Assembly (NCBI GenBank): GCA_020881835.1
Contig: CP052876.1
Coordinates: 1,984,001 to 2,048,000 of the forward strand
Length of the DNA: 64,000 nucleotides
Direction of reading: 5' to 3'
Origin: Kineosporiaceae bacterium SCSIO 59966
GTDB taxonomy: Bacteria > Actinomycetota > Actinomycetes > Actinomycetales > SCSIO-59966
The notes below the pieces were generated by a model that was given only the letters and a program-made list of their open reading frames with translations, had not been told where the DNA came from and did no database searches. Position numbers and translations under genes: made by a program. Shown one piece after another: positions 1-64,000 of the stretch; within the stretch, counting starts at the first letter, position 1; every line of letters begins with the position of its first letter.

Positions 1-1294
1 GCAGGTGGAGGTCGAGCCTGCGGGCGGTGGTGGCGATCCTGGCGGGGACGGCGATGATCTTGGTGCGCAGGCTGGCCCATCTGGCCTTGGCCATGTCTGC
101 TGCGACGGCGGTGGCGCGGGCCAGGTTGAACGCGATCACTGCCAGGGCGACCCAGGCGGCGTTCGCCGCGTATCGTCCGCTGGGCAGGTGGGCCAGGGCG
201 TTGTCTTTGAGCTCGGCGATGACCTGCTCGACGATCGCGTGGTCGCGGTGACGTTCGTCGGCCTCGATGGTCGAGAACGTGCTGTTGGTGATGAAGGCGT
301 GGTGGCGGTAGGTGGCGAACAGCTCGCCCTGCTCGGTCCCATCGCAGGCGAACGGCTGGAGGCGTTTCACGCGGCGGACGATGAGCCGGCAGGTGACGTG
401 CTCGCCCCTGCGGCGGGAGGTGAACGCGGTGAACGGGATCTCGGCGACCTCGGCGTGGGAGACCCACCGCTGCTCGGCCTCGTCGTAGATCGCGTCCGGG
501 TACTCGATCGGCTGCCACGCGTCGGCGGGGATGCTGGCGATCGCTGCGGTGACGGTCTTGGTCATCCGGGCGGTGACCGAGAACCACGCCTGGTGCCTGA
601 TCGCGGTGCCGACGAACGCCCACCCGTAGTAGGCCGAGTCCGCCCGGGCCAGGATCCGGCCCCTCACGCCAGCGGCGCGGGCGGTGGTGATCCCCTGGGC
701 CAGCAGCCGGCCCGCGCCCGTGGCCGAGGCGGTGTTCCCCGACCGGAGCCTCGCGCCGGCGATCACCGGCGCGGCCAGCGGGGTCGAGACCGTGGCGAGC
801 TGGATGTTCAGGCCACGCTGCTTGGTGTACCCGAACGCGGCGCCCTGCTTGGCGTAGCCGTGGACCTCCCGCACGGTGTCATCGACATCGACCGTGGCGA
901 TCCCGCCGGTGTCCGCGCCGGCCAGCAGGCCCGGGACCCGCACCGCCAGGCCCGCCACCAGCCTGGCGTTGACCTTGTCGAGCTGCTGGACGTGCCCGTG
1001 GGTGAACGACCGCAGGAACGTGCCCAGCGTGGAGGGCGCGCGGACCCCACCGAACACCTTCGTCATCCCGCCGTGCCGCAGCAGGTCCATGTCATCGATG
1101 CAGTCCGCGCCGGCCAGCATCCCGGCCACCACGCACGCCGCCTTCACCGCAGCGTTCGGCGAAGGCACCGTCACCTCCTCCAGGAGGTCGTACAGGCCGG
1201 CGGTCTCGGCCAGCCGCAACGCAGGGACCAGGCCCGCCGACGACACCAGGTTCGGGTCATCGAAGACCGGCCGGATCGTGTGAGAAGGTTTCAC
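1..1294 (-). CDS. IS1380 family transposase (C-terminus beyond window)
   Basis: This DDE transposase moves the element at the left edge. Reading from a GTG at 1294, the frame stays open for 431 codons to the window edge. The N-terminal third reads FDDPNLVSSAGLVPALRLAE, then GMLAGADCIDDMDLLRHGGM and VRAPSTLGTFLRSFTHGH, the hallmark N-terminus of IS1380-group transposases. A later DVDDT and an ARADSAYYGW block match the catalytic-core region as I know the family. The GTG is preceded by AGGAG about nine bases upstream. Family members are around 450-470 residues, so only the extreme C-terminus is missing. It differs clearly in sequence from the other IS1380-type transposase at 1709-3118, so these are two different elements. 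Confidence 0.85.
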   Translation of the reverse strand, partial: MKPSHTIRPVFDDPNLVSSAGLVPALRLAETAGLYDLLEEVTVPSPNAAVKAACVVAGMLAGADCIDDMDLLRHGGMTKVFGGVRAPSTLGTFLRSFTHGHVQQLDKVNARLVAGLAVRVPGLLAGADTGGIATVDVDDTVREVHGYAKQGAAFGYTKQRGLNIQLATVSTPLAAPVIAGARLRSGNTASATGAGRLLAQGITTARAAGVRGRILARADSAYYGWAFVGTAIRHQAWFSVTARMTKTVTAAIASIPADAWQPIEYPDAIYDEAEQRWVSHAEVAEIPFTAFTSRRRGEHVTCRLIVRRVKRLQPFACDGTEQGELFATYRHHAFITNSTFSTIEADERHRDHAIVEQVIAELKDNALAHLPSGRYAANAAWVALAVIAFNLARATAVAADMAKARWASLRTKIIAVPARIATTARRLDLHL

Positions 1295-1415
1295 TTGCGA
1301 GGTGCTCCTCTTGAGCGGTTGGACGTAGACGTCGCAATCCACATCCTCCCAGCTCAAGAGGGCATTCTCGCCCTACGCCACGCTCACACCGCCGAACCCG
1401 GTCGGTGGATCAGGG
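1..1415 (-). mobile_element. IS1380-type insertion sequence, cut by the window edge
   Basis: This is the 5' part of an insertion sequence whose transposase reads leftward out of the window. Its inner boundary is placed at about 1415, because from 1416 onward the sequence is identical to the leader of the neighbouring element's transposase (1416-1539 equals 3119-3242). The element therefore inserted into the leader of an older IS copy and separated that copy from its transposase. The other end and any target duplication on that side lie outside the window, so exact ends and length cannot be given. Confidence 0.7.
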
Positions 1416-1535
1416 CTGAAAGGTGCTCCTCGATCTGGAACGCGTGGACCTTCGACAAGCCACATCATCCCAGGTCAGGAGCACTTTTCATGTGATGAAC
1501 GCGCCGTCAGGCCGGACCGCGACGAAAGCGCCGGG
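1416..1535 (-). mobile_element. Right-end remnant of a second-type IS1380 element
   Basis: These 120 bases are identical to 3119-3238, the leader and right terminus of the complete element next door. Here they carry no transposase, because another IS abuts them at 1415. The remnant ends in the same terminal CCGGG at 1535, is followed by TTAG, and the complete copy then begins. This tandem head-to-tail order is expected from unequal recombination or from insertion beside an existing copy, followed by destruction of the left copy by the first IS. Confidence 0.75.
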
Positions 1536-1539
1536 TTAG

Positions 1540-3238
1540 CCCGGATCTTTCATCCCACCGGTGTTGATCATGGCGCTGCGGGTCGTGACCGCGGCGTGGG
1601 GTGATTCTGGCAGGAGGGTGTGACAGCGCCCCGAGTGTCGTCTCGGGTGGTCGCCGGTTCCACTGGCCGGTGGGGTCCTTGGGTTTGTCGGGACGGGTGG
1701 GCCGGCGCTCACCCGGGGGCGGCGAGGGCACGGAGTTGGCGGACGCCGTCGTCGACGAGGTGTCCCCAGGGCGCGGTCGTCTTGACGTGCAGGACGACCC
1801 GGCGGCCGGTGCGTGCCAGGGTGGCCGGGACGGTGAACAACCGCAGTCGTAGCCGTTTGGGCTCCCAGCGCCGGGCGTCGTGCCCGGTGAGAGCCAGCAT
1901 CTGCATCCACGCGGTGAGCTCCGCGGCGAGAGCGACGATGGCGCACCAGATCTGGTTCTGCGCGAAGTCGTGCAGCGGCAGGTTCGCCAGACCGGTGTCC
2001 TTGGCGCAGCGGATGCGGTCCTCGGCGCGAGCCCGGCGGCGGTGCCGCAGTTCCAGGTCGGCCAGCTGGGTGCCCAGGCCGCCGGGGCCGGTGTTGGTGG
2101 CGAACGCGGTGACCCGGTGCCCGTCGACGTCGGTGATGCGCAGCTGCGCGCCGGGGTGCGGGCGTTCTTTGCGGATGATGACCCGCATGCCTTTCGGCCA
2201 CGTCGACAGATCCAGGAGGTGGGTGACCTCGGTGACCCAGGCTCCCTCGCGGACGTCACCGTCGCCGTCGTAGGCGGGGGTCCACGCCTGCTTCGGAATC
2301 AGCTTCAAAGTCGGCTCGAAGTCGGCCGGCAGGGTGAACCCGACCGAGTACGACAAGCGTTGGGACACGACCCAGTTCAGGAACTCGTGGGTGGCCCCGG
2401 CGGCGTCGGTGCGGATCAGCACCTTGCGCCCGGCCCGGGTGCCCTTGTGGTGGGACGGCAGCTGCCGCAACGCCTCGCGGGTGACGGTGATGTGGTCGGC
2501 GGCGGTGTTCGAACCGGCGTTCCCGGGCCGCAGCAGCACCGACAGCGGCTCCCCGGTCCCGTCGGCCCCATGGTCGACGAACGAGCACAACGGGTGGAAG
2601 CCGTATCCCCGTTTGAAGGTCGGCGCGGCGGACTCCTTCTCGCTGTGCGAGGTCACCAGCGTGGCGTCCAAGTCGATGACCAGCGGCCGGTCCCTGCTGG
2701 TGCCGGCGTCCGGAGCATGCCTGCCGGCCAGCCGCCACGCCGTCGTGCGCGCGACCTGCCGCGCCGCATTGATCGCCTTCAGTGCTGCGGGGGCGTCCTG
2801 GGCCAGCGCGCTGATCGTCCGTGACACCGTCGGGTCCGACGCGACCGGGCCGTACACCTCAGGTGCGGCGCGCAGCACCGCGACGTCGGCCAGGCAGTCC
2901 CCGCCGAGCACCAGGCTGACCGCCAGGTCCAGTACCACCTTGGCCGGATCGTGGATCGCCAGCGGCTTGCGCCACGGCGCCAGCGCCTGCGACAGCGCCG
3001 CATCCAGCCCGGTCGTGGCGACCGTCTCGGTGATCACCGTTCCGCCGCCGTGGCCGACCCCACCGGTACCGGTCGTGTCGACGTGGAGACGCGGATAGAA
3101 CCGGCTACGCTGCTTCACCTGAAAGGTGCTCCTCGATCTGGAACGCGTGGACCTTCGACAAGCCACATCATCCCAGGTCAGGAGCACTTTTCATGTGATG
3201 AACGCGCCGTCAGGCCGGACCGCGACGAAAGCGCCGGG
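1540..3238 (-). mobile_element. Complete IS1380-family insertion sequence, 1699 bp, TTAG target duplication
   Basis: Both ends can be read. The left end starts CCCGGATCTTTCATCC. The right end, reverse-complemented, starts CCCGGCGCTTTCGTCG. These imperfect terminal inverted repeats match at 12 of 16 positions. TTAG lies directly outside each end (1536-1539 and 3239-3242), a 4-base target duplication, which is what IS1380-family elements make. The length is within the family's usual range of about 1.6-2.0 kb. One intact transposase gene fills it on the minus strand, so this copy looks recent and potentially active. Confidence 0.85.
1709..3118 (-). CDS. IS1380 family transposase (complete)
   Basis: A 469-residue transposase of the complete element. 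The start is set at the GTG at 3118 (VKQRSRFYPRLHVDTTG), with AGGAG just upstream inside the IS leader. The frame stays open a further 23 codons upstream, but that extension only reads through the leader. Segments typical of the family include DPTVSRTISALAQ, a predicted first catalytic block PLVIDLDATLVTSHSEKE, GYGFHPLCSFVDHGADGTG, RTDAAGATHEFLNW and a C-terminal GHLVDDGVRQLRAL. No frameshift or stop interrupts it. Confidence 0.9.
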   Translation of the reverse strand: MKQRSRFYPRLHVDTTGTGGVGHGGGTVITETVATTGLDAALSQALAPWRKPLAIHDPAKVVLDLAVSLVLGGDCLADVAVLRAAPEVYGPVASDPTVSRTISALAQDAPAALKAINAARQVARTTAWRLAGRHAPDAGTSRDRPLVIDLDATLVTSHSEKESAAPTFKRGYGFHPLCSFVDHGADGTGEPLSVLLRPGNAGSNTAADHITVTREALRQLPSHHKGTRAGRKVLIRTDAAGATHEFLNWVVSQRLSYSVGFTLPADFEPTLKLIPKQAWTPAYDGDGDVREGAWVTEVTHLLDLSTWPKGMRVIIRKERPHPGAQLRITDVDGHRVTAFATNTGPGGLGTQLADLELRHRRRARAEDRIRCAKDTGLANLPLHDFAQNQIWCAIVALAAELTAWMQMLALTGHDARRWEPKRLRLRLFTVPATLARTGRRVVLHVKTTAPWGHLVDDGVRQLRALAAPG

Positions 3239-3288
3239 TTAGGTCAGGTCTGGCGAATCTGCGGCCTCGCACGCGGTAGGCGTTAGGT

Positions 3289-3342
3289 GTGCACCATCGT
3301 CATGACCTGACTGAGGAGCAGTGGGAACGGTTGGAGCCGTAG
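3289..3342 (+). pseudogene. N-terminal scrap of an IS5-family transposase
   Basis: From a GTG at 3289 the frame reads VHHRHDLTEEQWERLEP and then stops at TAG. The phrase RHDLT-EEQWERLEPL is the conserved start of IS5-family (IS427/IS1647-like) transposases in actinobacteria. Only 17 codons remain and nothing downstream continues the homology, so this is a dead remnant. It sits 46 bases beyond the TTAG duplication of the IS1380 element, adding to the local IS pile-up. Confidence 0.55.
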
Positions 3343-3400
3343 CACGTGCCTGAGAACCTGTGTCAGCGGCGGCGTCCCTGGATGTCACACCGACAGGTGA

Positions 3401-4189
3401 TCAACCCGAGTCCTGGGGCGCACGCGAATAGTTCGCTCTGGCGTGATCTGCCGAAGGTGAGACGCTTCTGACCGGAAGATGGGTCGTCGGGGGCTGCCAC
3501 GTCGCGGACTCCGCCGTCGGGAACCTCGTCGTGGTCGACGGCGTGGGCTGACCCGTTGTGGCGGAGTCGGCAGGATCCGGAGAGTCCGTGGGCGTGGGCG
3601 TCGAGGGGGTCCACGTGGCCGGGTCGGACGTCGTCGGGTCGGACGTCGTCGGAACCGGCGTCGTGGGAACCGGCGTCGTGGGAACCGGGGTCGTGGGGAC
3701 CGGGGTCGTGGGAACCGGGGTCGCGAAGCCGCCCGTCGTCGACTCGGTTGCCGTCGGCGTCCGGGTTGATGTGCTCGGCGGCAGCGGACCTGAGGCGTCG
3801 GTCGCCGCGGGTGTGGCGTCGGTCGCCGCGGGTGTGGCGGCGGACGTCGACGGGGCCGGCGTCGGCGGTCCTCCCAGTGGTAGCGACGTGCGGATCTCGG
3901 TTCCCGGGGCCGGACCGGCGGAGGACCCGCTGGCCGTGGAGGGCCGGGGCTCGGGGGCTGCCGGGGAGGGGTCGCCGAGAGGAGGCGTAGCCGGCGCCTC
4001 CGACCTCGTCGTCCGAGCGTCCGCCGGCTCGGGAGAGGAGCCGGGCAGCGGGTCGGACGGGACGACGACCGAGCGGCCTCCCGTCGTGGAGACGCGCTCC
4101 GCGACGGTACTCATCGCGGACCCGGCGAGGACGACTGCCGTAAGGACGGCCACAGCCTCCGCCAGCCGCGCGAAGGACACCTCGACCAC
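3401..4189 (-). CDS. Pro/Thr/Ser-rich exported or membrane-anchored protein
   Basis: I do not recognise a family. The 262-residue product starts at a GTG (4189) with a short hydrophobic stretch, AEAVAVLTAVVLAGSAMS, at about residues 10-27, consistent with a signal anchor or signal peptide. Almost all the rest is low-complexity Pro, Thr, Ser and Ala, with five PVPTT units (coding repeat at 3651-3725) and SDPTT units. Such mucin-like stretches are typical of surface spacers that may be O-mannosylated in actinobacteria. It lies alone between the IS cluster and RNase P RNA. The C-terminus has no sortase motif or second membrane segment. Low complexity leaves some doubt that the whole frame is translated. 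Confidence 0.5.
   Translation of the reverse strand: MVEVSFARLAEAVAVLTAVVLAGSAMSTVAERVSTTGGRSVVVPSDPLPGSSPEPADARTTRSEAPATPPLGDPSPAAPEPRPSTASGSSAGPAPGTEIRTSLPLGGPPTPAPSTSAATPAATDATPAATDASGPLPPSTSTRTPTATESTTGGFATPVPTTPVPTTPVPTTPVPTTPVPTTSDPTTSDPATWTPSTPTPTDSPDPADSATTGQPTPSTTTRFPTAESATWQPPTTHLPVRSVSPSADHARANYSRAPQDSG
3651..3725 (-). repeat. Five 15-base tandem repeats encoding PVPTT
   Basis: Five consecutive 15-base units (plus-strand consensus GGAACCGGNGTCGTG) at 3651, 3666, 3681, 3696 and 3711 encode PVPTT within the Pro/Thr-rich protein. The third-position differences are silent, so the units are slightly diverged. Copy number of such a repeat can vary between strains. Confidence 0.8.
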
Positions 4190-4535
4190 CCCCCCTCGCC
4201 CGTCAGCGAGCGTCCGACCTGGGACGACGGTACTGCGTCCCGCGGGCGGAGGCGGGTCAGCGCGAGGTCAGACGGGCTCCTTTCCGCTGGGGCCCTTCGT
4301 CGCCAGGTCCTCCAGCCGGGACTCGTGCCGGGCTTCGCGCCGGGCACACTGACCGACGTGCGGTGCACGCGATCGCGTCATCCCGTCTACACCATTTGGT
4401 CCTTCCGGGCCGGTGCCGGCGCGGTCAGGATGGGCGCTGGCCCGAGCTGCGTCGCTCGGACGGCCAGGGGGCCAGGCCCCGGTCCGGCACCGCAGGGGGA
4501 CCCGCCGGACCGGGGCCTCCTGGTGCGCGGCGGGT
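4190..4535. other. Intergenic stretch with no supported gene
   Basis: These 346 bases separate the 3' end of RNase P RNA from the start of the Pro/Thr-rich protein gene. Both are read on the minus strand, so it should hold the terminator of the first and the promoter of the second. I see no convincing coding frame, no U-tract terminator and no clear promoter hexamers. The short frames here are incidental to high GC. Confidence 0.5.
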
Positions 4536-4932
4536 GCGGACGAGCCGGCCTGTACGCCGGGTTCTGTCCCCGTCCCGGTCATCCCGGGACGGGCGGCGAC
4601 CATCCATCTCGGGCGTACGTTGCCGCACGCCTCCAGCGGTCTACCCGGGGACTCGGGCGGGCAGCCCTCGAGCGTCCCCTGTCTGACCTTGCTCCAGGTG
4701 GGGTTTACCGAGCCACCCCCGTCACCGGGGGTGCTGGTGGTCTCTTACACCACCGTTTCACCCTTACCACGTCACCGACCGGTGGCCGGTGACGTGGCGG
4801 TCTGCTTTCTGTGGCACTGTCCCGCGGGTCACCCCGGGTGGGCGTTACCCACCACCTTGCCCTGTGGAGCCCGGACGTTCCTCGGCGGCACCCGACGGGT
4901 ACCGACGCGGCCGCCCAGCCGACTCGTCCGCC
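4536..4932 (-). ncRNA. rnpB: RNase P RNA (class A)
   Basis: This is the catalytic RNA of ribonuclease P, which trims tRNA 5' leaders. On the minus strand the 5' region contains GAGGAACGTCCGGGCTCCAC and GGGCAAGGTGGTGGGTAACG, the universal start of the catalytic domain. CCACAGAAAGCAGACCGCC and GTAAGGGTGAAACGGTG follow. The 3' region holds ACAGAACCCGGCGTACAGGC. The first and last bases pair (GGCGGACGAGTCGGC with GCCGGCTCGTCCGC), which sets the ends and gives about 397 nucleotides, normal for actinobacteria. A TTAGGAT sequence just upstream of the 5' end could be a -10 element. Confidence 0.95.
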
Positions 4933-4995
4933 CTCAGATCCTAACGCCTCGGTGATCAGTCAGAGTCCCTCGTCGATCAGTCGGAGTCCCTCGTC

Positions 4996-5239
4996 GTGAT
5001 CACGCAATCCCGCCACCCACCCGGCCCACCGGCCGGGCTCGCAGAATGCTGGGTTGGCGGCGCAACACGCCGGTCAAGCCGCGCTGAGCGCAGCATTCTG
5101 TGGTGGCGGCACCCGACCCGCCGTGGGCTGACACGGCACGGCGACCAGGACCCCGCTTCGTCCCTCGAGGAGGCGCGAGCGGCCATGAGACGTACATGCA
5201 GCCCCCTACCCCCGCAAGGTGGCGGGATTGCATGATCAC
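4996..5239. repeat. Composite intergenic repeat 1 (22-mer, 59-base core inverted, 22-mer reversed)
   Basis: The left 22-mer is at 4996-5017 (core GATCACGCAATCCCGCCACC, one base off consensus) and a perfect reversed copy is at 5218-5239. Between them lies the 59-base core 5042-5100, bounded by CAGAATGCTG and CAGCATTCTG. Compared with the other three composites the core is in the opposite orientation. Just left of the element are two copies of GATCAGTCNGAGTCCCTCGTC (from about 4954), a module that also borders composites 3 and 4. It lies between the 3' end of the RNB ribonuclease gene and the 5' end of rnpB. Confidence 0.85.
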
Positions 5240-5261
5240 CGATGGGGTTGTCGCGGGTGGG

Positions 5262-6713
5262 TCACAGGGAGAAGCGGACGGTCCGGGCGGCGACGTCCGC
5301 GCTGTCGAGGCGCACGGTCACCTCGGCCCCCAGCTCGAGGTCCCCGTCGCAGCGCGCGAGCACCGGCGGGTCCGCGAGCTGGATCTCCCCACCACCACGG
5401 CTGTCGACGTCGACGACGACCGCCTCGAAGGTCTCCCCCACGCGACCAGCGAGCACGGCCGCCTCGGCGGCGTCGACGGCTCCGCGGTCCAGCGCGTTGG
5501 CGACCCGGTCGGACTCCGCCATCCGCGCCGGCAGCTCGGGCAGCGCGGCGCGCGCCCAGTCCGGCACCGGCGCCCCGGTGAGCAGGGCGTGGCAGACGGT
5601 GAGGGTGAACCGGTCGACGAGCCGGCGCAGCGGAGCGGTGACGTGGGCGTACGAAGCGGCAACGGCCGCCTGCTCGCGCTGCTCCGGCGGCGCCCCGTCG
5701 AACGGCGTGTAACCGGCGCCGCGGAACAGCACGACGGACTCGTGCAGCAGCGCCAGCTGCCGGGGATCCTGCGGGTCGAGCGAGTTCAGCATCTCGCCGA
5801 ACGGTGTCCCCTCCGGCCAGATGACGCCGAGCGCCCGGCCCTGTCGGCGGAACCGCGCGAGCGTGCGCTCGTCCGGCGCCGGCATGGTGCGCAGCAGACC
5901 GATCCCACCGTCCAGCATGACCTCGGCCGCCGCCATCCCGGTCATCAGGGAGACCTGGGCGTTCCAGTCCTCCACCGGCAGCGGCGGCCGGAACCGCAGC
6001 CGGCAGCCGTCCGGTCCGCAGACCACCTCCTGGTCGGGGATCGCCAGGGTGGCGCCACCTCGCTCGCGCTCCAGCCCTGCGCGCAACCGACCGACCTCGG
6101 CGAGCAGGTCCACTCCGGACGGCGCGCGGCCGGCGTCCAGGTCAGCCTGCACCTGCTCGTAGGTGAGCTGGGCGCGGCTGCGGACCACCGCCCGGACCAG
6201 GTCGACGTCCATGGTCCGCCCGTCCGCGTCGAGGTCGATGACCCAGACGAGTGCGGGCCGGTCCTTGCCGGGCAGGAGGCTCGCGGCGTCCTCGCTGACG
6301 ACCTCGGGGTGCAAGGGCACGCGCCGGTCCGGCGCGTACATCGTCTGCCCGCGGCGGCGCGCCTCAAGGTCGAACGCGGAGCCCGGCGGCACGAAGGCCG
6401 GCACGTCGGCGATGGCGTACCGGAGGCGGTACCCGGTGCCGCGACGCTCCAGGTGCAGGGCCTGGTCCAGGTCGGTGGCGCCGGGCGGGTCGATCGTCAC
6501 CAGCTCGAGGTCTCGCCAGTCCGTGTCCGGCAGGTCCGGCGATCCCGCCGTGCGCTCTGCCTCGGCCAGCACCTCTGGTGGGAAGGCCTCGACGATTCCC
6601 AGCTCGCGCCGCAGCTGCTCCAGGCTGGCGGCGAGTCCGACGTCCGGCGGCAGGAGGTGGCCGTCCGGAGCAGCCGTTACCCCACGACGCACCGTCACCT
6701 TGCTCCAGTACAT
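5262..6713 (-). CDS. RNB-domain (RNase II/R family) exoribonuclease
   Basis: A 483-residue 3'-to-5' exoribonuclease of the RNase II superfamily, cytoplasmic, acting in RNA turnover. The start is the ATG at 6713 (MYWSKVTVRRGV). The frame stays open upstream, but that part is antisense to yaaA. The RNB catalytic signature is the Asp-rich LVTIDPPGATDLDQALHLE at about residues 69-87, followed by YAIADVPAFV and QTMYAPDRRVPLHPEVVSE. The C-terminal third has YAHVTAPLRRLVDRF, the conserved end of the RNB domain, then a short OB-like tail. It is shorter than RNase R (no long cold-shock N-terminus or S1 domain), as is usual for the actinobacterial subgroup. It is divergent from yaaA with 51 bases between starts. 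Confidence 0.9.
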   Translation of the reverse strand: MYWSKVTVRRGVTAAPDGHLLPPDVGLAASLEQLRRELGIVEAFPPEVLAEAERTAGSPDLPDTDWRDLELVTIDPPGATDLDQALHLERRGTGYRLRYAIADVPAFVPPGSAFDLEARRRGQTMYAPDRRVPLHPEVVSEDAASLLPGKDRPALVWVIDLDADGRTMDVDLVRAVVRSRAQLTYEQVQADLDAGRAPSGVDLLAEVGRLRAGLERERGGATLAIPDQEVVCGPDGCRLRFRPPLPVEDWNAQVSLMTGMAAAEVMLDGGIGLLRTMPAPDERTLARFRRQGRALGVIWPEGTPFGEMLNSLDPQDPRQLALLHESVVLFRGAGYTPFDGAPPEQREQAAVAASYAHVTAPLRRLVDRFTLTVCHALLTGAPVPDWARAALPELPARMAESDRVANALDRGAVDAAEAAVLAGRVGETFEAVVVDVDSRGGGEIQLADPPVLARCDGDLELGAEVTVRLDSADVAARTVRFSL

Positions 6714-6764
6714 GCGCGCCACCCTAGGGACGGCGCCGTTGCACCGCCTTCTACGCTCTGCCGC

Positions 6765-7514
6765 GTGCTCGTGCTGCTCCCGCCGTCCGAGAGCAAGGCT
6801 GCCGGACGGCGCGGGGCCGCCGTCCGGGTCGAGGACCTGTCCTTCCCTGAGCTGACCGAGGCCCGGCTCGAGGTGCTGACGGCACTGGAGCAGGTCAGTC
6901 GGCGGGACGACGCCCTGGCGGTTCTCGGTGCAGGCCCGTCGCTGGCGGCGGAGGTGGCCCGGAACACGGCCCTGCGCTCCGCGCCGGCCCTGCCGGTGGC
7001 GGAGCTCTACACCGGGGTGCTGTTCGACGCGCTGGCCCTGCGGGACCTGCCGGAGCGGGCTCGGCGCCGAGCCCGGTCCCGGCTGGTCGTCGTCAGCGCG
7101 CTGTGGGGGGCGCTGCGGCCCGGGGACCGGGTGCCGGCGTACCGGCTGGCCATGGGCACCGACCTGCCGGGGATCGGCGGGCTGGCCGGCTACTGGCGCC
7201 CGAGGCTGGCGGCCCCGTTGGACGCGTACTCGGCCGGACGGCTCGTCGTCGACTGCCGGTCGAGCGACTACGCGGCGGCGTGGCGGCCGGCAGGTGAAGC
7301 GGTGGCGGTCCGGGTGCTCCGCGAGCGTGACGGCCGGCGCAGCGTCGTCTCGCACATGGCCAAACGCACCCGGGGACTGGTGGCGCGGCACCTGCTGTCC
7401 CGCGAGGGCCGCGAGCCGTGCACCGTCGGTGAGCTTGTCGACGCCGTCAGCGAGGTGCTCACCTGCGAGCCCGCCGAGGACGGCACCCGCCTGGACGTCG
7501 TCGTCCCCGGCTGA
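6765..7514 (+). CDS. yaaA: YaaA family protein (peroxide stress, DUF328)
   Basis: A 249-residue member of the YaaA/DUF328 family, which in E. coli limits free iron during peroxide stress and binds DNA. The start is the GTG at 6765, giving VLVLLPPSESKAAGRRGAAV; the LLPPSE(S/T)K motif is the family's N-terminal signature. Other family features are YTGVLFDAL (about residues 84-92), VVSALWGALRPGDRVPAYRL and VVSHMAKRTRGLVARHLL. An open frame runs far upstream but is antisense to the RNB gene. The partner role in this organism is inferred from the family only. Confidence 0.9.
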   Translation: MLVLLPPSESKAAGRRGAAVRVEDLSFPELTEARLEVLTALEQVSRRDDALAVLGAGPSLAAEVARNTALRSAPALPVAELYTGVLFDALALRDLPERARRRARSRLVVVSALWGALRPGDRVPAYRLAMGTDLPGIGGLAGYWRPRLAAPLDAYSAGRLVVDCRSSDYAAAWRPAGEAVAVRVLRERDGRRSVVSHMAKRTRGLVARHLLSREGREPCTVGELVDAVSEVLTCEPAEDGTRLDVVVPG

Positions 7515-7597
7515 CGGGGCCGGGCCGCGCACGAGCCAGGTGGGCGACCGTCGTCCGGGGGCTGGAGCCGCAGCCCTGCGCACGGCACGATGATCCC

Positions 7598-8623
7598 GTG
7601 ATCACCGAGGAGGCGGACGAGCCGCTGCCGCGACGGCTGGGACGCTGGGTGGACAACGGCCTGCTGACCGCTGAGCAGGCCGGGCAGATCGAGGCGTACG
7701 AGGCAACTCGCGGCGGCGCCACAGAGGTCGCCGCACGCGACGCGACCGCTACCGGCGCAGCGGACGCTCCGGCACCGCCGGACCCGCCGGGGTCGCGGCC
7801 GCCGAGTCTCGTCGTCGAGGCCCTCGGCTACCTCGGTGGAGTGCTCGTACTGGTGGCCGGGCTGCTCCTGGGAGCCCAGCTGTGGGAGGAGATCCCGGAC
7901 GCCGGCCGCGCGGTGCTGCTGGCCGGGGTGGCAGTGCTGCTGCTCGTCGGCGGAGGTACCGTGCCGGTCCGCCTGGGCGACGCCGGACGGCGGCTGCGCT
8001 CGGTGCTGTGGACCCTCGCCGTCGTGGCGGCCGGCGGGACTCTCGGCGTCCTCGGCTCCGAGGTGCTCGACCTGGACGGCGACCTCGTAGCACTGCTCGT
8101 GTTCGGTGGCACGGCGGCGCTCGCCGCGCTGCTGTGGTGGGGGGAACGCACCTCCCTCCTGCAGACGGTGCTGCTGGGCGCGCTGGTCGGCACGGTCGTC
8201 GCTCTCGTCGTCCTCGCGGAGCCGCGCGAGCCGACGGTGCTGTTTGTCGCCGTGTACGTCCTCGGTCTGGCCTGGGCCACCGCCGGCCACCTGGAGCGGG
8301 TGACCCCGGGACGCACCGCCCGGGTGCTCGGGGCGGTGACGATGCTGCTCGCCGTCCAGCCCGTGCTGGACGCCACGTGGGGGCTCCTGCTCGGCCTCGC
8401 GACGGTCGCCGCGCTGGTGGCTTACGCGGTCCGGGCAGGCGCACTCGTCCTGCTTGTCGCCGGCTCCGTCGGCATGCTTACCGTCGTGCCGCGCGCCGTC
8501 GAGGTGTGGTTCCCCGGCCGGCTCAGCGTGCCGGCCGTTCTGCTCGTCCTGGGCGCGCTGCTCGTCGCGGCAGCGGTGGGAACTGCCCGCCGCCGCGCCG
8601 GCCGGGGTGGCGGGATTGCATGA
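7598..8623 (+). CDS. DUF2157-type polytopic membrane protein
   Basis: A 341-residue integral membrane protein. The N-terminus has a short cytosolic segment RWVDNGLLTAEQAGQIEAYE, the motif that opens DUF2157 proteins, followed by about ten hydrophobic segments between residues 70 and 330. The start is the GTG at 7598; an ATG nine bases upstream is in frame but meets a TGA at once. Function is unknown for the family. The last codons (GGGIA) and the TGA stop come from a solitary copy of the dispersed 22-base repeat, so the natural C-terminus was probably replaced or trimmed when the repeat arrived. Confidence 0.8.
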   Translation: MITEEADEPLPRRLGRWVDNGLLTAEQAGQIEAYEATRGGATEVAARDATATGAADAPAPPDPPGSRPPSLVVEALGYLGGVLVLVAGLLLGAQLWEEIPDAGRAVLLAGVAVLLLVGGGTVPVRLGDAGRRLRSVLWTLAVVAAGGTLGVLGSEVLDLDGDLVALLVFGGTAALAALLWWGERTSLLQTVLLGALVGTVVALVVLAEPREPTVLFVAVYVLGLAWATAGHLERVTPGRTARVLGAVTMLLAVQPVLDATWGLLLGLATVAALVAYAVRAGALVLLVAGSVGMLTVVPRAVEVWFPGRLSVPAVLLVLGALLVAAAVGTARRRAGRGGGIA

Positions 8624-8627
8624 TCAC
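8606..8627 (-). repeat. Solitary copy of the dispersed 22-base repeat
   Basis: A perfect 22-base match in reversed orientation, covering the last codons and stop of the DUF2157 gene. No 59-base core and no partner copy is nearby. The flank GAAGAAGTGG resembles the GACGAGGGG that follows copies in the composite elements. Confidence 0.85.
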
Positions 8628-8653
8628 GAAGAAGTGGTGGGGGTTGCGGCTGC

Positions 8654-9127
8654 TCACGAGCGGAGGCGCGGGACGTCGTCACCGCGGCGGGTCTCGCGGG
8701 TCCACCGCTCGCCGCGCGCCGCGGCGTCCATCGCCGCGTTGGCCAACCGGTCCGCGGCGGTGTTCCGCTCCCGCGGCACCCACGTGTACGTCACCTGACC
8801 GGCCGGCAGCACCTGCGCCGCCTCGCGCGCGAGGCGCCGCATGTCCTCGTGCTTGACCTTCCACCGGCCGGACATCTGCTCCACCACCAGCTTGGAGTCC
8901 ATCCTGACCTCCACCGTGGCGGCGGGGTCGATGGCGGCGACGGCGCGCAGCCCGGCGACGAGACCGGAGTACTCGGCCACGTTGTTCGTCGCCGTGCCGA
9001 TGGCGGCGGCGACCTCGTCGAGGACCTCGCCGGTCTCGGCGTCCCGGACGACGGCACCGAACCCGGCAGGTCCAGGGTTGCCGCGGGAGCCGCCGTCGGC
9101 CTCGACGACAAGTCGGCGCCCGGTCAC
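8654..9127 (-). CDS. RNase H family protein
   Basis: A 157-residue RNase HI-type enzyme that would cut the RNA strand of RNA:DNA hybrids in the cytoplasm. The fold signature is plain: LVVEADGGSRGNPGPAGFGA at the N-terminus (first catalytic Asp), NNVAEYSGLVAGLRA (catalytic Glu), VEVRMDSKLVVEQMSG (third acidic residue) and VPRERNTAADRLANAAM (last Asp). In mycobacteria the orthologous domain is fused to a CobC-like phosphatase; here it stands alone. The GTG start overlaps the stop of the zinc-ribbon gene by 4 bases (GTGA), so the two are translationally coupled. Confidence 0.92.
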   Translation of the reverse strand: MTGRRLVVEADGGSRGNPGPAGFGAVVRDAETGEVLDEVAAAIGTATNNVAEYSGLVAGLRAVAAIDPAATVEVRMDSKLVVEQMSGRWKVKHEDMRRLAREAAQVLPAGQVTYTWVPRERNTAADRLANAAMDAAARGERWTRETRRGDDVPRLRS

Positions 9128-9867
9128 GACGCCGACTCAGGGACCCGGACGAGGATCCGCCGGCACTCCTCGCAGCGGACGACCTCGTCGGCCGGGGCGG
9201 TACGGATCCGCTCCAGGTCGGTGGGGTTGAGCTCCAGCCGGCAGCCCTCACAGCGCCGGCCCCGCAACGCGGCCGCACCGAGCCCGCTCTGCTGCTCACG
9301 GATGCGCTCGTAGAGGGCGACGAGTCCTGCGTCGAGTCCGGCGACCGCCTGCTCCCGCTGGGCGGTGACCGCGGCCACCTCGCTGTCGATCTCAGCGAGC
9401 TCAGCGTCCCGACGGGCGACGAGCCGCTCGGCCTGCACCGCCAGGTCGGCCTGCTCGGCCTCGAGAGCCTGCTGGGCGGCGGCAGCCTGCTCGGCACGTT
9501 CCATGATCGCCAGCTGCACGTCCTCGAGCTCGGCCTGACGCCGTCGCAGGGACTCCAGCTCGTGCTGCAGGCCCTGGAGGTCCTTGGCGCTGCCGTGCCC
9601 GGACTCCAGGTGCTGCCGGTCACGGACCGCCCGCTGCCGGACCTGCTCGACGTCGCTCTCCGCCTTGGCCAGCTCCCGGGCGACGTCTGAGGCGATCGTC
9701 CGTGCCGCGACGAGCTGGTCGTCGACCTGTGCCCGCCGCGCCTCCAGCGCCTCCAGCTCGGCGTGCACCGGCAGTGTGCGGCGGCGGTGCGCCAGCTGGG
9801 CGAGCCGGGTGTCGAGGGCCTGGACGTCGAGCAGCCGGCGCTGGTCCTGCGCCGGGGCAGTGGTCAT
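9124..9867 (-). CDS. Coiled-coil protein with C4 zinc ribbon
   Basis: A 247-residue protein of the family typified by mycobacterial Rv2229c. A long Ala/Glu/Arg-rich coiled coil (about residues 15-180) contains the conserved SGHGSAKDLQGLQHELESLR. A C-terminal zinc ribbon follows, with CEGCRLELNP and VRCEECRRIL supplying four cysteines. The start is the ATG at 9867 (MTTAPAQDQRRLL), which overlaps the Nif3 stop as ATGA; longer starts would run into the Nif3 gene. The fixed neighbourhood with Nif3 and RNase H is typical of actinobacteria. Its function is unknown; nucleic-acid binding is only a guess from the ribbon. Confidence 0.88.
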   Translation of the reverse strand: MTTAPAQDQRRLLDVQALDTRLAQLAHRRRTLPVHAELEALEARRAQVDDQLVAARTIASDVARELAKAESDVEQVRQRAVRDRQHLESGHGSAKDLQGLQHELESLRRRQAELEDVQLAIMERAEQAAAAQQALEAEQADLAVQAERLVARRDAELAEIDSEVAAVTAQREQAVAGLDAGLVALYERIREQQSGLGAAALRGRRCEGCRLELNPTDLERIRTAPADEVVRCEECRRILVRVPESAS

Positions 9868-11066
9868 CGGACAAGTCCTCCCGAGCTCGGCACGCGGAAC
9901 GTCCACGGGTCGGTGCGCCGTTCGCTGACCCGCGTCTCCACCGTAGTGCCGGTGGCCGCGAGCTCCGCGGCCAGCCGCTCGGCCGCCCCGTGCAGCCAGG
10001 GCCACTCACTGGCCCAGTGCGACACGTCGATGAGCGCCGGCGCGCCACCCGCTGCCGTCTCCCGCGCCTCGGACGCCGGGTGGTGCCGCAGGTCCGCGGT
10101 GACGTAGGCGTCGGCGCCGCTGGCCCGCACGGCGTCGAACAGGCTGTCCCCGGACCCGCCGCAGACCGCGACCCGGCGCACGACGTCATCGGGGTGACCA
10201 GCGACCCGCACCCCCTGAGCCGTGTGCGGCAGCGCTGCGGCCACGACGTCGGCCAGCTCGGCCAGTCGCAACGGCCGGCGCAGCTGCCCCACCCGCCCGA
10301 TGCCCTGCGGGGAGGACCAGGCCGCGAGCTCGAGCAGGTCGAACGCCGGCTCCTCGTAGGGGTGCGCGCCGCGAAGCGCGGCGACGACGGCGTCGCGACG
10401 GTGCCGCGGCAGCACCATCTCCACGCGGGTCTCCTCGACCCTCTCCACCCGGCCCACCTCGCCGACCGCCGGCGACGCACCCTCCCCGGGCAGGAAGGTG
10501 CCGGTGCCGGTCGTCGTCCAGGCGCAGCGGCGGTAGTCCCCGATCTCGCCGGCCCCAGCCGCGGCGAGCGCGTCGACGAGAGTCTCGGCGTCCGGGGTGG
10601 GGACGAACACGACCACCTTGTCCAGCGGGTCCACCGGCCGCGCGGACAACGGGTGGAGGTCCTCCAGGCCGAGTACCCGGGCGAGGGCGTCCGAGACGCC
10701 GGGGCGTGCGCTGTCGGCGTTCGTGTGGGCGACGAACAACGCGGACCCGCCGCGGACGAGGTCGTGCACGACTCGCCCCTTGGCCGTCGTGGCAGCCACG
10801 GAGTGCACCGGTCGCAGCAGCAGCGGGTGGTGGGTGACCACCAGCTCAGCGCCCCACTCCAGCGCCTCCTGGACGACCTCGGCGACCGGGTCGACGGCGA
10901 GCAGCACCTTGCGGACGGTGGCGGCCGGGTCACCGCAGACCAGCCCGACGGCGTCCCAGGGCTCGGCCTGACCGGGCGGGTAGAGACGGTCGAGGACGGC
11001 GACGACGTCGCCGAGCGTGGGATGGTCGGTGGAACGGGCACTGGGCGAGGAGGCGGCCGGGGTCAC
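9864..11066 (-). CDS. Nif3-like dinuclear metal-centre protein (DUF34)
   Basis: A 400-residue Nif3/YbgI family protein, sometimes annotated as type 2 GTP cyclohydrolase I. Metal-binding motifs are visible: WGAELVVTHHPLLLRPVHS near residue 90 and DVSHWASEWPWL near the C-terminus. Between them the inserted domain carries RGAHPYEEPAFDLLELA, as in the longer Nif3 proteins. The most plausible start is the GTG at 11066 (VTPAASSPSARSTDHPTLGD), because frames further upstream cross the tRNA-Val gene; its ribosome site is weak. It is first in a three-gene operon with 4-base overlaps. Confidence 0.85.
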   Translation of the reverse strand: MTPAASSPSARSTDHPTLGDVVAVLDRLYPPGQAEPWDAVGLVCGDPAATVRKVLLAVDPVAEVVQEALEWGAELVVTHHPLLLRPVHSVAATTAKGRVVHDLVRGGSALFVAHTNADSARPGVSDALARVLGLEDLHPLSARPVDPLDKVVVFVPTPDAETLVDALAAAGAGEIGDYRRCAWTTTGTGTFLPGEGASPAVGEVGRVERVEETRVEMVLPRHRRDAVVAALRGAHPYEEPAFDLLELAAWSSPQGIGRVGQLRRPLRLAELADVVAAALPHTAQGVRVAGHPDDVVRRVAVCGGSGDSLFDAVRASGADAYVTADLRHHPASEARETAAGGAPALIDVSHWASEWPWLHGAAERLAAELAATGTTVETRVSERRTDPWTFRVPSSGGLVR

Positions 11067-11092
11067 GGTCGCCGAGGCTACCCCGCAGCGAG

Positions 11093-11165
11093 TGGGCCCG
11101 GCCGGGTTCGAACCGACGACACCCGCGGTGTAAACGCGGTGCTCTACCAGCTGAGCTACAGGCCC
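11093..11165 (-). tRNA. tRNA-Val (UAC anticodon)
   Basis: The minus strand folds as a standard 73-base tRNA: acceptor GGGCCTG with CGGGCCC, D-arm GCTC/GAGC, anticodon stem CCGCG/CGCGG around loop TTTACAC (anticodon TAC), T-arm GTCGG/CCGGC with TTCGAAC, discriminator A. CCA is not encoded. It is directly upstream of the Nif3 gene on the same strand. Confidence 0.95.
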
Positions 11166-11325
11166 CGAGCCGTGGCAGGGTACCCGGGACCGACTGCTGT
11201 GGGCCACGGCCGCCGAAGTCTCGGGCCAACGGCGGCCGTGGCTGGTGACAGCAAACCGCACCCGCCGGTTCGAACGGAAGTCAGGCCGGTCCGGTGTCTC
11301 ACTGTGCGGGCACCCCCACCCCTCG

Positions 11326-11611
11326 GTGATCATGCAATCCCGCCACCCTGAGCTCCGGGCTGAGGGGCGGACTGCATCAAACCGGCATGTCCCTGACGCA
11401 GTTGCACCGATGAATGACACGACGCCGCCCACCACCCTCGCAGACCGCCCCTGGCGACGGGTCTAGCCACAGAATGCTGGATTCCGCACGTCCTTGCCGG
11501 CGTGTCGCGCCCCCAACCCAGCATTCTGCGAGCACGGGCGCGGGGCGGGAGGTTGCGGGGTTGCGGGGTTGCGGGGTGGCGGGGCGGGAGGTGGCGGGAT
11601 TGCATGATCAC
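11326..11611. repeat. Composite intergenic repeat 2
   Basis: One forward 22-mer at 11326-11347 and one reversed copy at 11590-11611 enclose the 59-base core 11470-11528 (CAGAATGCTG ... CAGCATTCTG with TTGCCGGCGTGTCGCGCC inside). The whole interval between tRNA-Val and the DUF3052 gene (11166-11694) holds no credible coding sequence. Inside are also short GGGGTTGC tandem units near 11556-11580. Confidence 0.88.
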
Positions 11612-11694
11612 GAAGGAGGGGCAGGGCGGTGGTGCTGTGCTGCACCGGTGACAACCGGTGATAACCGGTGAGGACCGGTGACAGCCAGGGTTCG

Positions 11695-12117
11695 TCAGCG
11701 GCGGTTGCGGGTGGAGAGCCGGGTACCGGACCAGTCCGGGCACGCGCTCACCGTCGAGGTCGCGTGCAGGCCCGCGGTGGGGGCCGCCTCCTCGATGTCG
11801 GAGGCCTCGACGTGGCCGGGCCGGCCCGGCTTGGGCGTGAGCAGCCACACGGTGCCACCGTCGGCCAGGGAGGTGAGCGCGTCGACCAGCGCGTCGACGA
11901 GGTCCCCGTCCCCGTCCCGCCACCACAGCAGCACCGTGTCGACGACCTCGTCGGTCTCCTCGTCGAGGAGCTCGCCCCCGGTGACGTCCTCGACGGCGTC
12001 CCGCAGGTCGTGGTCGACGTCGTCGTCGTACCCGATCTCCTGCACCACCTGGCCGGGCCGGAAGCCCAGCTTGGTCGCCACGGCCTGACCGGCCGCGGCG
12101 TCCGCGGTCGCACCCAC
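11695..12117 (-). CDS. DUF3052 family protein
   Basis: A 140-residue conserved actinobacterial protein of the DUF3052 (Rv2239c-like) family, found beside aceE in many genomes. The start is the GTG at 12117 (VGATADAAAGQAVATKLGFR), preceded by AGGAGGG six bases upstream, which decides it over longer frames. The sequence is acidic with no membrane segment: LGFRPGQVVQEIGYDDDVDH, then VVDTVLLWWRDGDGDLVDAL and VWLLTPKPGRPGHVEASDI. The last part is the family's conserved core. The function is not established. Confidence 0.88.
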   Translation of the reverse strand: MGATADAAAGQAVATKLGFRPGQVVQEIGYDDDVDHDLRDAVEDVTGGELLDEETDEVVDTVLLWWRDGDGDLVDALVDALTSLADGGTVWLLTPKPGRPGHVEASDIEEAAPTAGLHATSTVSACPDWSGTRLSTRNRR

Positions 12118-12236
12118 GCGTCGTCCCTCCTGCACGGCCCCCGAGGGGCAGTCGGTGTCTGTGTCGGGGCACGACGCTACCGCGCCGGCACCCGCTCGTG
12201 GGGGCCACCGTGCGGCCGAACGCCCCACCGGACCAC

Positions 12237-12659
12237 TCAGCCCGTGAGCAGCGAGATCCGGACCTGACGGACTCGGTTGTCGACGTTGGTGTCGACGAGG
12301 CAGACCGACTGCCAGGTGCCCAGGGCGAGGCGGCCGTCGAGCACGGGGACCGTCACCGACGGGGAGACGAGTGCCGGCAGCACGTGGTCACGGCCGTGGC
12401 CTACTGACCCGTGGTGGTGCCGCCAGCCTTCTCCGCGCGGCCCCTCCGGCGGCAGCAGCACCCGCAGGACCGCCAGCAGGTCGGTGTCCGAGCCCGACCC
12501 GGTCTCCAGCACGGCGACTCCGGCGGTGGCGTGCGGGACGAAGACGTTGAGCAGCCCGTCGACGGCACCGGCCTCGGCGGCGAGCTCCGCGCACCGAGCG
12601 GTGATGTCGACGACCTGCTCGGCGTCGCCGGTACGCACCTCGATCAGGGTCGTGAGCAT
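12237..12659 (-). CDS. YjbQ/UPF0047 family protein
   Basis: A 140-residue small cytosolic protein of the YjbQ (UPF0047) family, members of which show weak thiamine-phosphate synthase activity in vitro. The family signature is clear: GLLNVFVPHATAGVAVLETG (about residues 35-54), the metal-binding HHHGSVGHGRDHVLPALVSP, then RLALGTWQSVCLVDTN. The length matches the family. It is divergent from aceE, with 130 bases between the starts that should hold both promoters. Confidence 0.9.
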   Translation of the reverse strand: MLTTLIEVRTGDAEQVVDITARCAELAAEAGAVDGLLNVFVPHATAGVAVLETGSGSDTDLLAVLRVLLPPEGPRGEGWRHHHGSVGHGRDHVLPALVSPSVTVPVLDGRLALGTWQSVCLVDTNVDNRVRQVRISLLTG

Positions 12660-12789
12660 GCCGCGACCTTACGGGGGACCCGATGTGACGTCCCGGCGCG
12701 GGAGGGACAGGATGGAGGGTGCAGCGCGAGGGCCGGCGTCGCGGCGACGGCCGGCCGTCGCAGAGCCGTGAGAGTAAGAGAGGCCAGAC

Positions 12790-15540
12790 GTGGCAGCACA
12801 CCAGGACGAGGGCCCGATCAGCACCGGCATGCCGGGACAGCTGCCGGACATCGACCCCGAGGAGACCCAGGAGTGGCTGGAGTCGCTCGACGGGGCCATC
12901 GACGAGCGTGGGCGGCAACGAGCCAGGTACCTCATGCTCAGCCTGCTCCAGCGCGCACGCGAGCGGCACGTCGGTGTCCCGAGCCTGGTGGCCACCGACT
13001 ACGTCAACACCATCCCGCCGGAGTCCGAGCCGTGGTTCCCCGGTGACGAGGAGGTGGAGCGGCGCTACCGCGCCTGGATCCGGTGGAACGCCGCGGTCAT
13101 GGTGCACCGAGCGCAGCGGCCGGAGATCTCCGTCGGCGGCCACATCTCGACGTACGCGTCGTCCGCGACCCTGTACGAGGTCGGGTTCAACCACTTCTTC
13201 CGCGGCAAGGACCACCCCGGCGGCGGGGACCACGTGTTCGTCCAGGGGCACGCCTCCCCGGGCATCTACGCCCGTGCCTTCCTCGAGGGCCGGCTCGGCG
13301 AGGAGCACCTCGACGGGTTCCGCCAGGAGCACTCGATGCCGCACGGGCTGCCGTCCTACCCGCACCCCAGGCTGATGCCGGACTTCTGGGAGTTCCCGAC
13401 GGTCTCCATGGGCCTGGGCCCGATGAACGCCGTCTACCAGGCCGAGTTCAACAAGTACCTGCACGCCCGCGGGATCAAGGACACCTCCCAGCAGCACGTC
13501 TGGGCCTTCCTCGGCGACGGCGAGATGGACGAGCCGGAGAGCCGCGGCCTGCTGCACGTCGCCGCGGACCACGAGCTGGACAACCTGACGTTCGTGGTCA
13601 ACGCCAACCTTCAGCGCCTCGACGGCCCCGTCCGCGGCAACGGCAAGATCATCCAGGAGCTAGAGCAGTTCTTCCGCGGCGCCGGCTGGAACGTCATCAA
13701 GGTGATCTGGGGCCGCGAGTGGGACCCGCTGCTGGCCGCCGACCGCGACGGCGCGCTCGTCAACCTCATGAACGTCACCCCGGACGGAGACTTCCAGACG
13801 TACAAGGCGGAGAGCGGGGCGTTCGTCCGCGAGCACTTCTTCGGCCGCGACCCGCGGACCCGGCGCATGGTCGAGAAGATGAGCGACGAGGAGATCTGGA
13901 ACCTCAAGCGCGGTGGTCACGACTACCGCAAGGTCTACGCCGCGTACAAGGCCGCGATGGCGCACACCGGCCAGCCGACGGTCATCATCGCCAAGACCAT
14001 CAAGGGATACGGCCTGGGGCCGCACTTCGCCGGCCGCAACGCCACCCACCAGATGAAGAAGCTCACCCTCGAGGACCTCAAGCTGCTCCGGGACAGCCTG
14101 CGCATCCCGGTCAGCGACGCCCAGCTCGAGGAGAACCCGTACCTGCCGCCGTACTACCACCCCGGACCCGATGCGCCCGAGGTCCAGTACCTGCTCGAGC
14201 GGCGCCACAAGCTCGGCGGCTTCGTGCCCGAGCGACGGGCACGTGCGACGACGCTGCACCTGCCCGCCGAGGACGCCTACCAGGTCGTCAAGCGCGGCTC
14301 GGGCAAGCAGCAGGTCGCCACGACGATGGCGTTCGTCCGGCTGCTCAAGGACCTCATGAAGGACAAGGAGTTCGGCGAGCGGGTGGTGCCCATCATCCCG
14401 GACGAGGCCAGGACCTTCGGGATGGACTCCTTCTTCCCGACGGCGAAGATCTACAACCCGCACGGCCAGCGCTACGTGTCGGTGGACCGGGAGCTCATGC
14501 TCTCCTACAAGGAGTCCGAGTCCGGTCAGATCCTGCACGTCGGGATCAACGAGGGCGGGGCGAGCGCCGCGTTCATCGCCGCCGGCACTTCCTACGCCAC
14601 GCACGGCGAACCGATGGTGCCCGTCTACATCTTCTACTCGATGTTCGGCTTCCAGCGGACCGGGGACAACCTGTGGGCCGCCGGGGACCAGATGACCCGC
14701 GGGTTCCTCCTCGGAGCCACCGCAGGCCGCACGACGCTGACCGGCGAGGGGCTCCAGCACGCCGACGGCCACTCGCTGCTGCTCGCCTCGACCAACCCGG
14801 CCGTCGTCGCCTACGACCCGGCGTACGCCTACGAGATCGGCCACATCGTGCGGGCCGGTCTGGAGCGGATGTACGGCCAGGAGGGCGAGGACGTCGACCG
14901 GAACGTCTACTACTACCTCACCGTCTACAACGAGCCGATGGTGCAGCCGCCGGAACCGCAGGACGTGGACGTCGAAGGCATCGTCCGAGGCCTGCACAAG
15001 GTGAGTCCGGCCATGGGCAGCGGCGACCGGCCACGCGTCCAGCTGCTCGCCTCCGGGGTCGCGGTGCCGTGGGCGCTGGAGGCCCAGGAGCTGCTCGGCA
15101 AGGACTTCGGCGTCGACGCCGACGTCTGGAGCGTGACGTCGTGGAACGAGCTGCGCCGCGACGGGCTGGCTTGCGACGAGTGGGCGTTCGACCACCCCGG
15201 TGAGCAGGCACCGGTGCCGTTCGTCGCTCAGCGGCTGGGTGACGCTCCTGGCCCGGTCGTCGCGGTCAGTGACTGGATGCGCGCCGTCCCGGACCAGATC
15301 CGCCAGTACGTGCCGCAGGAGTACGTCTCGCTGGGCACCGACGGCTTCGGGTTCTCCGACACCCGTCCCGCTGCTCGTCGGTACTTCCACGTCGACGGGC
15401 CGTCCATCGCCTACCAGGCGCTGCGCGTACTGGAGTCCCGCGGCGAGGTGGACACCGGGGTGGCGGCCAAGGCGTACGAGCGGTACCGCCTGGACGACGT
15501 GACCGCGGGGACGACGGGTACCGCGGGCGGCGACGCCTGA
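12790..15540 (+). CDS. aceE: Pyruvate dehydrogenase E1 component, homodimeric type
   Basis: A 916-residue thiamine-diphosphate enzyme that decarboxylates pyruvate and acetylates the lipoyl arm of E2, feeding acetyl-CoA to the citrate cycle and fatty-acid synthesis. The actinobacterial N-terminus [17 protein letters not shown] is intact. The diphosphate-binding motif reads [14 protein letters not shown], with [14 protein letters not shown] further on. KTIKGYGLG and the transketolase-like half ([17 protein letters not shown] at the end) follow. The GTG start has AGAGAGG upstream. Full length and uninterrupted. Placement just before the fatty-acid cluster matches other actinobacteria. Confidence 0.97.
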
Positions 15541-15575
15541 GTCCGCGGCCGCCACACGGGGGGCCGTGACCGGGG

Positions 15576-16262
15576 TCAGCGAGTGGTGAACCGCCCCCGG
15601 TCGCGGTCCGCCTCGGTGATCGCCCGTTCCAGCTCGGCGCGCAGCGGCTCGACCTGCGTGGTGTCCGGGTGCTCGGCGAGCACCTCGAGGTGCCGTCGGG
15701 CCTCGCTGATGCGTCCGGCCTCGACCGCGGCGTGCACGAGGTGGCGCCCTGCCTGCACGGTGTGCTCCCGGGGGCGCCAGTGACCGACCCCGAGCCCAAG
15801 TGCCTCCGACGGCATCCCGGCGTCCCGGAGCATCGCCAGGCCCTCGGCCAGCGCCTGACCGGAGGGGTCGCGCTCGGCGGCGGTGCCCAGACGGCGCAGC
15901 GCGCCGTCGCGGTCCTCGTGCACGGACAGCCGGGCCAGCTCGATCAGCGGGTACCAGGCGCGGTGGTTGCCGGCCAACTCCTCGGCCAGGGCCCACACCG
16001 CGTCGTCGGCGGCCCGCTGCGGGTCGCCGTCGACGTGCCCCTCGGCAGCCCGGCGGCGGACGATGTCCGCGAGCCGGACGAAGGCCGACGAGTCGTTGGG
16101 GTCCTCGCGCAGCCGATCGCGCAGGTGGACCTCCTCTGCGGCGTCGATCGGGAGCCGGCGGCGCCGCCGCGGCCGCAGTGCCGCAGGGGGGCGCAGCGCG
16201 GGCCCGAGCCCTGCGGTGCGGGCCAGGCGTACACGGCGGCGGAGTCGGTCGAGCAGTCCCAT
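15576..16262 (-). CDS. TPR-like hypothetical protein
   Basis: A 228-residue protein with an Arg-rich basic N-terminus (MGLLDRLRRRVRLARTAG) followed by helical, Ala/Glu/Arg-rich sequence. It contains TPR-like helix pairs such as DPNDSSAFVRLADIVRRRA and GRHLVHAAVEAGRISEARRH. I cannot assign a function. It is convergent with aceE (35 bases apart) and divergent from the FasR-type regulator. Similar proteins occupy this place in related actinobacteria. Confidence 0.75.
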   Translation of the reverse strand: MGLLDRLRRRVRLARTAGLGPALRPPAALRPRRRRRLPIDAAEEVHLRDRLREDPNDSSAFVRLADIVRRRAAEGHVDGDPQRAADDAVWALAEELAGNHRAWYPLIELARLSVHEDRDGALRRLGTAAERDPSGQALAEGLAMLRDAGMPSEALGLGVGHWRPREHTVQAGRHLVHAAVEAGRISEARRHLEVLAEHPDTTQVEPLRAELERAITEADRDRGRFTTR

Positions 16263-16402
16263 GGCGTCCTTCCCCCTCGGCGGGCCCGGTCCGCACCCGA
16301 GGCACCGGCAGCGAGGGCGTGGCTTGACCTGACCCTAACCCAACCCGGCCGAGCGCGCGGCCCCCTGCACCGGCTGGTCCGCACGCACCCGCTCACCCGA
16401 GA

Positions 16403-16421
16403 GTTGTGGTCCTCCCACAAC
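16403..16421. promoter_or_regulatory. 19-base palindrome, candidate FasR autoregulatory operator
   Basis: GTTGTGGTCCTCCCACAAC has 7-base arms around 5 bases and lies 19 bases before the regulator's ATG. It shares the GTTG-N11-CAAC frame and length with the palindrome upstream of fabD at 17670-17688. That the regulator binds here is inferred from position and symmetry. Confidence 0.6.
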
Positions 16422-16440
16422 GGCCGCCTATCCTCCGCCC

Positions 16441-17613
16441 ATGACGGACTCGTCAGAGGAGACCGCGGAGCGGCTGCACCGGGCCGTCGGACGGCTGGCG
16501 ACCGCGGCCCTGCGCCGCCTCGACGAGACGCTGCCGTGGTACCGGGCGATGCCGCCCCAGGATCGCTCCTGGGTCGGGTTGGTCGCCCAGGCCGGCATCT
16601 CGGCCTTCCTCGCCTGGTACCGGGACCCGGAGGGTCCGCTGGAGATCACCGCCGACGTCTTCGGCACCGCACCGCGTGAGCTGACCCGCTCGGTCAGCCT
16701 GAGCCAGACCCTCGAGCTGGTCCGCGCCGTGGTCGACGTCGTCGAGGAGAACGTCGCCTCGATCGCTCCCGCGGATGGGCGGCAGGAGCTGCGGGAGGCA
16801 GTGCTGCGGTACTCCCGGGAGGTGGCGTTCGCCGCCGCCCAGGTCTACGCCTCGGCGGCGGAGGCACGGGGCGCCTGGGACGCACGGCTGGAGGCGCTCG
16901 TCGTCGACGCCCTGCTGCGCGGAGAGGCGGACGAGGTGCTCGCCTCCCGGGCCGCCGCCCTCGGTTGGCAGGGCCACGAGCACGTCGTCGTCGTCGCCGG
17001 GACACCGCCTCCAGGCACCAGCGAGGACGTCGCCGACGAGCTGCGCCGGCTGGCCCGCAAGGCGGCCGACGACGCCCTCGTCGGCCTGCAGGGCGAGCAC
17101 CTGCTGGTCGTCCTCGGGTCCTCTGGAGACCCCCGGGACGCCGTTGCCGGACTGGCCGCCCGGCTCGGGGCCGGCCCGGTCGTCGTCGGGCCCGTCGTCC
17201 CCGGGCTCGCGGACGCCGGGCGGTCGGCGCGGGCCGCGCTGGCAGGCCTCGTCGCGGCCAGGGCCTGGCCGCAGGCGCCGCGCCCGGTGGCCGCCGACGA
17301 CCTGCTGCCCGAACGGGTGCTCGCCGGAGACGTCACCGCGCGACGGGCCCTGGTCGACCGCGCCTGGACGCCGCTGCAGGACGCCGGCAGCGCCCTCGCC
17401 GAGACCCTCTCGGCGTACCTGGCCACCGGTCGGTCCGTGGAGGGGACGGCGCGGGCGCTGTTCGTCCACCCGAACACCGTCCGCTACCGGCTGCGGCGGG
17501 TCGCCGAGGTGACCGGGTGGGACCCGCTGTCGCCACGGGAGGCGTTCGTGCTGCAGACCGCGGTGGCGCTCGGTCTGCTCGCCGACCGGCCGTCTCGGCG
17601 CGGCCCCCGTTGA
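16441..17613 (+). CDS. fasR: PucR-type regulator of fatty-acid synthesis (FasR-like)
   Basis: A 390-residue transcriptional regulator. The N-terminal and central parts are helical; the C-terminus carries a PucR-type helix-turn-helix, YLATGRSVEGTARALFVHPN followed by TVRYRLRRVAEVTGWDP (about residues 325-365). In Streptomyces a regulator of this type (FasR) sits immediately upstream of fabD-fabH-acpP-fabF and activates it; mycobacterial MabR is equivalent. The order here is identical. ATG start at 16441. The symbol rests on synteny plus domain type. Palindromes of the same design lie before this gene and before fabD. Confidence 0.85.
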   Translation: MTDSSEETAERLHRAVGRLATAALRRLDETLPWYRAMPPQDRSWVGLVAQAGISAFLAWYRDPEGPLEITADVFGTAPRELTRSVSLSQTLELVRAVVDVVEENVASIAPADGRQELREAVLRYSREVAFAAAQVYASAAEARGAWDARLEALVVDALLRGEADEVLASRAAALGWQGHEHVVVVAGTPPPGTSEDVADELRRLARKAADDALVGLQGEHLLVVLGSSGDPRDAVAGLAARLGAGPVVVGPVVPGLADAGRSARAALAGLVAARAWPQAPRPVAADDLLPERVLAGDVTARRALVDRAWTPLQDAGSALAETLSAYLATGRSVEGTARALFVHPNTVRYRLRRVAEVTGWDPLSPREAFVLQTAVALGLLADRPSRRGPR

Positions 17614-17669
17614 CCGACGCAGGGCCGAGTTCCCTGACGGCCGAGCTCCCTGACCACCGTTTGACCACT

Positions 17670-17688
17670 GTTGGAGGAACCCTCCAAC
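17670..17688. promoter_or_regulatory. 19-base palindrome upstream of fabD, candidate FasR operator
   Basis: GTTGGAGGAACCCTCCAAC is a perfect 8-3-8 palindrome located 66 bases before the fabD GTG. It is matched in length and outer bases by the site before the regulator gene. It could also act as a small hairpin in RNA, but there is no U-tract and the position favours an operator in the fabD promoter. Confidence 0.65.
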
Positions 17689-17754
17689 AACGCCGTCCCG
17701 GGTTCGTGGGCGTCACACCCTCCGGGTTGGCTTCGGTGGGGGCAGGCTGGAGCG

Positions 17755-18747
17755 GTGCTGGCTCTTCTGTGCCCTGGTCAGGGCTCCCAGACCCCGGGCT
17801 TCCTGTCCCCCTGGACCGAGCGGTCCGCCGTCCGCGACCGGCTCGAGCGGCTGTCCGCCGTCGCCGGCGTCGACCTGCTCGCCCACGGCACCACCTCGGA
17901 CGCCGAGACCATCCGGGACACGGCCGTCGCCCAGCCGCTCATCGTCGCCGCGGGGCTGGCCGTGCTGCCGGAGCTGCTTGACGGCATCGACCGTGCACAC
18001 GACGCACAGGGCGCAGACGACGCCGCCACCGGTCCGGACGTCGTCGCCGGCCACTCCGTGGGCGAGATCACCGCGGCCGTGGTTGCCGGCGTGCTGACCG
18101 AGGACGACGCGATCAGCCTGGTCCGTGAGCGTGGCCGGGCGATGGCCGAGGCCGCCGCCGTCGTCCCGACCGGGATGAGCGCGGTGCTGGGCGGAGACCC
18201 CGACGATGTCGCCGCGGCGCTGGAGCGCCACGGCCTGACGGCCGCGAACGTCAACGGCGCAGGCCAGGTGGTCGCCGCCGGCCCGCTCGACCGGCTCGCC
18301 GCCCTGGCCCAGGACCCTCCGACCCGCAGTCGCGTCGTCCCCCTGCAGGTCGCCGGGGCCTTCCACACCGTCTACATGGCGCCGGCCGTGGAGGCCCTCG
18401 CCCGCTGCGCCGCGGACGTCACCGCAGCAGACCCGCGGAGGCGGCTGCTGTCCAACGCGGACGGCGCAGTGGTCGGCGACGGCCGCGAGGTCCTCGACCG
18501 GCTGGTCGGTCAGGTCAGCCGTCCGGTGCGCTGGGACCTGTGCCAGGCGACTCTCGCCGACATGGGTGTCACCGCCGTCCTCGAGCTGCCACCGGCCGGG
18601 ACGCTGACCGGCCTGGCCCGCCGGGCCCTGCCCGGCGTGGAGACGCTCGCCCTGCGCACCCCGGAGGACCTGGACGCCGCCCGCGACCTCGTCGTCCGCC
18701 ACGCCGAGCAGACCTCCGGGGTCCAGACCTCCGGGGCCCGGGCATGA
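17755..18747 (+). CDS. fabD: Malonyl-CoA:ACP transacylase
   Basis: A 330-residue acyltransferase that loads malonyl groups onto acyl carrier protein, the entry to type II fatty-acid synthesis. The start is the GTG at 17755 (VLALLCPGQGSQTPGFLSPW), preceded by a GGAG site. A longer frame would run back through the palindromic operator. The active site is VVAGHSVGEITAAVVAG with Ser101, and the catalytic His lies in VAGAFHTVYMAPAVE. The stop overlaps the fabH start by 4 bases (ATGA), so translation is coupled. Confidence 0.95.
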   Translation: MLALLCPGQGSQTPGFLSPWTERSAVRDRLERLSAVAGVDLLAHGTTSDAETIRDTAVAQPLIVAAGLAVLPELLDGIDRAHDAQGADDAATGPDVVAGHSVGEITAAVVAGVLTEDDAISLVRERGRAMAEAAAVVPTGMSAVLGGDPDDVAAALERHGLTAANVNGAGQVVAAGPLDRLAALAQDPPTRSRVVPLQVAGAFHTVYMAPAVEALARCAADVTAADPRRRLLSNADGAVVGDGREVLDRLVGQVSRPVRWDLCQATLADMGVTAVLELPPAGTLTGLARRALPGVETLALRTPEDLDAARDLVVRHAEQTSGVQTSGARA

Positions 18748-19766
18748 CCGGCGCCGGCGCAGCAGGCGCCGCTCGGCTCACCGCCGCCCAGGGCGCCCGC
18801 CACGCCCGCATCCTCGGCGTCGGCGGCTACCGGCCCGAGCGGGTCGTGACGAACGCGGAGGTCTGCGAGCTCATCGACTCCAGCGACGAGTGGATCCGGG
18901 AGCGCTCCGGGATCATCACCCGGCACCGGGCCGCGCCCCACGAGAGCGTCACCGACATGGCGGAGTCGGCGTCCCGGGCGGCGCTGGAGCACGCCGGCCT
19001 GGCCGGTCCGGACGTCGACGCCGTCATCGTCGCCACGGTGACGCACCCGTACCAGACGCCGTCCTCGGCCACCCTGCTCGCCCACCGGCTCGGCGCCACT
19101 CCGGCCCCGGCGTTCGACGTCTCCGCGGCCTGCGCCGGTTTCGGGCACGGGGTGTCGTTGGCCTCCGACATGGTCCGCGGCGGGTCAGCCCGCACGGTTC
19201 TCGTCGTCGGGGTGGAGAAGCTGTCTGACTTCACCGACCCGCGCGACCGCTCCACGGCCTTCCTGTTCGGGGACGGCGCGGGCGCCGTCGTCATCGGGCC
19301 GTCCGAGCAGCCGGGAATCGGCCCCACCGTGTGGGGCTCGGACGGCGAGCAGTGGGACGTCATCTCCCAGAAGCACTCCTGGATCGACGTCCGGGACTCC
19401 CACGCCGAGTGGCCGGCCCTGCGGATGGCCGGCCAGCAGGTGTTCCGGTGGGCCGTCTGGCAGATGGCCCCAGTGGCCCGCAAGGCGCTCGAGGCGGCGG
19501 GGGTCAGCGCCGAGGACCTCGGCGCGTTCATCCCCCACCAGGCGAACATGCGCATCATCGACGCGATGATCAAGCAGCTGCGGCTGCCCGAGCACGTGCC
19601 GGTGGCCCGCGACATCGCCGAGACCGGCAACACCTCCGCGGCCTCCATCCCGCTGGCGATGGAGCGCATGCTGCGAGAGGGCCGGGCGCACTCCGGCGAC
19701 CTGGCCCTGCTCATCGGCTTCGGCGCCGGCCTCTCCTACGCCGCGCAGGTCGTCGTCCTGCCCTGA
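18744..19766 (+). CDS. fabH: Beta-ketoacyl-ACP synthase III
   Basis: A 340-residue condensing enzyme that starts fatty-acid chains from an acyl-CoA and malonyl-ACP. The catalytic triad is visible as Cys130 in FDVSAACAGFGHG, His265 in FIPHQANMRIID and Asn296 in ETGNTSAASIPLAM. The ATG at 18744 overlaps the fabD stop; frames extending upstream lie inside fabD. In high-GC actinobacteria this enzyme commonly uses branched primers, but that cannot be read from the sequence. Second gene of the fatty-acid operon. Confidence 0.96.
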   Translation: MTGAGAAGAARLTAAQGARHARILGVGGYRPERVVTNAEVCELIDSSDEWIRERSGIITRHRAAPHESVTDMAESASRAALEHAGLAGPDVDAVIVATVTHPYQTPSSATLLAHRLGATPAPAFDVSAACAGFGHGVSLASDMVRGGSARTVLVVGVEKLSDFTDPRDRSTAFLFGDGAGAVVIGPSEQPGIGPTVWGSDGEQWDVISQKHSWIDVRDSHAEWPALRMAGQQVFRWAVWQMAPVARKALEAAGVSAEDLGAFIPHQANMRIIDAMIKQLRLPEHVPVARDIAETGNTSAASIPLAMERMLREGRAHSGDLALLIGFGAGLSYAAQVVVLP

Positions 19767-19866
19767 CCCGGACGCCGCCAGCGGCCCCCACCCGTCCCGA
19801 CCCCCCGCCGCCGCCGGCGGGTGCACCACGCACACCGACCACCACGGAGAAGGAGAACCACCAGAC

Positions 19867-20115
19867 ATGGCGCAGAGCGAGCAGGAGATCCTCGAGGGCA
19901 TCGCGGAGCTCGTCAACGAGGAGACCGGGCTGCCCAAGGAGTCCGTCGAGATGGACAAGTCGTTCACCGACGACCTCGACATCGACTCGCTGTCGATGAC
20001 CTCGATCGTCGTGCAGGCCGAGGACAAGTTCGGCGTGAAGATCCCGGACGAGGACACGAAGAACCTCAAGACGGTGCGCGACGTCGTCAACTACGTCCAG
20101 CAGGCCCAGGGCTGA
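19867..20115 (+). CDS. acpP: Acyl carrier protein
   Basis: An 82-residue acidic carrier of growing acyl chains. The 4'-phosphopantetheine attachment site is Ser41 in DDLDIDSLSMTSIV. Length and helical layout are standard. GAGAAGGAG lies seven bases before the ATG, one of the strongest ribosome sites in the window, fitting the high abundance of this protein. It lies 100 bases after fabH and 85 before fabF. Confidence 0.97.
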   Translation: MAQSEQEILEGIAELVNEETGLPKESVEMDKSFTDDLDIDSLSMTSIVVQAEDKFGVKIPDEDTKNLKTVRDVVNYVQQAQG

Positions 20116-20200
20116 CCCGCCAGGCCGCCCGCCGCCCGGCCCCGGCGACCCCGGGGCGGGCGGCTCCTCCGACCCTCTCCCACCCCTGGAGGCACCGTCC

Positions 20201-21436
20201 ATGAGCCCCCGCACCGTCGTCGTCACCGGCCTGGGCGCCACCACCCCGCTCGGCGGTGACGTCGCCAGCACCTGGCAGGCGACCCTCGAGGGCCGGTCCG
20301 GCGCACGCACGCTGACCGAGGACTGGGTCACCGAGCTGGAGCTGCCGGTGACCTTCGCGGCCCCGCTCGCCGTGCCGACCAGCGAGGTGCTGCCCCGGCA
20401 CGAGGCCAAGCGGCTCGACCCGTCCGGACAGTACGCGCTCGTCGCCTCCCGCGAGGCGTGGGCGGACGCCGGAGCACCGGACGTCGAGGGCGAACGGCTC
20501 GGCGCCGTGATCGCCTCCGGCATCGGCGGGGTGTGGACGCTGCTGTCGGCCTACGACGTGCTCAAGGAGCGCGGGCCGCGGCGGGTGCTGCCGCTGACGG
20601 TGCCGATGCTCATGCCGAACGGTGCCGCCGCGGCCGTCGGCCTCGACCTCGGGGCCCGGGCCGGCGTCCACACCCCGGTATCGGCGTGCGCCTCCGGTGC
20701 CGAGGCACTGGCCTACGCGGTGGCGATGATCCGGGACGGTCGGGCCGACGTCGTGGTCGCCGGCGGCACGGAGGCCGCGATCCACCCGCTGCCGATCGCC
20801 GGGTTCGCCGCGATGCAGGCGCTGTCCACCCGCAACGACGACCCGGCCGCGGCGTCGCGGCCGTACGACGCCGGCCGGGACGGCTTTGTCCTCGGTGAGG
20901 GGGCCGCGGTCGTCGTCCTGGAGTCCGCGGAGCACGCCCGGGCGCGTGGGGCGCGCGTCTACGCGGAGCTCGTCTCGGCCGGGACGACCTCCGACGCTCA
21001 CCACATCGCCGCCCCCGAGCCGGACGGGCGCGGGGCGGCGCGCGCCGTGCGCAGCGCCCTGGAGACCGGCGAGATCGACCCGGCCGACGTCGTCCACGTC
21101 AACGCGCACGCCACCTCCACGCCGGCGGGGGACGTCGCCGAGGCGCGCAGCCTGCGGGCCTCCCTCGGCGCCGCGCTCGACGGCGTCGCGGTCAGCGCGA
21201 CGAAGTCCATGACCGGGCACCTGCTGGGCGCCGCCGGTGCGCTGGAGAGCGTCTACACGGTGCTGGCACTGCACCACCGCACCGCCCCGCCGACCATCAA
21301 CGTCGACGAGCTGGACCCGGAGATCGACCTCGACGTCGTGCGGGGCGGGCCGCGGGCCCTGGGAGCAGGGGTGGCGCTGAACAACTCCTTCGGGTTCGGC
21401 GGCCACAACGTGGCGCTGGCGTTCCGCAGCGTCTGA
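20201..21436 (+). CDS. fabF: Beta-ketoacyl-ACP synthase II
   Basis: A 411-residue elongating condensing enzyme of type II fatty-acid synthesis. The Cys-His-His active site is present: Cys163 in VSACASGAEALAYA, His303 in VHVNAHATSTPAGD and His340 in KSMTGHLLGAAGALES. The glycine-rich end NNSFGFGGHNVALAF is complete. The ribosome site GGAGG lies nine bases before the ATG. Last gene of the regulated cluster; no acetyl-CoA carboxylase gene follows. Confidence 0.96.
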   Translation: MSPRTVVVTGLGATTPLGGDVASTWQATLEGRSGARTLTEDWVTELELPVTFAAPLAVPTSEVLPRHEAKRLDPSGQYALVASREAWADAGAPDVEGERLGAVIASGIGGVWTLLSAYDVLKERGPRRVLPLTVPMLMPNGAAAAVGLDLGARAGVHTPVSACASGAEALAYAVAMIRDGRADVVVAGGTEAAIHPLPIAGFAAMQALSTRNDDPAAASRPYDAGRDGFVLGEGAAVVVLESAEHARARGARVYAELVSAGTTSDAHHIAAPEPDGRGAARAVRSALETGEIDPADVVHVNAHATSTPAGDVAEARSLRASLGAALDGVAVSATKSMTGHLLGAAGALESVYTVLALHHRTAPPTINVDELDPEIDLDVVRGGPRALGAGVALNNSFGFGGHNVALAFRSV

Positions 21437-21492
21437 CTGCCGGGACGCATACGACGCGGTGAACCCGCCGCCACCTGCGACGCCGTGGCAGG

Positions 21493-21993
21493 TCAGCCGA
21501 CGCGGTGCAACCAGCGCACGGGGGCGCCGTCCCCGGCGTACCGGAACGGCTCGAGCTCGCGGTCCCACGCGGCTCCGAGAGCCAGGTCGAGCTCGGCGCG
21601 CATCCGCTCTGGGTCCTCGGCCAGCTCCAGTGCCGCGCGGACCCGGTCCTCGGGGACCAGCACGTTGCCGTGCACGTCAGTGACCGCGTGGAAGATGCCC
21701 AGCTCGGGCGTGTGGCTCCAGCGGGCGCCGTCCACGCCGGGACTCGGCTCCTCGGTCACCTCGTAACGCAGGTGCGCCCATCCGCGCAGGGCAGAGGTGA
21801 GGCGCGCCCCGGTGCCCGGGGTGGCCTGCCAGGACAGCTCTCCCCGGAACAGCCCGGGGGCGGCCGGTTGCGCCGTCCAGTCCAGGGCGACGCGCACGCC
21901 AAGGACGCCGCCGGCGGCCCACTCGACGTGTGGGCACAGCGCCCGCGGCGCGGAGTGCACGAACAGGACGCCGCGCGTCATGGCTCCGGACAT
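21493..21993 (-). CDS. DUF3145 family protein
   Basis: A 166-residue conserved actinobacterial protein. The start is the ATG at 21993 (MSGAMTRGVLFVHSAPRALC), with GGGAGGGTGAG in front; a longer frame has no ribosome site. Conserved stretches are CPHVEWAAGGVLGVRVALDW and RYEVTEEPSPGVDGARWSHT, then GIFHAVTDVHGNVLVPEDRV. No membrane segments. It usually lies beside the fatty-acid cluster in related genomes. The function is unknown. Confidence 0.88.
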   Translation of the reverse strand: MSGAMTRGVLFVHSAPRALCPHVEWAAGGVLGVRVALDWTAQPAAPGLFRGELSWQATPGTGARLTSALRGWAHLRYEVTEEPSPGVDGARWSHTPELGIFHAVTDVHGNVLVPEDRVRAALELAEDPERMRAELDLALGAAWDRELEPFRYAGDGAPVRWLHRVG

Positions 21994-22235
21994 CTCACCC
22001 TCCCTGGTTCGAGCTCGAGGTGCGTCTTCCCCAACGGACCTCGGTGAACCCCGGGTGCTGCTCCGGTGCGGCACGGCGCGGTGCCTGCCGCTGGGCATTC
22101 TGCCCTACCGCGGGGCGGTCTACCAGCCCCCGCTGGCCACTTGCCGCGAACCGGCGGTCACCGAGGGGTGAAGTCGGGACGGTGACGTGCCGATGCACGG
22201 AACGAACCGGACCACGTGAGAGAGCGAGAACGCGG

Positions 22236-22661
22236 GTGGACGACGTCGAGCGGCTGATGGCCGAGGCCTACGACCAGGGCGTGGTCAGCGAGGTGATCCG
22301 CCCGGCGGCGATCGTCCCCGAGGACGCCGCCCGGTCGGTGCTCGTCGAGCTGGCGCTGCGGGACGTGCAGAACGGCGGCGTCTGGCAGTCGGAGCCGACG
22401 CTGTGGAGCCGGTACGACCGGCCGTGGCACGGGGCCCACAACCCCGCCGGCGCCGAGCTCATCGGCACCATCCAGGTCGCGTACGGCACTCCGACCAAGT
22501 ACGAGATCACCATCTACCGGGTGACGGTGACCCGGCTGGGGACCGAGGCCGGCTGGACGGTCGAGGCGCTGACCGACGAGGCGCTCGGCTACGGCGGTCT
22601 CACCCTGGCGAGCTGCCCACGCGCCACGCTGGCAGCACCCCCCAAGCCGTTCCGGTTCTGA
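22236..22661 (+). CDS. Conserved hypothetical protein
   Basis: A 141-residue cytosolic-looking protein starting at the GTG at 22236 (VDDVERLMAEAYDQGVVSEV). It contains LELALRDVQNGGVW-like sequence, ELIGTIQVAYGTPTKYEITI and DEALGYGGLTLASCPRATLA. No known domain is evident to me. It is divergent from DUF3145, with 242 bases between starts in which I see no further gene. The high aromatic and hydrophobic content of the second half suggests a compact beta-rich fold. Confidence 0.75.
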   Translation: MDDVERLMAEAYDQGVVSEVIRPAAIVPEDAARSVLVELALRDVQNGGVWQSEPTLWSRYDRPWHGAHNPAGAELIGTIQVAYGTPTKYEITIYRVTVTRLGTEAGWTVEALTDEALGYGGLTLASCPRATLAAPPKPFRF

Positions 22662-22758
22662 GCCGAGTCCCGACCGGACCGGCTCCGACCCGGCGTCCGG
22701 CCGGGTCGAGCCGGTGGCCCCGGCTGCGGCGTCCGGCTGTGGTTGGGAAGATGGACGG

Positions 22759-23430
22759 GTGCCACGCCGCCACCACCGCCCCGCGCTGCTGAGCAGCGAC
22801 GTGCTGGAGTCGCTCCAGGGCGGTGCCGGCGACCCGGCCCTGCGGGCGGAGGCCGCCCACGCCACCGCCCGGCTCCTCGTCGAAGGGGTCCGCGACGAGC
22901 AGGACGCCGAGCTGTCGGCGCGGGTCGTCCGCCTCGCCGACGAGTACGGCCTCGAGCCCCTCGCCGAGCTGTGGGCCGACTCTCCACCGGACTCCCTGCC
23001 AGGTGCCCTGTGGCGCCTCTACGCGTTGCGCCAGTGGGTGCACGCCGACCCTGCGGCGGCGGCGGCACAGTTCGCCGAGGGAAGCCGCCGCGCCCCGGTC
23101 CACCACGCCGTCGCGGGAGTGGCCGACCCGCCCGGCCCCGAGGAGGTGCGCTCGCTCGTCGACGCCGTGCTCTCCGGAGTAGCCCACGGGGACGTCGCCA
23201 CCACCCTGGAACGGGCTGCTGCCTTCGCCCGCGTCGTCGCCGTCGGGCGGGCGGACCAGGCCGCGGACTCCCCCGGCGCGACCGCCGTCGGGACTGCGGG
23301 CAGCGAGGGCAGCCGGCTGACGATGTCCGCCGCTCGGCTCGTGCGGACCGCCGAACAGCTCGAGGTGGCCGCTCGGCGCCTGCGCGAGAACGACCGCCGC
23401 CGGGAAGCATCCGAGGACTCACCGGGTTAG
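22759..23430 (+). CDS. Hypothetical protein, helical
   Basis: A 223-residue Ala- and Glu-rich protein, predicted mostly helical, starting at the GTG at 22759 (VPRRHHRPALLSSDVLESLQ). Recognisable stretches are HATARLLVEGVRDEQDAELS, LWRLYALRQWVHADPAAAAA and a C-terminal coiled segment AARLVRTAEQLEVAARRLRE. No family recognised. Its stop is nine bases before a highly structured RNA element, which may be the end of its transcript. Confidence 0.75.
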   Translation: MPRRHHRPALLSSDVLESLQGGAGDPALRAEAAHATARLLVEGVRDEQDAELSARVVRLADEYGLEPLAELWADSPPDSLPGALWRLYALRQWVHADPAAAAAQFAEGSRRAPVHHAVAGVADPPGPEEVRSLVDAVLSGVAHGDVATTLERAAAFARVVAVGRADQAADSPGATAVGTAGSEGSRLTMSAARLVRTAEQLEVAARRLRENDRRREASEDSPG

Positions 23431-23438
23431 GGTTGGTC

Positions 23439-23523
23439 GTGCGCCGGGCCGCGGTAGCCCCGGGCTCCACTTCAAGCCGCTTCGAGCGGCCACGCGCCGA
23501 GAGGCGCTCCCGGCCCGGCGCAC
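23439..23523 (+). ncRNA. Predicted four-way-junction RNA structure
   Basis: A closing stem of 12 perfect pairs (23439-23450 with 23512-23523) encloses three hairpins. The first is AGCC/GGCT at 23456-23466. The second is GCCGCT/AGCGGC at 23476-23490. The third is GCGCC/GGCGC at 23494-23507 with the GNRA loop GAGA. The fold is visible by eye and all loops are small. It begins nine bases after a stop codon, so it may be a 3' terminator or stabiliser of that mRNA or an independent small RNA. I know no family that matches. The palindromic parts would fold on either strand, so the strand is chosen from the upstream gene. Confidence 0.5.
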
Positions 23524-23635
23524 CTCACTCTCTCGCTTACTCCCGGTGTGGAGGCCGTGCGTCCAGCGACCGCTGAGACGGCCACCGCCGTTGCGCGCAT
23601 ACCTGAGGCGAGAACGGGTACTCACTGGCTGTGAG
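23524..23635 (+). other. Intergenic stretch between structured RNA and terminator
   Basis: No coding frame is credible here. Because the region ends at a strong rightward terminator without an annotated gene before it, it may belong to a small transcript of about 150-250 bases that includes the four-way junction. No promoter is evident. Confidence 0.3.
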
Positions 23636-23682
23636 CCGGGGCTCCATGAAGGACCTCTGGAGCCCCGGTGATCGATTTTTTA
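23636..23682 (+). terminator. Rho-independent terminator with U-tract
   Basis: CCGGGGCTCC (23636-23645) pairs perfectly with GGAGCCCCGG (23659-23668) across a 13-base loop, followed by TGATCGATTTTTT. A 10-pair GC stem plus a six-T tract is rare in this very GC-rich window and terminates rightward transcription. The other strand has no T run after the stem. Confidence 0.8.
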
Positions 23683-23892
23683 CTTTCGCTTGACTCTCAC
23701 TTGCCGACCGGAGAGGATTCCGGTGCGGCCCCTCTCAAGGGGCCGTCCACCCGTCCGTGGCGGCTTCCGCGGACGCGCGACACACCCGTCGCTCGGTGGT
23801 CCTCCCCGGAGGATGGGACCGGACCCGGTCCGGCGGCGCAGCTCGAGGGGACGCCGCCGAGCCGGGTTCACCCCGTTGTGGAGGTCTCCCTG
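23683..23892. other. Intergenic stretch before tRNA-Met
   Basis: About 210 bases between the terminator and the 3' end of tRNA-Met. I see no credible gene; frames on both strands are short and of shadow-like composition. A purine-poor run CCCCGGAGGATGGGACCGG near 23805 has no interpretable context. Confidence 0.4.
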
Positions 23893-23966
23893 TGGGGCAG
23901 GTGGGACTTGAACCCACGACGGGCGGATTATGAGTCCGCTGCTCTGACCGGCTGAGCTACTGCCCC
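23893..23966 (-). tRNA. tRNA-Met (CAU anticodon)
   Basis: A 74-base tRNA on the minus strand: acceptor GGGGCAG/CTGCCCC, D-arm GCTC/GAGC, anticodon stem GCGGA/TCCGC with loop CTCATAA (anticodon CAT), T-arm GTGGG/CCCAC with TTCAAGT, discriminator A, no encoded CCA. The paired 5' G with 3' C rules out an initiator. Elongator Met is most likely; tRNA-Ile with a modified CAU cannot be excluded by eye. Confidence 0.9.
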
Positions 23967-23995
23967 GACGCCCGGACTGTACCCACCCCTCTTCG

Positions 23996-24369
23996 GTGAT
24001 CATGCAATCCCGCCACCCCCAAGTCCCCCCTCGGTGATCATGCAATCCCGCCACCCGCCGGCCCACCCCTCGGTGATCATGCAATCCCGCCACCCGCCGA
24101 GCCACCCCTCGGTGATCATGCAATCCCGCCACCCGCCGAGCGACGTGCACTCCCTCCTGAGGGCTCGCGGCTACAGTCCGACCCCTCGCAGAATGCTGGG
24201 TTCGTCACAGCTCTGCCGGCGAGTCGCGCCACCAACTCAGCATTCTGCGGGCTGGCCCGGGGGCCCGGTGGCGGGGTGGCGGGATTGCATGATCACGACG
24301 AGGGGACTGTCGACTGATCACGGGTGGGCCCGGTGGCGGGGTGGCGGGGTGGCGGGATTGCATGATCAC
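23996..24369. repeat. Composite intergenic repeat 3 (four forward, core, two reversed 22-mers)
   Basis: Four perfect forward 22-mers start at 23996, 24034, 24073 and 24112 (spacing 38-39). The 59-base core is at 24189-24247. Reversed copies are at 24275-24296 and 24348-24369. Spacers in the forward array are similar to one another (CGCCG-CCACCCCTCG), so the tandem unit is about 39 bases. The module GGACTGTCGACTGATCAC near 24304 matches the border of composite 1. The whole element fills the space between tRNA-Met and tRNA-Asn. Confidence 0.9.
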
Positions 24370-24392
24370 GACGAGTGGTGCGGTCAGAGGTG

Positions 24393-24465
24393 CTCCCGCG
24401 ACTGGACTCGAACCAGTAACCTGCCGGTTAACAGCCGGCTGCTCTGCCAATTGAGCTACGCGGGA
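24393..24465 (-). tRNA. tRNA-Asn (GUU anticodon)
   Basis: A 73-base tRNA on the minus strand: acceptor TCCCGCG/CGCGGGA, D-arm GCTC/GAGC, anticodon stem GCCGG/CCGGC with loop CTGTTAA (anticodon GTT), T-arm ACTGG/CCAGT with TTCGAGT, discriminator G. CCA is not encoded. Confidence 0.95.
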
Positions 24466-24540
24466 CCGTGCCGACCCGGAGTCGCGAACGCCCCCGGGCA
24501 CGCGAGTCGGAACTCTAGCAAACCTGGCCGGCCGGTCCGC

Positions 24541-25059
24541 TCACCCGGGGACGAGCCCAGCAGCCGCCTCCACCTCGCGTCGCGCTTCATCCACCGCGCG
24601 GCGGACGACAGGGTCCTCCAGGGAGACGCCGGCGTCCGGGACGACCTGGCTGACGAACCCGTCCGGCGTCCGGCGGACGGCCACCCGGACGCCGCGGCGG
24701 CCACGGACCGGGACCCGCCGGGCCAGCACGACGGAGGCCTGGACCCGTTCCCGCAACGTCTCCGGGAGCAGGGTGCGTGGGTCACCGGCAAGCCCCAGGC
24801 GCACGTACCCGCCCTCGACGAGGTGGACGTCGACCGCCCCGGCCTCCGGGTCCCAGGTCGCGGTGTCGATCTCGTGCCAGAGCGCCGACAGCCTCCGCGC
24901 GTCCGCGTCACCGACGACCAGCCGCTCGGCGGTGGCCACGGCCGTCCCGCCGTCGTCGAGCTCGGCGACCGCGAGCAGCCGCTCCCCCGCGACGCCGAGG
25001 GACTCCGCCGTCCGGGCGTCCAGCCGTGGCCGCCGGGGGAACCGTTCTCGCAGACCCAT
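24541..25059 (-). CDS. Conserved hypothetical protein downstream of dnaG
   Basis: A 172-residue cytosolic protein starting MGLRERFPRRPRLDARTAES at the ATG at 25059, two bases after the dnaG stop, so it shares the dnaG transcript. Recognisable segments are GERLLAVAELDDGGTAVATA, RLSALWHEIDTATWDPEAGA and VRVAVRRTPDGFVSQVVPDA. Small proteins of this type sit beside dnaG in many actinobacteria. No function is established. Confidence 0.8.
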   Translation of the reverse strand: MGLRERFPRRPRLDARTAESLGVAGERLLAVAELDDGGTAVATAERLVVGDADARRLSALWHEIDTATWDPEAGAVDVHLVEGGYVRLGLAGDPRTLLPETLRERVQASVVLARRVPVRGRRGVRVAVRRTPDGFVSQVVPDAGVSLEDPVVRRAVDEARREVEAAAGLVPG

Positions 25060-25060
25060 G

Positions 25061-26920
25061 TCAGTCCTCTCGCAGGGCGCGGCGGCGGGCCTCAAGCTCG
25101 AACAGCTCACGGTAGACGGCGCTGGCTGCCTCGTCGTCGCCGGCGGCCTCGAGCCGCTGCGCCCGGCCCCTCAGCTCCGCCTCGCGACGCAGCAGGTCGC
25201 GGTCGACCGTGTCCCGGACCAGCCCGGCGGCGAGAACCGACACGCCGTCCTCGCCCGTCGCGGGCAGCTCGGCGACGGCCAGCTCGCCGACGAGGGACTG
25301 CACCTCCACGGGGGCGTGCTCGCGCACCCGCTCGGCCCAGCCCGGCCCGGCCGCTCGTACGCCGCCGAGAGCCCGGACCGTGTCGTGCAGGACGCGGTGC
25401 GCGGGGGCCTGCATCGCCTCGGCGCCCAGGTCGTCGAATGCCGCCGGCACGCGGTGCGGGAACTGGAGCACGGCCTGCAGGAGCTGTCGCTCCGCCCGGA
25501 CCACCGGGTCCCGGAGGTCGGGGCGGGGCACCTGTGGCGCCGTGGGCGCAGTCCCGGGGCCACCCCTGGCCACGGCCCCGGACGCCTCGGGGCCCCGGCG
25601 CCCGGCGGCGGCGACGGCACGGCGCACCGACTCGACATCCATGCCGAGCCAGCCGGCGAGCATCCGGGCGTACTCCGGGCGCAGCGACTGGTCGCGGATG
25701 CCGGCGACGACCGGAGCCGCCGCTCGCAGTGCCTGCACCCGGCCCTCGGCGGTGTCGAGGTCGAAGCGCCGCAGCGCTGCACGGATGGCGAACTCGAACA
25801 GCGGCGTCCGGGCCCGCACCAGCGCCTCGACCGCCTCGTCGCCGCGGGCCAGCCGCAGGTCGCAGGGGTCCATCCCGTCCGGGCTGACGGCGACGTAGGT
25901 CTGGGCGACGAACCTCTGGTCCTCGGCGAAGGCCCGCAACGCCGCCTTCTGCCCGGCCTCGTCACCGTCGAAGGTGAACACGACCTCCCCGTGCCGGGCG
26001 TCGTCGTCCGCGAGCAGCCGGCGGACCACCTTGATGTGGTCGGCCCCGAAGGCCGTCCCACAGGTGGCGACGGCGGTCGGCACCCCGGCCAGGTGGCAGG
26101 CCATGACGTCGGTGTAGCCCTCGACGACGACGACCTGGCGGCGCTTGGCGATCTCCCGCTTGGCCAGGTCGAGCCCGTACAGCACCTGCGACTTGTGGTA
26201 CACGGGCGTCTCGGGGGTGTTGAGGTACTTGGGTCCGGTGTCCTCCTCGAGCAGCCGCCGGGCGCCGAAGCCGATGACGGCGCCCGTGACGTCGCGGATC
26301 GGCCAGACGAGTCGCCCGCGGAAGGCGTCGTAGGCACCGCGGCTGCCGCGGCGAGCCAGCCCCCCGGTGACGAGCTCGTCGTCCCGGAAGCCGCGGCCGC
26401 GCAGGTGGCTGACGAGGGAGTCCCAGCCCTGAGGGGCGAACCCGACCCCGAAGTGCTCGGCCGCCGCGCGGTCAAAGCCCCGCCGGCTGAGGAACTCCCG
26501 GCCGGGGCGCGCGCCGGGTGCCGTGAGCTGCTCGGCGTAGAACTCGGCGGCGACGGCGTGCGCGTCGAGCAGGCGCTGGCGGCGGCCGACGTCCTGGGGA
26601 CGCGGACCGTCCCCGTCCTCGTAGCGGAGGGTGACCCCGGCCCGGGCCGCGAGCCGTTCGACCACCTCGGTGAAGGACTGGTGGTCGACCTTCTGCAGGA
26701 AGGAGAACACGTCGCCGCCCTCACCGCAGCCGAAGCAGTGCCACAGCCCGACGTGGGGGCGGACGTGGAAGGACGGAGTTCGCTCGTCGTGGAACGGGCA
26801 CAGCCCCTTGAGGGACCCGACGCCGCCGGGCTTGAGCGTGACGTGCTCACCGACCACGTCCTCGATCCGCACGCGCTCACGGACCAGGTCGATGTCCTCG
26901 CGCCGGATCCGCCCTGCCAC
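25061..26920 (-). CDS. dnaG: DNA primase
   Basis: A 619-residue primase that makes RNA primers for DNA replication. The N-terminal zinc finger is Cys41-x2-His44 and Cys62-x2-Cys65 (CPFHDERTPSFH, HCFGCGEGGD). The catalytic core includes VGFAPQGWDSLVSHL and WPIRDVTGAVIGFGARRL. The Toprim metal site is VVVEGYTDVMACHLAG with FTFDGDEAGQKAALRA. The C-terminal helicase-binding part is short and Arg/Glu-rich. Complete; the GTG start at 26920 begins VAGRIRREDIDLVRERVRIE. Confidence 0.97.
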   Translation of the reverse strand: MAGRIRREDIDLVRERVRIEDVVGEHVTLKPGGVGSLKGLCPFHDERTPSFHVRPHVGLWHCFGCGEGGDVFSFLQKVDHQSFTEVVERLAARAGVTLRYEDGDGPRPQDVGRRQRLLDAHAVAAEFYAEQLTAPGARPGREFLSRRGFDRAAAEHFGVGFAPQGWDSLVSHLRGRGFRDDELVTGGLARRGSRGAYDAFRGRLVWPIRDVTGAVIGFGARRLLEEDTGPKYLNTPETPVYHKSQVLYGLDLAKREIAKRRQVVVVEGYTDVMACHLAGVPTAVATCGTAFGADHIKVVRRLLADDDARHGEVVFTFDGDEAGQKAALRAFAEDQRFVAQTYVAVSPDGMDPCDLRLARGDEAVEALVRARTPLFEFAIRAALRRFDLDTAEGRVQALRAAAPVVAGIRDQSLRPEYARMLAGWLGMDVESVRRAVAAAGRRGPEASGAVARGGPGTAPTAPQVPRPDLRDPVVRAERQLLQAVLQFPHRVPAAFDDLGAEAMQAPAHRVLHDTVRALGGVRAAGPGWAERVREHAPVEVQSLVGELAVAELPATGEDGVSVLAAGLVRDTVDRDLLRREAELRGRAQRLEAAGDDEAASAVYRELFELEARRRALRED

Positions 26921-26943
26921 GACGTGAGTCTAGGCGGGCCGGC

Positions 26944-28161
26944 TCACAGCGCCGCCAGGTCGGTCCCCTCGTCGGCGAGCGCCGCGACGTCCACGACCGC
27001 GCGGTCCTCGACGAGACGCTTCACGGCGTCCGCCTCGCCCCAGCGGTTGACGTGCATCCCCGCGTGCACGGCGCCGTCGACCAGCCAGAACGCGGCGAAG
27101 TCGGCGTCCTGCGGTCGCCCCCGGACGACGAGGTCGGCCTCGTCAGGATCGACCCAGCCGCGGTACTCCATCGCGACGTCGTACTGGTCGGTGAAGAAGA
27201 ACGGCGGCCGGGCCCACTCCTCCCCCGCACCGGCCATCGAGCGGCCGGCGAAGGCGCCCTGGTCCTGCGCGTTGGCCCAGTGCTCGACCCGCAGCCGCCG
27301 CCCGGCCCACGCGTTGTCCGCGTTGGCGACGTCCCCGGCGGCCCACACGTACGGGTCCGAGGTGCGCAGGCGGCCGTCGGTGACGATCCCGTCGACGACC
27401 TCGAGCCCGGCGCTGAGCGCCAGTTCCGAGCGGGGCCCGACCCCGACGGCAGCGAGCACGGCCCGGGCCGGGATCTCCTCGCCGTCCTCGGTGACGACCG
27501 CCTCGACGTCGAAGTCGCCGCGCAGGCGCGCCACCCGGGCCCCGGTGCGGACGTCGACCCCGTGGCGGCGGTGGAGGTCGGCGAACCAGCCGCCCATCGG
27601 GTCACCGAGGACGCGGCGCAGCGGTACCGATCCCTGCTCCAGCACGGTGACCTCGACCCCACGGGTGCGGGCCACGGCGGCGACCTCCAGGCCGATCCAC
27701 CCGCCGCCGACGATGACGAGCGGACCGCCCTGCGCGAGCACGTCTCGCAGGTCCTCGCTGTCGTCGACGGTTCGCAGGTAGTGGACGCCCCGCAGCCGGG
27801 AGCCCTCCACGCCGAGCCGGTTGGGGGTGCTGCCGGTGGCGAGCAGGAGGCGGTCGTACCCGAGCGGGCTCCCGTCGGACAGCCGCAGCTGGCGGGTGGC
27901 GGTGTCGAGGTGGGTCGCGGTGACGCCGAGCCGCAGCTCGACCCCGTGCTCGTCGTACCAGTCGGCGTCCAGGGCGGCGAGCTCGTCGCGGTCCTTCTCC
28001 CCGGCGAGGAACGCCTTGGACAGGTCGGGTCGCTCGTAGGGACGGTAGGGCTCCTCGGCGACGAGGACGACGTCGCCGTCCTCGCCGGACTCCCGCAGGG
28101 CCTGCGCGGCCCGCGCCGCGGTCAGCCCGCCGCCCACGATCACGTACGTCTGCCGGCTCAT
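26944..28161 (-). CDS. FAD-dependent ferredoxin-type oxidoreductase
   Basis: A 405-residue flavoprotein of the rhodocoxin/ferredoxin reductase group, moving electrons from NAD(P)H to a ferredoxin or similar acceptor. The FAD site is YVIVGGGLTAARAAQALRES at the N-terminus. The NAD site is PLVIVGGGWIGLEVAAVA (about residues 147-164). The second FAD motif is VWAAGDVANADNAW. The C-terminus (FWLVDGAVHAGMHVNRWG) matches the reductase C-terminal domain. No ferredoxin or P450 gene is nearby, so the partner is unknown. Between dnaG and dgt, same strand. Confidence 0.88.
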   Translation of the reverse strand: MSRQTYVIVGGGLTAARAAQALRESGEDGDVVLVAEEPYRPYERPDLSKAFLAGEKDRDELAALDADWYDEHGVELRLGVTATHLDTATRQLRLSDGSPLGYDRLLLATGSTPNRLGVEGSRLRGVHYLRTVDDSEDLRDVLAQGGPLVIVGGGWIGLEVAAVARTRGVEVTVLEQGSVPLRRVLGDPMGGWFADLHRRHGVDVRTGARVARLRGDFDVEAVVTEDGEEIPARAVLAAVGVGPRSELALSAGLEVVDGIVTDGRLRTSDPYVWAAGDVANADNAWAGRRLRVEHWANAQDQGAFAGRSMAGAGEEWARPPFFFTDQYDVAMEYRGWVDPDEADLVVRGRPQDADFAAFWLVDGAVHAGMHVNRWGEADAVKRLVEDRAVVDVAALADEGTDLAAL

Positions 28162-28198
28162 CCTCCTACTCTCCCAGACTCGGCCCGGAGAGGGCGCG

Positions 28199-29443
28199 TC
28201 AGCGGCACAGACGCCGGTGCCAGGCGGCCGCGCTGGCGTCGGTGAGCGCGGCCACCTGGTCGATGACCACCCGGAGCCGGGCGCCGTCGTCCTCGGCGGC
28301 TCGCCAGTCGTCGGCGTAGGCGGGTTCCAGCACGTCGGGTGCGCGGTCGAGCAGCGCGGCGACGAGCTCCTCCAGCAGCTCCTGCTGAAGGCGGTAGCCC
28401 GGCTGACGGTCGTCGGCGGTCATCACGAACACGGCGGCGAGGCCCTTGAGGACGGCGATCTCGTGCAGGGTCGTGGTCGGGACGGTGACGTCTGCGCCGT
28501 AGCGAGCGAGCCGGCCGGGGCCGGTGACGGCCCGGGTGGCCCGCTCGGCGGCCGCGCTGAACCGGCCGATCAGCTGGCTGGTGGCGTCCTTGAGCGCGGC
28601 GAGGCCTCGCCGTCCGTGGTCGAACTCGCCGACCCAGTAGGGCGCGGCGCGCAACCGTGTGAGGGCGTCGGCGAGTGCGGCGGGGTCGGCACCTGGCAGG
28701 TACCACCGACAGGTCAGGTCGACGACCCGCTCGACCACCTCACCGTCGCCGAGCACCCGCGGGTCCAGACGGCCGGACACGACGGCGTCCTCGACGTCGT
28801 GCACGGAGTACGCGATGTCGTCGGCGAGGTCCATCACCTGGGCCTCCAGGCAGCGGCGTCCAGGCGGGGCGCCGTCGCGCAGCCAGCCGAACACGTCCTC
28901 GTCCTCGGCGTAGACACCGAACTTCTCCCCGCCCCGGGGGTCCTCGCCCCGCCGCCAGGGGTACTTGGTGGCGGCGTCGAGGCTGGCGCGGGTGAGGTTG
29001 AGCCCAGCCGGCCGACCGGACCGCGGGTCGACCACCTTGGGCTCGAGCCGGGTGAGCAGCCGCAGCGTCTGGGCGTTGCCCTCGAACCCCCCGACACCGG
29101 CGGCGAGCCGGTTCAGCACGCGCTCGCCGTTGTGCCCGAACGGCGGGTGCCCGAGGTCGTGCGCCAGGCAGGCGGCGTCGACGACGTCGGGGTCGCAGCC
29201 CAGCGCGGCCGCCAGCTCCCGGCCCACCTGGGCCACCTCGAGGCTGTGGGTGAGCCGGGTGCGGGCGAAGTCGTCGGTGCCCGGGCCCACGACCTGGGTC
29301 TTGCCGCCGAGCCGGCGCAGGGCCGAGGAGTGCAGCACCCGCGCCCGGTCGCGGGCGAAGTCCCCGCGCGTGGACCGCTTGACCGGCTCGACCACCCACC
29401 GCCGCCGGTCCGACCCGGAGTACGGGTCCGGCGCGGCGCTCAC
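28199..29443 (-). CDS. dgt: dGTP triphosphohydrolase-like HD protein
   Basis: A 414-residue HD-domain deoxynucleoside triphosphohydrolase that releases tripolyphosphate from dNTPs and helps set dNTP pools. The start is the GTG at 29443 (VSAAPDPYSGSDRRRWVVEP), which overlaps the upstream stop as GTGA; longer frames lie inside that gene. HD signature: RLTHSLEVAQVGREL, ACLAHDLGHPPFGHNGE and VMDLADDIAYSVHDVEDAV. The upstream motif RDRARVLHSSALRRLGGKTQ is typical. Type-2 family length. Confidence 0.93.
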   Translation of the reverse strand: MSAAPDPYSGSDRRRWVVEPVKRSTRGDFARDRARVLHSSALRRLGGKTQVVGPGTDDFARTRLTHSLEVAQVGRELAAALGCDPDVVDAACLAHDLGHPPFGHNGERVLNRLAAGVGGFEGNAQTLRLLTRLEPKVVDPRSGRPAGLNLTRASLDAATKYPWRRGEDPRGGEKFGVYAEDEDVFGWLRDGAPPGRRCLEAQVMDLADDIAYSVHDVEDAVVSGRLDPRVLGDGEVVERVVDLTCRWYLPGADPAALADALTRLRAAPYWVGEFDHGRRGLAALKDATSQLIGRFSAAAERATRAVTGPGRLARYGADVTVPTTTLHEIAVLKGLAAVFVMTADDRQPGYRLQQELLEELVAALLDRAPDVLEPAYADDWRAAEDDGARLRVVIDQVAALTDASAAAWHRRLCR

Positions 29444-30042
29444 GTCGTCACCCGCTGCCACAGCCAGTACAGGTAGGCGCCGGTCTCGCGGACCACGTAC
29501 GGGACGGCGGCGCCGAGCCCGTCGTTGGACGGCCCGGTGCGGGTGGGCGAGCCGAACGCCTCGGCTCCCTGCTGGCGGAGCATCTCGGTGGCCCGCAGCT
29601 CGTGCCACGGGTCGGTGACGACGACCGCGCTGTCCCATCCCTCGTCCCGCATCCGGAGGGCGACCGCGCTCATCGACGCGAGGGTGTTCCCCCCGACCGG
29701 GACGGCGACGACGTCCTGCGGCGCCACCCCACGCTCGACGAGCCAGTCACGACCGGCCTCGGCCTCGGTGAACCGGTCGCCCGGCTGGGCGCCGCCGACG
29801 GTGATGACGCGAGGCGCGACGCCCTCACGGTGCAGCGTGAGGGCGTGCTCGAGTCGCGCGGCGAGGTAGGGCTGCGGGCGGCCGTCGTACTGGGCGGCGC
29901 CGAGCACGACGATGGCGTCCGCGGGCCGGCGGTCGTCCGAGCGGGCCTCGACCACGATCCGGGTGGCGACCACCCCGGCCACCAGCACGCCGACCACGAC
30001 CACGGCCGTCACCAGCCGGGCCAGCAGTCCGACCAGCCGCAT
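29440..30042 (-). CDS. YdcF/SanA family protein (DUF218)
   Basis: A 200-residue DUF218 protein. A single N-terminal membrane segment (residues 8-28, LARLVTAVVVVGVLVAGVVA) anchors it facing the outside. The domain core is DAIVVLGAAQYDGRPQPYLA, RVITVGGAQPGDRFTEAEAG and VTDPWHELRATEMLRQQGAE. SanA-like relatives affect envelope permeability. It is translationally coupled to dgt by a 4-base overlap; a functional link is not obvious. Confidence 0.88.
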   Translation of the reverse strand: MRLVGLLARLVTAVVVVGVLVAGVVATRIVVEARSDDRRPADAIVVLGAAQYDGRPQPYLAARLEHALTLHREGVAPRVITVGGAQPGDRFTEAEAGRDWLVERGVAPQDVVAVPVGGNTLASMSAVALRMRDEGWDSAVVVTDPWHELRATEMLRQQGAEAFGSPTRTGPSNDGLGAAVPYVVRETGAYLYWLWQRVTT

Positions 30043-30094
30043 CGTGCTCCTCTCCGCATCCCGGCGGGACGGGGCGGCGCCGGGCAGAGGCAGG

Positions 30095-31321
30095 CTAACC
30101 GCCGCTGACCGACAGCTCGGCGTCGCGGACGACGTCCAGGGCCGGCCCGGTCAGCTCACGGTGGTCCAGCCAGCCGTCGGGAAGGGCGACCCGCTTGGCC
30201 GCGGCCGTGCGCCCGCGAGGCCCCTCGGCAGGCGCCCCGGGCCACGGCTGGTCCCGGTCCACCGTGGCCAGCAGGTCGTCGAGCTGGGCGAGCGACTCGA
30301 CCAGGCCCAGCGCGGCACGGGTCTGCTGGCCGACGACGAACCCCTTGAGGTACCAGGCGACGTGCTTGCGGATGTCCCGGCAGGCCTTGAGCTCCTCGCC
30401 GTAGTGCTCGGCGAGCAGGTGCGCGTGCCGTCGCAGGGTGTCCGCGACCGTGCCGAGGTCGGGTCGGACCCGGGCCGGGTCGCCGGTGAACGCGGCGGCG
30501 AGGTCGGCGAACAGCCACGGGCGGCCCAGGCACCCGCGGCCGACGACGACGCCGTCGCACCCCGTCGCGCGGACCATCTCGACGGCGTCCTCGGCGGACC
30601 AGATGTCACCGTTGCCGAGGACCGGGACGTCGGTGACGACCTCCTTGAGCCGGGCGATCGCCGTCCAGTCCGCGGTGCCGGAGTAGAACTGCGCGGCGGT
30701 CCGGGCGTGCAGAGCGACGGCTGCGGCGCCCTCGCCCTCCGCGGCCCGGCCGGCCTCGAGGTAGGTGAGGTGCTCGTCGTCCACGCCGGTGCGCATCTTC
30801 ACCGTGACCGGGACACCGGCGGGCTCGGCGGCCCGGACGGCGCCGCGCACGATGGCGGTGAACAGCCCGGTCTTCCACGGCAGCGCGGAGCCGCCGCCCT
30901 TGCGGGTGACCTTGGCGACGGGGCAGCCGAAGTTGAGGTCCACGTGGTCGGCCAGGTCCTCCTCGACGAGCATCCGGACGGCGGCCGCGACGGTGACCGG
31001 GTCGACGCCGTAGAGCTGGACGCTGCGGGGACTCTCGTCCGGGTCGTGCCGGATGAGGCGCATCGACTCCGGGGTGCGTTCGAGAAGCGCACGTGAGGTG
31101 ACCATCTCGCTGACGTAGACCCCGGCGCCGAACTCCCGGCACAGGCGGCGGAAGGCCTGGTTCGTGATACCGGCCATCGGCGCGAGCACCACCGGGACAG
31201 GGGCGGTGTGCGGACCGATCCGCAGTGGACGCGCGAGGGCCTCGGAGGCGGTGGGCATGCCCCTAGTGTGCGGTAGCTGAGGTTGCGGCATCTGAGGTTG
31301 CGGCAGCTGAGGGTGCGGCAT
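30095..31321 (-). CDS. dusB: tRNA-dihydrouridine synthase
   Basis: A 408-residue flavoenzyme that reduces uridines to dihydrouridine in the tRNA D-loop. Key motifs: VLAPMAGITNQAFRRLCREF, catalytic Cys in DLNFGCPVAKVTRKGGGSAL, VTVKMRTGVDD and CDGVVVGRGCLGRPWLFADL. The start is set at the ATG at 31321 because AAAGGA lies nine bases upstream. This gives an odd N-terminal stretch of Pro-Gln-Met repeats (HPQLPQPQMPQPQLPHT) encoded by three copies of a 15-18-base repeat. An internal ATG at 31258 (MPTASEALARPLRIG) would give the usual N-terminus but has a poor ribosome site. Confidence 0.93.
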   Translation of the reverse strand: MPHPQLPQPQMPQPQLPHTRGMPTASEALARPLRIGPHTAPVPVVLAPMAGITNQAFRRLCREFGAGVYVSEMVTSRALLERTPESMRLIRHDPDESPRSVQLYGVDPVTVAAAVRMLVEEDLADHVDLNFGCPVAKVTRKGGGSALPWKTGLFTAIVRGAVRAAEPAGVPVTVKMRTGVDDEHLTYLEAGRAAEGEGAAAVALHARTAAQFYSGTADWTAIARLKEVVTDVPVLGNGDIWSAEDAVEMVRATGCDGVVVGRGCLGRPWLFADLAAAFTGDPARVRPDLGTVADTLRRHAHLLAEHYGEELKACRDIRKHVAWYLKGFVVGQQTRAALGLVESLAQLDDLLATVDRDQPWPGAPAEGPRGRTAAAKRVALPDGWLDHRELTGPALDVVRDAELSVSGG

Positions 31322-31373
31322 CGCGACGTCCTTTCGGGCACCACGGCGTCGCACCGTGACGTCGGCGCAGAGG

Positions 31374-32759
<1,386 letters not shown>

Positions 32760-32882
32760 GCAGGATCACTCCATCCGGCTGGGTGTCGGTGGGTCTGGAA
32801 GCAGGCGGGTCAGGTTACCCGGCGGCACGACCGCGCCCGTGCCCAGTTCCACCCTGAGCCCACCTGTCAGGCCGGCCAGTGC

Positions 32883-32956
32883 GGGGTTCGCACACCCAGC
32901 GGCGGTGATCCGGCCCGAATCGAGCCGGTTCCCCAGCCTGTAGGTGTGCGAACCCC
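32883..32956. repeat. 74-base palindromic repeat, family 2 copy A
   Basis: Perfect 14-base arms GGGGTTCGCACACC and GGTGTGCGAACCCC bound a 74-base element between the divergent glyS and DUF6703-like genes. The first 24 bases match the reverse complement of the element at 56848-56920 with few changes (GGTTCGCxCACCCAGxGGCG GTGA pattern), so this is a dispersed family, distinct from the 22-base/59-base family. Confidence 0.8.
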
Positions 32957-32981
32957 GGGGCCCACGGGCCAGGATGCTCGC

Positions 32982-33281
32982 ATGCCCGTCCCCGACCGCC
33001 GCCGCCGGATCGAGGCCGCCTCCGTGCCCGTGCTCAGGCGCCTCGCCGGGTACCCGCGGTGGCTGCTCGCCGCCGTCGTCGGACTGCTCCTCGCCGTCGC
33101 CCTCGTCACCGGCCGCTGGTGGTCGACGCTGCTGCTCGTCCCGGTGCTGGCGGTGCTCGGCTGGCTGGCCTACCTGGCCTGGCCGCGGCTCAGCGGGGGT
33201 GAGCGGGCAGTCCGGCTGATCGTCCTCGGCGCCCTCACCGCGTGGCTGCTCGTCCGAGCAGCGGAGGGACCGGCGATTTGA
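32982..33281 (+). CDS. Small membrane protein (DUF6703-like)
   Basis: A 99-residue protein with an Arg-rich cytosolic start (MPVPDRRRRIEAASVPVLRR) and three hydrophobic segments, at about residues 25-43, 45-65 and 77-92 (LLAAVVGLLLAVALV, LLLVPVLAVLGWLAYLA, LIVLGALTAWLLVRA). It resembles the small DUF6703-type membrane proteins common in actinobacteria, which have no known role. The start is the ATG at 32982; longer open sequence upstream is antisense to glyS. It precedes znuA by 24 bases but is probably not Zur-controlled, since the Zur box lies after it. Confidence 0.8.
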   Translation: MPVPDRRRRIEAASVPVLRRLAGYPRWLLAAVVGLLLAVALVTGRWWSTLLLVPVLAVLGWLAYLAWPRLSGGERAVRLIVLGALTAWLLVRAAEGPAI

Positions 33282-33300
33282 CGACCGGGAGCCCTCGAAC

Positions 33301-33315
33301 TGAGAATGGTTTTCA
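33301..33315. promoter_or_regulatory. Zur box
   Basis: TGAGAATGGTTTTCA is a near-perfect inverted repeat matching the actinobacterial Zur-box pattern (TGAxAATxxTTTTCA). It covers the start of znuA, so zinc-loaded Zur bound here would block transcription of znuA-znuC-znuB-zur. The match is by eye to the known consensus. Confidence 0.85.
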
Positions 33316-34316
33316 TGCTTAGCCGTCAGCGCTCCCACCTGCACCTCCTCGGCCTGACCGCCGGCGCCCTCCTGCTGGCCGGCTGCGCGGACGACGCCGC
33401 GCCGTCGTCCGCGCCGACGACGACCGCGGCGGCGACCGGCGGGGTCGTCGAGGTCGCGGCCGGCTTCTACCCGCTCGCCTACGTGGCAGAGGCCGTCGGC
33501 GGGGACCGGGTGTCCGTGACGAACCTGACCCGTCCCGGTGCCGAGCCGCACGACCTCGAGCTCGCTCCCCGGGACGTCGCGATGCTGACCGAGGCGGACC
33601 TCGTCGTCCACCTGGCCGGGATGCAGCCCGCCGTCGACGACGCGGTCGCCGCCGAGGACGTCGTGGCGTTCGACGTCACCGAGGCCGCCGACCTGTCCCT
33701 GACGTACCGCCCGGGCGCCCACGAGGACGAGCACCCCGAGGACGACGGGCACGCCGACGAGGACGAGCACGCCGACGACAAGGACGGCGAGGAGACCGTC
33801 GACCCGCACTTCTGGCTCGACCCCCTCCGGCTGGCAGCGGTCGGCGAGGCGGTGGCCGAGCGGCTCGCCGAGGTCGACCCGGCCGGTGCGCAGGAGTACG
33901 CGGCGGGAGCCGAGGACCTCACCGCCGAGCTGACCGCCCTGGACGCCGAGCTCGCAGCCGGACTGTCGGACTGCCGGGTGCCCGTGCTCGTCACCAGCCA
34001 CAACGCCTTCGGGTACCTCGCCGACCGCTACGGTTTCGAGCAGGTCGGGATCAGCGGGCTCAGCCCGGAGGACGAGCCGGACCCGCGCACCGTCGCCGAG
34101 GTCGCCGAGCTGGTGCAGGAGCGAGGGGTGACAACCGTGTACTCCGAGACGCTCGTCGACCCTGCTGTGGCGCAGACCGTCGCGGACGAGGCCGGGGCCC
34201 AGGTGGCCGTCCTCGACCCGCTGGAGGGCCTGACCGACGCCAGCGCCGGCGACGACTACCCCTCGGTGATGCGCGCGAACCTCGAGGTGCTGCGTGCAGG
34301 GCAGGAGTGCGCGTGA
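33306..34316 (+). CDS. znuA: Zinc ABC transporter substrate-binding lipoprotein
   Basis: A 336-residue cluster A-I metal-binding lipoprotein. The signal peptide ends in lipobox LLLAGC, with Cys27 as the lipidation site. The core has FYPLAYVAEAVGGDRVSVTN and PHDLELAPRDVAMLTEADLV (first metal His). A His/Asp/Glu-rich loop (HEDEHPEDDGHADEDEHADD) and DPHFWLDP follow. TSHNAFGYLADRYGF carries another metal His, and YSETLVDP the acidic ligand. The histidine loop marks it as zinc- rather than manganese-specific. Two ATGs are possible, 33306 and 33315; neither has a ribosome site, suggesting a leaderless message. Confidence 0.93.
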   Translation: MVFMLSRQRSHLHLLGLTAGALLLAGCADDAAPSSAPTTTAAATGGVVEVAAGFYPLAYVAEAVGGDRVSVTNLTRPGAEPHDLELAPRDVAMLTEADLVVHLAGMQPAVDDAVAAEDVVAFDVTEAADLSLTYRPGAHEDEHPEDDGHADEDEHADDKDGEETVDPHFWLDPLRLAAVGEAVAERLAEVDPAGAQEYAAGAEDLTAELTALDAELAAGLSDCRVPVLVTSHNAFGYLADRYGFEQVGISGLSPEDEPDPRTVAEVAELVQERGVTTVYSETLVDPAVAQTVADEAGAQVAVLDPLEGLTDASAGDDYPSVMRANLEVLRAGQECA

Positions 34317-35131
34317 GCCTGACCCCGGGAGCACCGGTGATCGAGGCCCGTCGGCTCACCGTCGGCTACGGCGACACTCCCGTCGTCCGGGACGTCGACC
34401 TCGTCGTCCGGGCCGGCGACACCCTGGCCGTGCTGGGGTCCAACGGGTCGGGCAAGACGACCCTGGTCCGGGGCATCCTCGGCCTCGCCACCCTGATGGG
34501 CGGCCGGCTCACGCTGTTCGGCGTGCCCGCCGAGAAGTTCACCGAGCGCGCCCGGATCGGCTACGTCCCGCAGCGGCACACCCTCGGTGCCGGGGCGCCG
34601 GCGACTGTCCGGGAGATCGTCGCGACGGGGCGGCTGGCCCGGCGCGGCTGGTTCGGACGGGCGAGCGCCGCGGACCGCTCCGCCGTCGACGCGGCGATCG
34701 CCACCGTCGGTCTCGCGGACCGGGCGACGGCGAGCGTGCACGAGCTCTCCGGTGGCCAGCAGCGTCGGGTGCTCATCGCCCGGGCTTTGGCGGCCGAGCC
34801 GGAGGTGCTGGTCATGGACGAGCCGACGGCAGGGGTGGACGTGGCCAACCAGGAGGCGTTCGCCGAGACGCTGCGCCTGCTCGCGACCCGCGGAGTCACG
34901 CTGCTCGTCGTCACGCACGACGTGGGTCCGCTCCGCAGCGTGATGCGCCGCGCGGTCGTCGTGCGCGACGGCCGGATCGTCTACGACGGGCCGTGCCAGC
35001 AGGACCTCGGGGCCACCGCCCACGACCATGACGACCACGACCACGCCCACCACGACGACGACCCGGCGCCGGGCACCGACCCGCAGCGGGTGGCCGGACT
35101 CGACCAGCCACTCGGACGGTGGACGCCGTGA
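34313..35131 (+). CDS. znuC: Zinc ABC transporter ATP-binding protein
   Basis: A 272-residue ATPase energising zinc import. Walker A LGSNGSGKTTLVRG, Q-loop YVPQRHTLG, signature ELSGGQQRRVLIARAL, Walker B VLVMDEPTAGVD and the switch His in VVTHDVGP are all present. The GTG at 34313 is chosen over one six bases earlier: AGGAG is then five bases away and the gene overlaps the znuA stop by GTGA. The C-terminus has an unusual His/Asp tail (AHDHDDHDHAHHDDD), a probable zinc buffer or sensor. Confidence 0.94.
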   Translation: MSLTPGAPVIEARRLTVGYGDTPVVRDVDLVVRAGDTLAVLGSNGSGKTTLVRGILGLATLMGGRLTLFGVPAEKFTERARIGYVPQRHTLGAGAPATVREIVATGRLARRGWFGRASAADRSAVDAAIATVGLADRATASVHELSGGQQRRVLIARALAAEPEVLVMDEPTAGVDVANQEAFAETLRLLATRGVTLLVVTHDVGPLRSVMRRAVVVRDGRIVYDGPCQQDLGATAHDHDDHDHAHHDDDPAPGTDPQRVAGLDQPLGRWTP

Positions 35132-36129
35132 CCCCGGAGATCCTCCAGTACGAGTTCATGCAGCGGGCGCTGCTCGCCGCTCTGCTCGTCGGCCTGGCCG
35201 CCCCTCTCGTCGGGGTGTTCCTCGTCCAGCGCCGCCTCGCGCTCATCGGCGACGGCCTCGGGCACGTCGCCCTGGCCGGGGTCGCGGCGGGCCTGCTGAC
35301 CGGCACCGCCCCGGTGTGGACGGCGCTCGTCGCGGCGGTGGGCGCGGCGGTCCTCATCGAGGTGGTGCGCGCCGGGGGCCGCTCCAGCGGGGACGTCGTG
35401 CTCGCCGTCCTGTTCTACGGGGGCATCGCCGGCGGCGTCGTGCTGATCAGCCTGTCACCGGAGGGGTCGGCGGCCAACCTCACCGCCTACCTGTTCGGGT
35501 CGATCACGACGACGAGCGCCTCCGACGTCACCGTGTTCGCCGTGCTCACCGCCGTCGTCCTGGCTGCTGCCGTGATCCTCACCCCACGGCTGTTCGCCGT
35601 CACCACCGACGAGGAGTTCGCCCGGGCTGCCGGGCTGCGGCCGTTCACCGTCAATGTCATCCTGGCCGTCCTGGTGGCCACCACGGTCGTCGTGTCGATG
35701 CGGACCGTCGGCCTGCTGCTCATCAGCGCCCTCATGGTCGTGCCGAACGCCGCCGCGCAGCAGATCCACCGCAGCTTCCGGGCGGCGCTGCTCACCGCGG
35801 TGGGCATCGGACTGGTGACGAGCACCGGCGGCGTCGTCGTGTCGTTCTACGCGGACACTCCCAGCGGCGGCACGATCGTCCTGCTCGGGATCGCGGTGTT
35901 CGTCGCCGCGACTGCGGCCCGCGCCGTCCGGGACGCCGTGGCGACCCGGCGGCACCGGAGCGCGGAACGGCACTCCGAGCACGAGCACGGGCCCGACTGC
36001 GGGCACGAGGCGCTGCCGCACGACGACCACGTCGACTACCTGCACGACGGGCACCGGCACGCCCCGCACGGCGACCACTACGACGAGCACACCTACGGCC
36101 AGGAGCAGCAGACCGGAGGCCGACCATGA
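35128..36129 (+). CDS. znuB: Zinc ABC transporter permease
   Basis: A 333-residue inner-membrane permease with about eight or nine transmembrane segments. The ABC-3 family motif is around RRLALIGDGLGHVALAGVAA, and RTVGLLLISALMVVPNAAAQ is also typical. The GTG at 35128 overlaps the znuC stop (GTGA); a GTG nine bases upstream is the alternative. The last 50 residues form a His/Asp-rich cytosolic tail (HEHGPDCGHEALPHDDHVDY and more), longer than usual for the family and paralleling the tails in znuA and znuC. Confidence 0.93.
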   Translation: MTPEILQYEFMQRALLAALLVGLAAPLVGVFLVQRRLALIGDGLGHVALAGVAAGLLTGTAPVWTALVAAVGAAVLIEVVRAGGRSSGDVVLAVLFYGGIAGGVVLISLSPEGSAANLTAYLFGSITTTSASDVTVFAVLTAVVLAAAVILTPRLFAVTTDEEFARAAGLRPFTVNVILAVLVATTVVVSMRTVGLLLISALMVVPNAAAQQIHRSFRAALLTAVGIGLVTSTGGVVVSFYADTPSGGTIVLLGIAVFVAATAARAVRDAVATRRHRSAERHSEHEHGPDCGHEALPHDDHVDYLHDGHRHAPHGDHYDEHTYGQEQQTGGRP

Positions 36130-36533
36130 GCCCCGCCGCCCGGCGCAGGGCCTCCCCGCAGCGGGTGGCCGTCGAGGACCTGCTGCGCAGCACCGAGGGG
36201 TTCACCAGCGCCCAGGACCTGCACGCCCGGCTGCGCCAGCGCGGCGACCGGGTGGGCCTGGCCACGGTCTACCGTGCCCTGCAGTCGCTCGCCGAGGAGG
36301 GCGCCGTCGACGTGCTGCGCACCGACGACGGCGAGGCGCTCTACCGACGCTGCAGCACCAGCCACCACCACCACCTCGTGTGCCGGGTGTGCGGGCGCAC
36401 GGTCGAGGTCGAGGGCCGCCCGGTGGAGCGGTGGGCGGTGCAGGTGGCCGCCGAGCACGGCTTCGCCGACGTCGACCACGTCGTCGAGGTGTTCGGCACC
36501 TGCGCGGACTGTGCCCGGCGCCGGACCGGCTGA
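36126..36533 (+). CDS. zur: Fur-family zinc uptake regulator
   Basis: A 135-residue metal-sensing repressor that shuts zinc uptake when zinc is plentiful. DNA-binding part: AVEDLLRSTEGFTSAQDLHA and VGLATVYRALQSLAEEGAVD. Metal part: HHHHLVCRVCGRTVEVEG with one CxxC, and a second CADC near the end for the structural zinc. The ATG overlaps the znuB stop (ATGA), so it is the last gene of the operon it probably controls through the box at 33301-33315. Confidence 0.93.
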   Translation: MSPAARRRASPQRVAVEDLLRSTEGFTSAQDLHARLRQRGDRVGLATVYRALQSLAEEGAVDVLRTDDGEALYRRCSTSHHHHLVCRVCGRTVEVEGRPVERWAVQVAAEHGFADVDHVVEVFGTCADCARRRTG

Positions 36534-36548
36534 GATCCTCCCGGCAGG

Positions 36549-37352
36549 TCAGCCGTCCGTGGTGTCCACCGCGTCCACCGCTGCCCCGTACCGACGGTCC
36601 CGGCGCGCGTAGTGCTCGACGGCCCGCCACAGGTGCCGGCGGTCCACGTCGGGCCACAGCGTGTCGAGGAAGACGAGCTCGGCGTAGGCCGACTGCCACA
36701 GCAGGAAGTTCGACGTCCGCTGCTCACCGCTGGTGCGGATGAACAGGTCGACGTCCGGCAGGTCCGGCTCGTCGAGGTACCGGGCGACCGTCTTCTCGTC
36801 CACCCGCGCGGGGTCGAGCCTGCCGGCCGCCGCGTCGACGGCGATGGCCCGGGCAGCGTCGGCGAGCTCGGCCCGCCCGCCGTAGTTGACGCACATCGTG
36901 AGCGTGAGGACGTCGTTGCCGGCGGTGAGCCGCTCGGCCTCCTCGAGCTCACGGACGACGCTCGCCCACAGCCGCGGCCGGCGTCCGGCCCAGCGCACTC
37001 GCACCCCCCAGGCGTTCATCTGGTCCCGTCGTCGGCGCAGCACGTCCCGGTTGAACCCCATGAGGAAGCGCACCTCCTCCGGGGAGCGCTTCCAGTTCTC
37101 GGTGGAGAACGCGTACGCGGACACGTGGGTGATACCGATCTCGATCGCTCCGGCGACGACGTCCAGGAGTGCGGCCTCGCCGGCCTCGTGGCCGGCGGTC
37201 CGCGGCAGCCCGCGGGAGTTGGCCCACCGGCCGTTGCCGTCCATGACGACGGCGACGTGCCGCGGCACCAGGGCAGCAGGCACGGCAGGCGGCCGCGCCC
37301 CGCTCGGGTGCGGTGGCGGCGGGGTCACCGGTCGACCACGCGCGCCCTTCAC
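36549..37352 (-). CDS. uppS: Undecaprenyl/decaprenyl diphosphate synthase (UPP family)
   Basis: A 267-residue cis-prenyltransferase making the lipid carrier for cell-wall synthesis. Motifs: [18 protein letters not shown] with the catalytic Asp, [37 protein letters not shown] and [20 protein letters not shown]. The GTG at 37352 overlaps the recO stop by GTGA. The N-terminus carries a Pro-rich extension ([20 protein letters not shown]) of the kind seen in actinobacteria. Chain length of the product cannot be told from sequence. Confidence 0.95.
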
Positions 37353-38080
37353 GGGCGGTCCACGAGCCGCAGGGAGCGGACGCCGCGCTCCAGGTGCCAC
37401 TGCAGGTAGGCAGCCACGAGGCCGCTGCCCTCACGCCGCTCACGGGGGCCGCTGGCGTCGGCCAGCGCCCAGTCGCCGGAGAGCAGCGCTGCCAACAGCT
37501 CAAGGGTGGCGGGGGCAGGAGCCGCTGCACCGGGCGGGCGGCACGAGGGACAGGCGGCGCCACCGAGGGCGACGGCGAACGCTCGGTGCGGCCCGGGGGC
37601 GCCGCAACGGGCGCAGTCGGTGAGGCTGGCCGCCCAGCCGGCCACCGCCATCGACCGCAGCAGGAACGCGTCGAGGACGAGCTCCGGGTCGTGCTCGCGG
37701 CGGACGAGGGTGCGCAGCCCGCCCAGGAGCAGCAGGTACTGCTGGGTGGCCGGCTCGCGCTCCTCGGCGGTCAGTCGCTCGGCGGTCTCGGCCATGGCGG
37801 TCGCCGTCGTCCACAACGGGTAGTCCTCGGCGATCGTGCGCCCGTACGGGGAGAGTGTCTCGGCCTGGGTGACGATGTCGAGCGAGCGCCCGGTGTAGAG
37901 CTGCAGGTCGACGTGCATGAACGGCTCGACCCGGGCCCCGAACCGGCTGGACGTCCGACGGACCCCCTTGGCGACGGCGCGGACCCGGCCGTGGTGGCGG
38001 GTGAGCAGGGTGACGATCCGGTCGGCCTCCCCCAGCTTCTGGGTGCGCAGGACGACGGCCTCGTCGCGGTACAGGCTCAC
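37349..38080 (-). CDS. recO: DNA repair protein RecO
   Basis: A 243-residue protein that works with RecR to load RecA at gaps. The OB-fold N-terminus is [20 protein letters not shown] then [20 protein letters not shown]. The zinc finger reads [13 protein letters not shown] and [10 protein letters not shown]. The start is the GTG at 38080; longer frames lie inside the GGDEF gene. First half of a coupled pair with uppS. Confidence 0.93.
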
Positions 38081-38096
38081 CGCAGCATCATCCCGC

Positions 38097-39668
38097 TCAG
38101 GAGATGACGACCCGGTCCCGGCCGGCGCGCTTGGCCGCGAGCATCGCCTGGTCGGCGGCGGTGAGGGCGTCGTCGGGGTCGGCGGCGCGGGCCACGCCCA
38201 GAGAGACGGTGATCTCCAGCCCGGGGTGCAGCCGCTGCCAGTCGTGGTCGCGGACCGCGTGCAGCAGCCGGTGGGCGATGTCGTCGGCGGCCTCCACGCC
38301 GTCGTCGGTGACCAGGACGACGAACTCGTCACCGCCGTAGCGGATGACGGTGTCACCGGCCCGGCAGTGCTGACGCAGGATGTCGGCCATCTCCAGCAGG
38401 ACGCTGTCCCCGACGGCGTGCGAGTACACGTCGTTGACGTCCTTGAACCGGTCGATGTCGACGAACACGGCGCACATCCGCTCACCGGCCCGCGACACCG
38501 CCTCGGTCAGCGCCCGCCGGTTGCCCAGCCCGGTCAGCGGGTCGGCGAGCACCTCCCGCCCCACCCGCTGGTGCTCCTCGGTGAGCTCCCACAGCCGCTG
38601 CCGGTCGGTCAGCGCGGCGAACCGTGACTCCCGCTCCCCCCAGCTGCGGGCGAAGCCCTCCCGGGCCATCGCCTCCCAGATCTCGACGGCCGGGTGCTTG
38701 CCGAGCTCGCCGACGTAGGCGTCGGCAACCGCGTACATGGCGGTCGCCATCCACACGTCCCGGTGGGCGCTCCTGGCGCCCTCGTAGGCAGCGGTCAACG
38801 GCTCGCGGGCGGCGACGTAGTCACCGGCCTCCAGCAGCTCACCGCCCAGGACGAGCCAGCGCAGCTGGGTCTCGACGAGCTCGTCGCGTAGCCGGAACGC
38901 GTTCTCGACGCCGCGGACGCGGGCCGCGGCCAGGGCCCGCTCCCCCAGCCGGGACACCGCGAAGGCCTCCAGGACGTCGGCCCGGGCGCACAGCTCGACG
39001 TCACCGAGGCGGGTGGCGTGCCGGGACATCCGGCGGGCCTCCTGTGCGCACCGGACGAAGCGAGTGCGGGCTCCGGCGCCGTCGCCGACGAGCTCGAGCG
39101 TGGCGCCCCACCGGGCGTACAGGGCGGCGCACTCCTGGGCGCGGTGCACCTCGACGTCGTCGACGTCGGTCTCCCACAGCGTGGTGAGCAGGGCCTCGGC
39201 CTCCTCGTACAGGTACACCTCGCGCAGCGCGATCGCGACCGCCATCCGCGCCGACATCGCGTTGTAGCTGCCGCGCGCCAGCCGGGGCACCTGCCAGACC
39301 GCCTCGGCGAGGGCGTCCAGCGCCCGGTTGAGCTCGCCGCTGGCCGCGGCCGACTCGGCGAGCAGGGCGAGGCCCTTGGCCCGCCACTCCGGCTCGTCGT
39401 CCACGGCGAGCTCGTCGAGCAGGTCCATCGCGGCGCTCACCGCGGAGCGCCGCCGGCCTGACTCCAGCAGGGCGACGCCCTCGACGTAGCGCAGGAACCG
39501 CACGCTCGCCCCGTCCCCGGCCGCCTGGGCGAGCGGGAGAGCCTCCCTGCAGGCGCGGACCGCCTCGTCGCTCATCCCGTCGATGTAGAACCGGTGCGCC
39601 CGCACGACGAGGGGCTGGAACGGCCCGAAGCCGTCCAGCCGCACCAGCGCGCTCTGCTGCTCCTCCAC
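38097..39668 (-). CDS. Diguanylate cyclase with TPR-like N-terminal domain
   Basis: A 523-residue protein predicted to make cyclic di-GMP. The first 350 residues are TPR-like helices (for example [20 protein letters not shown] and [20 protein letters not shown]) with no membrane segment. The C-terminal GGDEF domain contains [34 protein letters not shown] and an intact active site [11 protein letters not shown]. Five residues before GGDEF lies RAGD, a canonical RxxD inhibitory site, so product inhibition is likely. The start is the GTG at 39668 with a G-rich site; a GTG at 39737 is possible. It is followed by recO after 16 bases. Confidence 0.9.
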
Positions 39669-39812
39669 GTCCGCCCCCGGTCTGCTCCGCCACCGGCGGA
39701 GACGTCCCCCGTTCCGACACGGCACCACGGGTACCATCCGGTAACACTCTGCCAGGTCCGGACGATGTCCGCCCTCACCCGCACCGGACGACTGTGGACG
39801 ACGACGCGGATT

Positions 39813-41633
<1,821 letters not shown>

Positions 41634-41755
41634 CTACAGGCCCTCGCCGCGGCAGCCAAGGAGGAGGCGCGCCGTCCGCACGCCGGAAGCGTACTCCCGG
41701 ACCGACCGGGCGTGTCCAGCGCCTGGTCCGACGTCCCGCGTACCGAGACGGGCGG

Positions 41756-42652
41756 CTAGAACCCGAGCCGGCCCAGCTGCTTGGGGTCGCGCTGCCAGTC
41801 CTTGGCGACCTTGACCCTCAGGTCGAGGTGGACGCGGGTCCCCAGCAGTGCCTCGATCTGACGGCGGGACCGGGTGCCGACCTCCCGCAGCCGGGCGCCG
41901 CCACGGCCGATGATGATGCCCTTCTGGCTGTCCCGCTCGACGTAGAGCCAGGCGTACACGTCGAGCAGGTCCTCCCGGCCCTCCCGCGGCGTCATCTCCT
42001 CGACGACGACGGCCAGGGAGTGGGGCAGCTCGTCGCGCACCCCCTCGAGCGCGGCCTCCCGGATGAGCTCGGCGACCATGACGACCTCGGGCTCGTCGGT
42101 GGGCTCGCCGGCCGGGTACAGCGGGGGACCCTCGGGCAGGTGCGAGACGAGGACGTCGGCCAGGACGTCGACCTGGTAGCCGTCGACGGCCGACACCGGG
42201 ACGACGTCCGCCCAGTCACCCAGTCCGCTCACCGCGACCAGGTGCTCGGCGAGCCGGGCCCGGTCGACCGTGTCGCTCTTCGTCACGACGGCCACGACCG
42301 GCGTGCCCCGGATCCCCGCGAGCTGGTCGGCGATGAACCGGTCACCCGGGCCGACGCGCTGGTCGGCGGGCAGGCAGAAGCCGATGACGTCGACCTCGGC
42401 CAGGGTGTCGACGACGAGCTCGTTGAGCCGGCGGCCGAGCAGGGTCCGCGGCCGGTGCAGCCCGGGGGTGTCGACGAGCACCAGCTGGGCGTCGGGCCGG
42501 TGGACGATGCCGCGGACCGTGTGCCGCGTCGTCTGCGGTCGGCTGGAGGTGATCGCCACCTTCGTCCCCACCAGGGCGTTGGTCAGCGTGGACTTGCCCG
42601 CGTTCGGTCGGCCGACCAGGCAGGCGAACCCGGAACGGTGGGGGTCGGTCAC
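41756..42652 (-). CDS. era: GTPase Era
   Basis: A 298-residue GTPase that binds 16S rRNA during small-subunit assembly. G-domain motifs: LVGRPNAGKSTLTNALVG (G1), VLVDTPGLHRPRT (G3), VVTKSDTVD (G4) and VSAVDG (G5). The C-terminal KH domain includes KGIIIGRGGARLREVGTRSR. The start is the GTG at 42652 (VTDPHRSGFACLVGRPNAGK), overlapping the upstream transporter stop as GTGA. The much longer open frame above it is antisense or out of frame to the transporter and CBS genes. Confidence 0.96.
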   Translation of the reverse strand: MTDPHRSGFACLVGRPNAGKSTLTNALVGTKVAITSSRPQTTRHTVRGIVHRPDAQLVLVDTPGLHRPRTLLGRRLNELVVDTLAEVDVIGFCLPADQRVGPGDRFIADQLAGIRGTPVVAVVTKSDTVDRARLAEHLVAVSGLGDWADVVPVSAVDGYQVDVLADVLVSHLPEGPPLYPAGEPTDEPEVVMVAELIREAALEGVRDELPHSLAVVVEEMTPREGREDLLDVYAWLYVERDSQKGIIIGRGGARLREVGTRSRRQIEALLGTRVHLDLRVKVAKDWQRDPKQLGRLGF

Positions 42653-43542
42653 GCCGTGGATCCTCTCACCCGGGCCGGCCGGGTGGTCGCAGTCAGCGCG
42701 GTGAGGGCCAGGCCGACGAGCACGAGCAGGGCGCCGGCCCAGCCGACCGGGGTGGGCCGCTCCCCCAGCACGGCGACGGCCAGTCCGGTCGCGACGACGG
42801 GCTCGGTGAGTCCCAGCGTGGACACCACCGGTGCCGCCAGCCGGCGCAGCCCGCGAGCGAGCAGGAGGTAGCCGGCGACCGTCGGGGCGAGCCCGAGCCA
42901 CAGCGCGGCCCCGACCCCCTCGACGGACCCGAGCCAGGACAGGTCGGTGCTCAGCAGCGCCGGGCTGAGCAGGGCAGCGGTGACGACGAACGTGCCGGCG
43001 GTGACGGCCAGCGGTCCGGGGGCGGGCCGGTGGGAGGGCCCGCCGACGACGGCGCGGCCGGTCGCGACCGTGTAGGCGGCGTAGCTGAGCCCGGCGAGCA
43101 GGGCCAGGACGACGCCGTCCGGCTGCAGCCGGACGCTCGACCCCCCGGCCACCAGGAGGACGAGACCGGCGACGCCGACGGCGGTGGCCGCGGCCCAGGC
43201 CCGGGTCGTGCGCCGGTGCAGGAGCCCGGCGAACACCGGCGCCGAGCCGATGGCGAGCAGGGTGCCGGCGGCGACCCCCGTGAGCAGCACCGCGGACAGG
43301 AACGTCAGCTGGAAGGCGGCCTGCGCGGCGCCGGCCACCCACACCGCCCGGTGGGTGAGCGCGGCGGTCCAGCGCTCGCCGGCCCAGGCGGCGAGCGGGA
43401 CGAGGACGACGGCGGCGACGAGCACCCGGACCGCGCCGACCGAGGCGCCGGAGGCCTCCGGGACGAGCGTGCGCACGGTGCCGACCGTGCCGAACAGGGC
43501 CGTGCCGGCGACGACCTGGGCGACCGCCGTCGCCTGGCTCAC
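42649..43542 (-). CDS. EamA (DMT superfamily) transporter
   Basis: A 297-residue membrane protein with ten hydrophobic segments in two EamA repeats, the layout of drug/metabolite exporters. The second repeat includes GLAPTVAGYLLLARGLRRLA and LGLTEPVVATGLAVAVLGER, the family's most conserved part. The substrate is unknown. It is wedged between the CBS-domain gene and era with a 4-base GTGA overlap at each end, an unusual tenant in this otherwise conserved block. Confidence 0.9.
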   Translation of the reverse strand: MSQATAVAQVVAGTALFGTVGTVRTLVPEASGASVGAVRVLVAAVVLVPLAAWAGERWTAALTHRAVWVAGAAQAAFQLTFLSAVLLTGVAAGTLLAIGSAPVFAGLLHRRTTRAWAAATAVGVAGLVLLVAGGSSVRLQPDGVVLALLAGLSYAAYTVATGRAVVGGPSHRPAPGPLAVTAGTFVVTAALLSPALLSTDLSWLGSVEGVGAALWLGLAPTVAGYLLLARGLRRLAAPVVSTLGLTEPVVATGLAVAVLGERPTPVGWAGALLVLVGLALTALTATTRPARVRGSTA

Positions 43543-44837
43543 CGCGGCGGACCCGGCTCGCCGTCCGCGGCGTCGACCCGCCGGGCCAGCACGGTGGCGA
43601 TCCGGTTGCGCCGGCCGCCGCGCCGCTCCGCGACGAGCTCCAGCCCGCCGGTGACCGCGCGCGCCCCCGGGATCGGGACCTTTCCGAGCGCCTTGGCGAG
43701 CAGCCCGCCGACCGAGTCGACCTCGTCCTCGTCGATCTCGACGTCGAAGAGCTCGGCCAGCTCGTCGATCGGGAGGCGGGCGCTGACCCGGTAGGTGCCG
43801 TCCTCCAGCGGCTCGACACCCGGGGTCTCCCGGTCGTACTCGTCGACGATCTCGCCGACGATCTCCTCCAGCACGTCCTCGATGGTGACGAGCCCGGCCG
43901 TGCCGCCGTACTCGTCGACGACGATCGCCACGTGGGTCGAGTCCCGCTGCATCTCCCGCAGCAGGTCGTCGACGGGCTTGCTGTCCGGGACGAACACCGG
44001 CTCGCGCATGAGCTCCTCGACCGCGAGCCGGTCGGCGGCGTCCGGGTCCTCGTGCACCGCCCGCGTGACGTCCTTGAGGTACAGGACGCCGAGCATGTCG
44101 TCCAGGGACTCACCGATGACCGGGACCCGGGAGAAGCCGGACCGCAGGAAGAGGTTCATCGCCTTGCGCAGCGGCGTGCCGGCGTCGATGGCGACCATGT
44201 CCGTCCGCGGCACCATGACCTCCCGGGTGAGGGTGTCGCCGAGCTCGAACACCGAGTGGATCATCTCCCGCTCCCCGGCCTCGATGACCTGGGACTCACT
44301 GGCCAGGTCGACGAGCTCACGCAGCTCGTTCTCGGTAGAGAACGGTCCCTCGCGCAGACCCCGCCCGGGGGTGAGGAGGTTGCCGAGGGCGACGAGCACC
44401 CGCGCCAGCGGAGCGAGCACGCGCAGCACCCGGCCGAGCAGCGGCACCACGGCGAGCGCGATGCCCGCGGGGTGCTGACGACCCAGGGTGCGGGGCGCGA
44501 CACCGACGAGGACGTAGGTGACCGCCGCCATCACCGCGGTCGTCACGACGAGCAGCGCCGGCCACTCGCGCAGCGGCGCAGCCAGCGCGAGCGCAGCGGC
44601 CACCACCGCCCCGGTCTCCGCGGTGACCCGCACGAGCGTGGACACGTTGATGAACGGCGGGTAGTTCGCGAGCACCCGCTGGACGGCGGGCGCGCCGCGG
44701 CGGCCCTCGGCCACGAGCCGGGCCGCCTCCGGCCGGGTCAGCCGGTTGAGCGCGGCCTCGGTGGCGGCGAGCACCCCGGCGAGCACGACGAGCAGGACGG
44801 CGAGCACGGCCATCCAGCCGGCCGGGGCGCTGCTCAC
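43539..44837 (-). CDS. CorC/HlyC family membrane protein with CNNM and CBS domains
   Basis: A 432-residue protein with a CNNM membrane domain of three or four segments ([20 protein letters not shown] onward). Paired CBS domains follow ([20 protein letters not shown] and [20 protein letters not shown]), then a CorC/HlyC C-terminal domain ([20 protein letters not shown]). The family is linked to magnesium or cobalt export. The start is the GTG at 44837, overlapping the ybeY stop. In this position beside ybeY and phoH it is standard for actinobacteria. Confidence 0.92.
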
Positions 44838-45285
44838 CGGCGGCCGGACAGGAACGTCAGCAGCAGCCGGCGCTGCAGCGCGAACATCTCCTTCTCCTCC
44901 TCGGGCTCGGCGTGGTCGAACCCGAGCAGGTGGAGGATCCCGTGGGCGGTGAGCAGCAGGAGCTCCTCGGCGGTGGAGTGGCCTGCCTCGGCGGCCTGGC
45001 GGGCGGCCACCTCGGGGCACAGGACGACGTCCCCGAGCAACCCGGCCGGTGCCGGCTCCGCCTCGGTCCCGGGGCGCAGCTCGTCCATCGGGAAGGACAG
45101 CACGTCGGTGGGGCCCGGCTCGTCCATCCACTGCTCGTGCAGCCGGCTCATGGTCTCGGTGTCGACGAGGAGCACCGACAGGTCGGCCTGCGGGTGCACG
45201 TGCATCTCGTCGAGCACGTACCGGGCGAGGGCGCCCACCTCTGCCTCGTCGACGTCCCGGCCGGACTCGTTGAGGACCTCGACGC

Positions 45286-45289
<4 letters not shown>
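44834..45289 (-). CDS. ybeY: Endoribonuclease YbeY
   Basis: A 151-residue zinc endoribonuclease for 16S rRNA 3'-end maturation and ribosome quality control. The metal site [20 protein letters not shown] holds the three conserved histidines. The N-terminus [20 protein letters not shown] and the central VLSFPMD match the family. The GTG start overlaps the phoH stop by GTGA, and its stop overlaps the next gene's start. Confidence 0.95.
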
Positions 45290-46305
<1,016 letters not shown>

Positions 46306-46368
46306 GGTCGGGCGCGGGGCCCTGCTCCTCGGGGTCGGGGCGACGTGTCCCGCCCATGCTACGCGCGG

Positions 46369-46731
46369 TCAGCCGGGGGGCCACTGCATGGAGCGCCCGC
46401 CCAGGACGTGACCGTGCACGTGGAAGACGCTCTGCCCGGCCGCGCGGCCGGTGTTGAACAGCAGCCGGAACTGCCCGTCGCACTCGTCCGCGGCCACCTC
46501 GGCACCCACCCTGACGACGTCGGCGAGCAGGTCCTTGTCGGCGGCGGCGAGCGCGGCGACGTCCGGGTAGTGCGCGACCGGCACCACGAGGACGTGCACC
46601 GGGGCCTTGGGGTCGACGTCCCGGAAGGCGACGACCCGCTCGTCCCGGCGCACGACGTCGGCAGGCAGGTCCCCGGCCACGATCCGGCAGAACAGGCACT
46701 CCGGGTCCGTGTCTGGGCTCGACAGGTTCAC
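46369..46731 (-). CDS. HIT family nucleotide-binding protein
   Basis: A 120-residue HIT-triad protein, probably a nucleoside phosphoramidase or dinucleotide hydrolase of the HinT type. The catalytic triad is in VFHVHGHVLGGRSMQWPPG. The N-terminal ECLFCRIVAGDLPADVVRRD has one Cys pair. The GTG at 46731 begins VNLSSPDTDPECLFCRIVAG. It precedes phoH by 63 bases and is divergent from the sigma-factor gene. Confidence 0.93.
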   Translation of the reverse strand: MNLSSPDTDPECLFCRIVAGDLPADVVRRDERVVAFRDVDPKAPVHVLVVPVAHYPDVAALAAADKDLLADVVRVGAEVAADECDGQFRLLFNTGRAAGQSVFHVHGHVLGGRSMQWPPG

Positions 46732-46823
46732 GCCCGCCAGGTTATCGGGACGGCGAGCCTGCAGGACGGCGAGCCTGCGGGACGTCGTGTCAACCGGACG
46801 GCAGGCTGGGGCGTGTACGTCGT

Positions 46824-47414
46824 GTGAGCGTGCTGGTGGGAACGGAACCGGAGGCGAGGTGGACCGTGGACGAGGCCGCCCGCGTGACCGAGCCCGTCGC
46901 CGGTGACCCGCGGGACTGGGACGCCGACACCGCGGTCGCGAACCTGTACGCGGTGCACTGGCGGCCGATGGTCCGCCTGGCCGCTCTGCTGATGGGCGAG
47001 ACGGCGTCCGCCGAGGAGGTCGTCGCCGACGCCTTCGTCGGCCTGCACCGCCGGTGGCCCCGGCTGCGGGACCCGCAGGCGGCTGCGGCCTACCTGCGGG
47101 CCAGCGTGGTCAACGGCAGCAGGTCGGTGCGCCGGCACCGGGACGTCGAGGTCCGCCGCCGCCAGCCGGGGTCGCCGGAGCCGGCGGGACCGGAGGAGCG
47201 CGCGCTGCGCTCCGAGGAGGACGCCCGGGTGCTCGCAGCGCTGCGCCGGCTGCCACGCCGGCAGCAGGAGGTGCTCGTGCTGCGCTACTACGCCGACGCG
47301 TCGGAGGCCGAGATCGCCGACACGCTGGGGGTCAGCCGCGGGGCCGTGAAGAGTCACGCTCACCGTGGCGTCGCCGCCCTGCGGGCGGCCCTGACCGAGG
47401 AGGGGCTGCGGTGA
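46824..47414 (+). CDS. ECF-type RNA polymerase sigma factor
   Basis: A 196-residue sigma-70 family factor with only regions 2 and 4. Region 2 is YAVHWRPMVRLAALLMGETA with AEEVVADAFVGLHRRWPRL. Region 4 is LPRRQQEVLVLRYYADASEA followed by EIADTLGVSRGAVKSHAHRG. This is the SigE/SCO-type subgroup that lacks a classic zinc-finger anti-sigma. Its stop overlaps the next gene by GTGA, so the downstream membrane protein probably partners or is co-regulated with it. Confidence 0.92.
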   Translation: MSVLVGTEPEARWTVDEAARVTEPVAGDPRDWDADTAVANLYAVHWRPMVRLAALLMGETASAEEVVADAFVGLHRRWPRLRDPQAAAAYLRASVVNGSRSVRRHRDVEVRRRQPGSPEPAGPEERALRSEEDARVLAALRRLPRRQQEVLVLRYYADASEAEIADTLGVSRGAVKSHAHRGVAALRAALTEEGLR

Positions 47415-48517
47415 ACGACGAGACCGTCCCCCTGCACGACCCCGGCCACGAGCCGGACGACGAGACGGTGCGGCTGCTGCGCCGCGCCCTGACCAGGGAG
47501 GCCGAGATGGTGGAACCGCGCGACGGCATGGAGGACATCCGGCGACGCACGGCAGGGCAGGACCAGGGGCAGGGCGGTGGACGCCGGTGGGTGCCCTGGG
47601 CGGCGGCCGTCGCGGCCGCTGCGGTGGTCGGCCTCGTCGTCGGCGGCATCGTCGGGACGGACGACGACGAGCCGCTCCCGGCAGCGACCGGGACCACCGA
47701 CCCGACGCCCACGTCACAGCCGACGACGACACCCCCCACGACGACCTCGCCCACGAGCCCGGGGTCCACGACCGACGCCGCGACCGGCGTCGTGGAGAAC
47801 GCCCCCGTCTACTGGGTGGGGCCGTCGAAGACGTCGTTCTGGCTGTACCGGGAGTTCCGGGACGTGCCCGACCTCGGCGACCCGGTGACCTCCGCGGTGG
47901 CGGCGATGACCCGCGAGGAGCCGCTCGACCCTGACTACATGAACCCCTGGCAGCCCGCCGAGCGGATCGAGGTGACCCGGGACGGCGACGCGATCACCGT
48001 GGACCTGTCCGCGGACGCGTTCTCCGGCACCGACGTCGGCAGCGAGCTCGCCGCACTCGCCCTGCAGCAGCTCGTCTACACCGCGACAGCGGCCGCCCAG
48101 TCCGACGGGCCGGTGACCGTCCTCGTCGACGGCGAGCCCGCCGAGGTGTGGGGTGTGCTCGAGGTCGGCGAGCCGATGGACCGGGCCCCGCAGGTCGACG
48201 TCCAGGCCTCGACCTGGATCATCGAGCCCGAGCAGGGCGAGACGGTGAGCAACCCGGTCCACGTGGTCGGGTACGGGACGGCGTTCGAGGCCACGTTCAG
48301 CTGGGAGGTCCGGGACGCGGGCACCGACGAGGTGGTGCAGGAGGGCTTCGTCACCGGTGAGGGGTCGATGGGCACCTACGGGGACTTCGAGTTCACTCTC
48401 GACGACCTCGCGCCCGGGGACTACGTGCTCGAGGTCTACCAGGGCGACATGAGCGACGGGGAGTCCCCCGAGGGCCCGCGGATGTACCCCGACACCAAGG
48501 AGTTCACCGTCGACTGA
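47411..48517 (+). CDS. GerMN/Gmad2-domain membrane-anchored protein
   Basis: A 368-residue protein. A cytosolic acidic N-terminus (about 60 residues) resembles anti-sigma-type tails. One membrane segment (WVPWAAAVAAAAVVGLVVGG, about residues 60-80) and a Thr/Pro/Ser-rich linker follow. Outside the membrane are a GerMN domain (VYWVGPSKTSFWLYREFRDV, then IEVTRDGDAITVDLSADAFS) and a C-terminal Gmad2 immunoglobulin-like domain (IIEPEQGETVSNPVHVVGYG). The architecture and coupling to the ECF factor suggest an envelope-stress or cell-wall role, possibly anti-sigma-like. That role is inferred. Confidence 0.88.
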   Translation: MNDETVPLHDPGHEPDDETVRLLRRALTREAEMVEPRDGMEDIRRRTAGQDQGQGGGRRWVPWAAAVAAAAVVGLVVGGIVGTDDDEPLPAATGTTDPTPTSQPTTTPPTTTSPTSPGSTTDAATGVVENAPVYWVGPSKTSFWLYREFRDVPDLGDPVTSAVAAMTREEPLDPDYMNPWQPAERIEVTRDGDAITVDLSADAFSGTDVGSELAALALQQLVYTATAAAQSDGPVTVLVDGEPAEVWGVLEVGEPMDRAPQVDVQASTWIIEPEQGETVSNPVHVVGYGTAFEATFSWEVRDAGTDEVVQEGFVTGEGSMGTYGDFEFTLDDLAPGDYVLEVYQGDMSDGESPEGPRMYPDTKEFTVD

Positions 48518-48528
48518 CCCGTCCCACC

Positions 48529-48732
48529 GTGATCATGCAATCCCGCCACCCCTCAACCCCACCGTGATCATGCAATCCCGCCACCCCTCAGCCCCTCCGT
48601 GATCATGCAATCCCGCCACCCTCCTCTCACAGAATGCTGCGCCCGGAGGATCGTTGCCGGCGTGTCGCGCCTGCGAGCCAGCACTCTGCGAGTGAGCGGG
48701 CGAGGACTGGGGTGGCGGGATTGCATGATCAC
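48529..48732. repeat. Composite intergenic repeat 4 (three forward, core, one reversed 22-mer)
   Basis: Perfect forward 22-mers start at 48529, 48564 and 48599 (spacing 35). The 59-base core is at 48630-48688, with CAGCACTCTG as a one-base variant of its right arm. A reversed 22-mer ends the element at 48711-48732, followed by GACGAGGGGTTGAGGTCCGA and CTGACC, resembling the border of composite 1. It fills the gap between the convergent Gmad2-protein and dnaJ genes. Confidence 0.9.
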
Positions 48733-48785
48733 GACGAGGGGTTGAGGTCCGACTGACCGCGGAGCGGGCGCAGGGGGTAGCGGGG

Positions 48786-49898
48786 TCAGCGACCGGCGAA
48801 GCGGTCGCGCAGGCGGGAGAAGACGTTCTGCTGCGCGGACTCGACCCGCCCCTGGGGACGTTCCTCGCCCCGCAGCCGCGCCAGCTCCCGCAGCAGCCGC
48901 TCCTGCTCCTCGTCCAGCTTCGTGGGGGTCTGCACCTCGATGTGCACGTGCAGGTCCCCACGCCCGCCGACGCGCAGCCGAGTCACGCCGTGCTCTCGCA
49001 GGGTGACGACCTCCCCGGAGCTCGTCCCGGGCCGGACGTCGACCGGCACGGTCCCGTCCAGGGTCTCCAGCTCGATGGTCGTCCCCAGTGCGGCGCCGGT
49101 CATCGGCACGGTGACCGTGCAGTGCAGGTCGTCACCGCGCCGGGTCAGCGTCTCGTGCGGCCGGACGGCGATCTCGACGTAGAGGTCACCGGGGGGCCCG
49201 CCGGCCGGGCCGACCTCGCCCCGACCGGTGAGCTGGATGCGGGTGCCGGAGTCCACCCCCGGCGGGACCTTGATGGTGAGGCTGCGACGCGAACGCACCC
49301 GCCCCTCCCCGGAGCACTCCAGGCAGGGCTCGGGGATGACGGTGCCGTACCCCTGGCAGCTCGGGCACGGGGTCGTCGTCATCACCTGCCCGAGGAAGGA
49401 CCGGGCCACTCGCTGCACCTGGCCGCGGCCGCCGCAGACGTCGCAGGTGCGCGGGGACGTACCGGGCCGGCAGCAGCTGCCCTGACAGGTCGGGCACAGC
49501 ACCGCGGTGTCGACCTGGAGCTCCCGCTCGGAGCCGAAGACCGCCTCGGCGAGGTCGACCTCGAGCCGGACGAGGGCGTCCTGGCCCCGGCGCTGCCGGG
49601 TCGCCGGCCCGCGCTGGCCGGCTGAGCCGCCGAAGAAGGTCTCGAAGATGTCGCTGAAGCCGAAGCCGGGCCCGAACCCGCCCCCGGTCCCGTTGGGGTC
49701 GGCCCCCATGTCGTAGGCGCGGCGCTTGTCGGGGTTGGACAGCACCTCGTAGGCGGCCGACACCTCCTTGAACCGCTCCGCGGAGTCGGGTCCACCGACA
49801 TCCGGGTGGAGCTTGCGCGCCAGCCGACGGTAGGCCTTCTTGATCTCCTCGGGCGTGGCGTCACGGCTGACGCCGAGCACGTCGTAGTGGTCGCTCAC
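48786..49898 (-). CDS. dnaJ: Chaperone DnaJ
   Basis: A 370-residue co-chaperone that stimulates DnaK. The J domain is [20 protein letters not shown] with HPD in [12 protein letters not shown] Gly/Phe-rich linker follows ([20 protein letters not shown]), then a four-motif zinc-binding domain and two substrate-binding domains. The first zinc motif reads CPTCQGSCC rather than CxxCxGxG, an atypical last residue. The other three motifs ([24 protein letters not shown]) are normal. This is the dnaJ2 type that follows hrcA, 45 bases downstream. Confidence 0.95.
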
Positions 49899-49943
49899 CG
49901 GTAAGTGGTCGCTTCCTGTCGGATCGGTTCGGGACGGTCGGGT

Positions 49944-50975
49944 TCAGCCGACCAGGATGCGGGAGACGTAGCGGGCCACCGCGCGGACCGCCGCCATCGT
50001 CGTCGGGTAGTCCATCCGGGTGGGCCCGAGGACGCCGAGACGGGCCACGTGCGATCCGGCGTCCCCTGCCGCGACGCCGTACCCGCTCGACACCACGGAC
50101 GTCGTGACGAGCCCCTCGTAGAGGTTCTCGTGCCCGATTCGCACGGAGACCCCGCTGGCCGGGTCGTCGGCCATCTCCGAGAGCAGCCGGAGCAGCACGA
50201 CCTGTTCCTCGATGGCCTCCAGCACGGGCCCGATCGCGGCGAAGTCGATGCCGGCGCGGGCCAGGTTCGCCGCGCCGGCCATCACCATGCGGTCCTCGCG
50301 CTGCTGGCGCAGTGCCCCCTGCAGGGCGGCGACGACCCGGCGGGCCGGTTCGCGGACCTCCGGTCGCACGGACTCGGCGAGGGGCTCCAGCCGAGTGACG
50401 GCGTCCTGCAAGGGGTGACCGGCCGCCGCCTCGTTGAGCCGGGCACGCAGCTGGCCCACCAGCTCCTCGGAGAGGTCGGCGTCGACCTCGACCGTGCGCT
50501 GCTCGACCCGGCCCGTGTCGGTGATGAGGACGACGAGCACGCGTCCGGCTCCGACCGGGACGAGCTCGACGTGCCGGACCCGCGAGCGCGTCAGTGACGG
50601 GTACTGGACGACGGCGACCTGGTGGGTCAGCTGAGCGAGCAGCCGGACGGTGCGCTCCAGCACGTCGTCGAGGTCCACGGCGTCCTGCAGCAGCGTGGTG
50701 ATGGCCCGGCGCTCGGCCGGGGACAACGGCTTGACCTCCGAGAGCCGGTCGACGAAGAGCCGGTAGCCCTTGTCCGTCGGCACCCGGCCGGCGCTGGTGT
50801 GCGGCTGGGCGATGAGCCCCTCCTCCTCCAGCACCGCCATGTCGTTGCGGATGGTGGCCGGGGACACCCCGAGGTTGTGGCGGTCCACGAGGGCCTTGGA
50901 GCCGACCGGCTCGTGGGTGTCGACGTAGTCCTCGACGATCGCGCGCAGCACGGCCAGCCGGCGTTCGTCGCTCAT
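49944..50975 (-). CDS. hrcA: Heat-inducible transcription repressor HrcA
   Basis: A 343-residue repressor of chaperone genes that binds CIRCE. The winged-helix N-terminus is [20 protein letters not shown], then [20 protein letters not shown] and [19 protein letters not shown]. The rest is the GAF-like dimer domain. The start is the ATG at 50975 ([20 protein letters not shown]), with GGAGG eight bases upstream; an open frame to 51041 would begin inside the CIRCE operator. Operon with dnaJ. Confidence 0.95.
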
Positions 50976-51014
50976 CGGCACACCTCCTCGCAGTGCGGCC
51001 CGTGCGCAGGCGTA

Positions 51015-51041
51015 CTGGCACTCCCGCTTGGTGAGTGCCAA
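51015..51041. promoter_or_regulatory. CIRCE operator
   Basis: TGGCACTC, nine bases, GAGTGCCA matches the CIRCE pattern (TTxGCACTC-N9-GAGTGCxAA), on the minus strand reading TTGGCACTC at the 5' side. It lies 40 bases before the hrcA start and should mediate HrcA autoregulation of hrcA-dnaJ. Confidence 0.95.
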
Positions 51042-51168
51042 GTCTACGTCCCGGGACGCCGCGCCGCCGAACGCGCCGGGTGCTGGGCGAGCCGGCCGGG
51101 CGGCGAGTGGCGGTCCGCGGCCGTGTCAGGCACGCGGTCGTCGCGCGCCGGCGCTAACGTCGCCCGCC

Positions 51169-52029
51169 GTGAGCGACCGCTACGGGCCCGACGTCCTGGC
51201 CACGGACTGGCGCCGCCCCCGGCGGGGGCGAAGCACGGACGCGGTCGCCGAACCCGGTCTCGTCGTCGAGGACGTCGAGACCGGCTGGTGCGGCGCCGTC
51301 GTCCGGGTCGAGAAGGCCGGCGGGGTGCACGTCGTCCAGCTCGAGGACCGCCACGGGCGTACCCGCGCCTTCCCGCTCGGGCCCGGCTTTCTGCTCGATG
51401 GTTCTCCCGTCCGGCTCGTGGCCCCCCGCAGACCCGCGGCTGCCCGGACCCCGGCCCGGACGGCGAGCGGCTCGGTGGCCGTGCCCGCAGCCCGGGCCCG
51501 GGTGGCCCGAGGGTCGCGGCTGTGGGTCGAGGGCCAGCACGACGCCGAGCTCGTCGAACGGGTCTGGGGTGACGACCTGCGGGTCGAGGGCGTCGTCGTC
51601 GAGCCGCTGTACGGCGTCGACGACCTGCCCAGCGCCGTCGAGGAGTTCGCGCCCGGGCCGGGGCGCCGCCTCGGGATCCTGCTCGACCACCTGGTGGCCG
51701 GCAGCAAGGAGGCGAGGATCGCCGAGCAGGCGCTGCGCGGCGGCCGGTACGCCGACCACGTCCTCGTCGTCGGGCACCCGTACGTCGACGTGTGGCAGGC
51801 CGTGCGACCACAGCGGATCGGTGTCGACGCCTGGCCGACCGTGCCCCGTGGGCGGCCGTGGAAGGAGGGGGTGCTGGAGGCCCTGGGCTGGCCGGCGGAC
51901 GGACCGGCCGACGTGGCCGCCGGCTGGCGGCGGATCCTGGGTTCGGTGCGGTCCTACGCCGACCTCGAACCGGACCTGCTCGGGCGGGTCGAGGAGCTCA
52001 TCGACTTCGTCACCGCCGACCCCGGCTGA
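51169..52029 (+). CDS. DUF3097 family protein
   Basis: A 286-residue conserved actinobacterial protein. The start is the GTG at 51169 (VSDRYGPDVLATDWRRPRRG). Conserved parts are GLVVEDVETGWCGAVVRVEK, SRLWVEGQHDAELVERVWGD, RRLGILLDHLVAGSKEARIA and a C-terminal RIGVDAWPTVPRGRPWKEGV. The RLWVEGxHDAxLVE-type motif resembles a Toprim-like nucleic-acid domain, which hints at but does not prove a role in nucleic-acid processing. Divergent from hrcA across the CIRCE region. Confidence 0.9.
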   Translation: MSDRYGPDVLATDWRRPRRGRSTDAVAEPGLVVEDVETGWCGAVVRVEKAGGVHVVQLEDRHGRTRAFPLGPGFLLDGSPVRLVAPRRPAAARTPARTASGSVAVPAARARVARGSRLWVEGQHDAELVERVWGDDLRVEGVVVEPLYGVDDLPSAVEEFAPGPGRRLGILLDHLVAGSKEARIAEQALRGGRYADHVLVVGHPYVDVWQAVRPQRIGVDAWPTVPRGRPWKEGVLEALGWPADGPADVAAGWRRILGSVRSYADLEPDLLGRVEELIDFVTADPG

Positions 52030-52095
52030 GGTGCCGGACGCCCAGACCGGCGCGGCCCGGGAGCGACGGACGGCTGGAGGGCCTACGGTGAGCGC

Positions 52096-52434
52096 GTGAT
52101 CTCGCGGTGGGAACGCAACTGGGCAGTTGCCGCCCACTTGACGAGCTTCGTCGCCGCCTACGTCGCCCTGGGCTTTCTCGGGCCCCTCGTCGTGCTGCTC
52201 GTCCAGGGCGACAAGTCCCCCTACGTCCGGTCGCACGCCGTGGAGGCGCTGAACTTCAACCTGACCTGGCTCATCTACATCCTGGTGTCTGCGCTCCTCG
52301 TCGTCGTCCTGGTGGGGATCGCCCTGCTCGCCGTCGTCGGGATCGCGTACGCCGTCCTGGTCGTCCTCGCCGCCGTCGCAGCCGCCGACGGGCGCACCTA
52401 CCGGTATCCGCTGACGATCCGCTTCATCAGCTGA
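52096..52434 (+). CDS. DUF4870 small membrane protein
   Basis: A 112-residue protein with a short N-terminus (MISRWERNWAVAAHLTSFVA) and three membrane segments. The DUF4870 core is SYVRSHAVEALNFNLTWLIY-like, here KSPYVRSHAVEALNFNLTWL, and it ends YRYPLTIRFIS. The family has no known function. It is followed 61 bases later by a paralogue that has gained a Gln/Pro/Tyr-rich N-terminus. Confidence 0.88.
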   Translation: MISRWERNWAVAAHLTSFVAAYVALGFLGPLVVLLVQGDKSPYVRSHAVEALNFNLTWLIYILVSALLVVVLVGIALLAVVGIAYAVLVVLAAVAAADGRTYRYPLTIRFIS

Positions 52435-52495
52435 CCAGCCACTAGGGTGACCACGAGGCAGCGGACGCCGCCTCGGTACCCGACAGGGGGGTCAG

Positions 52496-53056
52496 ATGTC
52501 CCAGCACCCGACCGGTCCCGACCAGCCCGAGCAGCCGCCCCAGCGCCCCGACCAGCCACAGCAGCCACCGCCCTACGGCCAGCAGCCACCGCCCTACGGC
52601 CAGCAGCCACCGCCCTACGGCCAGCAGCCACCGCCCTACGGCCAGCAGCCACCACCGTACGGCCAGCAGCCCGGCGGCTACCAGGCGTACCCGGGCGCCG
52701 GCGCCCCACCGGCCGGTGGCTACACCAACGAGCTGAGCCCCGCCGACCAGCGGATGTGGTCGATGCTCGCCCACCTCGGCGCGATCCTCTTCAGCTTTCT
52801 CGCGCCGCTCGTCGTCTACCTCGTCATGAAGGACCGCGGCCCGTTCGTGCGTGAGCAGTCCCGCGAGGCGCTCAACTTCAACATCACCCTGGTCATCGGC
52901 TACGTCGTCGGCGCCGTCCTCACCACGGTGTTCGTCGGCGGCCTGGTGATGTTCGCACTCGGCGTGCTGAACATCGTGTTCCCGATCCTCGCCGCGATCG
53001 CGGTGAACAAGGGCGAGAACTACCGCTACCCGTTCGCCTGGCGCATCGTCACCTGA
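52496..53056 (+). CDS. DUF4870 protein with Gln/Pro/Tyr-repeat N-terminus
   Basis: A 186-residue membrane protein. The first 80 residues are disordered, with five QQPPPYG-type repeats. The DUF4870 domain follows: NELSPADQRMWSMLAHLGAI, then FVREQSREALNFNITLVIGY and YRYPFAWRIVT at the end. Tandem paralogue of the preceding gene. The repeat region could be a protein-interaction or condensate-forming tail, but that is inference. Confidence 0.88.
   Translation: MSQHPTGPDQPEQPPQRPDQPQQPPPYGQQPPPYGQQPPPYGQQPPPYGQQPPPYGQQPGGYQAYPGAGAPPAGGYTNELSPADQRMWSMLAHLGAILFSFLAPLVVYLVMKDRGPFVREQSREALNFNITLVIGYVVGAVLTTVFVGGLVMFALGVLNIVFPILAAIAVNKGENYRYPFAWRIVT
52559..52663 (+). repeat. Five 21-base tandem repeats encoding QQPPPYG
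   Basis: Five exact-register units of 21 bases (starts 52559, 52580, 52601, 52622 and 52643; unit begins CAGCAGCCACCGCCCTACGG). The first four are identical and the fifth differs at two bases. Near-identity at the DNA level points to recent expansion, so copy number may vary between strains. Confidence 0.9.
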
Positions 53057-53071
53057 CCGGTCACTCGACCG

Positions 53072-54316
53072 TCACCAGCCGAGCAGGTCGCGGACGACGG
53101 CGTCCGCCAGCAGCCGCCCGCGCCGGGTCAGCACCACCCGGCCGCGGGCGGCTGCCTGCCGGTCCAGCAGCCCCCGGGCGGCGAGGTCCCCGAACCGCTC
53201 CCGGCCCGCCGCCGGAACGGCGTCGGCCTCCAGGCCGTCGGCCAGCCGGACGGCGAGCATCACCCGCTCGACGTCGCGGGCCTCGTCGTCCAGCACCTCC
53301 CGGCCCTGCGCCGGGCTGCGGCCCTCGGCCAGCCGCGCCGCCCAGGCCGCGGGGTGCCGGGCGTTCCACCACCGGACGCCGCCGACGTGGCTGTGGGCTC
53401 CGGGCCCGGCGCCCCACCAGTCGTCCCCGCGCCAGTAGGACAGGTTGTGCCGGCACACGCGGTCGGCACCGCGAGCCCAGTTGCTCACCTCGTACCACCG
53501 GTAGCCGGCAGCCTCGAGGGCCGCGTCGGCGACCTCGTACTTCGCCGCCAGGTCGTCGTCGTCCGGCGCCGCCAGCTCACCTCGGCGCACCTGGGCCGCC
53601 ATCCGCGTCCCCGGTTCGACCACCAGGGCGTAGGCGGAGACGTGGTCGGGCTCGCAGGCCAGCGCGGCGTCCACGCTGCGCCGCCAGTCCTGCAGGGACT
53701 CCCCCGGCGTCCCGTAGATGAGGTCGAGGCTCACCTGCAGGCCCGCCTCACGCGCCCAGCGGACGACGTCCGGCACCCGCTCCGGCCGGTGAGTGCGGTC
53801 CAGGGTCGCCAGGACGTGCGGGACGGCGGACTGCATCCCCAGGGAGACCCGGGTGAAACCGGCCGCGGCGAGCGCGTCGAGGTACCTCGCGTCGACCGAG
53901 TCGGGGTTGGCCTCGGTGGTGACCTCCGCCCCCGGCGCGAGCCCGAGGTGGCGTCGGACACCGTCGAGGACGCCGGCGAGGTCGGCCGCCGGCAGCAGCG
54001 TGGGCGTGCCGCCACCGAGAAACACGGTGGAGACGTCGCGGTGCGGGACGCCGGACGCCTCGAGCACCCGGGCGGCCACGGCGAGCTCGTCGACGAGCGC
54101 CTGCGCGTAGCCGGCGCGGCCGGCGCCGGGCAGGGAGGAGGGGCCGAGCTCCTCGGCGGTGTAGGTGTTGAAGTCGCAGTAGCCGCAGCGCACCCGGCAG
54201 AACGGCACGTGCGCGTACAGGCCCAGCGCCCTGCGCTCGGCGCCGGCCGCAGCGGACGCCGGCAGCAGCCCGTCGTCGGGGGCGGGGTCGCCGTCCGGCG
54301 GCGTCGAGGGACTCAC
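53072..54316 (-). CDS. hemW: HemW-type radical SAM heme chaperone
   Basis: A 414-residue radical SAM protein of the HemW (coproporphyrinogen III oxidase-like) family, a heme-trafficking chaperone rather than a true HemN. Cluster motif: HVPFCRVRCGYCDFNTY (CxxxCxxC), then VFLGGGTPTLLPAADL and SLDLIYGTPGESLQDWRRSV. The C-terminal HemN domain (SYWRGDDWWGAGPGAHSHVG) is complete. The GTG at 54316 is the start; further upstream the frame is antisense to the GNAT gene. Confidence 0.92.
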   Translation of the reverse strand: MSPSTPPDGDPAPDDGLLPASAAAGAERRALGLYAHVPFCRVRCGYCDFNTYTAEELGPSSLPGAGRAGYAQALVDELAVAARVLEASGVPHRDVSTVFLGGGTPTLLPAADLAGVLDGVRRHLGLAPGAEVTTEANPDSVDARYLDALAAAGFTRVSLGMQSAVPHVLATLDRTHRPERVPDVVRWAREAGLQVSLDLIYGTPGESLQDWRRSVDAALACEPDHVSAYALVVEPGTRMAAQVRRGELAAPDDDDLAAKYEVADAALEAAGYRWYEVSNWARGADRVCRHNLSYWRGDDWWGAGPGAHSHVGGVRWWNARHPAAWAARLAEGRSPAQGREVLDDEARDVERVMLAVRLADGLEADAVPAAGRERFGDLAARGLLDRQAAARGRVVLTRRGRLLADAVVRDLLGW

Positions 54317-54346
54317 CGCCCCAGTGTCGTTGCTACCGTCCGCGCG

Positions 54347-54859
54347 GTGAGCGCCGACCCCGAGGTGCGGCTGGACGTCGTCACCGCCGAGGACGAGGAA
54401 CTCCGCCTCGCCGTGCTCGCGCTGCGCCCCAGACCCGAGCAGGAGGTGTTCTCCGCCACCGCGGCCCGGACCCTCCCGGAGGCCCTCGCCGACCCGGCGC
54501 GCACGCCCTTCGTCGTCCGGCGGGACGGCGCCCCGGTCGGGTTCGGCGTGCTGGACCGGGAGGGCTACCTCGACGAGCTCGTCGACGCCCCGGAGCGGGC
54601 GGTGCTGCTGCGCGGGTTCTACCTGGCCGCCGAGCACCAGGGCCGTGGCCTGGGGACCCGGGCCGCCGCCCTCGTACCGGGGCTGGCCGGTGCGCTCCAC
54701 CCGGACGCCGACCTCGTCGTCCTCACCGTGAACACCGCCAACCCGGCCGCGGTGACCGCCTACCTGCGCGCGGGCTTCCGGGACACCGGCGTCACCTACC
54801 TCGGCGGGGACGCCGGGCCGCAGCACGTCCTCGTCGCACCGGTCCCGCGCGGCGGCTGA
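54347..54859 (+). CDS. GNAT family N-acetyltransferase
   Basis: A 170-residue acetyltransferase starting at the GTG at 54347 (VSADPEVRLDVVTAEDEELR). The acetyl-CoA-binding motif A is GFYLAAEHQGRGLGTRAAAL, and motif B is VVLTVNTANPAAVTAYLRAGF. Domain-length protein with no targeting signal. The substrate cannot be told. It is divergent from hemW by 30 bases and convergent with lepA by 12. Confidence 0.9.
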   Translation: MSADPEVRLDVVTAEDEELRLAVLALRPRPEQEVFSATAARTLPEALADPARTPFVVRRDGAPVGFGVLDREGYLDELVDAPERAVLLRGFYLAAEHQGRGLGTRAAALVPGLAGALHPDADLVVLTVNTANPAAVTAYLRAGFRDTGVTYLGGDAGPQHVLVAPVPRGG

Positions 54860-54871
54860 CTGACCTGCGGG

Positions 54872-56776
54872 CTACCGCCGGGCCCTGTCCCGAGGCTTGT
54901 CCCTGGGCCTGTCCTTGGCCTTGTCCTTGGCCTTGTCGCTGTCGGCGTCGGAGGACAGCGCGGCGATGAACGCCTCCTGCGGGACCTCGACCCGCCCGAC
55001 CATCTTCATCCGCTTCTTGCCCTCCTTCTGCTTCTCGAGCAGCTTGCGCTTACGGGTGATGTCTCCCCCGTAGCACTTGGCGAGGACGTCCTTGCGGATG
55101 GCCCGGATGGTCTCGCGGGCGATGACCCGTGAGCCGATGGCGGCCTGGATGGGCACCTCGAACTGCTGGCGCGGGATGAGCTCGCGCAGCTTGCCCACCA
55201 TCATGACGCCGTAGGCGTAGGCCTTGTCCCGGTGCACGATGGCGCTGAACGCGTCGACCTGCTCGCCCTGCAGCAGGATGTCCACCTTGACCAGGTCGGC
55301 GGTCTGCTCGCCGTCCGGCTCGTAGTCCAGGGACGCGTAGCCGCGGGTGCGCGACTTCAGCTGGTCGAAGAAGTCGAAGACGATCTCGGCGAGCGGCAGG
55401 GTGTACCGCATCTCGACCCGGTCCTCGGACAGGTAGTCCATCCCTCGCAGGGACCCGCGCCGCTGCTGGCACAGCTCCATCACCGCGCCGATGTACTCGC
55501 TGGGGGCGAGAATCGTCGCGCGCACCACCGGCTCGCGCACCTCGGCGACCTTGCCGGCCGGGAACTCGCTGGGGTTCGTCACCTCGACCTCGGAGCCGTC
55601 CTCCATCGTCACGTGGTAGACGACGTTGGGAGCCGTGGAGATGAGGTCGAGGTCGAACTCGCGCTCGAGCCGTTCCCGGACGATCTCCAGGTGCAGCAGG
55701 CCGAGGAAGCCGCAGCGGAACCCGAACCCGAGCGCCGCGGAGGTCTCCGGCTCGTAGACGAGGGCGGCGTCGTTGAGCTTGAGCTTGTCCAGGGCGTCGC
55801 GCAGCAGCGGGTAGTCCGAGCCGTCGATCGGGTACAGGCCCGAGAACACCATCGGCCGGGGTTCGCGGTACCCGGCCAACGGCGTGGACGCCGGCCTGGC
55901 GGCGTCGGTCACCGTGTCGCCGACCTTGGACTGGCGGACGTCCTTGACCCCGGTGATGAGGTAGCCGACCTCGCCGACCCCGAGTCCCTGGGACGGCGTG
56001 GGCTCCGGGGAGATCACGCCGATCTCGAGCAGCTCGTGGTGAGCCCGGGTCGACATCATCGCGATCCGCTGGCGCGCAGACAGGTGGCCGTCGATGACCC
56101 GTACGTAGGTGACGACACCGCGGTAGCTGTCGTAGACCGAGTCGAAGATCATCGCCCGGGCCGGCGCGTCGGCGTCCCCCACCGGGGCGGGGACCCGGCG
56201 CACGATGTGGTCGAGCAGCGCCTCGACCCCCTCGCCGGTCTTACCGGACACCTTCAGGACGTCGCCCGGGTCGCAGCCGATGAGCCCTGCGAGCTCGTCG
56301 GCGTACTTCTCCGGCTGCGCGGCCGGCAGGTCGATCTTGTTGAGCACCGGGATGATCTCGAGGTCGTTCTCCATCGCCAGGTACAGGTTGGCCAGCGTCT
56401 GCGCCTCGATCCCCTGGGCGGCGTCCACGAGCAGGACGGCGCCCTCGCACGCCGCCAGGGAGCGGCTCACCTCGTAGGTGAAGTCGACGTGGCCAGGGGT
56501 GTCGATCATGTTGAGCGCGTGCGCGGTGCCGTCGAGCTCCCACGGCATCCGCACCGCCTGGCTCTTGATCGTGATACCGCGCTCGCGCTCGATGTCCATC
56601 CGGTCGAGGTACTGCTCACGCATGAGGCGGGCCTCGACGACGCCGGTGATCTGCAGCATCCGGTCCGCGAGGGTCGACTTGCCGTGGTCGATGTGGGCGA
56701 TGATGCAGAAGTTACGGATCTGCTCCGGCGCGGTGGCGGCGGGCTCGATCGTGCGCCTCGTGGCGGGGCTGGCCAT
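54872..56776 (-). CDS. lepA: Elongation factor 4 (LepA)
   Basis: A ribosome-binding GTPase that assists translation and 30S assembly. The G domain has [40 protein letters not shown] and [20 protein letters not shown]. The unique LepA C-terminal domain ([20 protein letters not shown]) is present, with a Lys/Asp/Arg-rich tail ([20 protein letters not shown]). The ATG at 56776 ([20 protein letters not shown]) gives the usual N-terminus and 634 residues. An ATG at 56824 adds 16 residues and has a G-run 12 bases upstream, so the start is not certain. Confidence 0.95.
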
Positions 56777-56847
56777 CGGGGACACGCGGGGCACCTTCCA
56801 GGACGACGTCGGGGCAGAGGCCATCGTCCCACGCCACCCCCCTACCC

Positions 56848-56920
56848 AGGGTTCGCGCCCGCCGTGGCTGCGATCCCGGCGGTTTCGAGGCTCATTCACC
56901 GCCACTGGGTGCGCGAACCT
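56848..56920. repeat. 73-base palindromic repeat, family 2 copy B
   Basis: Imperfect arms AGGGTTCGCGCCC and GGGTGCGCGAACCT bound this element. Its reverse complement begins GGTTCGCGCACCCAGTGGCG, matching copy A at 32883. It sits between the divergent lepA and rpsT genes. Longer starts for lepA would run into it. Confidence 0.75.
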
Positions 56921-57088
56921 GACGGGGAGGCAGGTGGCTGGTAGCCTAAGACGTCGCGTGCGCGCCCAGGTCGTGCGCGCACGTCGTACGGACCGCCACC
57001 GGTGACCCCACCACCGTCAGTCAGGTCCGCGCGGCTCACACCGAGCACCGCCCTCACCGACCTGTCCGAACGCAGAGAAAGTCCACTC

Positions 57089-57349
57089 GTGGCGAACATC
57101 AAGTCCCAGATCAAGCGCAACCGCACGAACGAACGTCGCCGGCTGCGTAACAAGGCCGTGAAGTCGGAGCTGAAGACCCTCGTGCGCGCCTTCCGTGAGG
57201 CCGCCGACGCCGGTGACCAGGACAAGGCCGCCGAGGCCCTGCGGGTCGCTAGCCGTAAGCTCGACAAGGCTGCCAGCAAGGGCGTCATCCACAAGAACCA
57301 GGCCGCGAACCGCAAGTCGGCGCTGGCCAAGGCGGCCAGCCGGATCTGA
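57089..57349 (+). CDS. rpsT: 30S ribosomal protein S20
   Basis: An 86-residue basic protein of the small ribosomal subunit: [20 protein letters not shown], then [20 protein letters not shown] at the end. Length and Lys/Arg content are standard. GTG start at 57089 with GAGAAAG upstream. As usual it lies divergently from lepA and opposite holA. Confidence 0.97.
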
Positions 57350-57514
57350 CCCGCTCGCGAGACGTCCACACGGCGTCCCGCGACGTCCCCGGCACGTCCG
57401 TCCAACGGCCTGCCGGCGTGACGGCGTCGCCCCGCCCGGGGCGGGGCCGTCCGTCGTCTACCAGGAGCCGGTCGTCTACCAGCAGCCGGCTGCCGGCCAC
57501 CCGGCGACGGTGCC

Positions 57515-58525
57515 TCAGCCGCGGGCGGCGGCGACCGCGATGACGGCCTTCTCCGCCGCGTAGACCGGGTCCCGGCCACCGCCCTTGACGGCGACGTCGG
57601 CGTCGGCGAGCGCGTGCAGGGCGGCGGCGAGGCCCTGCGGGGTCCAGCCGCGCAGGTCCCGGCGCGCCCGCTCCACCTGCCAGGGCGCCATGCCCAGCTG
57701 CTTCGCGAGGTCGGCCGGCCGACCCGGTCCGGCCGAGCCCACCTTCACCAGCGTTCGCACCTTGGCCGCCAGGGCGGCGAGCACCGGGATCGGGTCCGTG
57801 CCGGCGTCAAGTGCCTGACGCAGGAGCAGCAGCGCGTGCTCACGCTGGCCGGCGACCACCACGTCGGCGACCTTGAAGCCGGTGACCTCCGCGCGCCCGC
57901 CGTGGTACCGGTCGACGTCGGCGACCTCGATGGCCCGGGTGGGCGGGACGTCGGCAAGGAGCTGTGCGCAGCTGGCCGCCAGCTCGCGCAGGTCGCTGCC
58001 GACGGCGTCCACGAGAGCCCGCACCGCTTGGGAGTCGAACCGGCGGCCGGCGAGCCGCAGCTCGGTGGCAGCGAAGTCCACCCGGTCGGAGGCCTTGAGC
58101 GGGGCGCAGTCGACGACCAGCGCCTGCGGGGTGGCCCGCACCGCCTCGAGGAGCTTGCGTCCCCGCTGCCCGCCGGCGTGGCGCAGCAGCAGCACGACGT
58201 CGTCCTGCAGGTGGTCGAGGTAGGCGACGGCGTCCTCGAGGAAGGCATCGGAGGCCTGCTCGACGCCCACCACGCGGACCAGGCGTGGCTCGCCGAAGAG
58301 GGAGGGGCTCGTCCAGGTGGCGAGCTGGTCCTTCTCGTAGAGGGCGGCGTCGACGTCGACCACCTCGAGGTCGGGCTGGTCGCGGCGGGCGAGCTCGCGG
58401 ACCTGGTCCAGCGCCCGCTCGGCGAGGAACTCCTCGGTCCCGGTGACGAGGACGACCGGCGCGGGAGCGACCTCCCGCCAGCCGACCGTCGTGGCCGCGC
58501 CACCGGTCGTCCGTCGTCCTGCCAC
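57515..58525 (-). CDS. holA: DNA polymerase III delta subunit
   Basis: A 336-residue clamp-loader subunit. The N-terminal domain has VVLVTGTEEFLAERALDQVR and LATWTSPSLFGEPRLVRVVG; the C-terminal domain has LAKQLGMAPWQVERARRDLR and a final DPVYAAEKAVIAVAAARG. The start is the GTG at 58525 (VAGRRTTGGAATTVGWREVA). Its 5' 781 bases lie under the extended comEC frame, out of frame with it. Confidence 0.94.
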   Translation of the reverse strand: MAGRRTTGGAATTVGWREVAPAPVVLVTGTEEFLAERALDQVRELARRDQPDLEVVDVDAALYEKDQLATWTSPSLFGEPRLVRVVGVEQASDAFLEDAVAYLDHLQDDVVLLLRHAGGQRGRKLLEAVRATPQALVVDCAPLKASDRVDFAATELRLAGRRFDSQAVRALVDAVGSDLRELAASCAQLLADVPPTRAIEVADVDRYHGGRAEVTGFKVADVVVAGQREHALLLLRQALDAGTDPIPVLAALAAKVRTLVKVGSAGPGRPADLAKQLGMAPWQVERARRDLRGWTPQGLAAALHALADADVAVKGGGRDPVYAAEKAVIAVAAARG

Positions 58526-60978
58526 GGCGCCAGCCTGCCACGGCCGGCGGACGGCACGGCACCAGCCCGGCCGACTGTCCACAGCCGTCCCTCGGTGCTA
58601 CCGACCGCGACGTCCCCGGACTCGTCGGTGCGCAGGACCAGTGCCCCCGTGGACCGGTACAGGTCCAGTGCCCGCTGCGTGGGGTGCCCGTAGTCGTTGC
58701 CGGCCCCGGCGCTGACCAGCGCGACCCGCGGCGAGAGCGCCCGGGCGAGGTCGTCGTCCTGGGCCGCGGACCCGTGGTGGGGCACGGTGACGACGTCCGG
58801 CCGCGTCCCGGCGGGCAGCGCCCGGTGCAGGCCCTGCTGGGCCGCGGGCTCGACGTCACCGGTCGCCAGCACGGTCCGGTCCTGGACGTCGAGCAGGACG
58901 ACGAGGGACGCGTCGTTGACCCGCGACCCGTCCGACGACCCCTCCCCGGAAGACCCCTCCCCGGACGCCGCGTCACCGGGTGCCGCGTCACCGGGCGGCC
59001 CGGCGGGCCACAGCACCCGCCACCGCACCTGCCCGGCGGTGCCGGCCATCCCGGCGCCGCCGGGCACCGCCGGCACCCCGTGGTTGCCGAGAACGCGCTG
59101 CACCTGGCGGACGCCGTCGGCCGGCTCGGCCAGCGGACTGGTGACGACCTGGCCGACGGACCGCCCGTCCAGCGCGCCGGCCAGGCCGGCCACGTGGTCG
59201 GCGTGGAAGTGGCTCAGGACGACGAGGTCGAGCGAGTCCACGCCCAGGTCCTCGAGGCAGCGGTCGACGGCCGCGGGGTCGGGCCCTGCGTCGACGAGCA
59301 CGGCCGACGACGGGCCGCTGCGGGTGACCAGGGCGCTGCCCTGGCCGACGTCGCAGGCCACGGTCAGCCATCCCGGCGGCGGCCAGGCGGGGCCTCGCAG
59401 CCCACGCAGGGCCCCGGGCAGGACGACGAGCGGGACGGCGACGAGGACGCCGACGAGGACGCCGGCGAGCGCACCTGCCAGGCCACCGACGAGCAGCGGC
59501 CGGGGCAGCCGCAGCACGGCGGCGGCCAGCAGCAGCCCGGCGACGGTGACGACGGCCAGCAGGACCGCCCCTGTGACCCCCGCGGGCCACGGCAGCGTGG
59601 CTCCCGGCAGACCGGCGGCGGCACGGGCGACACCGCCGATCCACCCGGTGGCGACACCGGCGACGCGCGCGACCAGCTCGGCGGCCTGCGGGGACAGCGG
59701 GGCGAGCACCGTCGCCAGGACGCCGAGCACCGTGGCCGGGGCGACCGCCGGGGCGACGAGCAGGTTGGCCGGGACCGACAGCAGCGGCACGTGCGGGGTG
59801 AGCAGGACGACGACCGGTCCGCACACGGCCTGCGCCGACGCCGGGACGGCGACGGCGTGGGCCGCGACGGAGGGCAGGACCCGGCTGAGGGCTGCGGCCA
59901 TCGGCCGGGCGAGCAGCAGCAGCGCACCGGTGGCCAGCACCGACAGCGCGAAGCCGAAGGAGCGGGACAGCCACGGGTCGATGACGCACAGGGCGACGAC
60001 GGCGCCGGACAGCAGCGGCACGCCCCGCCCACGCCGGGCGGCGGCCAGCCCGGCGAGCCCGACGGCACCCATGACCGCGGCCCGCAGGACGCTGGGCTCT
60101 GGGCCGGCCAGGGCGACGAAGCCGGCGAGCGCGCCGCCGGCGAGGGCCAGTCGCAGCCGGCGTCCGGCTCCGGCCGCCGCGGCAGCGAGCAGGACCGCAC
60201 CGCTGACGATGGTCGTGTTCGCCCCGGACACGGCGGTCAGGTGCGACAGCCCGGTGGCCCGCATGTCCTCCTCGAGGTCGGGCGGCAGGGTGCTCGTGTC
60301 CCCGACGACGAGACCGGGCAGCAGTCCTCCGGCGTCCGGAGGCAGCGGCGCCGCCGCGCGGCGCAACCCCTCGCGCAGTGACTCCGCCGCGCGGGCCCAG
60401 GTCGGCGCGGCGCTCACCACCTGGGGTCCGGTGGCGGCCAGGAGCAGGGCCACGACGTCGTCGCCAGGGTCGGCGGGGGCGAGCCGACCGGTTGCGCGCA
60501 CCGTCTCGTGCGGCCTCGGCGACGCCCACGCGGCCGGGCCGATGACGAGCACGGGACTGCGACCGGCGGACCGCTGCCCGCGCCCGTCGACCGCGGTCAC
60601 CAGCAGCCGGACCACGTACCGGGGCGGGTCGTCCGGCCGGGCAGGGTCGGCCCGGACCGGGCGGGGCGCCTCCAGGACGAGCCCGTCGACCGAGACCGCC
60701 GCCCGCTGCTCCACCAGCGCGGGCAGCGGCCCGGCGGTCCGGACGGCGCCGTGGACCAGGACGGAGGAGAGGACGACGACGACCGCGGCGCCGGCGACCA
60801 GCCACCCGCCGGCGCCGCGGGCACGCCACCAGCGGGCGATGACCGCGACGGCGAGACCAGTCCCGCAGGCGGCGAGCAGCACCGGACCGGGGCGGGCACC
60901 GACCGCCCAGCCTGCGGCCGCCCACGCGGACGCCGCGGCCGGCAGCAGGCGCAGGTCCGGCCCGGCGGCACTGGTCAC
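57745..60978 (-). CDS. comEC: ComEC/Rec2 competence channel (frame open far past expected end)
   Basis: An integral membrane protein for DNA uptake. The N-terminal part is hydrophobic. The competence domain has LSHLTAVSGANTTIVSGAVL and DPWLSRSFGFALSVLATGAL. The C-terminal metallo-beta-lactamase domain carries VLSHFHADHVAGLAGALDGR, then VVTVPHHGSAAQDDDLARAL and LRTDESGDVAVGSTEGRLWT. The conserved protein ends about 58560-58530, roughly 805-815 residues. The frame then continues without a stop for about 260 more codons, out of frame through holA, with Arg/Ser/Pro-rich shadow-like composition. I think that tail is not a real domain; see the findings. The GTG start overlaps the comEA stop (GTGA). 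Confidence 0.85.
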   Translation of the reverse strand: MTSAAGPDLRLLPAAASAWAAAGWAVGARPGPVLLAACGTGLAVAVIARWWRARGAGGWLVAGAAVVVVLSSVLVHGAVRTAGPLPALVEQRAAVSVDGLVLEAPRPVRADPARPDDPPRYVVRLLVTAVDGRGQRSAGRSPVLVIGPAAWASPRPHETVRATGRLAPADPGDDVVALLLAATGPQVVSAAPTWARAAESLREGLRRAAAPLPPDAGGLLPGLVVGDTSTLPPDLEEDMRATGLSHLTAVSGANTTIVSGAVLLAAAAAGAGRRLRLALAGGALAGFVALAGPEPSVLRAAVMGAVGLAGLAAARRGRGVPLLSGAVVALCVIDPWLSRSFGFALSVLATGALLLLARPMAAALSRVLPSVAAHAVAVPASAQAVCGPVVVLLTPHVPLLSVPANLLVAPAVAPATVLGVLATVLAPLSPQAAELVARVAGVATGWIGGVARAAAGLPGATLPWPAGVTGAVLLAVVTVAGLLLAAAVLRLPRPLLVGGLAGALAGVLVGVLVAVPLVVLPGALRGLRGPAWPPPGWLTVACDVGQGSALVTRSGPSSAVLVDAGPDPAAVDRCLEDLGVDSLDLVVLSHFHADHVAGLAGALDGRSVGQVVTSPLAEPADGVRQVQRVLGNHGVPAVPGGAGMAGTAGQVRWRVLWPAGPPGDAAPGDAASGEGSSGEGSSDGSRVNDASLVVLLDVQDRTVLATGDVEPAAQQGLHRALPAGTRPDVVTVPHHGSAAQDDDLARALSPRVALVSAGAGNDYGHPTQRALDLYRSTGALVLRTDESGDVAVGSTEGRLWTVGRAGAVPSAGRGRLAPWQDDGRPVARPRRSAGGRSLPRRSSSSPGPRSSSPSGRWTRSASSPAATSPTSRWSTSTPPSTRRTSSPPGRAPPSSASHAWSAWWASSRPPMPSSRTPSPTSTTCRTTSCCCCATPAGSGDASSSRRCGPPRRRWSSTAPRSRPPTGWTSLPPSCGSPAAGSTPKRCGLSWTPSAATCASWRPAAHSSLPTSRPPGPSRSPTSTGTTAGARRSPASRSPTWWSPASVSTRCCSCVRHLTPARTRSRCSPPWRPRCERW

Positions 60979-61994
60979 ACCCGCACGAGCGGTCGGAGCC
61001 GCTCAAGGAGCGTCGGCCCGATACCGGGCACCTCGAGGAGCTCCTCCACCCGGCTGAACCGGCCGTGCTCGGCCCGCCAGTCCAGGATGCGTCCGCTGAG
61101 CACCGGCCCGACGCCGGGCAGGGTGTCGAGCTGCTCGGCGGTGGCCGTGTTGAGGTCGACCGGCTGCTCGGCTCCACCGATGGCGCCGGACCCGCCGGGA
61201 GTACCGCCGTCCCCAGGCCCGCCGGCCGCGGCACCGGGTGCCGGCGGGGGCAGCTCCTCCCCCGGCCGGGGCACGACCACCTGCTCCCCGTCGACGACCA
61301 GACGGGCCAGGTTGACCCGGGTGACGTCGGCATCCTCGGTCAGTCCGCCGGCGGCCTCCACCGCGTCGGCCACCCGGGCCCCGGCGGGCAGGCGGACCAC
61401 ACCAGGTGCGCCGACCTGACCGACGACGTGGACGACGAGCAGGGCCGCGTCCTGCCCACCGGGCCCTCCGGCCGCGGCCCCCCAGGGCGGCGCCGTCCCC
61501 GCCGGGGCCGGACCTGACGGCGGCACCGTGAACGGGTCCGTCGGCGAGGGCGCGGGCGCCGCAGCATCACCCGGTACCGCAGCATCACCGGGCGCAACAG
61601 CCGGTGCCTCATCGCCCCGAGCGGGGACGGTCTGCACCTCGGGGGTGTCCCGCGGCGCCACGACCAGCGCTACGGCGACCACGACGACGACGGCGACGGC
61701 TGCGGTCACGACGGCCACCACCCCGGCGGAGCGCGGCAGCGCCCACCGGGACTCCTGCCAGGCCTGCGGCAGCCGCTCGCGGAGCCGGCCCCGCAGTCCA
61801 GCGGCCGGGCGCAGCCCGGCGACCGGGTCGTCGCGTCCGGGAGCTGAGGCGACATGCGGCGAGGCGACGTCGTCGTCCCCCCACCCAGCGCTGCGCCTGC
61901 CGCGGCGCGGCGGCCCGGCCGGCGGCAGGACACGCACTGCCTCCCGGGAGCCGGCGGCCAGGCGGGCAAGGGGTTCGCGGTCGGCTGGGTGCAC
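60975..61994 (-). CDS. comEA: ComEA-type DNA-binding protein
   Basis: A 339-residue protein with one membrane segment (AGVVAVVTAAVAVVVVVAVA, about residues 89-110), a Pro/Ala-rich linker and an SLBB domain (VVHVVGQVGAPGVVRLPAGA). A C-terminal helix-hairpin-helix pair follows (VDLNTATAEQLDTLPGVGPV and LLEVPGIGPTLLERLRPLV) that binds DNA. The GTG start at 61994 gives a longer cytosolic tail than usual. Coupled to comEC; a competence operon. Confidence 0.92.
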   Translation of the reverse strand: MHPADREPLARLAAGSREAVRVLPPAGPPRRGRRSAGWGDDDVASPHVASAPGRDDPVAGLRPAAGLRGRLRERLPQAWQESRWALPRSAGVVAVVTAAVAVVVVVAVALVVAPRDTPEVQTVPARGDEAPAVAPGDAAVPGDAAAPAPSPTDPFTVPPSGPAPAGTAPPWGAAAGGPGGQDAALLVVHVVGQVGAPGVVRLPAGARVADAVEAAGGLTEDADVTRVNLARLVVDGEQVVVPRPGEELPPPAPGAAAGGPGDGGTPGGSGAIGGAEQPVDLNTATAEQLDTLPGVGPVLSGRILDWRAEHGRFSRVEELLEVPGIGPTLLERLRPLVRV

Positions 61995-62066
61995 GCCGCC
62001 GAGGGTGCGACGAGGCGGGGACGTCCTGCCCTGCCGGCGAGCCGGGCCTGTGGAGACCGCCGCCGA

Positions 62067-62933
62067 TCAGCCGCCTGTGCAGGACAGGTCGGGGGTGGCG
62101 GGCACGACCACGGCGCCCACCATGCCCGGACCGACGTGGGCCCCGATGACCGGTCCGATCTCGCTGCACACCAGCTCGGGGCCCGGGCCGAGCCGGGCCC
62201 GCAGCCGCTCGACGAGGGCGTCGGCCCGCTGCGCCGAGTCCAGGTGGTGCACCGCCACCCGGGCGTCGTGCCCGGCGGCTGCCACGGTGAGGTCCTCGAG
62301 CCGGGCCAGGGCCCGGGTGGCCGTCCGGACCTTCTCCAGCGGGACGATGCGTCCGTCCTCGAGGGTGAGCAGCGGCTTGACGGCGAGCGCCGAGCCGATG
62401 AGGGCCTGCGCGGCGGTGATCCGCCCGCCCCGGCGCAGGTGCTCGAGGGTGTCGACGTAGAAGTACACCCGGACCCCGGCGGTGAGCCGGCGGACGGCGT
62501 CCGCGACCTGGGCGCCGTCCAGGCCGCGCTCGGCGAGCTCGGCGGCGGACACGGCCAGGTAACCGAGCGCCATCCCCAGCGCTCGGGAGTCGACGACGTG
62601 GACCGGCACCGGCGCGTCACGGGCGGCGAGCCCGGCGGCCTCGTAGGTGCCGGACACCGCCGCGGACAGGTGCACCGACACGATCTCGGTGGCCCCCTGG
62701 TGGGCGAGCCGCTCGTACGCGGCCAGCAGCCGCGCCGGCGAGGGCCGCGACGTGGTGACCGGCCGGCGCCGGCGCAGCGCCTCGGCGACGTCGGTGCCGC
62801 CGAGGTCTCCCTCGTCGTAGGAGCGGCCGTCGACGACGACCTGCAGCGGCACGCTGGTCAGGCGGTGCCGGTCCAGGATCTCCTGCGGGAGGTAGGCGGT
62901 CGAGTCGGTGAGGACCCGCACCGCGTTCGCCAT
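62067..62933 (-). CDS. DegV family fatty-acid-binding protein
   Basis: A 288-residue cytosolic DegV protein that binds fatty acids, in some bacteria as part of exogenous fatty-acid kinase systems (FakB). Family motifs: VLTDSTAYLPQEILDRHRLT, GATEIVSVHLSAAVSGTYEA, VVDSRALGMALGYLAVSAAE, FYVDTLEHLRRGGRITAAQA and LEDGRIVPLEKVRTATRALA. No FakA kinase gene is visible nearby, so its partner would be elsewhere. Confidence 0.92.
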   Translation of the reverse strand: MANAVRVLTDSTAYLPQEILDRHRLTSVPLQVVVDGRSYDEGDLGGTDVAEALRRRRPVTTSRPSPARLLAAYERLAHQGATEIVSVHLSAAVSGTYEAAGLAARDAPVPVHVVDSRALGMALGYLAVSAAELAERGLDGAQVADAVRRLTAGVRVYFYVDTLEHLRRGGRITAAQALIGSALAVKPLLTLEDGRIVPLEKVRTATRALARLEDLTVAAAGHDARVAVHHLDSAQRADALVERLRARLGPGPELVCSEIGPVIGAHVGPGMVGAVVVPATPDLSCTGG

Positions 62934-62951
62934 GCCGGGGAGGGTACGACG

Positions 62952-64000
62952 TCAGGCCGGGACGACGTTGACCAGCCGCGGGGCCCGGACGACGACCGTG
63001 CGCACGCCGCGGCCGTCCAGGACCCGCTGGACCGCGTCGCTGGCCAGCGCCCGCTCCCGCAGGTCCTCCTCGCCGGCGTCGGCGGGCACCTCGAGCCGGT
63101 CGCGGACCTTGCCCGCGACCTGCACGACGCAGGTCACGGTCTCCTCCACGAGCAGCCGCTCGTCGGCCTGCGGGAACGGCTCGTAGGCCAGCGTCCGGTC
63201 GTGCCCGAGCCGGGACCACAGCTCCTCGGCCAGGTGCGGCGCGAGCGGCGCCAGCATGAGCACGAGCGGCTCGACCACCTCCCGCGGGGAGCGCCCGGTC
63301 CGGGTGAGGTGGTTGTTCAGCTCGATGAGCTTGGCCACGGCGGTGTTGAACCGCATGCCCTCCATGTCGGCGGTGACCCCGTCGATGGTGCGGGCCAGGA
63401 GCCGCCGGGTCTGCTCGTCGGCCGGCTCCTCGTCAACCCGCAGCTCGCCGGTCTGCTCGTCGACGACGTTGCGCCACACCCGCTGCAGGAACCGCAGCGA
63501 CCCGACGACCGCACGGGTCTCCCACGGCCGGGACACGTCGAGCGGGCCCATCGACATCTCGTACACACGGAAGGTGTCGGCGCCGTACGCCTGGTACATG
63601 TCGTCGGGGGTGACGACGTTCTTCAGGCTCTTGCCCATCTTGCCGTGCTCGCGGGTCACCGGCTCCCCGTGGTAGAGGTACCGGCCGTCCTCGGTCTGCT
63701 CGACGTCGGACGCCGGCACGACCTGGCCGCGGGCGTCGCGGTAGGCGTAGGCCTGGATGTAGCCCTGGTTGAACAGCCGGTAGAACGGCTCGGCGCTGGA
63801 GACGTGGCCGAGGTCGAACAGCACCTTGTGCCAGAACCGGGCGTACAGCAGGTGCAGGACGGCGTGCTCGACGCCGCCCACGTACAGGTCCACCCCTCCG
63901 GGGTGGTCGGGGCGCACCTCCGGGCGCGGGCCCATCCAGTACCGCTCGACCTCCGGGTCGACGAACCGCTCGGTGTTGGCCGGGTCCAGGTAGCGCATCT
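62952..64000 (-). CDS. leuS: Leucyl-tRNA synthetase (N-terminal part beyond window)
   Basis: The C-terminal part of a class I synthetase charging tRNA-Leu; the gene's 5' end runs out of the window. Visible are [20 protein letters not shown], the [20 protein letters not shown] segment of the catalytic domain, the signature loop [15 protein letters not shown] (KMSKS with Gly for the middle Ser) and the anticodon domain ([20 protein letters not shown]). The C-terminal domain ends [14 protein letters not shown]. It lies 18 bases beyond degV. Confidence 0.96.

Follow-up and report, generated by a model that had tools for sequence, protein, structure and literature searches.

Introduction

Promoters of the stress sigma factor SigR follow the published consensus GGAAT-N18-GTT (PMC2375139; PMC9205884). 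The SigR regulon contains transcription and translation factors, and tmRNA is listed as a member (PMC5472188; PMC4921905). In S. coelicolor, the HelD/HelR and malic-enzyme genes carry the published names SCO2952 and SCO2951. The first of these gives its name to scr2952, a small RNA (sRNA) whose expression is reported to be confirmed and which is listed as conserved in more than half of the Streptomyces tested (Vockenhuber et al. 2011, cited in PMC8388888). Structured RNAs common to the actinomycetes, including Streptomyces, mycobacteria and Nocardia, are few.

The locus described here occupies positions 23439-23523 of the forward strand of a 64,000-nucleotide stretch (the window) of the genome of Kineosporiaceae bacterium SCSIO 59966, where the original prediction, made from the letters alone, had placed a possible novel RNA. 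It is rather likely the site of a stand-alone sRNA gene that has a stress promoter, is conserved across the class Actinomycetes and acts in trans. The gene, its strand, its structure, its promoter elements and the changes in its neighbours are established by comparison of homologous sequences.

A structured core with a three-way junction

The segment 23439-23523 folds with an energy of -57 kcal/mol, against -41.8 +/- 3.4 kcal/mol for shuffled versions (z -4.46), and none of 200 shuffles folds as well. The order beyond background that first drew attention to the site is therefore real. Energy folding yields a 13-pair closing stem with three hairpins, one of them capped by a GAGA loop, which is the shape originally proposed, and the stem does start nine bases past a stop codon (TAG at 23428-23430). 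Comparison of 110 homologs retains the closing stem and two of the hairpins. It identifies the remaining hairpin, 23453-23468, as an artefact of energy folding, and covariation replaces the proposed four-way junction with a three-way junction from which a near-invariant strand is left free.

The closing stem P1 pairs 23440-23451 with 23511-23522. The compensatory changes on which the original prediction had staked its case run through the whole of it: all 12 pairs have changed on both sides, 93.1% of alignment cells are paired, and one pair occurs as all six pair types among the 110 sequences. P1 is extended into the junction by P1b, formed by the strands 23453-23457 and 23507-23510 through the pairs 23453-23510, 23454-23509, 23456-23508 and 23457-23507. 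All four pairs of P1b show changes on both sides and 80.9% of cells are paired; the pair 23457-23507 is GC in 66 sequences, AU in 19, UA in 4 and CG in 3. The hairpin 23453-23468 reaches 75.3% of cells, and its four variable pairs hold in about 55-68%. A four-way junction with three covarying hairpins within the closing stem is thus rejected, since the first hairpin fails and P1b is better supported. The covariation score is 0.348 for the three-way and 0.281 for the four-way arrangement, and shuffled controls do not exceed about 0.16; for the three-way fold the shuffle mean is 0.162 and slid partners give 0.04-0.08. All such covariation counts overstate the number of independent events because the cells share ancestry.

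The free junction strand CCCCGGGCUCCA (23458-23469) reads CCCCGGG or CCCCCGG in essentially all 110 homologs, followed mostly by pyrimidines and then CA. An invariant CC/GG mini-hairpin of two pairs may form within the junction. An RNAalifold consensus of 30 close sequences that pairs CCCCGGG with P4 was also rejected, as its variable pairs fail and it almost never appears in the ensemble; the invariant pairs of that alternative may nevertheless act as a switch. The energy model places the three-way fold with free CCCCGGG about 6 kcal/mol above its own optimum, a deficit that would have to be made good by tertiary contacts or by a partner.

Two hairpins lie within the junction. P3, GCCGCUUCGAGCGGC at 23476-23490, closes a UNCGA pentaloop and is 100% paired, one of its pairs being CG in 90 sequences, UA in 19 and GC in 1. 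P4 (23494-23507) carries the GAGA loop at 23499-23502, and its four inner pairs are formed in 99.1% of cells. The P4 loop belongs to the GNRA class in 91 of the 110 sequences (GAGA 55, GTGA 29, GCGA 7), and the others read GACA, GACT or GTCA. A long subtype of about 110-125 nt has a larger arm in place of P3 and keeps both CCCCGGG and P4. At loci L168 and L169, two long-subtype copies, or possibly three in L168, share a genome at a spacing of 1-4 kb. A SigR-type promoter precedes each of them, and L169 also contains a cobalamin riboswitch at 714-900.

Distribution among actinomycetes

A blastn search with 23425-23700 finds a single copy in the genome of origin and homologs in 57 of 59 genomes of the same order, from many families and with up to 97% identity. 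Nearly all matches are limited to about query bases 10-104. The alignable part is the RNA with its -10 region, and the flanks do not align. A covariance model built from 30 same-order homologs matches in 99 of 197 genomes of the class. After rebuilding from the 110 homologs with the corrected structure, the model matches in 130 of the 197 (116 of 173 good ones), and in 68 of 121 genomes of one family that contains Mycobacterium-type genera. Among 198 genomes of the phylum that were searched, the matches all fall in members of the class and 0 of the 181 from other classes match, under filters strict enough that weak matches may be lost. The copy number is one in most genomes and two to four in some. 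Among the carriers known by name are Mycolicibacterium, Rhodococcus erythropolis and Nocardia carnea; a strict pattern derived from fast-growing mycobacteria finds matches in fast growers, Rhodococcus and Nocardia and none in M. tuberculosis.

Scanning with Rfam 15 (cmscan) gives nothing above the gathering cut-off at the window site, in agreement with the original remark that the fold resembled no recognised RNA class. The same scan finds no match in the Streptomyces-type, Mycobacterium-type and other homologs or in the long subtype. Judged by its distribution, the RNA gene is ancient and class-wide, being present in most of the actinomycetes sampled. Rfam does not contain it, so it is missed by annotation pipelines that depend on Rfam. 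The RNA also occurs, at 87% identity, in two "Bacteriophage sp." records that come from human stool and have no annotation (MT835541.1:30642-30731 and MT838127.1:59-135); these may be pieces of bacterial DNA or the edges of prophages.

Promoter and transcript ends

Immediately upstream of the closing stem the window contains a SigR/SigH-type promoter match on the forward strand (23403-23433), with GGAAG at 23403-23407 and GTT at 23426-23428 separated by 18 nt. It differs from the SigR consensus by one mismatch, having G at the fifth base where the consensus has T. A -10 box, TAGGGT at 23428-23433, overlaps both this GTT and the upstream stop codon. When the 70 nt before the stem were searched for GGAAN-N16-19-GTT, with control stretches as background, the motif was found in 65 of 132 homologs, mostly with a spacer of 18, against 0.3% in the background. 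By group it occurs in 13 of 53 same-order loci, 35 of 61 other short-form loci and 17 of 18 long-form loci. A TANNNT box lies 8-16 nt before the stem in 65 of 114 loci (background 0.9%); many same-order loci have the housekeeping -10 box only, the SigR-type motif being present in about a quarter. A SigH/SigR homolog scores over the cut-off in 188 of the 197 class genomes, the genome of origin included, and so near-universal a presence was discarded as an uninformative discriminator. A literature search for a conserved sRNA that depends on SigR or SigH found none.

Transcription would start from the RNA's own promoter directly before the closing stem, probably at about 23436-23440. The promoter would consist of a housekeeping -10 box, joined in many lineages by a SigR/SigH-type element responding to thiol-oxidative, heat and translation stress. 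In a number of loci (L057, L058, L060, L093, L095 and L096, and likewise L130, L137, L043, L045, L050 and L053) promoter and closing stem seem to be separated by the insertion of one more GC-rich hairpin, so that the transcript would open with an additional 5′ hairpin.

For the 3′ end, a U-tract terminator had been proposed at 23636-23682. The 11-pair hairpin at 23636-23668 is real, but the run of six T follows it only after a gap of seven bases, which is not a canonical intrinsic arrangement. The element (23636-23681, forward strand), found by reading the sequence and by script, is thus a possible transcript 3′ end, and a consensus terminator scan does not list it. Strict hairpin-plus-T terminators occur within 150 nt downstream in 13 of 113 loci, against 1.3% in the background, and by blastn the sequence beyond the RNA core, 3′ end included, is not conserved in relatives.

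Proposed mode of action

The RNA is expected to be stable and to rise in stress, and to act in trans by presenting its CCCCGGG strand and GNRA hairpin to a conserved partner. A protein or ribonucleoprotein partner, from the transcription or translation machinery, is somewhat likelier than base pairing to individual mRNAs, since the class as a whole conserves the structure and loops and lets the stem sequence drift. The transcription and translation factors of the SigR regulon, and the tmRNA listed with them, make a machinery-linked role reasonable. A more specific proposal is a tentative one: when thiol-oxidative or translation stress sets in, a class-wide RNA of a breadth like that of Ms1 may bind a core machine, whether the ribosome, RNA polymerase or an RNA chaperone. 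The uncharacterised protein whose gene adjoins it in many lineages perhaps takes part.

Binding of a protein or ribonucleoprotein is ranked above mRNA pairing, and mRNA pairing above dimerisation. That the RNA is a base-pairing sRNA is a serious possibility, though not the expected outcome. The stretch CCCCGGG-YYYC-A would then pair with the purine-rich ribosome-binding sites of several mRNAs, as C-rich actinobacterial sRNAs do. A C-rich, near-invariant strand freed in a fold with covariation support is what such an sRNA would offer, and stress-sigma promoters are typical of the group. The near-invariant GGG and the self-complementary CCCGGG, however, fit poorly with a simple seed against ribosome-binding sites, and it would be unusual for a seed and its structural scaffold both to stay fixed throughout a class. 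The same palindrome could instead join two copies of the RNA in a dimer or kissing complex, in stress or at high concentration. This is improbable. In its favour, the fold supported by covariation leaves this near-invariant palindrome unpaired; against it, the energy model prefers intramolecular pairing for part of the strand.

The promoter motifs would link the RNA with the main response to thiol-oxidative and translation stress, a response that also bears on antibiotic tolerance. Given the covariance model, the promoter and the near-invariant strand, its function can be tested directly in model species.

Genomic context

Upstream of the RNA in the window, on the same strand, is a gene for an uncharacterised protein of 238 aa (22714-23430). 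The protein belongs to a family of about 200 aa for which profile searches find no Pfam, NCBIfam or PDB family, and its single-sequence structure model has a mean pLDDT of 50 and is not usable. On the 3′ side the window has a tRNA gene in the opposite orientation. Elsewhere the surroundings differ. Streptomyces-type loci have the RNA between the HelD/HelR gene and the malic-enzyme gene. Mycobacterial loci have genes for a WhiB protein, for an EspM-like regulator and for a carboxyltransferase recognised by reading the sequence. Further neighbours are a DNA polymerase III alpha-like gene, DUF47-pit and tRNA. No downstream gene is constant among the homolog loci.

In 20 loci DUF47, accompanied by the Pit phosphate transporter, follows the RNA in the same orientation, sometimes 23-95 nt away. 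This raises the possibility of a riboswitch-like, cis-acting leader of the DUF47-pit phosphate-transport operon that became detached in other lineages. Such an origin is very unlikely. In Streptomyces-, Mycolicibacterium-, Nocardioides- and Micromonospora-like loci the RNA is followed by other genes, convergent genes or terminators, and in the window by the opposite-strand tRNA gene; some of the loci adjacent to pit have a second -10 box between RNA and operon, and across loci the RNA has no conserved position in the 5′ leader of any one gene family. At four loci (L028, L088, L061 and L009) the RNA is 23-95 nt ahead of the DUF47-pit operon, with which it may be co-transcribed, and in L028 it directly precedes a ribosome-binding site.

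Least probable of all is that the element is a 3′ UTR structure, or an sRNA derived from the 3′ UTR, of the upstream gene: in 37 of 51 long loci a homolog of that gene lies upstream in the same orientation (within 300 nt of the RNA in 36 of the 37), but promoter elements stand between gene and RNA, or on the stop codon in the window, far above background, and the upstream gene differs in Streptomyces-type, Mycolicibacterium and other loci. Since the neighbours change between lineages, the element is read as a stand-alone RNA gene, neither a leader nor a 3′ UTR. Of the two possibilities left open by the original prediction, an elaborate 3′ end or a separate small RNA, the second is supported by the promoter over the upstream stop codon and by this exchange of neighbours.

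The window also contains 15 copies (up to 1 mismatch) of the 21-mer GTGATCATGCAATCCCGCCAC, a repeat family that is lineage-specific as judged by sequence searches. The 3.1-Mb genome has 168 forward and 164 reverse exact copies, against 0 for the reversed control, and the 19-base core is present in only 1 of 58 related genomes searched, with one copy per strand. Copies often form short tandem arrays opposite inverted copies. Four copies 38-39 apart lie at 23996-24132, with inverted copies at 24276-24296 and 24349-24369; further window sites are at 4996, 5219, 8607, 11326, 11591 and 48529-48732.

Comparison with known systems

The Streptomyces member of the family is probably scr2952, matched by name and by position. 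The text that cites scr2952 (PMC8388888) gives, where it treats this RNA, neither structure nor promoter class, wider family or function. The Rfam families RF02827 (Scr6106) and RF02829 (Scr4115) were considered and are distinct from scr2952. A search of the literature turned up no account of the RNA family or of its occurrence throughout the class, its SigR-type promoter or its function.

With the SigR/SigH regulon of Streptomyces and Mycobacterium the RNA shares, in many loci, the promoter motif and its 18-nt spacer, and its putative membership is read from this motif. The 6C RNA (RF01066) is likewise an actinobacterial sRNA with exposed C runs and a link to development or stress. In contrast to the present RNA it displays two C-rich hairpin loops and has no such junction, and the site scores below its gathering threshold. 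Ms1 and 6S RNA (RF02566, RF00013) resemble the family in being class-wide structured sRNAs of actinobacteria. Ms1 has a 304-position model and a different fold, and the site reaches a best score of 11 bits against a cut-off of 162. By analogy with Ms1 and 6S RNA, the RNA may have a role in binding the cellular machinery.
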